NCBI GenBank assembly: GCA_025980435.1 | Contig: JAICXK010000022.1 | Coordinates: forward strand, 1 to 34,409 | Length of the DNA stretch: 34,409 nt | Source: Bryobacteraceae bacterium | Lineage (GTDB): Bacteria; Acidobacteriota; Terriglobia; Bryobacterales; Bryobacteraceae | Reading direction: 5' to 3' | Shown: positions 1-34,409 of the stretch, one piece after another | Layout: the number at the start of each line of letters is the position of its first letter | How positions within the stretch are numbered: position 1 is the first letter of the stretch | The notes under the pieces: model-generated | Told to the model about the DNA's origin: nothing | Databases searched by the model: none | The model's input: the letters and a program-made list of their open reading frames with translations, nothing else | Position numbers and translations under genes: made by a program

Positions 1-426
1 GATGCCGAGCGTTTTGCCGCGCAGCTCGTTGCCGAGAAACTTCTTCTTCTCCCATTTGCCGGAGCGGATGGAACTGCTGGCCTGCGGAACGGAGCGGGCC
101 ATGGAGAGCATGAGGGCGAGCGTGTGTTCCGCGACGGACACCGCGTTGCCTCCCGGCGTGTTCATGACCAGGACGCCGGCATCGGTAGCGGCGGGAAGAT
201 CGACGTTATCCACGCCGACACCGGCGCGACCGATTACGCGGAGCTTTGGCGCTTGTTTCAGGACATCTCTGGTCACCTTTACAGCGCTGCGGACCACGAG
301 GGCATCGCAATCGGCCAGGTGGGCCTGGTAGGTCTTGGGATCGGCTACGACCACGTCCCAATCGCTCTGCGCGCGCAACAAGTCTATGGCCGCCGGCGCA
401 AGCGGCTCAGCAACAAGTATCTTCAT
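1..426 (-). CDS. serA: D-3-phosphoglycerate dehydrogenase, N-terminal 142 residues (partial, runs off the left edge)
   Basis: Oxidises 3-phosphoglycerate to 3-phosphohydroxypyruvate with NAD, the first step of phosphorylated serine synthesis in the cytoplasm. Reading the minus strand from ATG at 426 gives an open frame to base 1. It begins MKILVAEPLAP and carries VVRSAVKVT (about 44-52), GRAGVGVDN (66-74), NTPGGNAVSVAEH (89-101) and ELRGKTLGI at the edge, just before the NAD Rossmann fold. These are the conserved blocks of the substrate-binding half of type I/II phosphoglycerate dehydrogenases in the D-2-hydroxyacid dehydrogenase family. It starts 6 bp after the stop of an upstream class V aminotransferase on the same strand, so the two probably share an mRNA and a pathway. 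Another 2-hydroxyacid dehydrogenase is possible, but the motif set and neighbour favour SerA. Confidence 0.9.
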   Translation of the reverse strand, partial: MKILVAEPLAPAAIDLLRAQSDWDVVVADPKTYQAHLADCDALVVRSAVKVTRDVLKQAPKLRVIGRAGVGVDNVDLPAATDAGVLVMNTPGGNAVSVAEHTLALMLSMARSVPQASSSIRSGKWEKKKFLGNELRGKTLGI

Positions 427-432
427 CGGATG

Positions 433-1623
433 TTATCGGGCCAGCGCGGCTTCGGGTTCGCGCACCGCCGGCTTAGGCAGAGCGGCGCCGGCATAGACGT
501 TCTGAACGGCGGCGACTCCGGAGCCAAAGCGGACGGGAAGACCATTTGCCGCGAGAATGAGTTCCAATTCGGCGACAATCGCAAACAGATCGTGAAAATC
601 GAAGTACCCGAGGTGCGCCAGACGGAAAATCTGGCCCTTCATGGATCCCTGGCCGTTCGTGATGATCGCGTTGAACCGGTTCCGGAACTCTTTCACGATC
701 ACGCCGGAATCCATTCCGGCGGGCGGGCGAACCGCTGTCACCGATGACCCTGGCGAGGATGAGAATAACTCGAGTCCAAGCTCTTGCACCGCTTCGCGGG
801 TAGCACGCGCCAGCAATTGCGCATTCTCAACGAGCTTATCCATGCCGATGGATTTGATGTACTTCAGAGCCTCGGCAAGCGCCAGCAGCAACGCGATGTT
901 CGGTGTCCAAGCGGATTCGCCGCTGTCGGCGTTCTTCTTTTCCCGCTTGAGATCGAAATAGAAGCGTGGCGCTTTGGCGGAATCGGCTAGCGCCCAGGCC
1001 TTCGGACTGATGGAGAGGAAAGCAAGGCCAGGCGGAATCATGAACGCCTTCTGCGACCCGCCGACCACGATATCGAGTCCCCAGCCCGCGATATCCAGAG
1101 GCATGGTGCCGATTCCGGTGATCGCATCCACCACAAAAATGGCGTTGGTTTTCTTCACCGCCAGCCCCATCGACTTCACGTCGTGCTGCGTGCCGGTGGA
1201 TGTTTCGGATGCTTGAACGAAAACGCCTTTGATGGCGGGATTCTTCGCAAGCGTCTGCTCAACCGTCTCCGAATGGACCGCATCGCCGTACGGGGCGGTC
1301 AGCACAGTCGCTTTCATGCCCCAGGCCTTCATAATGTCTACCCAGCGCTCGCCGAATTTGCCGGCCGAGCAGACCAGCACCTCATCACCGGGAGAGAAGA
1401 AATTCTGCGTAGCCGCTTCGAGGCCGCCCGAACCGGACGAAACCAGCACCAAGACATCGTTCGATGTACCGAGCACATGCTTCAGATCCGAGAGAACCTG
1501 CTTATACAAGGTGCGGAAATCTTCGGTCCGGTGATGAATATCGGAGCCCATCATGGCGTGAAGGGCTGCGGGCAGGAGCGGAGTAGGGCCAGGTGTGAGA
1601 AGGCGTTGCTTTTTAATATACAT
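433..1623 (-). CDS. PLP-dependent class V aminotransferase, probable phosphoserine (SerC-role) aminotransferase
   Basis: A 396-residue fold-type I aminotransferase of the serine-pyruvate / alanine-glyoxylate type. Visible marks are the N-terminal TPGPTPLLP substrate loop (about 10-18), SSGSGGLEA (62-70) near the PLP phosphate site, VVDAITGIG (164-172) with the ring-binding Asp166, and GGSQKAFMIPPG with the Schiff-base Lys192. Classical SerC is a different branch of class V. However, this branch replaces SerC in several bacteria and archaea, and serA follows directly after 6 bp, so transamination of 3-phosphohydroxypyruvate is the likely job. Alanine-glyoxylate or serine-pyruvate activity remains possible. 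ATG at 1623 has no clear Shine-Dalgarno. The extreme C-terminus (about 375-396) looks like a lineage-specific tail. Confidence 0.85.
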   Translation of the reverse strand: MYIKKQRLLTPGPTPLLPAALHAMMGSDIHHRTEDFRTLYKQVLSDLKHVLGTSNDVLVLVSSGSGGLEAATQNFFSPGDEVLVCSAGKFGERWVDIMKAWGMKATVLTAPYGDAVHSETVEQTLAKNPAIKGVFVQASETSTGTQHDVKSMGLAVKKTNAIFVVDAITGIGTMPLDIAGWGLDIVVGGSQKAFMIPPGLAFLSISPKAWALADSAKAPRFYFDLKREKKNADSGESAWTPNIALLLALAEALKYIKSIGMDKLVENAQLLARATREAVQELGLELFSSSPGSSVTAVRPPAGMDSGVIVKEFRNRFNAIITNGQGSMKGQIFRLAHLGYFDFHDLFAIVAELELILAANGLPVRFGSGVAAVQNVYAGAALPKPAVREPEAALAR

Positions 1624-1652
1624 GGATTACTGAACAGAACCGGCGGCTAGCG

Positions 1653-1680
1653 GAGGGTTCCTGGAATGGTAGAAACCCTC
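1653..1680 (-). promoter_or_regulatory. Inverted repeat in the leader of the aminotransferase-serA operon
   Basis: GAGGGTT (1653-1659) and AACCCTC (1674-1680) form a 7-bp inverted repeat with a 14-base centre, 30-57 bp upstream of the aminotransferase start. It could be an operator or a leader stem. No T-run follows, so it is not an obvious terminator. Function is unknown. Confidence 0.25.
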
Positions 1681-1717
1681 AGGATAACAGAGAGACGGCG
1701 AACTGAAGTTCACCGCG

Positions 1718-1734
1718 GCACGCTGAAGGCGTGC
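1718..1734. repeat. Short GC-rich hairpin after the NHL gene stop (REP-like or terminator stem)
   Basis: GCACGC-TGAAG-GCGTGC is a perfect 6-bp stem with a 5-base loop, six bases past the stop codon of the minus-strand NHL-repeat gene. On the minus strand it is preceded by GTGGC, the sort of head seen in front of REP hairpins. No T-run follows, so a factor-independent terminator is not well supported. It may be one member of a dispersed hairpin family. Confidence 0.4.
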
Positions 1735-1739
1735 GCCAC

Positions 1740-4700
1740 TTAGTTCGCAACTGTGAAGCTGGAAGTCGCGGTCGTGCTTTGCCCGTTCAGCGTCGTTGCG
1801 GTGACGCCGAGTGTGTGGGCGCCGTTCGAAAGCGTGCCGGTATTCACAAATACGTTCCAGCCGACATTCGGGCAGCCGGGCGCGTTCGGACTCGCCTTGC
1901 AGACGTCGGGCCGATCGCCCCCGTAGGAGGCAGCGCCGAACGGGATGCCATCGATTGAGATTTGAACATTAGCGACCGCTGAGTTCACATCCAGAGCCCA
2001 GCCGCCGAACGGCACGACGCCGGAAAACGGCGCACTGAAAGCGCTTGGCGTATCGATGGTCACGGTCGTGGTGTTAAAGGTGGACCAGTTCGCGACCCGG
2101 AAGGTAGCGGATGCAGTGGCTGAAGTGCCATCCGCCGCCACGGCGGTTGCGCCCAGAGTGTGAATGCCGTTGACGAGTTGCGTGGTATCGAGCGCGAACG
2201 TCCAGGTACCGCCGGGGCAGGTACTGAACCACTGGCTGGGAACGCAGGGGCTAGCGGCTCCATACGTCACTCCATCGATTGCGATGTATACAGTGACCGC
2301 GGAGCCGCCGGCGTTTGATGCCACTCCGGAAAAGGGGACCAATCCCAGGTACGGGCCACTATTTCCGTTCGGCTGCGAAATAAAAACGCTGGTGGGACTG
2401 GTTGGCGCGCTATTCGAAACAAAAAACGCGGCGCTGCCCGTTGCGCGCTGGCCCGCAGCGCTGGTAGCCGTAGCTTCGAGGGTATGCAGACCGTTGGTGA
2501 GCGAAGTGGTATCGAGCAGGGCATTCCAACCGACAGCGGGACAACCGGCCGCGGGATAAAGGGCGCAAACGTCCGGCCGGTCAGAACCATAGTCCGCGAA
2601 ACCCCTCGACGTGCCGTCGACAAAAAGCTCCACAGTGCGGATTGCACTGGCATCATTCAGCGCCCAACCGCCAAAAGCGGCTGTGCCGCTGAAAACTCCC
2701 GAGGGATGGCTGACGGAAACCCTGGTGGAGTTCCCCGGGACCGCTTGATTAGCGACTTTAAAGGGCATGGTTTTCGTGAAGCTTTGCCCGGTAGCTGGCC
2801 TGGCGGTAATCGCCAGCGTGTGATTGCCGTCTCCGAGGAGCGTGGTGTCGATCGCAAAATTCCAGCCCACATTCGGGCAGCCGGGCGCGTTTAAAAGTAC
2901 CTTGCATACATCGGCACGGTTCCCGCCGTACAACGCGTTACCGTATGGAACACCATCGATGGAGACGCCGACGCTGGAGACCGGGACGTTCTCATCCACT
3001 GCCCATCCGCCGAATGCCGGGACGCCGCTGAACGCCGCGCTATTCGCATTCGGAGCGTCGATCGAGATATGAATCGGGTTGTTGCCAGCCATCCAGTTGG
3101 CAACCGTAAAGCTGTTTGCACGAATCAAGCGCTGGCCATCCGCGGTGGTGGCGGTCACCGCAACGGTATGCTTTCCGTTCGCAAGCAAAGTCGTATCGAG
3201 CAAATAAGACCAGCCCGTATCTGGGCAACTGGGGCCGGGATACCGGGCACACACATCCGGCCGGTAACCGGCGTAGGAACTGGATCCATAACTCGCCGCG
3301 GCGCCCGGCTGGCCATCGATAGAAATGGTTACGGCGCTAATCGCCGCATTCGAATTAACAGCCCAGCCGGAAAGCGAAACCCAGCCCTGGAAGGCGGCGC
3401 CTTGGGCGGATGGATTGTCGATGGCCAGCCGCGTGGGGAGCGCCCCAGCCCAGTTCGAAGTAGTGAACTGCTGCGCATTCGTGTATTGCGAACCATTTGC
3501 GTCGGTAGCCGTGATCTGCACTGTGTGCGCTCCGTCCGCGAATTGGGTGGTGTCGAGCAGATAATTCCAGCCAAGATTCGGGCAGCCGGGCACCTGCCCT
3601 GCAACCGTACACACGTCTTGCCGGTTAGCGCCGTAGGATGCCGTTCCATTCGCGACGCCATCCACCGAGACTTGCACGTTTGTGATCAGCGCTTTCGAGG
3701 AAAGCGCCCAACCGCCAAAGGCCGCGTATCCCGTAAAGGCGGGGCTTTTGAACGCAGGCCGGTCGATACTGATGCGTATCGGGCCGGCTGTAGTAACCGG
3801 CGGAGGCGGAGGCGTCAAGACGGGAGGACCCACGGCGATGGTCGCGATGTTACTGACGAATGCATTCTGGGCGATATAGACCTGGGACTTGTCATTCGTA
3901 GGAGCATCGGACGGCACGATCATTTGCACCTGATAGATGCCGTACGAACCCGTTGCCAGACCCGCCGCCACAACTTGGGCGGTAGAACTGCCGATGGTCG
4001 CACTAACGGAGTTCGCAGCATCGTTCGGTGTCGGACCACTGTAGGGCTGGCCGGTAATCTGAGCAGCCTGGGCGTTGGGATCGGAAAGGAGTCCCAGGCC
4101 GGCCGCACTGAGCGTGATGAGTTCACCCGGGCCCGCGGGATTCCCCGGGCCTATAGGCGAGCCCGGCTGAACCGCGCAACATGTTTTGCTGGTATACGCC
4201 GTAAGCGTGACCTTAGCGCCGGAGCCTACCGTGCCTGAGACGGGAATGCCGGTTCCAGCCGTACCGCCTTGACGGGCGGTGAGCACAACGCGGTTGAAAG
4301 CAGAACCCGCGGAGGCGGTCACATCGGGATCCGGCGCGCCGTTGACGGCGGCAATCAATCCATTCTCAATGCTGGTGAGCGAATCACCGCTCTTCACCGT
4401 ATACGTATAAGCCCGCCCGTTCACCGTGATGGTCGCGGTATCGCCGGCGTTAGCGGTCCCATCCACGGAGACGACAACGGTCGGATTCCCCGGCTGATGA
4501 TAGGCACGGGTGGCGGGCCAGGGGCGGACCTGGTTCGGATTGGAAGGAGCGCTGAACAGACCCGGATCAGCGGGCGCGATGTAAACCGGCGTTGCGTTCG
4601 TTACCGTAACGCTGCCGTCGTCGTGAACGGTACGCACATAAATGCTGGTACTGTTCCGGTCCCCAAAGTTGTACGGCACCTGGCTGATAATCTGCGTCGG

Positions 4701-6551
4701 CGAAACTTTCAGCACGGGAGAGGGAATGCCGTCCATATAGACCTGCGTTCCGAACAAGGTCTTCGGAAGCGGCGCTGTGCCGGTGTCAGGCGGATTTGCC
4801 GAGGTGTGATCCGACAGATTCGATCCGTTGATCTCGACAAGCATGCCGGGAGCCGCGGTGGCCGCTGTGCCGGATGAGAGATAGGAACCCGATGCCGAGG
4901 CCACAATGTTGTTGGTATTGGAACTGGTGGCAGCAAGGCTGATGGCATCGAATCCCAAATCGGTCAGCTTCGAACTCAGATAGATGGAGGCGCTGCCCGC
5001 GCCGGCAAAAATGGCGGCGACATTCGGATCCCCGCCGTTCGCATTGATCGCGCTGACCAGGCCCTGCGCAATGGTGTCGAGTGTGTCGCTGCTTTGCACG
5101 GTGTACGTGTACGCCTTGCTCTGGATGGTTACGGTGACGGTGTCCTTGGCTGTAATGGACCCGATCAGCGCAAGCGAGACGACGCCTTCCTGCCGCACGG
5201 TTTCACTCGCCCAGTTCACGACAGGCTTATTCGAGGGCACAAGCGGCGTATCTCCGGGAGTAAAGACCAAAACGCGACGATTATACGGATCGCTGACGTA
5301 AAGATTGACTCCATCGAACGCCAGGGATAACGGACTTGGAACGGTATCGACCGCGCCGGTGTTGTCAATGGCAGTGCTCGCGATGGAGATGCTCTGGCTG
5401 GTGTTGATGTCCTTGGTGAAGTCCGGCTGGCCAAGAACCACATCGGCCCAGGCGCTGTTTCTCGTGGGTATCGAATTATAAATCAGAACGCGATTATTGC
5501 CGCCATCCGCTATGAACAGGCGCGTGCCGTCGGAGAGCGCAAAACGTGGAAAATTCAAGCTTCCAATACAGGGGCCATTCGTCGCGGCGGGAGGCGCCCC
5601 GATGCACGTTGCGGGGTTATTGGCGGTGGCGCCCGTAAGATCGGTCTGGCCAACGACCACGTCCGCGGGTTGGGCATTGCTGGTCGGAATATGGTTCCAG
5701 ATGAGGACACGATTGAAGCCGAGATCGGACACGAAAAGGTGAACGCCGTCCGATGTGACGGAAACCGGATTGCAAAGTTCATTCGCCGCGGCGGTGTTCG
5801 TGAGGTTAACTGCTTTACAGCCGGTGGGCGGCGCTCCGGACGTAAAACCGGATTGACCTAGCACGACATCGGCAGGCTGATTGTTAGCGGTCGGAACGCG
5901 ATTCCAGATCAGCACCCGATTGTTGGCCGAATCGGCAACGAAGAGCTTGCCATCCTGGAGCCAGACGCCTTGCGGACCAAGCAGTGAACTCTGCGTTGTC
6001 GAGCCGGCGCCATGCGTAAAATCGGGCTCCCCTACGACCACATCGGGCGCAGCGTTCACGCTGGCGGGAAGAGTTTTCCAGATCAGTACCCGGTTGTTGT
6101 TTGTGTCGGCCACGGCCAGCATCTGCCCATCGGTCGCGACCGCATTGGGAGTCTGCATGCTCTGATTTGTGACACCTGGGTTCGTCCCGGTGTAATTGGG
6201 CTGGCCGAGCACGTTTACCGCGGAGTATCCGCAGAGATAGCAGGAAGGATTCGTGGGAGTGAAGCCTGTCGTCAGATCGGCATGGGGTGCGGGTATCTGG
6301 CTGGTGTCGAATTCCATCACGCGATTATTCAGCGGACTGGCGCCGACACCGTTCGAATCGGCGACAAAGAGCCTGTTGCTGGTATATGCAAGGCCGCTTA
6401 CGCCACCCAGAATCTGCCGGCTGGCAGTGGAGCCGCCGCCCGTAAAGGTGGTTTGCCCAATGGCCGCCCGGGCCGCCTGCCCATTAATGAAAGTTTGTGC
6501 CCGAAGAGTAAGGGCTGAAAAAAGAAAGAATACGACTGCTCTGTTTATCAA
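1740..6551 (-). CDS. Giant secreted NHL-propeller / TIGR03437 / Ig-like repeat protein
   Basis: A 1603-residue exported protein of unknown function. A Sec signal (about 1-19, ending LRAQ) is followed by six NHL repeats (about 20-440), each with a core like LFVADSANNRVLIW, predicting one six-bladed beta-propeller. A Solibacter-type TIGR03437 domain begins with AAPGMLVEINGSNLSD and resumes with NPAGPGELITLSAAGLG. Two copies of a roughly 75-residue module (VTVTIQSKAYTYTVQSSDTL and ATITVNGRAYTYTVKSGDSL) lie before and inside it. After a PPPPP linker come six Ig-like repeats starting near 923, 1037, 1157, 1273, 1384 and 1492, with GGWA, DVC and PGCPNVGWN signatures. The start is TTG; no in-frame ATG precedes the signal peptide. 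Propeller plus Ig stalk suggests a surface binding or adhesion role. No catalytic motif was seen. Confidence 0.85.
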   Translation of the reverse strand: MINRAVVFFLFSALTLRAQTFINGQAARAAIGQTTFTGGGSTASRQILGGVSGLAYTSNRLFVADSNGVGASPLNNRVMEFDTSQIPAPHADLTTGFTPTNPSCYLCGYSAVNVLGQPNYTGTNPGVTNQSMQTPNAVATDGQMLAVADTNNNRVLIWKTLPASVNAAPDVVVGEPDFTHGAGSTTQSSLLGPQGVWLQDGKLFVADSANNRVLIWNRVPTANNQPADVVLGQSGFTSGAPPTGCKAVNLTNTAAANELCNPVSVTSDGVHLFVSDLGFNRVLIWNHIPTSNAQPADVVVGQTDLTGATANNPATCIGAPPAATNGPCIGSLNFPRFALSDGTRLFIADGGNNRVLIYNSIPTRNSAWADVVLGQPDFTKDINTSQSISIASTAIDNTGAVDTVPSPLSLAFDGVNLYVSDPYNRRVLVFTPGDTPLVPSNKPVVNWASETVRQEGVVSLALIGSITAKDTVTVTIQSKAYTYTVQSSDTLDTIAQGLVSAINANGGDPNVAAIFAGAGSASIYLSSKLTDLGFDAISLAATSSNTNNIVASASGSYLSSGTAATAAPGMLVEINGSNLSDHTSANPPDTGTAPLPKTLFGTQVYMDGIPSPVLKVSPTQIISQVPYNFGDRNSTSIYVRTVHDDGSVTVTNATPVYIAPADPGLFSAPSNPNQVRPWPATRAYHQPGNPTVVVSVDGTANAGDTATITVNGRAYTYTVKSGDSLTSIENGLIAAVNGAPDPDVTASAGSAFNRVVLTARQGGTAGTGIPVSGTVGSGAKVTLTAYTSKTCCAVQPGSPIGPGNPAGPGELITLSAAGLGLLSDPNAQAAQITGQPYSGPTPNDAANSVSATIGSSTAQVVAAGLATGSYGIYQVQMIVPSDAPTNDKSQVYIAQNAFVSNIATIAVGPPVLTPPPPPVTTAGPIRISIDRPAFKSPAFTGYAAFGGWALSSKALITNVQVSVDGVANGTASYGANRQDVCTVAGQVPGCPNLGWNYLLDTTQFADGAHTVQITATDANGSQYTNAQQFTTSNWAGALPTRLAIDNPSAQGAAFQGWVSLSGWAVNSNAAISAVTISIDGQPGAAASYGSSSYAGYRPDVCARYPGPSCPDTGWSYLLDTTLLANGKHTVAVTATTADGQRLIRANSFTVANWMAGNNPIHISIDAPNANSAAFSGVPAFGGWAVDENVPVSSVGVSIDGVPYGNALYGGNRADVCKVLLNAPGCPNVGWNFAIDTTLLGDGNHTLAITARPATGQSFTKTMPFKVANQAVPGNSTRVSVSHPSGVFSGTAAFGGWALNDASAIRTVELFVDGTSRGFADYGSDRPDVCALYPAAGCPAVGWNALLDTTSLTNGLHTLEATATSAAGQRATGSAAFFVSNSAPTSPTSVFISQPNGNSGPYLGLVPFSGVASNAGGSAVTVYIAIDGVTYGAASPCVPSQWFSTCPGGTWTFALDTTQLVNGIHTLGATAVAADGTSATASATFRVANWSTFNTTTVTIDTPSAFSAPFSGVVPFGGWALDVNSAVANVQISIDGIPFGAASYGGDRPDVCKASPNAPGCPNVGWNVFVNTGTLSNGAHTLGVTATTLNGQSTTATSSFTVAN

Positions 6552-6574
6552 ACGAAAGGCCCCAAAAGAAGCTA

Positions 6575-6583
6575 AGTATATCA
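6575..6583 (-). promoter_or_regulatory. Candidate extended -10 promoter for the NHL-repeat gene
   Basis: The minus strand reads TGATATACT, an extended -10 (TGn plus TATACT), about 24 bp before the TTG start. The predicted leader is about 17 nt. No good -35 hexamer lies 17 bp upstream, which is acceptable for extended -10 promoters. Not tested. Confidence 0.4.
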
Positions 6584-6641
6584 GCGGGTGGGACGTGGGC
6601 TGGCCGTTCAGGGTTGCGCAAGATCAAACCCGGAGGGCGCT

Positions 6642-8282
6642 TCAGCTCCCGGACGGATTCGAAAGGCGTAACCAGCGATGATCGTATCCCTTTAAAGCCA
6701 GGCGGAGCGCGTTGTTCTTGAGGGCCATGTCCTGCTGATCGCACAGGAGGTCTACAACGCGCCGGGCGCGGAAATCGCTGAGGTCCAGTTCCAGCGAGCA
6801 GGCCTTTTCGGAAAGGTTGTGGACGGCAAGCACTGTGCTGTCACGCCAGGAGCAGGCATGCGCGAATACGGCCGGTTGATTCGTTTCAATAATCTCGCAC
6901 GGGCCCCGGCCGAAATGCGGGCACTCCTTGCGGAGCCGGATACAGCGCTCTATAAAGTTCAGGAGCGAACCGGGATCGCGGCGCTGCCCGGCGACATTCA
7001 CGCGCTGATAGCCGAACGGGCCGCTGGAGATAACGGGACGAAACAGTTTTCCGCGCGGGGCGGCGGAAAACCCGGCGTTCGGCTCCGCCGACCATTGCAT
7101 GGGCGTTCGGATGCTGTCGCGCTCCTTCAACTTAAGGTCGTCCCCCATTCCGATCTCTTCGCCGTAGCGAACCACCGGCGTGCCAGGAAGTGAGAACAAA
7201 AGGCTGTATGCCATCTTGAGCCGGTCGATGCTTCCGTCGAACATCGGAGCAAGACGGCGGCGGATGCCGCGCCCATAAAGTTGCATTTCGGGCCGCGGCG
7301 CAAATTCGTGGAAAACGGTTTGCCGCTGCGTTTCAGTCAGCCTCCCGAGATCGAGTTCATCGTGGTTGCGCAGAAAGCTCGCCCATTGGCACGTGGGCGG
7401 AATTTGAGGGACTTTTAGCAGCCCTTCCACCAGTGGAACCGAATCCTGACGAGCGAGCGCAAGAAACATCTGCTGGTTCAATATAAAGTTGAACAGCATG
7501 TTCATCTTGTCTCCTGCGCCGAAATATTCGGTGATCTTATCAATCGCGACGTTGGCCTCCGCTAGAAGGATGGCATCGCCCGTGCGCCAGGAAAGAAATT
7601 CGCGGAATTCCCGCAGATATTCGTAGGATTCCACTCCCTGGTTTGAGTCCGTGCCTTTCATTTCGATCAGAAACGGCGCGGCATCCACGCGAAATCCGGA
7701 AACGCCGAGCTGGAGCCAGAAGCCGATGATCCTGCAGATTTCATTACGCACGTCGGGATTTGAGATGTTCAGGTCGGGCTGGAACTTATAAAAGCGGTGA
7801 AAGAAGTATTCGCGGGCAACACGGTCAAAAGTCCAGGTGGCCTTCTGCACTCCCGGAAATACTACGCCGTCTCTGGCGTTCTTCGGCTTATCCTTCCTCC
7901 AGACATAGAAATCGCGAGAGGGCGAATCCGGGCTGCGGCGCGCGGCCTGAAACCATGGATGCTGGTCCGATGTGTGGTTGACGACCAGATCGATAATGAC
8001 CCGAAGGCCATGCGAGCCCGCCTGGTGAATAAACTCGGCGCATTCGCCGAGCGTACCGAGACGCTTATCCACGCCATAATAGTCAGTGACATCGTAGCCG
8101 TTATCCAGAAATGGCGTGGGGTGAAACGGCAGCAGCCAGATGGCATTGAAGCCGAGTCCGGCGATGTAGGGAAGTTCCCGGGTGAGGCCCGTAAAATCAC
8201 CAATACCGTCGCCATTGGCGTCCCTGAAATTCTCGACTTCAACCGCATAGATGATCGCGTCCTTATGCCAATGTTCGTGCAA
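6642..8282 (-). CDS. GH13 alpha-glucosyltransferase/amylase, trehalose-synthase-like
   Basis: A 546-residue cytoplasmic glycoside hydrolase family 13 enzyme resembling trehalose synthase (maltose to trehalose isomerisation) or related alpha-glucosidases. The four GH13 regions are present: DLVVNH (98-103), GFRVDAAPF with nucleophile Asp200, LLAEANV with acid/base Glu242, and FLRNHDELDL with Asp308. The N-terminus (IIYAVEVENFRDANGDGIGD) and YDVTDYYGVDKRLG fit the trehalose-synthase/oligo-glucosidase group. A C-terminal beta domain runs from about 455. There is no signal peptide and no fused maltokinase, and no glycogen genes are nearby. The start is TTG, chosen because AGGAG lies 6 bases upstream. 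Trehalose synthase versus a hydrolysing alpha-glucosidase cannot be separated by eye. Confidence 0.82.
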   Translation of the reverse strand: MHEHWHKDAIIYAVEVENFRDANGDGIGDFTGLTRELPYIAGLGFNAIWLLPFHPTPFLDNGYDVTDYYGVDKRLGTLGECAEFIHQAGSHGLRVIIDLVVNHTSDQHPWFQAARRSPDSPSRDFYVWRKDKPKNARDGVVFPGVQKATWTFDRVAREYFFHRFYKFQPDLNISNPDVRNEICRIIGFWLQLGVSGFRVDAAPFLIEMKGTDSNQGVESYEYLREFREFLSWRTGDAILLAEANVAIDKITEYFGAGDKMNMLFNFILNQQMFLALARQDSVPLVEGLLKVPQIPPTCQWASFLRNHDELDLGRLTETQRQTVFHEFAPRPEMQLYGRGIRRRLAPMFDGSIDRLKMAYSLLFSLPGTPVVRYGEEIGMGDDLKLKERDSIRTPMQWSAEPNAGFSAAPRGKLFRPVISSGPFGYQRVNVAGQRRDPGSLLNFIERCIRLRKECPHFGRGPCEIIETNQPAVFAHACSWRDSTVLAVHNLSEKACSLELDLSDFRARRVVDLLCDQQDMALKNNALRLALKGYDHRWLRLSNPSGS

Positions 8283-8288
8283 GCCTGG

Positions 8289-8293
8289 CTCCT
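8289..8293 (-). promoter_or_regulatory. Ribosome binding site that fixes a TTG start
   Basis: The minus strand reads AGGAG, then 6 bases, then TTG at 8282. No ATG or GTG is better placed, so this site decides the start of the GH13 gene. Confidence 0.6.
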
Positions 8294-8369
8294 GAGAGTA
8301 AGACTAAGTTAGCCGGAAAAGAATGCTGATCGGTTACAGGCAGCCGGGAGTCAAACTTCGGGAGGAATT

Positions 8370-8525
8370 ATGGCAGACAACAAAAAGTGCGCCCATCCAA
8401 GCTGTAAGTGCCAGGCAAAACAGGGCAGCGATTACTGCAGTACGTTCTGTGAAAGCGCGGGCAAGAGCCCCGATATTCAGTGCGGCTGCGGGCACCCGGA
8501 GTGCGCTTCCACGACGAAGCTCTAG
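8370..8525 (+). CDS. Small bacterial metallothionein (51 residues)
   Basis: A cysteine-rich metal-binding protein, expected to chelate Zn, Cd or Cu in the cytoplasm. It starts at ATG 8370, four bases after a strong GGAGG, and ends at TAG 8523-8525. There are eight Cys (7, 12, 14, 23, 27, 38, 40, 45) and two His (9, 42), arranged CAHPSCKC, then YCSTFCESAG, then CGCGHPEC. The CxC pairs, the central YCS..C block and the closing CxCxHxxC match the prokaryotic SmtA/BmtA metallothionein family, which is usually 45-60 residues. Nothing hydrophobic is present. It lies 87 bp from the divergent GH13 gene and 99 bp ahead of the M50 protease gene on the same strand. No metal-responsive operator was recognised. 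Confidence 0.88.
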   Translation: MADNKKCAHPSCKCQAKQGSDYCSTFCESAGKSPDIQCGCGHPECASTTKL

Positions 8526-8551
8526 CTGTCGCGGAGCGGATGCGCAGGCAA

Positions 8552-8572
8552 TTGCCGGCTGAAACTCGGCAA
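8552..8572. terminator. Weak hairpin between the metallothionein and protease genes
   Basis: TTGCCG (8552-8557) and CGGCAA (8567-8572) pair around a 9-base loop, 27 bp after the metallothionein stop. No T-run follows, so it may only attenuate or protect the short mRNA. Confidence 0.2.
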
Positions 8573-8624
8573 CGGCACGATGAATCGTGCGCCTTCTGCT
8601 ATTCGTGGAGGGAGGCAAAGGCGC

Positions 8625-9722
8625 ATGCGCTGGTCTTTTAAAATCGGGCGGTTTGCCGGAATTAACGTTTATGTGCACGCGACGTTCTTCCTGCTGATCC
8701 TGTGGGTCGTCATCGTGCATTGGCTGGCGGGCCACTCTACGGAGGCGGTCATAGGCGGGATTGTGTTTATCCTCGTGCTGTTCGCCTGTGTGGTGTTGCA
8801 TGAATTTGGTCACGCACTGACCGCGCGCCATTACGGCGTTCCGGTAAAGGACATAACGTTGCTGCCTATCGGCGGCGTGTCGCGCTTCGAGCGAATGCCG
8901 GACAAGCCCTGGCAGGAGTTCTGGGTATCGATCGCGGGACCTTTGGTCAACGCGGTGATCGGGGTGGGAATCTGGCTGGGCCTGTTCTTCACCAACGACT
9001 TTAAGCCAGTATCCGGGTTAACGCTGACCGGCGGCCCCTTCCTGGAACGGATGATGGTGGCAAATTTCATCCTTGCGGTTTTCAACATTATTCCCGCGTT
9101 TCCCATGGACGGGGGAAGAATCCTGCGCGCTCTGCTCGCGACGCGCATGAACCATGTCCGGGCCACCCAGGTGGCTGCAGCGGTGGGCCAGGCGCTCGCT
9201 CTATTCTTCGGACTTGTCGGGCTTTTCGTCAATCCATTCCTGTTGTTTATCGCGTTGTTCGTCTGGATTGGAGCCGCGCATGAAGCACAATCCGTACAAA
9301 TTAAGGACGCATTTTCAGGTATTCCCATCCGGAACGCGATGCAAACCAGTTTTGAGAAGCTAACGACCAACAACACGCTGGGCGAGGCTGTCAAAGCGTT
9401 ACTGGATGGTTCGCAGCACGATTTTCCGGTCATGTGGGGCGATACCGTCATGGGCATACTGACGCGGAACAAACTGCTCGCCGGCCTACAGCAGCTTGGG
9501 CCAAACGAACTGGTGACCAAAGTCATGCAGCGGGAATTCGCAACAGCAGATCCGAATGAGATGCTCGAAGCGGTGTTGACGCGCTTATCGACGGCGCCCG
9601 TGCGGACGATGCCGGTCATGCAAAACGGAAATATGATCGGCCTGGTGACGCTTGAAAACCTGGGAGAGTATTTGATGGTGCAAAACGCCCTCAACCGGCG
9701 GAAGGTGTCCAAGCCGGTTTGA
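8625..9722 (+). CDS. Site-2 protease family M50 metalloprotease with two CBS domains
   Basis: A 365-residue polytopic membrane zinc protease of the S2P family that cleaves membrane-embedded substrates. The zinc site is HEFGH (59-63) in a hydrophobic helix, completed by NIIPAFPMDGG (154-164), which supplies the third ligand Asp. There are about six hydrophobic segments through residue 225. Two CBS repeats follow (about 230-350: IPIRNAMQTSFEKL and LVTKVMQREFATAD), which in this subgroup may sense adenine nucleotides. The start at 8625 is preferred to the in-frame ATG at 8580 because GGAGGGAGG lies 9 bases ahead of it and MRWSFKIGR is the usual family N-terminus. Substrate is unknown. No anti-sigma gene is adjacent. 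Confidence 0.93.
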   Translation: MRWSFKIGRFAGINVYVHATFFLLILWVVIVHWLAGHSTEAVIGGIVFILVLFACVVLHEFGHALTARHYGVPVKDITLLPIGGVSRFERMPDKPWQEFWVSIAGPLVNAVIGVGIWLGLFFTNDFKPVSGLTLTGGPFLERMMVANFILAVFNIIPAFPMDGGRILRALLATRMNHVRATQVAAAVGQALALFFGLVGLFVNPFLLFIALFVWIGAAHEAQSVQIKDAFSGIPIRNAMQTSFEKLTTNNTLGEAVKALLDGSQHDFPVMWGDTVMGILTRNKLLAGLQQLGPNELVTKVMQREFATADPNEMLEAVLTRLSTAPVRTMPVMQNGNMIGLVTLENLGEYLMVQNALNRRKVSKPV

Positions 9723-9739
9723 AAACAGACTATCAGTTG

Positions 9740-10420
9740 CTAGGCCGCGCTCCAGGGCTTCGATTCCAGAATTCCGGTGTAGCCGTTCTTCATGCGGTCT
9801 TCGATAATGGCCCAAACCTTGGGATCGCAGCCGATCCAGTGCTCGACTGCGGTGTTGCCGAGATACGGCAGGGCCGCCACGCCGATCTTGCTGGAAAAGT
9901 AGCCGCCGACGGTTAAGCTGCGAAGCTCGCTGAAGAATACCACCCAGGCGTGGTCCTCTTTAGCGGCTTTTTTCGGGTAAGCAACGCGATCGAGCAACTT
10001 TTTCTGCTGATCGGGCGGGGCGTCGGCGAAATTCTTCTGGAACTGCGCGTTCGATTCCCGGTCGAGCCACATGAGGCCGCCGAATATCTGCGCTTTCAAG
10101 TCCTCGTTGCCGTCCTGGTCGGTGCGGAAAGCGATCCAGTCATCCAGAAATTCGGGAACGCCGGCCTGGGTTGCGCTGCCGCCGTGCTCGTCGGCGGGAA
10201 TGATGAGATCGGAGAGAACCTGTATGCTCTGCCATTGATGGTCATCGAAGGTCTGGCGCTTGTATGGTCCGGTAGCAGCGCTCGTTTGCGGAGCCATATG
10301 GGCATGGCCGTCGTGCGCCTCGGCGATACCGGTTCCAGCCAGGGCAGCAATGGCCGGCACAGCGCCAAAAATCTGGAAAACGTCGCGACGGCTTACACCG
10401 GATTTCTCAGTCTCTTGCAT
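9740..10420 (-). CDS. Gluconate 2-dehydrogenase subunit 3 family protein, Tat-exported
   Basis: The small partner of a membrane- or periplasm-associated GMC dehydrogenase; 226 residues. The N-terminus carries SRRDVFQ followed by a hydrophobic run and GIAEAHD, a twin-arginine signal. The mature protein starts His-rich (HDGHAHM). The core from HQWQSIQVLSDLIIPADEHGG to about 200 is the family signature. It starts 11 bp after the stop of the GMC gene, with GGGAG overlapping that junction, so the two are co-transcribed. Because the GMC subunit has no signal of its own, this protein probably carries it through the Tat pore as a folded complex. Confidence 0.92.
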   Translation of the reverse strand: MQETEKSGVSRRDVFQIFGAVPAIAALAGTGIAEAHDGHAHMAPQTSAATGPYKRQTFDDHQWQSIQVLSDLIIPADEHGGSATQAGVPEFLDDWIAFRTDQDGNEDLKAQIFGGLMWLDRESNAQFQKNFADAPPDQQKKLLDRVAYPKKAAKEDHAWVVFFSELRSLTVGGYFSSKIGVAALPYLGNTAVEHWIGCDPKVWAIIEDRMKNGYTGILESKPWSAA

Positions 10421-10431
10421 CGTATTGCTCC

Positions 10432-12147
10432 CTAAACCTTCACGTTCAGTTTCTTGACCTGATCGACCACGTAATCGGAAGTGCGCCAGCCGAGCGCGGA
10501 AATGGTAAGCGTCGGATTCTTGTCGGCGTTGCTCACAAAAGGCGCGGCATCCGTAATAAAGAGGTTCTTCACATCCCAGGCCTGGCAGTACTTGTTCAGA
10601 ACCGATGTCTTTGGATTATCCCCGATCTTCGTCGCGCCCACCTCATGAATGATCTCACCGCCGCGGGAGATACCCCAGTCGGTATCTGCGCCGTGCTTAC
10701 GAGTGACGATTCCGCCCATCTTCTCGATGATTTCCTGAAAAGTTTCCTGCATGTGCTTAGCTTGCAGAATCTCGTCCTGACTCCATTTGAAATGGAACCG
10801 CAGCACCGGAATTCCCCACTCATCGACGGTATTCGGATCGATTTCGCAATAACTATCTTCGTTGGGAATCATCTCGCCGCGGCCGGAGAAATGCACATCG
10901 CAGCCGTACAGCTTGCGTAGATTCTCCTTCATTTCCACGCCATAGCCGCCATCGAGGAAATGCGTGGCGTAACCGCCCAGAGTGCCGGCGCCAGGCTGAT
11001 TGCGCCCGCCGCCAAGTTCGATATGATAACCGCGCGCAAACCCCAGCTTACCCGCCAGTTGTTCTTTGTACAGCCACCACGGCATATAGAGGTGCATGCC
11101 GCCGACGCCGTCTTCATTCTGCGGGGGAAGATCCTGGAGGATCGGCAGAAAACCGCTGACAGCGGAGCCGACCGTATCCATAATGTAGCGGCCCACCAGT
11201 CCTGAGGAGTTCGCAATCCCGTTCGGGAACTGGCTGCTCCTGGAGTTGAGCATGATGCGCGCCGTCTCGCAGCAACTCGCGGCCAGCACCACGATTTTGG
11301 CGCGGACCTGCACTTCATTGCGGGTCTTCTTGTCCACGTAGGAAACGCCGGTCGCCAGCCCGTCGCCGCCGAGCAGAACCTCGCGGACCATCGCGCTGGT
11401 GCGAATTTCGAGATTGCCGGTCTTCATGGCGGGAAACAGGTGGACACCCGGCGAATTGAAGTTCGCATTCACTCCGCAGGAACGCCCGCACTGCGCGCAA
11501 TAGTGGCACGCAGGACGCCCGTTCAGCGGTTGCGTCAGGATGGCGAGCCGGGACGGAATGCAGGGAATCTTAAGCTTGTCGGAGGCGATCTTAATAAGCC
11601 GCTCGTAACCGCGAGGCGCGGGCGGAGGCTGAAACTTACCATCGGGCGTGTTCTCCAGGTGCTCAATGGAACCAAACACGCCGATGAGTTCTTCCGCTTT
11701 GTCGTAATAAGGAGCGAGTTCTTCGTATGTGAAGGGCCAGTCGAAGCCCTTGCCGTCACGGCTGTAAGGCTTAAAGTCGTACGGCCCCATGCGCAGCGAA
11801 ATGCGGCCATAGTGGTTGGTGCGGCCGCCCAGCATGCGGGCGCGCCACCACATCCAATCGGAACCGGGCGCGTTGGTATAGGGTTCGCCCGGAACCTGCC
11901 AGCCGCCCACCGTGGTTGCATCGAAAGCGCCCCAGGGCTTGTATTTCGTACCCGCGCCGCGGTGCGGAACCTGGTACGGCCATTCGAACATCTTTGAGTT
12001 CTTGGTGCAATCGAACCAGTCGCCCGCTTCGAGCACGCAGGTCTTCGCGCCCGCCTTGGCCAAAACCTGAGCGGCCACACCGCCGCCGGCGCCCGAACCG
12101 ACAATCACCACGTCATACGTTTTGGGGGTCGCCTTCACCTGGGCCAT
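10432..12147 (-). CDS. GMC family FAD-dependent dehydrogenase (large subunit)
   Basis: A 571-residue flavoprotein of the glucose-methanol-choline oxidoreductase family, related to the large subunit of gluconate/sugar dehydrogenases. The FAD-binding GSGAGGG is at 17-23, followed by LEAGDWF about 20 residues on. GGRTNHYGRISLRMG is the second flavin block. Near residue 212-222, CHYCAQCGRSC spaces four cysteines CX2CX2CX3C, which could hold an Fe-S cluster. The C-terminus has NKYCQAWDVKNLFITDAAPF and NADKNPTLTISALGWR, the catalytic/FAD-ring region. It oxidises a sugar or alcohol, exact substrate unknown. It has no signal peptide, so export likely depends on the Tat-signal subunit 3 encoded downstream. 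No cytochrome c subunit gene is adjacent. Confidence 0.93.
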   Translation of the reverse strand: MAQVKATPKTYDVVIVGSGAGGGVAAQVLAKAGAKTCVLEAGDWFDCTKNSKMFEWPYQVPHRGAGTKYKPWGAFDATTVGGWQVPGEPYTNAPGSDWMWWRARMLGGRTNHYGRISLRMGPYDFKPYSRDGKGFDWPFTYEELAPYYDKAEELIGVFGSIEHLENTPDGKFQPPPAPRGYERLIKIASDKLKIPCIPSRLAILTQPLNGRPACHYCAQCGRSCGVNANFNSPGVHLFPAMKTGNLEIRTSAMVREVLLGGDGLATGVSYVDKKTRNEVQVRAKIVVLAASCCETARIMLNSRSSQFPNGIANSSGLVGRYIMDTVGSAVSGFLPILQDLPPQNEDGVGGMHLYMPWWLYKEQLAGKLGFARGYHIELGGGRNQPGAGTLGGYATHFLDGGYGVEMKENLRKLYGCDVHFSGRGEMIPNEDSYCEIDPNTVDEWGIPVLRFHFKWSQDEILQAKHMQETFQEIIEKMGGIVTRKHGADTDWGISRGGEIIHEVGATKIGDNPKTSVLNKYCQAWDVKNLFITDAAPFVSNADKNPTLTISALGWRTSDYVVDQVKKLNVKV

Positions 12148-12154
12148 ATGTCTA

Positions 12155-12181
12155 AATTTACACCTCGGAAGTTTCGCGCAA
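12155..12181 (-). promoter_or_regulatory. Weak promoter candidate for the GMC operon
   Basis: On the minus strand TTGCGC (12181-12176) and TAAATT (12160-12155) are separated by 15 bp, just past the upstream terminator and about 8 bp before the GMC start. The spacing is short and the match is poor. It is listed because the terminator makes a separate promoter necessary. Confidence 0.2.
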
Positions 12182-12221
12182 GAAAAAGTCCCGCACAGGT
12201 TTTTGTTCCTGTGCGGGACTT
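12182..12221 (-). terminator. Strong Rho-independent terminator of the first TonB receptor gene
   Basis: CCTGTGCGGGACTT (12208-12221) and AAGTCCCGCACAGG (12186-12199) form a perfect 14-bp stem around an 8-base loop. On the minus strand the stem is followed by TTTTTCT. It begins 19 bp after the receptor stop codon and separates that gene from the GMC operon. Confidence 0.93.
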
Positions 12222-12240
12222 GATTGAAAGTAACAACAGG

Positions 12241-15200
12241 TCAGAAGGAGAAACGGAGAGAAAGCTGCAGGTTGCGCACGTCGTCCGTTTTGCCGGTGAT
12301 CTTGCCGAAGGTGGCTTTGTTGGTCGGATCAAGCTGAACGGTACTCAAGTTCGGATGGTTGAAGGCGTTGAACGCTTCGGCGCGGAACTGGAAGGCGAAC
12401 CGCTCGGTTACAGCGAACTTCTTGAACAGGCCGAGGTTCCAGTTGTTGAAGCCCGGGCTGTAAACGCTGTCGCGAACACCGTCCTGAGTCACAAACGTAC
12501 CCTTTGCGGGCGGTGTGAAGATTGGCGAGCCATCCGGGTTGGAAACGTTGAACCAATAGTTGCCCTGACTTCCCGGATTGGCACTGGCGGAATCGAAGTT
12601 TTTCGGATAAGTGATTTTGCCGTTCATGGCCCAAAACTGTCCAACTTTGTTATTGGAACAGCCGAAGCTACCGTCCTGGCCGACCCCGGCGTAATCATTG
12701 CTTAAGCCGACGTTACAGGGAGTTCCGGTCTGAGCCTGGAAGATACCGCTGATCTGCCACCCGCCAAGAATCTTGCCGGGAAGCGTGTTCTGGCTGCGGA
12801 GGAACGGCAGTTCGTAAAGGAAGTTGATGATAAAGATGTGGCGGGCGTCGAACTCGGACGGTCCCCAGAGGTTGTGGGCGTCGTAGGTGTTCGGGATGAT
12901 GTCGCGCTGGTTCGATCCGTCGTCCCAGCTCTTGCTATACGTGTAGGCTGCGCCGAACTGCAGACCTTGCGAGAAGCGCCGGTTCCAACTGAGCTGCAGC
13001 GAATGATAAGTGGAACTGGCGACGTTGTCGGTTTCGCGAATGGAGTTGTAGCCCTTGTAGGGTCGGAGCGCATCCAAGTTTACACCTGGGTTCGCTGCGA
13101 CTGTGGCAGGTGTTGGCTGGTTAATATCGGCTTCCCGCTGCAGGTGCAGGCCGCGGCGTCCAACGTAGGCAGCGCTGAACACCGAATTGAAGATTTCACG
13201 TTCCACAGTGAAGTTCCAGTTCCAGGCTGAAGGATTCTTGAAGGTGCGGCTCTGGGCAGTGACTGTCAACGGAAGAACGTTGGTTGAAGTGCCTCCCGGA
13301 TTGTCCACGTTTCCGAAGCTGACGTTGGCCGTCGGCTGGAAGGGCGGATTTCCACCGAGGAAAATGGAATCGCTTACGCCAAGCCGGGTGAAGTACTCCC
13401 CTGCCCCGGCGCGAATAACCGTCTTAGGATCCAACTGGTATGCAATACCAAGCCGGGGTTGAACTTGGCCCCATTGAATATTTGAGTAATAGCGCGGATA
13501 GCTGCCGCCACGAAATAAATAACTAAGCGATGGATCGGTGGCGGCGGGGAAGCGGCCTTTAGCGGAATCGGGAAATCCGCTGCCGGGAATAACCATGCCG
13601 TTGTAGCGGTCGCCGTTACCAACGATAATCTGGCCGGCATTCGCTCCGCTTGGAATGACACTTACGGCTTTAGAGGGATCATACAGCGTGGGATCGAAAA
13701 CGATCATGTTGCGCCAGAGCGCACTGTACGGAACAATGACGGTGTAGCGCACCCCGTAATTCAGCGTCAACTTGGGCGTCACTTTCCAGGAGTCTTGCGC
13801 GTAAGGTTCGTAGCTGCTCCCGCGGAAAATCGTGTAGGCGCGCTGCCCAAGTTCGGAATAACTGTCGAACAGACCCAGCGCCACGTTCGCGATTGCGTTA
13901 CCCGAGCCAGGGAAACCAGAGCGGGAGTCAGTGAACTGGAACTGGCCGTTCTGGTTGTTGGTGCAGGTGGGGCACGCGCTCACGTTGATTTCGTCATTAT
14001 CGTTCTCGCCCGAATGCTCATAATAGAAGCCGAACTTCATGGTGTGGCTTCCCTTAACCCAGGTCAAGCTATCCGATAACGTGTAAATCGGACCTGAGGA
14101 ATGAGACGGATAAGGGCCTCCCGTCAAGCCATTCAATCCTGTGATATTCGCAGTCGGGATGCGCGTCGGAATCAGCTTGCCCGAAGGGAAAAGATACGGA
14201 TAATTGATTCCTACCGTTGTGCGGTCCAGGAAGTGCGCCTCGTCGACGGGAATGTAGACATCGTCCAGGCTAACGGTGGCAAGCGTTTCGTTCACCAGCG
14301 TTGGACTAATCGTCCAAACGTAATCGAGCGAGTTGGTTTGGTTGGGACGATTGAAGAATTTCGGCGTCTCGGTCGGTGTGCCGTCGAGCGGTTGATATTC
14401 AAAGAAGGAATAGTTGTTGCGCCGAAACTGCAGCCGTTGCCTATCGGTCACGTTGATATCGACCGCTAATGTATCCTTGCGCTGATTCTGGGGATGGAGA
14501 GCCGTGACGAAGAGGTTACTGTTACCGATGAAATCGCCGATGGCCAGATTTGGAGCCGGATACGCCTTCAAGATGCCAAGCCCGTTTGGACTCAGTTTAT
14601 TTGCCGGAATGATATTTCCGGCATAAGGCGCGCCGGTTGTGGGATCGTGGAGTTGCACAACCTTGCCCAAAATATTCTGCGGGCCGAGGGTTAGCAACTC
14701 GCTAAAGTTTCCCTGGCGCATCAGGTTTGTCGGAACGGTCCAGGTGGCGCTGTCCGTAAAGCGATACCGGACCCACTCCTGTCCCCAATACCAGAAATAT
14801 TTGCTCTTGTCCTTATTGAACTTGCCGGGAATATAGAACGGACCGCCAATGTTGTATCCGAACTGGTTATAGCGGAACGGAGCCACATCCTCCTGGTTCT
14901 TGGTATGGTTGCGGGTCCAGGTGTTGGCGTTCAAGACATTATTACGAAAGTATTCATACCCTGCACCGTGGAAATCAGACCCGCCCGCGCGGGTTACGAT
15001 ACGGATTTGAGCGCCGGAGGTACGGCCGTATTCGGCGGCGTAACCAGCAGTCAAAACCTGGATTTCGGATGTCGAATCCACATCGGCCGAGCCCAAGCTG
15101 GTTCCATTGGAGCGCGTCCGCGTAGCCGGGGCACCGTCGTAAGTGATCAGGTTATCCGGGTTGCGGGATCCGTTGAAGTTCGAAGGACCCTGGCCGAAGC

Positions 15201-15732
15201 TGAAATTCAGGCCGGAGAGATTGCCGCCGCGCGCGCCGGGCACCAGACTCGCCATATTGATAGGATTGCGCCCATTCAATTCGAGAGCCTCGATTTGTTG
15301 TCGCGTGACCAACTTCTGGACAGAAGCCGTTTCCGTTTGGAGCTGTGTAGCGGCAGCGGAGACCTCAACCGTTTCCGATGCGGCGCCTAACTGAAGGGCA
15401 GCGTTGACTTGCAGCGTGGACGCGGGGTCCAGCTTATTGTTCGCGCTGTCGAACTTTTTAAATCCGGCCGCCGTGACGCTGACGGTATACATACCCGGCG
15501 GAATGTTCGTAACCGAATACACTCCGTCCTGGTTGGAGGCCGCCGTGCGCTGGCTGCCATTAGCGGTGTTCGTCACCGTCACCTGCGCGTTTGGAACAGT
15601 CGCACCCGATGGGTCATGAACGGTTCCGTTAATCGTGCCGTTGTCCGACTGGGCAAAGGCGATTCCTGATAAAGCGAGACAGACAGTGAACGCCAGACAG
15701 AGGCGTGCTGCCCTTGCAAGCAGAGCTTTCAT
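12241..15732 (-). CDS. Oar-like TonB-dependent receptor with N-terminal carboxypeptidase-regulatory domain
   Basis: An outer-membrane beta-barrel receptor, 1163 residues, that imports or binds a large substrate using TonB energy. A Sec signal covers 1-28 (ending GIAFAQ). A carboxypeptidase-regulatory-like (CNA-B-type) domain follows at about 32-115 (GTINGTVHDPSGATVPNAQV to GMYTVSVTAAGF), then a plug domain (LVTRQQIEALELNGRNP, GAQIRIVTRAGGS) and a barrel ending in LQLSLRFSF, the aromatic C-terminal barrel signal. ATG at 15732 is chosen over an upstream TTG because GGGGAG lies 5 bases before it and the signal peptide starts there. Such Oar-like receptors are abundant in Solibacter-type genomes, and substrate cannot be read from sequence. 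A strong terminator follows, so it is monocistronic. Confidence 0.92.
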   Translation of the reverse strand: MKALLARAARLCLAFTVCLALSGIAFAQSDNGTINGTVHDPSGATVPNAQVTVTNTANGSQRTAASNQDGVYSVTNIPPGMYTVSVTAAGFKKFDSANNKLDPASTLQVNAALQLGAASETVEVSAAATQLQTETASVQKLVTRQQIEALELNGRNPINMASLVPGARGGNLSGLNFSFGQGPSNFNGSRNPDNLITYDGAPATRTRSNGTSLGSADVDSTSEIQVLTAGYAAEYGRTSGAQIRIVTRAGGSDFHGAGYEYFRNNVLNANTWTRNHTKNQEDVAPFRYNQFGYNIGGPFYIPGKFNKDKSKYFWYWGQEWVRYRFTDSATWTVPTNLMRQGNFSELLTLGPQNILGKVVQLHDPTTGAPYAGNIIPANKLSPNGLGILKAYPAPNLAIGDFIGNSNLFVTALHPQNQRKDTLAVDINVTDRQRLQFRRNNYSFFEYQPLDGTPTETPKFFNRPNQTNSLDYVWTISPTLVNETLATVSLDDVYIPVDEAHFLDRTTVGINYPYLFPSGKLIPTRIPTANITGLNGLTGGPYPSHSSGPIYTLSDSLTWVKGSHTMKFGFYYEHSGENDNDEINVSACPTCTNNQNGQFQFTDSRSGFPGSGNAIANVALGLFDSYSELGQRAYTIFRGSSYEPYAQDSWKVTPKLTLNYGVRYTVIVPYSALWRNMIVFDPTLYDPSKAVSVIPSGANAGQIIVGNGDRYNGMVIPGSGFPDSAKGRFPAATDPSLSYLFRGGSYPRYYSNIQWGQVQPRLGIAYQLDPKTVIRAGAGEYFTRLGVSDSIFLGGNPPFQPTANVSFGNVDNPGGTSTNVLPLTVTAQSRTFKNPSAWNWNFTVEREIFNSVFSAAYVGRRGLHLQREADINQPTPATVAANPGVNLDALRPYKGYNSIRETDNVASSTYHSLQLSWNRRFSQGLQFGAAYTYSKSWDDGSNQRDIIPNTYDAHNLWGPSEFDARHIFIINFLYELPFLRSQNTLPGKILGGWQISGIFQAQTGTPCNVGLSNDYAGVGQDGSFGCSNNKVGQFWAMNGKITYPKNFDSASANPGSQGNYWFNVSNPDGSPIFTPPAKGTFVTQDGVRDSVYSPGFNNWNLGLFKKFAVTERFAFQFRAEAFNAFNHPNLSTVQLDPTNKATFGKITGKTDDVRNLQLSLRFSF

Positions 15733-15837
15733 AGAACTCCCCAAAATATGTAAGAACTTGACTTTGACTACCCGAAGTTCAGGCGCAGAAAATAAATTCC
15801 GCAGCCGTGAACTCAACAACTAACCCACTGTTGGATG

Positions 15838-15843
15838 AGTATA
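15838..15843 (-). promoter_or_regulatory. Candidate -10 hexamer upstream of the first TonB receptor
   Basis: The minus strand reads TATACT about 105 bp before the receptor ATG, implying a leader of roughly 100 nt. No convincing -35 was found. The rest of the 15733-15921 gap holds this leader plus a hairpin doublet; nothing else was seen. Confidence 0.25.
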
Positions 15844-15860
15844 CTACGGTTGGATCGAGG

Positions 15861-15889
15861 AAAACGGATGCCGCCAGGAATGGCGGCAT
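15861..15889 (-). terminator. Probable terminator of the minus-strand sugar-isomerase-like gene
   Basis: ATGCCGCCA (15868-15876) and TGGCGGCAT (15881-15889) form a perfect 9-bp stem with a 4-base loop. On the minus strand it is followed after CCG by TTTT. It sits 33 bp past the stop of the isomerase-like gene and is also the second hairpin of a REP-like doublet, so one element may serve both roles. Confidence 0.5.
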
Positions 15890-15913
15890 GGCAGCGCTGG
15901 AGCGCCGCTCCAC
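15868..15913 (-). repeat. REP-like hairpin doublet, solo copy
   Basis: On the minus strand a 46-bp unit reads block GTGGAGCGGC, ten variable bases, block TGCCATGCCG, ten variable bases, block CGGCAT. The same blocks at the same spacing occur at 17824-17869: 10/10, 10/10 and 5/6 identical, while the ten-base spacers differ. Each half folds: TGGAGCG pairs with CGCTCCA, and ATGCCGCCA with TGGCGGCAT. It lies between two genes with no transposase beside it, as expected of a dispersed REP copy. Confidence 0.7.
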
Positions 15914-15921
15914 AACACCGG

Positions 15922-16893
15922 TTACGGGACGTATTGATCCAAATAGCGCTTCGCCATGATGAAGCCCATTTTGAAGTCGTCGCTGAAATCCGGGCCGTGA
16001 TTGGTGCCCGCGCCATAGAGCGGATCTTCCTGTTCGATGCTCATGGCGCCCGCATAGCCGACATTCTGCAAGATGGAGAAGAACTCACGCCAATTGATGG
16101 AGCCCATGCCGGGAATGCGATAGCGCCACCAGCGCGCCTTATTCACGGGATCGATGCCTCCAGCGCGGAGTACCGGCCAGAGTATTTCGGTGTCCTTCAG
16201 GTGAACGTCGTAAATCCTGTCCACGAACTGGCGGGCCGTTTCGATGGGATCCATGAACTGACGAACGAAATGCGAAGGGTCGAACTGAAGGCCGACATAG
16301 GGGGAATCGCCAAAGCCTTTGAACAGCGCCTCAAAACCTACCGGGCTCGTGGCGAGATTGGCCTCATTCGGATATGGCTCCCAGAGCAGGCGTACATTGT
16401 TCTGTTCGCAGGCCGGGAAATACTTTTCCTTGTACACCTGAACGATTTCGTCCACCTGGTCCTGGAACGGTTTGGCGGGATCGCGGCCCGATTGCGTTCC
16501 GATGTAAGGGACCTTCAGCTTTCCGGCGAGAGCGATGGCTTTGACGAAGTAATCGTTCACTTGCGCGCGGCGCGATGGGTCGGAAGCGATGTGGTTCCCA
16601 TCGATCTGGAACGCGGACACGTGCATGTCATTCTTCTGCAGCACCGACTGCAACTCTTGCACTTGCGCGTCGCTGATGGTCGTGGCATCGAGGGTCGAGC
16701 GCGGGCCGGCGCTCAGGATCATGTTGGTAAAGCCGTGCGATTTCGCGAACTCGACGTTGCCCGGCGTATAGCGGCCCAGCACACCGAGACGCGGCTTCCA
16801 TTCCGTGTGCCGGCGGCGCTGCGAATTTGGAGGAGTTTGCGATCGTAAAGCCGCCGCGAAGGCGAGTGAGCTAACCAGGGTTCGACGAGTCAT
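15922..16893 (-). CDS. Sugar phosphate isomerase/epimerase-like TIM-barrel protein, exported
   Basis: A 323-residue protein of the xylose-isomerase-like TIM barrel (AP endonuclease 2) superfamily. The N-terminus MTRRTLVSSLAFAAALRSQ has an RR pair and a hydrophobic run, a likely Tat or Sec signal. Metal-site candidates include LLWEPYPNEAN, GLQFDPSHF (Asp and His), YDVHLKDTE and MSIEQED near the C-terminus. The family includes isomerases, epimerases and 3-keto-sugar enzymes, and this one has no assigned substrate. It is divergent from a second member of the same superfamily, with starts 50 bp apart. The start is the only sensible ATG; no Shine-Dalgarno was seen. Confidence 0.85.
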   Translation of the reverse strand: MTRRTLVSSLAFAAALRSQTPPNSQRRRHTEWKPRLGVLGRYTPGNVEFAKSHGFTNMILSAGPRSTLDATTISDAQVQELQSVLQKNDMHVSAFQIDGNHIASDPSRRAQVNDYFVKAIALAGKLKVPYIGTQSGRDPAKPFQDQVDEIVQVYKEKYFPACEQNNVRLLWEPYPNEANLATSPVGFEALFKGFGDSPYVGLQFDPSHFVRQFMDPIETARQFVDRIYDVHLKDTEILWPVLRAGGIDPVNKARWWRYRIPGMGSINWREFFSILQNVGYAGAMSIEQEDPLYGAGTNHGPDFSDDFKMGFIMAKRYLDQYVP

Positions 16894-16943
16894 CGTGATA
16901 AGTGTATTACCCGCCGGTTCCGATCGTGAGAGAATACCGCTGA

Positions 16944-17807
16944 ATGTCCGGAATTTCGAGAAGAGCCTTTTTCAAGGATGCGGCGGCAGATACCGCGATT
17001 GCGAGCCTGGTATCCGCGAGCGCGCTAACGCTTCGCGCCAATCCGCTTGGGATGCCGATCGGGTGTCAGACGTATCCGGTCAGAAAGATGATCGCGCAGG
17101 ACTTTCCCGGCACGCTCAAGCAGCTTTCCGATGCGGGGTTTCAGAGGGTCGAGTTGTGCTCCCCGTGGGGCTATGCGGATTCGGGGTTTGGCGGCCTCGC
17201 CAAATACAAAGGCGCCGAACTGCGAAAGATTTTGGGCGACGCGGGTCTCGAGTGCCATAGTTCTCACTTCGATATCAAAGAGCTGCGGTCCAACATGGCG
17301 GACCGAATCGCCTGGGCGAAGGATGTTGGATTAACACAAATGATGGTGCCAAGCCTGGACGGCCCGCGGAACCCAACCATGGACGATGTAAAGCGGGCGG
17401 CCGACGAATACAACAAGATAGCCGAACAGGCGGCTCAGGCGGGCATCCAGCAGGGCTTGCACAACGAAGGCTTTGAGCTATCGACTGTCGACGGCAAACG
17501 GACGTACGATGTGCTGTTCCAACTGCTCGACCCGAAGCTGGTCAAGTTTCAGTTCCAGGTTTCGACCATCAGCCGCGGCTATGATGCCGCCCAATACTTC
17601 AATAAGTACCCGGGCCGGTTCATTTCGATGCACGCGCAGGGCTGGTCGGCAAAGACCCGAAAGATTGTGCCGATTGGACAAGGCACGCTGGATTGGAAAG
17701 AGATCTTCACCGCAGCAAAGACCGGCGGAATCAAGAATTACTTCGTGGAAATGGAACTGGAAATGATGAGGGAGAGCGTCCCGTATTTGAAGAAGCTGGA
17801 GGTGTAG
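16944..17807 (+). CDS. Tat-exported sugar phosphate isomerase/epimerase-like TIM-barrel protein
   Basis: A 287-residue xylose-isomerase-like TIM-barrel protein. The N-terminus contains SRRAFFK, an almost ideal twin-arginine motif, followed by a hydrophobic stretch ending LTLRANP. The mature part opens with PIGCQTYPVRKM (strand 1) and includes QRVELCSPWGY, CHSSHFDIKEL, GLHNEGFEL and YFVEMELEMM. The His and Glu residues fit the family metal site. It is divergent from a distant homologue across 50 bp. Exported members in soil bacteria are often linked to periplasmic modification of sugars, but the substrate here is unknown. A RAYT-type element sits immediately downstream. Confidence 0.87.
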   Translation: MSGISRRAFFKDAAADTAIASLVSASALTLRANPLGMPIGCQTYPVRKMIAQDFPGTLKQLSDAGFQRVELCSPWGYADSGFGGLAKYKGAELRKILGDAGLECHSSHFDIKELRSNMADRIAWAKDVGLTQMMVPSLDGPRNPTMDDVKRAADEYNKIAEQAAQAGIQQGLHNEGFELSTVDGKRTYDVLFQLLDPKLVKFQFQVSTISRGYDAAQYFNKYPGRFISMHAQGWSAKTRKIVPIGQGTLDWKEIFTAAKTGGIKNYFVEMELEMMRESVPYLKKLEV

Positions 17808-17822
17808 GCGGGGCTAAACGCA

Positions 17823-17869
17823 GGTGGAGCGGCCTTTCGAGGTTGCCATGCCGGGTTTCGAGCCTGCAT
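17823..17869 (+). repeat. Left REP-like hairpin doublet of the RAYT element
   Basis: The first hairpin is GCGGCCT-TTCG-AGGTTGC (17829-17846), seven pairs including two G-T. The second is built from CATGC (17847-17851) and GCATG (17866-17870) with an inner TTCG loop. The first is preceded by GGTGGA, in the position of the single-stranded head that REP hairpins carry. It shares block order and spacing with the copies at 15868-15913 and 18443-18489. Confidence 0.7.
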
Positions 17870-17911
17870 GCCGAGGTGAGACTTTTATCTACTGGCCAGG
17901 ACGGCTTTCCT

Positions 17912-18504
17912 ATGGGATTCTATCGCCGCCGCTTGCCGCATTGGCAACCCCAGGGTCGTTCCCTATTCCTCACGTGGCACTTGTACGGCAGTTTGCCCCG
18001 AAACCGATTCCCACCGCCGGGGTCGTCTTCCGCCGGGAAGAGCTTCGTCTGGATGGACCGCTATCTTGATCGAGCCTGTTCCGGACCTACTTGGTTGCTC
18101 CAAGAAAAAGTCGCCCAGTTAGTACTGGACTCGCTCCAGTATGCGGAACGCGTCCTGCATTTCTATGACTTGCACGCTGGGTGATGATGAGCAACCACGT
18201 TCACCTCCTGGTGTCGCCAAAAGTGGAGCCTGCCCGCTTTCTGCAATCCGTGAAGGGCTATACAGCCCGAGAAGCGAACCGTCTCCTGCAGCGCACCGGG
18301 CAACCCTTCTGGCAGAGCGAATCGTACGATCACTGGATCCGGGATGGACACGAATTCGAGCGAGCCCAGAATTACATCGAATGCAATCCTGTTCGTGCTG
18401 GCCTTGTCATGCAGCGCGAGCAGTACCGATGGTCTAGCGCTTACGCCGGCTGCGATGCCGGCGTTGCCGGCTCGAAAGCCCGCTCCACCGATCTGCTCGT
18501 CTAG
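17912..18504 (+). pseudogene. REP-associated tyrosine transposase (Y1/HUH), frameshifted
   Basis: The first part, MGFYRRRLPHWQPQGRSLF to HFYDLHAG, stops at a TGA at 18182-18184. The second part continues in the -1 frame as MMSNHVHLLVSP. Reading T18178 twice (GCT then TGG) restores YDLHAWVMMSNHVHLL, the standard family sequence, so one T appears lost. HUH is NHVH; the catalytic Tyr is in QSESYDHWIR, and NYIECNPVRAGL is the family C-terminal block. Y1 proteins of this kind act as single-strand DNA endonucleases that mobilise REP sequences. Restored, the protein is about 197 residues, near the family norm. The break lies between the N-terminal strands and the HUH motif, so neither fragment should work. 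An assembly error or a slippage site is possible. Confidence 0.88.
18443..18489 (-). repeat. Right REP-like hairpin doublet of the RAYT element
   Basis: On the minus strand GCGGGCT-TTCG-AGCCGGC pairs at 6 of 7 positions, and ACGCCG pairs with CGGCGT in the second hairpin. At that second stem the other copies have ATGCCG with CGGCAT, a T-A to C-G compensating change. The doublet overlaps the last 16 or so codons of the transposase frame. Confidence 0.65.
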
Positions 18505-18525
18505 ATATAGAAACTGTGGAAATCC

Positions 18526-19800
18526 CTACGCCAGTTCGATGCCTCTGGTTTCCGGCACCCACCCGGCGCTGACAGCCGCCAAGGCGAAAGCAACCGCGCA
18601 CGTTGAGAAAGCCCATGACAGCCCATGCGTCTCGCCGATCGCGCCGATCAGGAACGGAGCGAATGCGCTGAGGCCGCGGGCCGCGTTGTAGGAGACGCCG
18701 AGCGCGGTGGCGCGAATCGCAGTCGGGAATAATTCGGTGCCGAGAATGCCCGAGCCGGTGAAGAAGCCGGTTCCAAAGAAAGCGGTGATGGATGCGGCCA
18801 GTAAGATCAGTCCAGGCTGCCGAGTCACAGCAAAGAACGGCACGGAGGCGGCGGCGAGCACCAGATAAATAATGATGGTGCGTTTGCGCCCGAACTTGTC
18901 GGCGAGGACTCCGAAGAGCAAGTAGCCCGGCAGCATTCCGCAGAGGTTCAGTACGACCAGGAAACCGGTGAAGCCAAGCATACCGAAACCGCGGCCGCCC
19001 TTTGCCACCGGCAGAGCGAGATAAGCCGGTATCCAGGTGAAGAGTCCCCACCACGCAAACATTCCGAACGTATTCATGCTGAGGAGCGCGGACAGGCTCG
19101 GAAGCGCGTCGCGCCAAAGGCCAACGTTGCCGGCGCCGGATCGCTTCTTCATCTGCCGCTGCCAAAGCGCAGGTTCGGGAACCCCGCGCTGGATCCAAAG
19201 CGTTACGAATGCGGGCAAGACACCGACGAAAAAGACCCAGCGCCAGTTCGCACGGGACAGCACCAGGCCGGCAACCACGGCGGCAAGGGCGTAGCCTATT
19301 GCCCAACTGCTCTGCACGATTCCCAGTGCGCGGCCTCGCCATGCGCCCGGCCAGGTCTCTGCTACGAGCGTTGCGCCGGAATTCCATTCGCCGCCCATTC
19401 CAAGCCCCAGGAGGAAGCGGAACACAGCAAGCATCGTAACGGAAGTCGAAAAACCACAGGCGAAGGTAAAGATGGAATAGAGCAGGATGCTCTGGCTGAG
19501 CATGCGACGGCGTCCGAAGCGATCGGCGAGCAGACCGAATGCAAGGCTACCAATGGCGGAGGCAACCAGGGTGAGCGTGTTCAGCAGGCCGGCTGTAGAC
19601 TTCGTCATACCGAACTCGCGCATTAACGTGGCGAGCACGATGGAATAGAGCATTACGTCGAAGGCATCCAGCATCCAGCCGAGCCCTGCCGCAACCAGCG
19701 TGCGGCGCTGCGCTTCGGTCGTGTTGCTCCAGCGAAAAGGCGGCGGTGCGGTTTGGCCGGGAGCGAGTTTCGCGCTCGGCAATGAGCTCGCGTCCGGCAT
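18526..19800 (-). CDS. MFS transporter, metabolite:H+ symporter (AAHS/SP-like)
   Basis: A 424-residue inner-membrane transporter with 12 predicted helices, likely driving uptake of a small organic acid or similar compound with protons. Helix 1 has GWMLDAFDVMLYS (the conserved Asp of this branch). Loop 2-3 carries LADRFGRRR, and loop 8-9 the matching LADKFGRKR. FLLGLGMGGEWNSG in helix 4 and ELFPTAIRATALG in helix 10-11 are typical of aromatic-acid or sialate-type symporters. The frame opens further upstream, but MPDASSLP at 19800 is the best start; ATG at 19818 is an alternative. Neither has a Shine-Dalgarno. It is divergent from the hydantoinase-like gene, whose ATG is 31 bp away, so a shared substrate and overlapping promoters are plausible. 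Confidence 0.88.
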   Translation of the reverse strand: MPDASSLPSAKLAPGQTAPPPFRWSNTTEAQRRTLVAAGLGWMLDAFDVMLYSIVLATLMREFGMTKSTAGLLNTLTLVASAIGSLAFGLLADRFGRRRMLSQSILLYSIFTFACGFSTSVTMLAVFRFLLGLGMGGEWNSGATLVAETWPGAWRGRALGIVQSSWAIGYALAAVVAGLVLSRANWRWVFFVGVLPAFVTLWIQRGVPEPALWQRQMKKRSGAGNVGLWRDALPSLSALLSMNTFGMFAWWGLFTWIPAYLALPVAKGGRGFGMLGFTGFLVVLNLCGMLPGYLLFGVLADKFGRKRTIIIYLVLAAASVPFFAVTRQPGLILLAASITAFFGTGFFTGSGILGTELFPTAIRATALGVSYNAARGLSAFAPFLIGAIGETHGLSWAFSTCAVAFALAAVSAGWVPETRGIELA

Positions 19801-19830
19801 TGAGATTAGGATAAGCATGAACCGGGCATA

Positions 19831-21753
19831 ATGCGGATCGCAATCGATACAGGTGGAACGTTCACGGATTGTGTTTACGTATCGGACGGCCAAGTGCGGG
19901 TGCTGAAGACGCCATCCACACCGGACGATCCGGGCCACGCGGTTTGGGAAGCGATCGAGCAGATCGCCGGCGGCGCAGCGGCCGAAATCCGGCACGGCAC
20001 CACGGTCGGGACGAACGCGTTGCTGGAGCGGAAGGGCGCGCGGGTCGCTTTCGTAACGACCCAGGGATTCGAAGATACGATCGCGATTGGCCGTCAGAAC
20101 CGCCCGAAGCTCTACGACCTATTCTTTACGAAAGAGCCGCCGCTAGCGCCCCAGGAACTACGCTTCGGGGCTGCAGAACGCGTAGCTTGCGACGGAACTG
20201 TACTCCGGGCAGTTGAGGCGGACGAACTCGCCCGTTTGAAGGCGGCAGTACAGGCCGTGCGGCCGGAAGCAATCGCAGTCTCTCTGCTGTTCGCATTTGC
20301 GAACCCGGCGAACGAGCAAGCAGTCGGCGAAGCGATGCGCGAGATCGGCGTCCCGGTATCCGTTTCGCATGAGATTCTGCCGGAGTTTCGCGAATATGAG
20401 CGCGGTTCGACGATCCTGATCAATGCGTATCTTGCGCCGAAGATGCAGCAGTACCTGGAGCGTCTGGATCGGGCTCTGCAAACCGGCGGTTCGCGCCTGC
20501 TGGTAATGCAATCGTCCGGCGGAATTGTTCCGGCAACGGTTGCAGCGCGAGAACCCGTACGCACCATCCTTTCGGGGCCGGCCGGCGGGGTGGCGGGAGC
20601 AATCGCAGTGGCGCAAGTGGCGGGATTTCACAACATTCTCACCTTCGATATGGGAGGAACGTCGACGGATGTAGCGCTGGTTAAGGCCGGAGTTGGGGTG
20701 AAGACGACAACCGAAGCACAAGCGTTCGGGATGCCGGTGGCGGTGCCCATGCTCGACATCCATACGGTAGGAGCGGGTGGAGGATCGCTGGCAAGCTTCG
20801 ACGCAGGCGGGGCACTGCGAGTGGGACCGCAATCGGCAGGCGCCGACCCGGGACCGATTTGCTACGGACGGGGAGAGCAGCCGACTGTCACGGATGCGAA
20901 TCTACTGCTGGGGCGCTTGAGCCCGGACGGGCTGCTGGGCGGAGCGATGAGACTCGACGCAAGGCGGGCCAGAGATCGATTCGAACAAGCGAAGGGTAAG
21001 CTGGCGAGTGTCGAGACGTTTGCGGAAGGAACCATCCGGGTGGCCGATTCGCACATGGAACGAGCGCTGCGGAAGATCTCAACCGAGCAGGGGCACGATC
21101 CGCGCGACTTTACGCTGGTCAGCTTCGGCGGTGCAGGACCGCTGCACGCATGCGCGCTTGCAAGGGCCCTGCGGATTCCAAAGGTGGTAGTGCCCAATTC
21201 CCCGGGAGCGCTTTCCGCGTACGGAATTCTGGTTTCCGATGTCGTTCGCGATTACTCCAGAACAGTGATGCTTCGGCCAGATGATAGATCACTTCCCGAG
21301 CATCTGGCAGGCCTGGAAAAGACCGGCCGGCGGGATATGGAAGAAGCAGCGGTGAATGCCGCGGCGATTCGCTCACTCGATCTGCGTTACGCCGGACAAG
21401 GTTACGAGCTGAATGTGGATTGGTCGGATGACTTCGTCAACCGGTTTCATGAGTTGCATGAGCAACGCTACGGATACTCGGATGTTAACCGGCCGGTACA
21501 GGTTGTGAATGTGCGGGTTCGAATGATCGCGGCGGCGGAGAAACCGAGCCCGAGACGGCAGGAGCTAAGGTCTGGCAACGGGAAACAGGCGTGCATCGGC
21601 GAAAATTTCTACGAGAGGACCCGCTTACACGCGGGCGACCGCTTCGGCGGACCCGCTGTGATTGTGGAATACAGCGCTACGACGTTTGTTCCAGCGAGCG
21701 ACACGGTCTGCGTGGACGGGTTTGGAAACCTGGTGATCGATGTGGGTGCGTAA
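19831..21753 (+). CDS. Hydantoinase A / N-methylhydantoinase (ATP-hydrolysing) alpha-type protein, no B partner nearby
   Basis: A 640-residue member of the HyuA / oxoprolinase / acetone-carboxylase ATP-binding family, which phosphorylates amide or ketone substrates to drive ring opening or carboxylation. Marks are IDTGGTFTD (5-13), GTTVGTNALLERKG (about 57-70), SGPAGGVAGAIAVA, FDMGGTSTDVALV and HTVGAGGGSLA, an actin-like ATPase fold. Length is slightly short of the usual 680-720. The partner HyuB is normally adjacent, but the next gene here is a convergent deacetylase 3 bp away, so B must lie elsewhere or be dispensable. ATG 19831 has no Shine-Dalgarno; the mRNA may be nearly leaderless. It is divergent from an MFS transporter that may import its substrate. 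Confidence 0.9.
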   Translation: MRIAIDTGGTFTDCVYVSDGQVRVLKTPSTPDDPGHAVWEAIEQIAGGAAAEIRHGTTVGTNALLERKGARVAFVTTQGFEDTIAIGRQNRPKLYDLFFTKEPPLAPQELRFGAAERVACDGTVLRAVEADELARLKAAVQAVRPEAIAVSLLFAFANPANEQAVGEAMREIGVPVSVSHEILPEFREYERGSTILINAYLAPKMQQYLERLDRALQTGGSRLLVMQSSGGIVPATVAAREPVRTILSGPAGGVAGAIAVAQVAGFHNILTFDMGGTSTDVALVKAGVGVKTTTEAQAFGMPVAVPMLDIHTVGAGGGSLASFDAGGALRVGPQSAGADPGPICYGRGEQPTVTDANLLLGRLSPDGLLGGAMRLDARRARDRFEQAKGKLASVETFAEGTIRVADSHMERALRKISTEQGHDPRDFTLVSFGGAGPLHACALARALRIPKVVVPNSPGALSAYGILVSDVVRDYSRTVMLRPDDRSLPEHLAGLEKTGRRDMEEAAVNAAAIRSLDLRYAGQGYELNVDWSDDFVNRFHELHEQRYGYSDVNRPVQVVNVRVRMIAAAEKPSPRRQELRSGNGKQACIGENFYERTRLHAGDRFGGPAVIVEYSATTFVPASDTVCVDGFGNLVIDVGA

Positions 21754-21756
21754 GCG

Positions 21757-24489
21757 TTAGCGGTTCGGATTCTTCGCCAGGCTCAGCATGTTTGCCATCA
21801 ACCGGTACGCGCCGGGAACGCCTTCCGGCAGCTCCCGGTAAAAGGCATATGCATTGTAGATGTAGATTCCCTTGCCGTATTTGGCATAGAGCAATCCGCC
21901 CTTCTGTGGCGCCTGCGAAGGGTCGTGCGTTTCGAGCAGCGCCTCATAGTGCGGATCCCAGGTAGTCATGAATTTTGAGCCGCGCTCTTCGATCCAGTTG
22001 CGGAAATCGGCCTCGGTAATCTTGTTCGGCCAGGTAAATACCGGGTTGTTCGGCTCGAGAATGTCTACCTGGCTGTTTTCGTCCGTCACTTCCTCTGGAT
22101 TTTCACCCATGTGATACGGATATGGGCCGTAGTTCTTATCGAACTCGGGCGTGTTGTATTGGACAACTACAACACCGCCATTCTTCACATAATCGAGCAG
22201 CCGCTGGTTGTAGGTGATGAGATCCGGCCGGGCCGCATACGTGCGTACGCCCAATAGGATCACATCGAATTTACTCAGGTCTGCGCCGGCGAGGTCAGCA
22301 GTGGCCAGAAAGCTTACATTGACTCCCAGATTCTGCAGGGACGCGGGCACGTCATCGCCGCTTCCGGTTATGTAACCCACTTTCAGGCCGGGTGCGACCG
22401 TGACATTTACGCCACTTGTCTTGTAAGTAGACGGGTCGTACAGGAAATAGGGACGCAAGCCCGGATATCCGGTGACGTGATAGCCTTCCCGGTACTCTTT
22501 GTTGTCATACTTTGCCACCGCGGTAATCTCGTATGGCTTTTCACCGAGGCCGGCCGGGATGATCGTGAAACCGACGGCCTGATCCTCGCCGTCCTTGGAA
22601 GTGTTGAACGGCTGCGAAGGCGGCTCGCTATGCCAGCCCTCGGGTAACTGCAGCTCAACCGAACCTTTCGCCGGACCCTTCACATTGCTATGAATCGTGA
22701 CAGACAACGGAAACGATTTCGAATCGAGAGGAACAATGCCGGCGCGAGCAGCAAGTTGGACGGAGATGGCCGGCGCTACGGCAAGGGGCTCATAGACTAC
22801 GCCGAGCCCGTTTTGCCGCTGAGCGGTTTGCACCACCTGACCGAGTTTCACGGTTACGCCGTGGTATTCGAATTCGGCCCAGGCAGCAAGAGGATAGGGC
22901 GCCGTGGGGCAGCTCAAGTATTTCGGATCGAGAATGTCGTAGTAGGGCTGCTCGATGCTGGGGCGGTGGAAGTAAGGCCTGGTGTATGGGATCGAATCGG
23001 AAGCCGTGACTTTGAATTCGGCGTCGACAGTTGCTCCGGAAGCGATCATCCCGGCAGCGGCCTTTTGGGTTTGAACAGTCCACGAGTTCGCGCCGCCAGG
23101 AAGCCCATCGAGGTAGACGCGTGAAATATCGACTTGCTCCGGTGTTTGATTTGCTACGCTGACGCGCACACCGAACGATTGGCCGGGAATCGCCAGGCGA
23201 AACGTATCCGGATCTCCCATGAACATGGCGAATAGGGGGTTCACCGGGTGATCGGGCGCTACGACGGCGCGCATGGCGACGCCGAGCGATTCCACTATTG
23301 CGTCGTTAAACTGAACCCGCTTCGTCTCCAATTCGTGAAGGACGTTGTATTTCTCTTCTTCAGAAAGGGGGCTGGCCTTAACGCGGCCGATGAGATCCTG
23401 AGTTTCCTTTAGTCCCGCAGCGAGAAAGGGCGCACACTTTTCAGGATGAGCGGCGGAAAACGCGGATGTGGCTTGTTCCACTGAGCCATTGATCTTCTGA
23501 AGGGCATCCGTGAGAAAACCACGATTACTTTCCGCGACAAGGCTCGCGATTCCAGCAAGGGAAGTGTCGATGCCGTCAAAAAAGCTGGACTCCTGATCCT
23601 GCGACGGAACATTCGAGCCGAAGCGATGATAGTCAGAACTCATTTTCCCTGCGTGCGGGATGGATCCGCCGCCGTTTTGAGATTTCTGGTAGCCGAGCCC
23701 TTCGCGCGATGTTTGCAGGTAGGACAGCCCCAGCAAAGAATCGTATTCGCCAACGGGGATGCCGATCGTTTTTGTAATCTTCGCTGCTTGCGGCCCGAAG
23801 AACGGCACGTGCGCGTAATACTTCAGCGGCTTCCAGGGCAGCAATCCTTCGCGGATCTGTTCGGGAAATTGCTTTGGATCGCCGGCTGCTTCGAAGACCT
23901 CCTTTGCCATCAATCCCGCCACCTGGTGATTACCGTGACCGTCGCTGGGACCTCCTACGAAAACGGAGGTGACAACGAGCGGGCGAGTCATACGAACAAC
24001 CCGGACGACATCTCCCAATACTCGCTCTTTACCCCACTTTTCGAGCGCCTCCTGCATGGTCTTCGAGAATCCGTAATCGCAGACGCGCGTCCAATACTGA
24101 TCGACACCGTAATACCGGCCGGCCGCGAGCAGTTCTTCGGTTCGCACCAGACCCAGAGCATCCCAGAAATCGGAGGACATGACATTGGCCCCACCCTCGC
24201 CCCTGTTCAGGGTCAACAAGGCGACTCGCGCGCCCAGGCCGCGTGATTCGTAGGCGAGCATTCCGCCGTCCTCGTCATCGGGATGAGCGGTAATCATGAT
24301 GAGACTGGCGCGGGTGTGGAGTTTCTTGAGGCTCTGCCAGACCGCCGCCGCGCCGCGGTTCGGAGAAATGTCCGTCGTAACCAGTGAAGGTTTGATGGTT
24401 GTATCAAACGGCGTCTCAGCAGGAAGGCAGGCGAGCAGAAACAGGCCCGGCAACAGCAGCCGGGCGGTGAAATTCAGACAGGATTTCAT
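21757..24489 (-). CDS. Large exported PIG-L (LmbE-like) deacetylase with C-terminal GATase-like domain
   Basis: A 910-residue exported protein. An N-terminal signal with LLAC at 18-21 suggests a lipoprotein, though Sec cleavage at LPAE is also possible. The PIG-L zinc deacetylase domain covers about 60-260, with AHPDDE (68-73) and GHGNHQ (184-189) supplying the metal ligands. Such enzymes remove N-acetyl groups from sugars such as GlcNAc conjugates. A beta-rich middle part follows (about 420-660, NEW3-like). The C-terminal domain from about 690 (KVGYITGSGDDVP, SKFDVILLGVRTYAARPDL, YVKNGGVVVVQYNT) has a class I GATase-like fold. The start lies 6 bp after the stop of the upstream TonB receptor without its own Shine-Dalgarno, so translation is probably coupled. 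Activity and substrate are inferred. Confidence 0.88.
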   Translation of the reverse strand: MKSCLNFTARLLLPGLFLLACLPAETPFDTTIKPSLVTTDISPNRGAAAVWQSLKKLHTRASLIMITAHPDDEDGGMLAYESRGLGARVALLTLNRGEGGANVMSSDFWDALGLVRTEELLAAGRYYGVDQYWTRVCDYGFSKTMQEALEKWGKERVLGDVVRVVRMTRPLVVTSVFVGGPSDGHGNHQVAGLMAKEVFEAAGDPKQFPEQIREGLLPWKPLKYYAHVPFFGPQAAKITKTIGIPVGEYDSLLGLSYLQTSREGLGYQKSQNGGGSIPHAGKMSSDYHRFGSNVPSQDQESSFFDGIDTSLAGIASLVAESNRGFLTDALQKINGSVEQATSAFSAAHPEKCAPFLAAGLKETQDLIGRVKASPLSEEEKYNVLHELETKRVQFNDAIVESLGVAMRAVVAPDHPVNPLFAMFMGDPDTFRLAIPGQSFGVRVSVANQTPEQVDISRVYLDGLPGGANSWTVQTQKAAAGMIASGATVDAEFKVTASDSIPYTRPYFHRPSIEQPYYDILDPKYLSCPTAPYPLAAWAEFEYHGVTVKLGQVVQTAQRQNGLGVVYEPLAVAPAISVQLAARAGIVPLDSKSFPLSVTIHSNVKGPAKGSVELQLPEGWHSEPPSQPFNTSKDGEDQAVGFTIIPAGLGEKPYEITAVAKYDNKEYREGYHVTGYPGLRPYFLYDPSTYKTSGVNVTVAPGLKVGYITGSGDDVPASLQNLGVNVSFLATADLAGADLSKFDVILLGVRTYAARPDLITYNQRLLDYVKNGGVVVVQYNTPEFDKNYGPYPYHMGENPEEVTDENSQVDILEPNNPVFTWPNKITEADFRNWIEERGSKFMTTWDPHYEALLETHDPSQAPQKGGLLYAKYGKGIYIYNAYAFYRELPEGVPGAYRLMANMLSLAKNPNR

Positions 24490-24495
24490 TGTGGT

Positions 24496-27400
24496 CTAAA
24501 AATAGAATTTCAAAGCGAATTGCAGCTCGCGCGGATCCCCCACGGTGTTGAAACTTCTGCCGAACGAACCAAGCGAGAAGGGCGAGTAAAACGAATTTGG
24601 ATTTGTAAAATTCGCGTGATTGAAGAGATTGAACGACTCGGCGCGAAATTCGACTTTCGTCGATTCAGTGATGGGAAAGCTCTTAAATAGGCTCAGGTCG
24701 ACATTCTGGAAGCCGGGCCCATGGAAATTACGCGCTCCGCAATTTCCGAACGTGCCCAGGGAAGGCACGGCAAATGCGTTCGCGTTCAGCCAGACGCCGT
24801 TTCGCGGATCGGTCGATGCGCCTGTAAACGGATCGCCAATGCAATCGGCGCGAGAATCGTGGGAGGGCCCTGTATTGCTGACATCGGGAGCGTTGATTTC
24901 AAACGCGGTGCCGGTTTGCAAGGTAACAATGGAGTTGATCTGCCAGCCGCCGAGAGCGCGAGCGCTCCAGCCGTCATTATTCAACAGCCATTTTCCTTTT
25001 CCGATCGGTAACTCGTAGGTAGCATAGCCAACGAACCTGTGCCGGATATCGAACAGCGAATCGCCGCGCTCGGCGCCGTAGTTATAAGCGTTTTGCGGAA
25101 AGGCTCCGCCTGTGAGATTGTCCACGAAATCGGAAATAGCATGGCTCCAGGTGTAACTGACGCCGTAAGATAAGCCCTTGCTGAAGCGGCGCCGCAGTGA
25201 AACCAGCAGCGCGTTGTAATCGGCATTGCCGTCGTTGGTTGCGAGTTCCAGAAATGCGTGGTCGCCGGTAGCGCTGTTGTTGAGATTTGCGTAGGGGAAC
25301 ACGACAATGGGAGAGCCGGTGGCATCGTATCCGGTTACGATTCCCTGATTTGCGTTCCGCAGCCGGTTCATCTTTCGGGCGTTGTTGCCGACATAGGTGA
25401 GGTCAAGAGCCGTGTTGCTTCCGAGTTGAATCTCCGGGCCGAAGCTGAATTGTTCTACATACGACGTCCGCTGGTTCGGATCCTGCGCGCGGACCTGCAG
25501 GCCGGGCAGATATAGGGCTGAAGAGCCGAACGATGGAAATCCGCCGCTGAGCAGGAATACAGGAGTGGAACTGCCTAGCTGCTGGGTCAAGCTGTTTGAA
25601 ACGACGAACGGAGGATTCAACGCAAGTATCGACTCTGAACCGATTCGCACGGATTGCTGGTAGAAGATGCCGAAGCCGCCGCGAAGCACGACCCGGCTCC
25701 AGGGCTGATAACTGAAACCAAATCGCGGGGCCCAGTCGTTTTTGTCGGGATGAATTAAGGAACGTTCGTACCAGCCCGAAGCGTTGGGGGCGGCGGTGAT
25801 GAAGCCGCCGCCATTGGCGGGGATAAAGTTCGAAACCTGGTTCTGGTGATTCAGAAGCGGAGAAAACAACTCATAACGCACGCCATAGGTGACAGTGAGA
25901 TTACGTCGGGCCCTCCAGGTGTCCTGAGCGTAAAAGCTATTCCCTTCCTTGTAATTATGGACAACTGTCGGAGTGGTGAACTGCGCCGAATCGACGTCGC
26001 CCAGAAGGAAATCGGGAACGCCGAACGATCCGTTATTGGTGTAAATTCCATTGACGAAAATTTGTCCCTGCGGCGATTCGATATCCAGGAAATTATCGCT
26101 CGGGTGCCGGTATTCATACCCGAACTTAAAGCTATGATCGCCCTTCAGCCAGCTCAGGTTATCGAGAAGCTGCCAGACCTGGGCGATCTGGAACTGCGGC
26201 CTCCATGGCGAAGAGCCGAGGCGCGTCAGGCCATTGATATTAATGGGAGGAATGCCAGCGGACTGCGGCCCGGCCGGTACTCCGCTAAGCCCGTATTGCG
26301 AGGCCAGCGATTCACCCAATTTCAAGCCGATGGGATCGCTGTGCGCGTAATCGCGGGTAAAGCCGCCGCGGAGCTCGTTGAAGACAGTCGGCGCAATGGT
26401 TTTATCCCAGGCGAGAGCCGCCGAATATTCGTGAATGTTGTATTGCGTGGCAAAGTTTCCGTTGCCGGCTACGGGATTACTGGTCCAGGGCGGGTCCTGG
26501 CGTCCTATGATGTATTCGCTATACCGGCCGAAGATGCGATTCCGTTCATTGAGTGAATGGTCGATGCGCACATCCCAGGAATGGGAGTCATTCGGCACGG
26601 AGTATTGGAACTGATAGTTGGGAGCGCCGGTCCAACTTCCAGGCTGCCCCTGCAGCGCAAGCGCGCCCGGGATGTTCGGGTCCGGGAACAAAGCAATCAA
26701 CTTGGCGGCGGTGGGATCGATGCAGCTTGCAGCGATCTTCGAACCCGCAACACACGCGCCCTGACCCGCAACCGGCGATGGGCTCAACGCGGGAGGCGGG
26801 AGCTCAACAAAATCTCCCTGCTTCATAAGCGGAGTGGGAACGGTAGAGAGCTGGGTCGTGGCAGTCCGGCTGGTAAAGAACTGAAAATCTCCGAAGAAAA
26901 AGGTGCGGTTCTTGATAATCGGACCGCCGATGGTTGCCCCGTACTGATTTTGAGTAAAATGCCCGCGTGGAACGCCGCCCTGGTTGTTGAAATAGGTGTT
27001 CGCATCCAGCGCGCTGTTCCGCAGAAACTCCCAGAGGTCGCCATGAAACTGGTTAGTTCCCGATTTGATGCTGGCGTTAATGACTGCGCCGGCGGCCGTC
27101 CCGAATTCGGCCGAATAGGTGCGCGTCTGAATCCGGAACTCCTGCAGCGCATCGGGCGGCGGCTGAATGACCTGCACCGTGCTCTCCTGCAAATTGGTTG
27201 AGCCGGAATTATTGTCGATGCCGTCCAGCGAAAAATAGTTCTGCGTTTCCCAATTGCCGTTGGAGCTGAACCGGTCGGGCGCGGTGTTGTTTGTATTGGT
27301 GAGATTTCGCGTGATGCCCGCCTCAAGCAGTGAGAGGTCGGAATAACGGCGCCCATTCAGCGGCAGATCGTTAATCTGCTGAGCCTGAACGACCGCGCCC

Positions 27401-27852
27401 ACATCGGCCGTCTGCGTCTGAAGAACCGGCGTGGCGCTGGTCACCTCCACGGTCTGGGTAGAGCGGCCCACTCTCAGATCGAAGTCGATTGCGGGCCGGG
27501 ATTGGACGTGAATCTGAATGCCAGGGCGGATTTCCGAATCGAAACCAGACGCGCTTGCCTTTACGGAGTAATTTCCCGGGATGAGCGCGGTCACCTGATA
27601 TTGTCCGTCCGCATTTGTTTCTGTATTGAATACGACACCGGTCGATTCGTTGGTGATGACAATGGATGCTTTAGGAATCGACGCGCCGGATTGGTCGGTA
27701 ACCGTGCCGACGATCGCACCGGTATCGATTTGAGCGACCGCAGGCAGTGCAAGGCAGAACAACAGGACCGCGGCTGCACTCAGGCTCAGCGCCCGCAGGT
27801 TCATTGCCCGCAGGTTTATTGAAAGATAACTAACACGCGCATTCAGCAACAT
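24496..27852 (-). CDS. Oar-like TonB-dependent receptor, operon partner of the PIG-L deacetylase
   Basis: A 1118-residue outer-membrane receptor. The signal region ends LALPAVAQ (about 39-41). A carboxypeptidase-regulatory-like domain covers about 45-125 (GAIVGTVTDQSGASIPKASI to GNYSVKASASGF), followed by a plug (VVQAQQINDLPLNGRRYSDL, AGAVINASIKSGTNQFHGDL) and a barrel closing with LQFALKFYF, an aromatic barrel-assembly signal. ATG 27852 is chosen because GGGAGG lies 7 bases ahead of it; an internal ATG at 27804 gives a more compact signal peptide but has no Shine-Dalgarno. The PIG-L gene follows after 6 bp. The divergent TPR gene starts only 49 bp away. It is paralogous to the receptor at 12241-15732 but clearly distinct in sequence. 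Substrate is unknown. Confidence 0.92.
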   Translation of the reverse strand: MLLNARVSYLSINLRAMNLRALSLSAAAVLLFCLALPAVAQIDTGAIVGTVTDQSGASIPKASIVITNESTGVVFNTETNADGQYQVTALIPGNYSVKASASGFDSEIRPGIQIHVQSRPAIDFDLRVGRSTQTVEVTSATPVLQTQTADVGAVVQAQQINDLPLNGRRYSDLSLLEAGITRNLTNTNNTAPDRFSSNGNWETQNYFSLDGIDNNSGSTNLQESTVQVIQPPPDALQEFRIQTRTYSAEFGTAAGAVINASIKSGTNQFHGDLWEFLRNSALDANTYFNNQGGVPRGHFTQNQYGATIGGPIIKNRTFFFGDFQFFTSRTATTQLSTVPTPLMKQGDFVELPPPALSPSPVAGQGACVAGSKIAASCIDPTAAKLIALFPDPNIPGALALQGQPGSWTGAPNYQFQYSVPNDSHSWDVRIDHSLNERNRIFGRYSEYIIGRQDPPWTSNPVAGNGNFATQYNIHEYSAALAWDKTIAPTVFNELRGGFTRDYAHSDPIGLKLGESLASQYGLSGVPAGPQSAGIPPININGLTRLGSSPWRPQFQIAQVWQLLDNLSWLKGDHSFKFGYEYRHPSDNFLDIESPQGQIFVNGIYTNNGSFGVPDFLLGDVDSAQFTTPTVVHNYKEGNSFYAQDTWRARRNLTVTYGVRYELFSPLLNHQNQVSNFIPANGGGFITAAPNASGWYERSLIHPDKNDWAPRFGFSYQPWSRVVLRGGFGIFYQQSVRIGSESILALNPPFVVSNSLTQQLGSSTPVFLLSGGFPSFGSSALYLPGLQVRAQDPNQRTSYVEQFSFGPEIQLGSNTALDLTYVGNNARKMNRLRNANQGIVTGYDATGSPIVVFPYANLNNSATGDHAFLELATNDGNADYNALLVSLRRRFSKGLSYGVSYTWSHAISDFVDNLTGGAFPQNAYNYGAERGDSLFDIRHRFVGYATYELPIGKGKWLLNNDGWSARALGGWQINSIVTLQTGTAFEINAPDVSNTGPSHDSRADCIGDPFTGASTDPRNGVWLNANAFAVPSLGTFGNCGARNFHGPGFQNVDLSLFKSFPITESTKVEFRAESFNLFNHANFTNPNSFYSPFSLGSFGRSFNTVGDPRELQFALKFYF
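27791..27820. repeat. 15-bp tandem duplication in the receptor signal-peptide region
   Basis: GCCCGCAGGTTCATT is followed directly by GCCCGCAGGTTTATT, differing at one base. On the coding strand the copies give INLRA then MNLRA. The copy holding ATG could be the original start and the other a duplicated version with ATA. Confidence 0.8.
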
Positions 27853-27859
27853 GTAGCAG

Positions 27860-27865
27860 CCTCCC
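27860..27865 (-). promoter_or_regulatory. Ribosome binding site for the second TonB receptor
   Basis: The minus strand reads GGGAGG, 7 bases before ATG 27852. It supports the longer N-terminus over the internal ATG at 27804. Confidence 0.6.
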
Positions 27866-27901
27866 AGGTAAGTAGCAAAAGTCTATCATTGCTGATGCAG
27901 T

Positions 27902-29131
27902 ATGTTTAGCCGCCGTCGCAAGCTCCTTCTATTTGCCTTGTGCGCCGCCCTGCTGCACGCCGAGCCGCGGCAGGCAACGGACGATCAGAAGCTGGGCGAG
28001 GCGGCGGGCCTGGCGCGACAACACCGATTCGCTGAGGCTGAACGGCTGATGCGGGGCGTAGATTCGCCGGAAGATCCGATCCGCGGCATTGCGTTTCACC
28101 GTCTCCGGGCCGCGATTGCCGCCGGGCTGCAGCGGCCGAAAGAGTCTGCCGAGGAGATGCGCGCCGCGTTACGGTTGTCACCTGGAGATCCGGTTCTTCT
28201 AAAGGCTACTGCCGTTGCAGACCTGGTCTGGTTAGATGCGCAGATAAAGATGCGCTCGCACCGCGATTTGCCGGCGACTATCGCGGATGTGCAGGATTTG
28301 AAAGCAAAAGGTCTTCAAGATACCGGCGAAATCGAGGCGCTCCTCGGCGAAGCGTACGAGGCCTTAGGCGATAGCGTTTCCGCCGCCCGAAGTCTTCAAG
28401 AAGCGGTACGGTTGTCACCCCAAGAGGAGGGGTTTCGGATTGAGTTGGCAATCGAACTGATGCGGCATCAAACCTACGAACCGGCGGTTGCCATCCTGAA
28501 GCAATCGATGATCGATTTCCCGCGATCGGCGCGCACCCGCACGGCGTTCGCGCTGACTCTATTTTTGTCCGGAAAGGAACAGGAGGGAATCGCGCAGCTT
28601 CTGGAAGCGATTTCGCTGGATCCGGCATTTACGCCGGCAATCCGGTATCTCGGCTACATTGCTAGCAACGAAGGCCCTGCTCCGGAGCAACGCGTGGTGA
28701 AGACGGAGTGCGATTACGCGGATGCTCACGCGTCAGACAACGAGTCCAATACGTATTGCGGCGCCCTGGAGGCTCGACTGGCGGCAAACAATCCGGAGAC
28801 AGCAAACTGGAAGCCAATTCTAGATCGCCTGGCTATCGCCGCTTCCCGAGCTCCAGCCAGCAGTATCGCGCGCTGCGAATATGGCAAAGCGCTCTATCAA
28901 ACCCATGACTGGACACGGGCGCGCCAGGAGCTCCAGGCCTGCGTACATCTGGACCCGAACTCGATTGAGGGACACTATCGCCTTGCCCGTGTCTATGAGA
29001 GGCTCGGCGAAGGAGATCTGGCCCGGAGAGAACTGGCGCTACGCGCCGAAGCGTCGAGTAGATTGGCGGCCGCAAACGATGCTCGCGAACAATCCGTAAG
29101 AGGATTTCTCTACACCATGGGGGCGAGATAA
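27902..29131 (+). CDS. Exported TPR-repeat protein
   Basis: A 409-residue protein with a basic, hydrophobic N-terminus (MFSRRRKLLLFALCAALLHAEP) that looks like a Sec signal cleaved near HAEP. The rest is helical with tetratricopeptide repeats: AAGLARQHRFAEAERLMRG, LLGEAYEALGDSVSAARSLQ, ALTLFLSGKEQEGIAQLLEA, YGKALYQTHDWTRARQELQA and YRLARVYERLGEGDLARREL show the A/G/Y/A/P spacing. TPRs mediate protein-protein contacts, and the partner is unknown. It may act in the periplasm. The gene starts 49 bp from the divergent TonB receptor and is followed after 14 bp by a membrane glycosyltransferase-like gene, with which it likely forms an operon. No Shine-Dalgarno is evident. Confidence 0.85.
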   Translation: MFSRRRKLLLFALCAALLHAEPRQATDDQKLGEAAGLARQHRFAEAERLMRGVDSPEDPIRGIAFHRLRAAIAAGLQRPKESAEEMRAALRLSPGDPVLLKATAVADLVWLDAQIKMRSHRDLPATIADVQDLKAKGLQDTGEIEALLGEAYEALGDSVSAARSLQEAVRLSPQEEGFRIELAIELMRHQTYEPAVAILKQSMIDFPRSARTRTAFALTLFLSGKEQEGIAQLLEAISLDPAFTPAIRYLGYIASNEGPAPEQRVVKTECDYADAHASDNESNTYCGALEARLAANNPETANWKPILDRLAIAASRAPASSIARCEYGKALYQTHDWTRARQELQACVHLDPNSIEGHYRLARVYERLGEGDLARRELALRAEASSRLAAANDAREQSVRGFLYTMGAR

Positions 29132-29145
29132 TAACGGTACGCGGA

Positions 29146-30669
29146 ATGGGCCAACCCTCTGTAGAGCAACCGCCGGCCCAATACACTGACCGCCGACACC
29201 GCGGCCGCGACATAGCGCTGTTCTCCGGCATCCTGGTCCTGATCTCCGGGGCACTCCTGGTTTATTCCCAGACGATGTCGTTTGTTTGGGACGAAGGCTT
29301 TCACCTGGTTGCCGCGCAGTTGATTAATGCGGGAAAGACTCCGTACATCGACTTCTGTTTTCCGCAGACCTTATTAAATGCATATTGGAACGCGGCCCTG
29401 ATGCGCTGGTTCGGCGAGAACTGGCGTGTGACCCACGTCGGAGCAACCTGTTTCGTTATCGCGGCCGTGTTTCTGATGGCCGATTTTGTGCGACGGCGAT
29501 TTCCGGTGAGAAACTGGCGCCTGGCATGCGCCATAACGATTGCTTGCATGATCGGGCTCGACGTAGTCGTTATGCAGTTCGGAACTGTTGCGCAAGCCTA
29601 TGGGATGGGCCTGTTCCTGACGGTAGCAGGTTTTCGCGCGGCAGTTGCTTGCATCGAACGCAATACCCCCACTCTGGCTTTTGTTAGCGGCCTGCTGGCC
29701 GGAGGAGCAGCAAGCGCTACGCTGCTGGCCGCGGCAGGCGCTCCGGTGATCCTGATCTGGATCTGTTTTTCCAACCGGGCGGGAAACCGTTGGGTTAAGT
29801 CCGCGGCCTTTCTTGCAGGCAGCCTGATTCCGTTCGCTCCGGTGTTCTGGCTCTTCGCAAAAGCGCCGCGCCAAACATTCTTCAACGTCGTTCAGTATCA
29901 GGCTTTGTTCCGTCGCGTGAACTGGGGAAAGCCGACCACACACGACATCGATGTTCTGAGCGACTGGCTGACTTCCACGCAGGCGCTGCTGATGGGCGTA
30001 TTGGCCATCACGGGCGCATGGTTTGTCTGGAAAAAGAGCGACTGGAGCCGGGAACGGCGGGCGGAATTCTATCTGGCCGCATGGCTCTCATTGGTTCCAG
30101 GCGTGTACATTGCCACAGCCCACCCGACGTTCGGGCGTTATTTCATTTTCGTGATTCCATTCATGGCGATGCTCGCCGCAGCGGGCCTGTATGTAATCGG
30201 ATCGAAACTGGGGAGTCCCGCGCGAAGCTTCTGGCCTGCCGCACTGGTCAGCATTCTGATTGTCTTGTGCCTGGGAAAGCAGCTCTATGGAGACCGCGAT
30301 GCCGTGCAGTGGAAGGATTACGAGAAGATCGCCAAGAAAATAGAGCAGGTAACGCCCCGGAATGAAATCTTTATGGCCGATGAACTAGTATATTTTCTGC
30401 TGCAGCGCATGCCGCCACCCGGAATGGAATTTTCGTATTCACACAAGCTAAAGCTGCCGAAGAAGCAGGAAGATCTCTACCACATCATTTCCGAAGGTGA
30501 ATTAAAAAAAGAAGTGCAGTCCGGCCGGTTCTATACGGTCGAGACGTGCAAGGACGATACCATCGACGCCTTCGGCCTGGACGATCTGTTTCCGAATAGC
30601 GTGGATATCGGCGACTGTTCGATTTATTGGGGAAAAGTGAAGCAGAGCGCCGCCGCGGCGCCCAACTAG
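29146..30669 (+). CDS. GT-C-type polytopic membrane glycosyltransferase-like protein
   Basis: A 507-residue inner-membrane protein with about ten hydrophobic segments, then a soluble periplasmic-type tail from roughly 390 (YEKIAKKIEQVTPRNEIFMA). The first large loop has FVWDEGFHLV with Asp49-Glu50, the acidic pair typical of PMT/ArnT (GT39/GT83) lipid-linked sugar transferases, and THPTFGRYFIFVIPF-like segments further on resemble their later helices. Such enzymes move a sugar from a polyprenyl phosphate to a protein or lipid in the periplasm. Acceptor and donor are unknown. It follows the TPR gene by 14 bp on the same strand. A non-enzymatic membrane protein of this fold cannot be excluded. 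Confidence 0.75.
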   Translation: MGQPSVEQPPAQYTDRRHRGRDIALFSGILVLISGALLVYSQTMSFVWDEGFHLVAAQLINAGKTPYIDFCFPQTLLNAYWNAALMRWFGENWRVTHVGATCFVIAAVFLMADFVRRRFPVRNWRLACAITIACMIGLDVVVMQFGTVAQAYGMGLFLTVAGFRAAVACIERNTPTLAFVSGLLAGGAASATLLAAAGAPVILIWICFSNRAGNRWVKSAAFLAGSLIPFAPVFWLFAKAPRQTFFNVVQYQALFRRVNWGKPTTHDIDVLSDWLTSTQALLMGVLAITGAWFVWKKSDWSRERRAEFYLAAWLSLVPGVYIATAHPTFGRYFIFVIPFMAMLAAAGLYVIGSKLGSPARSFWPAALVSILIVLCLGKQLYGDRDAVQWKDYEKIAKKIEQVTPRNEIFMADELVYFLLQRMPPPGMEFSYSHKLKLPKKQEDLYHIISEGELKKEVQSGRFYTVETCKDDTIDAFGLDDLFPNSVDIGDCSIYWGKVKQSAAAAPN

Positions 30670-30671
30670 CA

Positions 30672-31100
30672 CTACTCCTGCCGATCGGATATCGTGCTGA
30701 ACACGATAGGCGGTCCCTGTTCCTGAACAATTTGCCAATCGGAAATCAGGACCGCGCCCCGGACACTCAGGCGAATCGACGCGGTAATGCGCCCCTCCCG
30801 ATATATAGCTGCCTCGATGGTATCGGGCGCGGTCTGCCTGGCGCTCAACTCGTCTCCAAACATACTGCCGGTAACCGCGTAAGTTTGGCCGTCAAGCCGT
30901 AATGAACACTCCACGTGCGTCTTGAGCCCGTTGGAGTATACGGAATCGGCGATGTAGTGAATCCCGTCCTCACGCTGCGTAAACACGGTAATTGAATTCG
31001 TCAGGCCCGGCATGGGTGTTTGTGAAGACACTTCGACAGACCTGAGCTTCCAGACTCCCCAGATGGGCGGCGGCTGCTGCTTCATTCCTGTTGTTGACAT
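30672..31100 (-). CDS. Hypothetical lipocalin-like protein, 142 residues
   Basis: Not a recognised family by eye. It is beta-rich, opens with PPIWGVWKLRSVEV after a short polar N-terminus, and has no signal peptide or membrane segment. The GxW start followed by alternating strands (ITVFTQREDGIHYIAD, ECSLRLDGQTYAV) recalls lipocalin-like small beta-barrels and the N-terminal part of the divergently encoded cytochrome protein (ISGVWKADLQKSK). ATG 31100 has AAAGGAAT just upstream. The stop is 2 bp from the convergent glycosyltransferase gene. It shares the 47-bp upstream gap with the cytochrome gene, so joint regulation is possible. Confidence 0.65.
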   Translation of the reverse strand: MSTTGMKQQPPPIWGVWKLRSVEVSSQTPMPGLTNSITVFTQREDGIHYIADSVYSNGLKTHVECSLRLDGQTYAVTGSMFGDELSARQTAPDTIEAAIYREGRITASIRLSVRGAVLISDWQIVQEQGPPIVFSTISDRQE

Positions 31101-31128
31101 GATTCCTTTATAGTCACAAACGATCCGC

Positions 31129-31137
31129 TGGTATACT
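31129..31137 (+). promoter_or_regulatory. Candidate extended -10 promoter for the cytochrome gene
   Basis: TGGTATACT is an extended -10 ending 10 bp before ATG 31148. Transcription would start about 4 nt before the ATG, giving a nearly leaderless mRNA. This fits the lack of a Shine-Dalgarno there. No clear -35. Confidence 0.4.
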
Positions 31138-31147
31138 CTCCCCAGTT

Positions 31148-31996
31148 ATGGTCAAGGTCATTGGATTGGCATTCATCAGCGCGTCTTTCTTGTGCGCGCA
31201 GTCGCCCAACATTAGCGGAGTCTGGAAAGCGGATTTACAAAAGAGCAAAATCGCCGGGCCTCCGATAAAGGGCTATACGGCAATCATTGAACAAAAACCC
31301 GAGGTCTTCAATCGGAGAACCGGAGAGAAGGCATTGGCGATTACTGAAACCGCCGCCGTAACAGGCGAGCACGGCCAGTTTCGCTCGGTTCTGACGTTCT
31401 TTGAAAGCGACAAACCGGTAGTCAGGCCGTATGAGGGCATTCCTACGAGACTCACCGGCGTCGCGGAAGGCAATACGATCACGGTGAATGGAGACGTAGC
31501 GGGCAGTACCCGCACCTTCAAACGCACCTATGAACTTTCGAATAATGGGCAGACGCTGACGATTAATGCTGTCGCGACGAACCATGACAAAGAGCGCCAG
31601 AGCACTTATGTTCTGACCAAGCAGCCGGACTCGGCGGGAGAGGCGCTGAGAGCGCCCGAGAAAACGGCGGAGCAAGGCTTTAAGAACGTAAAGACAGCGC
31701 TCAAAACGCTTCCCGAATCGCAGTTCATCGATCAAATGCGGTATATGGCATGGTCGCTGGGCAAAGACTGCGAATTCTGTCATGTACAAGGCCATTTCGA
31801 TTCCGACGATAAGAAAGAAAAGCGGACCGCGCGGAAGATGATCGAGATGGCGGAATCGATCGACCAGAACCACTTCGAGGGGCACCCGGAAGTCCGCTGC
31901 TTTACTTGCCACCAGCAGCACCCGCACCCCCTTTCTTATCCGCTGTTCCCGGACCAGATCAAGCAGCAGCAGACCGCCACGGCAAGAGCGAGGTAG
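31148..31996 (+). CDS. Exported PRC-type (CytoC_RC-like) dihaem cytochrome c with N-terminal beta domain
   Basis: A 282-residue secreted electron-transfer protein. A Sec signal is at 1-18 (SFLCAQ). Residues about 20-160 form a beta-rich domain that opens SGVWKADLQKSK. The C-terminal part (about 178-270) has two haem c motifs, CEFCH (208-212) and CFTCH (251-255), set in KTLPESQFIDQMRYMAWSLG and TARKMIEMAESIDQ, whose Met200 and Met231 are candidate axial ligands. This layout matches the photosynthetic reaction-centre cytochrome c subunit family, which is frequent in non-photosynthetic Acidobacteria and so implies no photosynthesis here. The family member in purple bacteria has four haems, so this is a two-haem half. 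The M14 peptidase gene follows 20 bp later. Confidence 0.88.
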   Translation: MVKVIGLAFISASFLCAQSPNISGVWKADLQKSKIAGPPIKGYTAIIEQKPEVFNRRTGEKALAITETAAVTGEHGQFRSVLTFFESDKPVVRPYEGIPTRLTGVAEGNTITVNGDVAGSTRTFKRTYELSNNGQTLTINAVATNHDKERQSTYVLTKQPDSAGEALRAPEKTAEQGFKNVKTALKTLPESQFIDQMRYMAWSLGKDCEFCHVQGHFDSDDKKEKRTARKMIEMAESIDQNHFEGHPEVRCFTCHQQHPHPLSYPLFPDQIKQQQTATARAR

Positions 31997-32016
31997 GCTG
32001 CCGGCGCATTGTGTAA

Positions 32017-34409
32017 ATGAGCATGCGGCAGAAGCACGCGCGCGCCGTTGAGCCGCTCTTCCTTCTCACGTGCGCAGCGTTCGTGCTGCATGCCCAGAGC
32101 GCCCCGAAAGTAACCACGCCCAGGGAGGCGTTGGGCTTCAATATCGGCGACGACTATCACGTGGCCAACTACACGCAACTCCAAGCGTATTGGAAGAAGC
32201 TGGCAGCGGAATCCGATCGCATGAAACTGGTGGATATTGGCAACACAGCTGAGGGCCGGCCGCAGTATATGGCGATCATCAGCTCGCCTGAGAATATGCG
32301 CCGGCTCGCGCATTTTAAAGAGATCTCAGCACAGCTTGCACACGCGGATGGTCTAAGCGATGAGCAGGCCAATGCATTGGCGCGCGAAGGCAAGTCGGTT
32401 GTGTGGATCGATGGCGGTCTGCACGCGACGGAGACGGTCGGCTCGCAGCAGTTGATGGAGCACGTCTACCAGATGGTGAGCCGCAACGACCCGGAAACGC
32501 TCCGATTCCTCGATGATGACATTCAGCTTTGCGTCCTGGCCAATCCGGACGGCCAGGAGCTTGTGGCGAACTGGTACATGCGCAAAACAGATCCGCAAGA
32601 ACGGAGTCTCAGCGGATTGCCGCGGTTGTTCCAGCATTACATCGGCCACGATAACAACCGCGATTTCTACATGTCCAACATGCCGGAAACGACTAACATG
32701 AACCGCCAGTTATTTCTCGAGTGGTTTCCGCAGATTGTCTACAACCATCACCAGACCGGACCTGCCGGCGCAGTCGTTTTCATGCCGCCGTTTCGCGATC
32801 CGTTCAACTACAACTTCGATCCGCTAGTGCCACTGGGCGTGGAGGCGGTTGGCACAGCGATGCATGAACGACTGGTCGCGGAAGGGAAAGGCGGGTCAGC
32901 GCAGCGGAGTGCGGCCAATTACTCCACCTGGTGGAACGGCGGCCTTCGCACGATCACGTATTTCCACAATATGATCGGAATCCTGACGGAGATCATCGGC
33001 AACCCAACACCGATGCGAATTCCGCTGGTAGCGGACAAGCAGTTGCCGAGCGGAGATTGGCCGCTGCCGATCGCCCCGCAAGTATGGCACTATCGCCAAT
33101 CGATCGCTTATGAGATCACAAATAACCGCGCCGTTCTCGACTATGCATCCCGCAACCGCGAAACGCTGCTTTACAACTTCTATCAGATGGGAAGAGATTC
33201 AATCCGCAGCGGCAGCGAGGACCACTGGACGATTACACCCGATCGCATTAAAGCGCTGAAAGAAGCCGCGGCCGGAGCGGGAAGTGCGGGCAAAACCGAA
33301 CTGCCCGCGGGTCTTTCGCTGGGCGGGCTGGAAGCCCAGACACTGCCTTCGTATCTTTATCAGAAAGTTCTGCACGATCCCGTGCATCGCGACCCCCGCG
33401 GCTACATCATTCCGTCCGATCAGCCCGATTTCCCAACCGCTACGAAATTCGTGAATGCGCTTCTCAAGACAGGGATTGCTGTAGAAACGGCAACTTCGCC
33501 GTTTCAGGTGAATGGCAAGAACTATCCGGCAGGATCATACGTGGTGAAGACCGCACAGGCGTTCCGTCCGCACGTGATGGATATGTTCGAACCCCAGCAC
33601 TATCCGAACGATTTTCTCTATCCTGGTGGTCCCCCGATTCCGCCGTACGATAGCGCCGGGTGGACGCTTGCATTCCAGATGGGCGTGCAGTTCGATCGCA
33701 TATTGGACGGCTTCAACGGACCGTTCAAGCGGATAGAGGGTCTGCTGAATCCTCCTTCCGGCATAGTAACCGGCCCGTCGAACCCGGCTGGGTATCTCAT
33801 CAGCCATCGCATGAACGATTCGTTCATCGTCGTAAACCGCCTGCTGAAGGCGGGCTGCGATGTCTACTGGTTGAAAGAACCCGAGATGGCGGAGGAGCAG
33901 ATTTTCGGGACCGGCGCCATTTGGGTGCCCGCTTCGAATATGGCACTGTCTATTCTCGAGCGTGGCGCGAAGGATTTGGGCGTTAGCGCCCAGGGTCTGA
34001 CGACTCCGCCGGCAGGTGCGGCACTAAAGTTGAGGCCGGTCCGGATTGGACTCTATGACCAGTACGGGGGCCTGATCTCTTCCGGGTGGGATCGCTGGCT
34101 TTTCGAGCAGTATGAATTTCCGTTCCAGGTGGTTTATCCGCAGATGCTGGATGCCGGGGATCTGAACAGCAAGTTTGAGGTGCTGGTGTTTACAGATAGA
34201 GCCTTCCGGCGGAGTGCCGGCGGACACGCCGGGCCATTTTTCAGCCAGCCGGCGGCGATGGATATTCCGGAACAATATCGGGCGCGGCTGGGCCGCATCA
34301 CCGAGAGTAAGACCATTCCGCAGATCAGGAAATTCGTCGAAGAGGGCGGGTCAGTTGTTACGGTGGGCAGTTCCACACGCTTGGCGGAACTGCTCGGCGT
34401 TCCCATAAC
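32017..34409 (+). CDS. M14 family zinc metallopeptidase, exported (partial, runs off the right edge)
   Basis: An exported carboxypeptidase-like enzyme; 797 residues are visible and the frame is still open at the edge. The N-terminal signal (about 1-27) ends LHAQSAP. The zinc site is GGLHATETVGSQ with His136 and Glu139, and the third ligand is in YNHHQTGPAG (His244 or His245). NPDGQELVANW and HDNNRDFYMSN are the usual M14 substrate-pocket blocks. The part from about 670 (RIGLYDQYGG, KFEVLVFTDRAF, FVEEGGSVVTVGSS) resembles a GATase-like domain like that of the PIG-L protein. Such large M14 proteins are common in Solibacter-type genomes, probably acting on peptides or cell-wall fragments. Start ATG 32017 (or 32023) is 20 bp after the cytochrome stop, with no Shine-Dalgarno. 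Confidence 0.88.
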   Translation, partial: MSMRQKHARAVEPLFLLTCAAFVLHAQSAPKVTTPREALGFNIGDDYHVANYTQLQAYWKKLAAESDRMKLVDIGNTAEGRPQYMAIISSPENMRRLAHFKEISAQLAHADGLSDEQANALAREGKSVVWIDGGLHATETVGSQQLMEHVYQMVSRNDPETLRFLDDDIQLCVLANPDGQELVANWYMRKTDPQERSLSGLPRLFQHYIGHDNNRDFYMSNMPETTNMNRQLFLEWFPQIVYNHHQTGPAGAVVFMPPFRDPFNYNFDPLVPLGVEAVGTAMHERLVAEGKGGSAQRSAANYSTWWNGGLRTITYFHNMIGILTEIIGNPTPMRIPLVADKQLPSGDWPLPIAPQVWHYRQSIAYEITNNRAVLDYASRNRETLLYNFYQMGRDSIRSGSEDHWTITPDRIKALKEAAAGAGSAGKTELPAGLSLGGLEAQTLPSYLYQKVLHDPVHRDPRGYIIPSDQPDFPTATKFVNALLKTGIAVETATSPFQVNGKNYPAGSYVVKTAQAFRPHVMDMFEPQHYPNDFLYPGGPPIPPYDSAGWTLAFQMGVQFDRILDGFNGPFKRIEGLLNPPSGIVTGPSNPAGYLISHRMNDSFIVVNRLLKAGCDVYWLKEPEMAEEQIFGTGAIWVPASNMALSILERGAKDLGVSAQGLTTPPAGAALKLRPVRIGLYDQYGGLISSGWDRWLFEQYEFPFQVVYPQMLDAGDLNSKFEVLVFTDRAFRRSAGGHAGPFFSQPAAMDIPEQYRARLGRITESKTIPQIRKFVEEGGSVVTVGSSTRLAELLGVPI

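Follow-up and report, generated by a model that had tools for sequence, protein, structure and literature searches.

The window analysed here, a stretch of 34,409 nt, carries three copies of a 46-nt repeat, two of which flank a gene for a Y1 transposase. This arrangement raised the question of whether the repeats are REPs mobilised by a RAYT (REP-associated tyrosine transposase), as the first-pass annotation had proposed, and, if so, what kind of REP they are. All three copies were present where that annotation had placed them (Table 1). A search with a 30-nt pattern, allowing up to 3 mismatches, recovered exactly these copies in the window and none in 100 dinucleotide shuffles, so that the three copies are beyond chance. 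Units 2 and 3 are inverted around the transposase gene, while unit 1 is solitary, with the start region of one minus-strand gene (12241-15819) on one side of it and the end of another (15922-16893) on the other. Unit 2, in which the fold of hairpin 2 has a z of -1.7, was detected by the pattern and a relaxed scan only and scores under the standard two-hairpin scan. The subtypes were assigned with moderate confidence from sequence identity, unit 3 sharing 74% identity with one a-type copy and 68 to 85% with the b-type copies.

Table 1. Positions of the repeat units and RAYT pieces in the 34,409-nt window
Feature	Position	Strand	Description
Two-hairpin REP unit 1, probable a-type	15868..15913	minus	GTGG-A-hairpin 1 (7 bp)-1 nt-hairpin 2 (9 bp)
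Two-hairpin REP unit 2, probable a-type	17824..17869	plus	5' side of RAYT; hairpin 2 degenerate
Two-hairpin REP unit 3, probable b-type	18443..18488	minus	3' side of RAYT, inside RAYT coding end
Additional two-hairpin unit	1695..1739	minus	other stem family (GTGG-C-GCACGC...)
N-terminal RAYT piece	17912..18184	plus	RRRLPH motif; 17921-18190 similar to intact paralogue
C-terminal RAYT piece	18181..18504	plus	NHVH, FWQSESYDHWIR, YIE.NPV; end encoded by REP unit 3
Segment	16914..18526		second xylose-isomerase-like TIM-barrel gene, RAYT and its two units

The gene between units 2 and 3 was compared with models of Y1 transposases. Its C-terminal piece matched Y1_Tnp at 33 bits (cut-off, 23) and scored higher with the RAYT model NF047646 (62.7 bits; cut-off, 80) than with the IS200/IS605 model NF033573 (27 bits; cut-off, 55). 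NF047646 was the top model for each of four proteins, although at 62.7 to 76.8 bits none of the four reached its curated cut-off of 80. The HUH and Tyr core of the Y1 family was present in the window piece as NHVH and YIE.NPV and was conserved in an alignment of 20 relatives (A1). The sole PDB match of an intact paralogue was the E. coli TnpA-REP structure 4ER8 (E of 0.002). The residues described as reading the guide in the E. coli protein, in the text of PMC6006769, are W94, Q95, E/D100, H101 and R104; a WQ....DH..R pattern was found in the window piece and likewise in the alignment of the paralogue with 4ER8. The reading frame is broken near 18170-18180 and the gene is split. The RAYT in the window looks inactive, and its repeat family is therefore probably frozen.

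Folding of the family was examined in an alignment of 11 copies, 10 from the host genome and 1 from another genus. All 11 start with GTGGA, with one unpaired base ahead of the stem. Paired cells amounted to 92.5%, compared to 77.5 ± 2.1% in shuffled alignments, double-sided cells numbered 24 rather than 8.7 ± 2.0, and the covariation value was 0.395 rather than 0.145 ± 0.026; for each of these measures, 0 of 500 shuffles was as high. Two weaker measures were less distinct, with 7 pairs showing a double change (27 of 500 shuffles) and 12 further pair types (197 of 500). When partners were slid out of register, pairing fell to 25 to 46%. The copies thus covary beyond shuffled sequence, the check that had been named in advance. 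The T-A to C-G compensation read from the window copies was genuine, the pair being T-A in 7 copies, A-T in 2 and C-G in 2.

As in REPs, the units are short foldable palindromes with conserved stems, the fold of unit 2 being weak, and an unpaired GT[AG]G precedes the hairpin at its 5' foot. They depart from REPs in having more than one stem-loop. Each unit consists of GTRG, one free base, hairpin 1, 0 to 2 nt and hairpin 2, and this second hairpin makes it a variant REP rather than a standard member. Two-hairpin units were detected at 8 of 9 Y1-transposase loci in the host genome, with stems that differ between loci. Seven loci had units on both sides, a count that includes the sub-scan 5' unit of the window and a weak 3' inverted unit at L015; L022 had two units on its 5' side and L014 had none. 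A tenth RAYT, truncated at a contig end (L106), also had a unit. The first-pass annotation had not noticed that the two-hairpin layout is common to the other RAYTs of this genome. Outside Bryobacterales, similar units, with up to 6 nt between hairpins, were present at 12 of 55 loci, while five shuffles gave 0, 0, 0, 0 and 1. Because of these units in RAYTs of other phyla, we no longer regard two hairpins as exclusive to the RAYT group of the host family.

The full pattern was then counted in the host genome, a 5.14-Mb draft. Tens to hundreds of copies had been expected; further dispersed copies were indeed found, but only 10 full copies of the exact family were present. For all stem families together, a random 223-kb sample contained 8 units at a score of at least 14, all with GTGG, compared to 1.0 (maximum, 2) in 10 shuffles, and other head words gave 0 to 4 units; extrapolation from these 8, less the 1 expected, indicated approximately 160 two-hairpin units per genome. 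Crude ORF calling for intergenic location was set aside, as it gives too many false ORFs at such GC. As a bare 9-mer marker, GTGGAGCGG was too weak (102 places, compared to 67 for the reversed control). One decayed relative of the exact family was found in another genome of the host genus, and the view that the family is private to the host genome was dropped for this reason; the same-genus stretches L231 to L238 contained no unit with a score of at least 13. The segment holding the RAYT and its two units was missing from three same-genus genomes, in which the flanking genes are at most 30 bp apart. Empty sites of unit 1 were unreadable at base resolution in three same-genus alignments, where the intergenic DNA is too diverged. 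Besides unit 1, solitary units without an inverted partner were located on contigs C385, C399 and C291, while contigs C164 and C61 each carried an inverted pair in which an a-type and a b-type unit follow the same order as around the RAYT. Among 11 neighbouring unit pairs near RAYTs, 6 were heads-out, 4 tandem and 1 heads-in.

Since two copies are inverted around the RAYT, the earlier assignment was essentially right; the copies are also dispersed and structured, the gene scores better with the RAYT model, and an intact paralogue matches 4ER8. We consider, with a probability of about 0.82, that the window repeats are the cognate two-hairpin REPs of the RAYT at 17912-18504. The REP-RAYT kind is already known; the difference from the usual REP is the presence of two hairpins per repeat, often with matching tips.

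The likeness of these tips was quantified. In 44 non-redundant units, the tips were alike at 5.16 of 8 positions, compared to 3.65 ± 0.20 in permutations (0 of 10,000 as high), and with one unit per distinct first tip (n = 21) the values were 4.90 and 3.58 ± 0.29 (0 of 10,000). Unit 3 was the only window unit in this test, with 4 of 8 positions alike. The tips of 18 units from outside Bryobacterales gave 4.56, compared to 3.47 ± 0.28 (0 of 10,000). Replication with 8 units was weak (5.25, compared to 4.35 ± 0.35; 133 of 10,000), also for the inner 4 tip positions (2.75, compared to 2.42; 1,310 of 10,000). Loop bases are reported in the text of PMC8266576 to be critical in assays of two group 3 TnpA-REPs. 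Like tips within a unit suggest that one transposase pocket may read both of them, and reading of tips would give each unit two like binding sites, serving either two subunits or two steps of cutting and joining. This two-site step is tentative, and we put it at somewhat less than even odds. The single-strand transposase would bind the repeat in folded form, with GTGG acting as a guide for the choice of cut and the hairpin tips being recognised. Inverted a-type/b-type pairs, arranged as they are around the RAYT, would represent the non-autonomous mobile form, and solitary units may be products of decay.

Alternatively, each unit could be a head-to-tail REP dimer that collapsed with loss of the inner GTRG, leaving hairpin 2 as a passive relic without a role. 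The likeness of the tips is compatible with this, and like tips would also result if one hairpin had been duplicated in tandem; head-to-tail pairs with both heads kept were seen by eye beside three other RAYTs (L130, L151 and L166). However, the bases of the two hairpins were alike no more than by chance (2.44, compared to 2.40 ± 0.12, in 52 units), and a passive relic is hardly expected when the second hairpin has been maintained beside 58 RAYTs despite changing stems. We therefore regard this account as unlikely; a collapsed dimer may be the origin of the two-hairpin unit. It is improbable that the units delimit an ordinary IS200/IS605 insertion sequence, with single copies as solo ends: the Y1 transposase, the inverted units on both sides and the unlike types of the flanking pair would fit, but NF033573 was missed (27 of 55 bits), neither the 9 Pfam loci nor the protein matches in the genome included a second near-identical copy, the other RAYTs of the genome differ in protein and stems, and a separate GTRG foot is present in every unit. 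That the hairpins are transcription terminators or RNA stabilisers of chance resemblance is very improbable, for despite stable GC-rich hairpins, some close to gene ends, the conserved GTGGAGCGG head, fixed layout and RAYT link are not terminator features, and an Rfam search of the window at gathering scores gave no match.

The cognate two-hairpin REPs were compared with known systems as these are described in the text of the papers cited. REPtrons (TnpA-REP genes flanked by REPs; Quentin et al. 2018, PMC6006769) likewise have a Y1 gene between palindromes whose 5' foot is GT[AG]G, a separate repeat family for each gene and several families per genome, and in subclass 2.4 the repeats lie inside the gene, in frame. 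The shapes listed in that text are long hairpins, bulged hairpins ("hairpin-bulge-hairpin"), double foot and short hairpins, and a second hairpin directly behind the first is not among them. In TnpA-Y1 class 3, described there from Acidobacteria (Solibacter has approximately 600 structures), the foot is CnGA, unlike the GTGG of the window family. GTAG-tagged REPs (PMC3733652) are likewise short, RAYT-linked palindromes with an unpaired GTAG/GTGG end, often in inverted dimers, but those dimers are two whole units, each tagged, whereas the second hairpin in the window has no tag. REPINs (PMC3116915) share inverted pairs with a spacer, as in the heads-outside pairs on C164 and C61; here, both halves are two-hairpin units, and they differ in type. 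TIRYT transposases (PMC3733652, PMC6006769) are Y1 transposases reported from Acidobacteria that have GGGG[AT][CG]A[CG] terminal repeats but lack REPs; similar GGGGACAG-type ends were found at L014, but this is not the system of the window. No description of a tandem two-hairpin REP was found in the literature text searched.

In a tree of 82 related RAYTs, 58 with two-hairpin repeats fell on one side and 24 with single-hairpin repeats on the other (bootstrap, 97; SH-aLRT, 88), a single change of repeat label, with labels given by eye for all 24 single-hairpin and 4 of the 58 two-hairpin members. Mechanical labels gave 6 changes at a score of 12.5 and 11 at a score of 14, and a quicker tree supported the two-hairpin branch at just 85. 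RAYTs have reportedly been grouped by Bertels et al. in 2017. The identity of the unpaired base behind GTRG was clustered along the tree (5 changes, compared to a shuffled mean of 16.0) but was not diagnostic. Protein residues tracking repeat type showed weak group differences, and R..FP near residues 27-30 and F143 (L016 numbering) are weak candidates for the protein change behind repeat type. A distinct REP class, in which one transposase reads two like-tipped tandem hairpins, may have arisen once in the large RAYT group of the host family, with an independent or earlier origin in RAYTs of other phyla; we hold this as a possibility, leaning slightly against it.

If the change of repeat type on one branch is borne out under blind labelling, a search for the underlying protein change would follow. 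The two-site model is testable with short oligonucleotides. Dozens of natural transposase-repeat pairs with a tendency to like tips point to the bases that are read and bear on how RAYTs copy REPs. If the model is true, a single repeat would contain both of the binding sites that in IS200/IS605 elements lie one at each end.

The first-pass annotation had claimed three 46-nt copies of one repeat, and all three were present in the window. Each is a two-hairpin unit, consisting of a GTRG head, one free base, hairpin 1, 0 to 2 nt and hairpin 2. A search of the window with GTGGAGCGG-N10-YTGCCATGCCG, allowing up to 3 mismatches, returned the three copies as its only matches, and no match was detected in 100 dinucleotide shuffles. 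Two adjacent hairpins were found in all three copies, with z-scores of -4.1, -1.7 and -3.4 for copies 1, 2 and 3, respectively, in single-stranded DNA folds, and the second hairpin of copy 2 was degenerate. A copy on contig C385 of the same genome, when folded on its own, preferred a different pairing of hairpin 1. An extra two-hairpin unit in the window belonged to a different stem family (GTGG-C-GCACGC...) and resembled units near L015, a locus of another REP-associated tyrosine transposase (RAYT) of this genome.

Coordinates of the repeat units and associated features (L numbers denote fetched loci)
Feature	Position	Strand	Remark
Copy 1	15913 to 15868, read from head	minus	begins GTGGAGCGG
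Copy 2	17824 to 17869, read from head	plus	begins GTGGAGCGG
Copy 3	18488 to 18443, read from head	minus	begins GTGGAGCGG
Extra two-hairpin unit	1695-1739	minus	other stem family
RAYT gene	17912 to 18504		two frames, split near 18170-18180
Segment missing from three genomes	16914-18526		1.6 kb
Copy-2-like stretch in genome G064	L242:434-474	minus	GTGG head lost
Y1 transposase of L014	L014:1150-1953	minus	GGGGACAG-type ends
Peptide tail of RAYT frame	L045:2050-2280		low complexity
Peptide tail of RAYT frame	L046:2092-2214		low complexity

Survival of the stems through base changes, as had been proposed, was examined by scoring 11 aligned copies against the two-helix structure; 10 copies came from this genome, and the eleventh lies next to L098, a related RAYT from a different genus. 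Paired cells made up 92.5% of 174, compared to 77.5 ± 2.1% in shuffles, double-sided cells numbered 24 (8.7 ± 2.0 in shuffles) and covariation was 0.395 (0.145 ± 0.026), each value being above all 500 shuffles and in keeping with the proposal; the copies share kinship, so that these controls are not strict probabilities. Less telling were the 7 pairs altered on both sides (5.2 ± 0.9; 27 of 500) and the 12 additional kinds of pair (11.2 ± 1.1; 197 of 500). Pairing was only 25 to 46% when the structure was slid. In hairpin 1, the third pair was G-T in 7 copies and G-C in one; the remaining 3 copies had no pair there.

The RAYT gene of the window is split into two frames. Its C-terminal piece scored 33 bits against Y1_Tnp (cut-off, 23), 62.7 bits against NCBIfam REP_Tyr_transpos (cut-off, 80) and 27 bits against IS200 (cut-off, 55); three longer paralogue frames likewise fell below the REP_Tyr_transpos cut-off, at 64.0 to 76.8 bits. 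The sole PDB match of an intact paralogue was E. coli TnpA-REP 4ER8 (E 0.002). The annotation of the repeats as a REP family linked to a RAYT was supported, and within the REP-RAYT kind this family is a small one. Pfam detected 9 Y1 loci in the genome, and a tenth, truncated RAYT lay at the end of contig C68 (L106). The frame was disrupted, or its N-terminal part was out of frame, in four RAYTs (window, L018, L021 and L022). One of the Y1 loci, L014, carries simple C-rich repeats downstream and resembles TIRYTs more than RAYTs; its ends are like those of the TIRYTs described in PMC3733652 and PMC6006769. At L045 and L046, RAYT frames continue, close to the 3' unit, into tandem peptide tails.

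For each of the 9 Y1 loci, the flanks were read directly and also scanned for GT[AG]G followed by a single base, a 6- to 8-bp hairpin, 0 to 3 nt and a second hairpin. Inverted units were present on both sides at 7 of the 9 loci; L022 had units on its 5' side alone, and L014 had none. The 7 included the window RAYT, where units 2 and 3 flanked the gene, as the annotation had it, and were inverted; the 5' unit was below the scan threshold and was counted from the pattern match and its sequence. The inverted 3' unit at L015 was weak. Stem sequences varied between RAYTs, with both arms changing together, and in 5 of the 7 loci (L016, L018, L019, L020 and L021) the 3' unit lay entirely within the reading frame. 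A sample of 20 contigs chosen by number (223 kb) contained 8 units with a score of at least 14, all headed by GTGG and none by GTAG, of which one (L033) looks accidental; ten shuffled samples gave a mean of 1.0 unit (largest, 2), and other head words gave 0 to 4. Scaling from the sample, minus the one expected, indicated about 160 two-hairpin units per genome.

The window is one entire contig of a draft genome (5.14 Mb, 416 contigs, 93% complete), in which the family of the window copies is small. The named relatives of its RAYTs suggest that this genome falls within Bryobacterales. A 30-nt pattern with up to 3 mismatches was found at 13 places, several of which were not units, and its reversed control at none. 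The pattern GTGGAGCGG-N{7,12}-YKGC was found at 26 places, compared to 8 in the control, and 8 of the 26 passed the scan as two-hairpin units. Copy 2, with its degenerate second hairpin, was added from its sequence, and one C61 unit with the head GTGGAGTGG from the 30-nt pattern and the scan, giving 10 full copies, 3 of them in the window; contig C184 held a partial copy and C1 and C416 diverged copies. Further copies thus exist as the annotation anticipated, but at 10 rather than the tens to hundreds expected. When 17 genomes of the genus were searched with a longer pattern, the window's genome had 6 matches and the other 16 had 3, spread over two genomes; the control gave 1 match overall. 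None of the 3 matches in other genomes was scored as a two-hairpin unit. That the family is private to this genome is opposed by a 41-nt stretch in G064, one of the 16, which a DNA search found to be 88% identical to copy 2; it was not scored by the scan and looks like a decayed relative. In the pattern, scan and DNA-search results together, the intact family was seen in no genome but the one carrying this RAYT, while another genome of the genus had at least one relic.

The neighbours of the RAYT encode two xylose-isomerase-like TIM-barrel proteins and one MFS transporter. The genes flanking the 1.6-kb segment are at most 30 bp apart in three same-genus genomes, which lack it, and ~680 to 860 bp apart in three more. 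As these genes are nearly adjacent there, the block of the second TIM-barrel gene and the RAYT was either gained here or lost there.

The RAYT query was matched in 41 of 61 genomes of the taxonomic family, including the window's genome. Flanks were taken for strong matches and for 10 weak TIRYT-like ones, none of which had a convincing pair of flanking units, and named genomes contributed a further 80 loci, the best of at least 462 that were confirmed. Many RAYTs were flanked by two-hairpin units and others by a canonical single hairpin, e.g., GTGG-GGCAGGCG-GTTT-CGCCTGCC. For the tree, 58 RAYTs were labelled two-hairpin (54 passing the scan at 12.5; L064, L066, L083 and L125, with degenerate or GGAG-headed copies, by eye) and 24 single (all by eye, L086 and L104 from one side only and L103 despite a scan score of 13.5). 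Seven loci with no recognisable repeat (L067, L081, L090, L127, L129, L133 and L141) were omitted, as were L106 (too short), L123 and L130 (no label) and loci outside Bryobacterales; a few proteins appeared twice, their genome being in both collections. The careful tree of 82 RAYTs required one label change (bootstrap, 97; SH-aLRT, 88), compared to a mean of 21 with shuffled labels; mechanical labels required 6, 7, 9 and 11 changes at thresholds of 12.5, 13, 13.5 and 14. An earlier, quicker tree with outgroups gave the same branch a support of 85 and placed L081 within the two-hairpin group. Outside Bryobacterales, a scan allowing up to 6 nt between hairpins detected units at 12 of 55 loci (7 of 55 at a threshold of 14.5), compared to 0 or 1 in five shuffles, so the layout is not confined to one group. 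Some of these units may be dimers of whole REPs. RAYTs of Verrucomicrobia, Planctomycetes, Chloroflexi and one other bacterium had neighbouring two-hairpin units with 1 to 6 nt separating the hairpins (L138, L152, L153, L165 and L189).

Agreement of the central 8 nt between hairpins 1 and 2 was measured in 103 units with a score of at least 13 (flanks of family RAYTs, 13 named-genome loci and the 8 sample units; L033, L092, L103 and L128 are doubtful), and the control dealt second hairpins among units. All 103 units agreed at 5.46 positions, compared to 3.66 ± 0.14, and the 44 units less than 75% mutually identical at 5.16, compared to 3.65 ± 0.20 (0 of 10,000 deals). With one unit per distinct first tip (n = 21), the values were 4.90 and 3.58 ± 0.29 (0 of 10,000), and in 18 non-redundant units outside Bryobacterales they were 4.56 and 3.47 ± 0.28 (0 of 10,000). 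For the three outermost bases of either side, agreement between hairpins did not exceed the control (52 units; 2.44 and 2.40 ± 0.12). Identical tips occurred, for example, in both hairpins of L048 (CACTCGTG) and of L080 (GTTTCAAC). A further search yielded 28 loci, 8 re-fetching earlier ones, with units at 26; replication in 8 new units less than 75% identical to the first set was weak (5.25 compared to 4.35 ± 0.35, 133 of 10,000; inner four positions, 2.75 compared to 2.42, 1,310 of 10,000). Unit 3, the sole window unit in the test, agreed at 4 of 8 positions; by eye, TTTCGAG was common to both tips of unit 2, and the tips of unit 1 did not match. No description of a two-hairpin unit with matched tips was found in the accessible literature.

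Copies 1 and 2 were assigned to the a-type and copy 3 to the b-type. The 5' unit of the window RAYT was 67 to 87% identical to a-type copies and 64 to 67% to b-type, and the 3' unit was 68 to 85% identical to b-type and 56 to 74% to a-type, an apparent difference that overlaps but is consistent. Inverted pairs on C164 and C61, with 33 and 30 nt between units, contained both subtypes in the order seen around the window RAYT; they look like the REPINs of PMC3116915, proposed there as the replicating form. Among 11 distinct adjacent unit pairs beside RAYTs (re-fetched loci dropped), 6 were heads-out, 4 tandem and 1 heads-in. Head-to-tail REP pairs with both heads kept were seen by eye beside the RAYTs of L130, L151 and L166, and are possible forerunners of two-hairpin units.

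The main rival account of the second hairpin's origin is duplication of one hairpin, which is compatible with later use of the second. In assays reported in PMC8266576, GTAG mattered for the activity of the E. coli, Stenotrophomonas and Marinomonas TnpA-REP proteins, altered GTAG shifted the cut of the Marinomonas protein, and loop bases were critical for the Stenotrophomonas and Marinomonas proteins. If the protein does read the tips, we infer that two like tips behind one guide would provide two putative binding sites.
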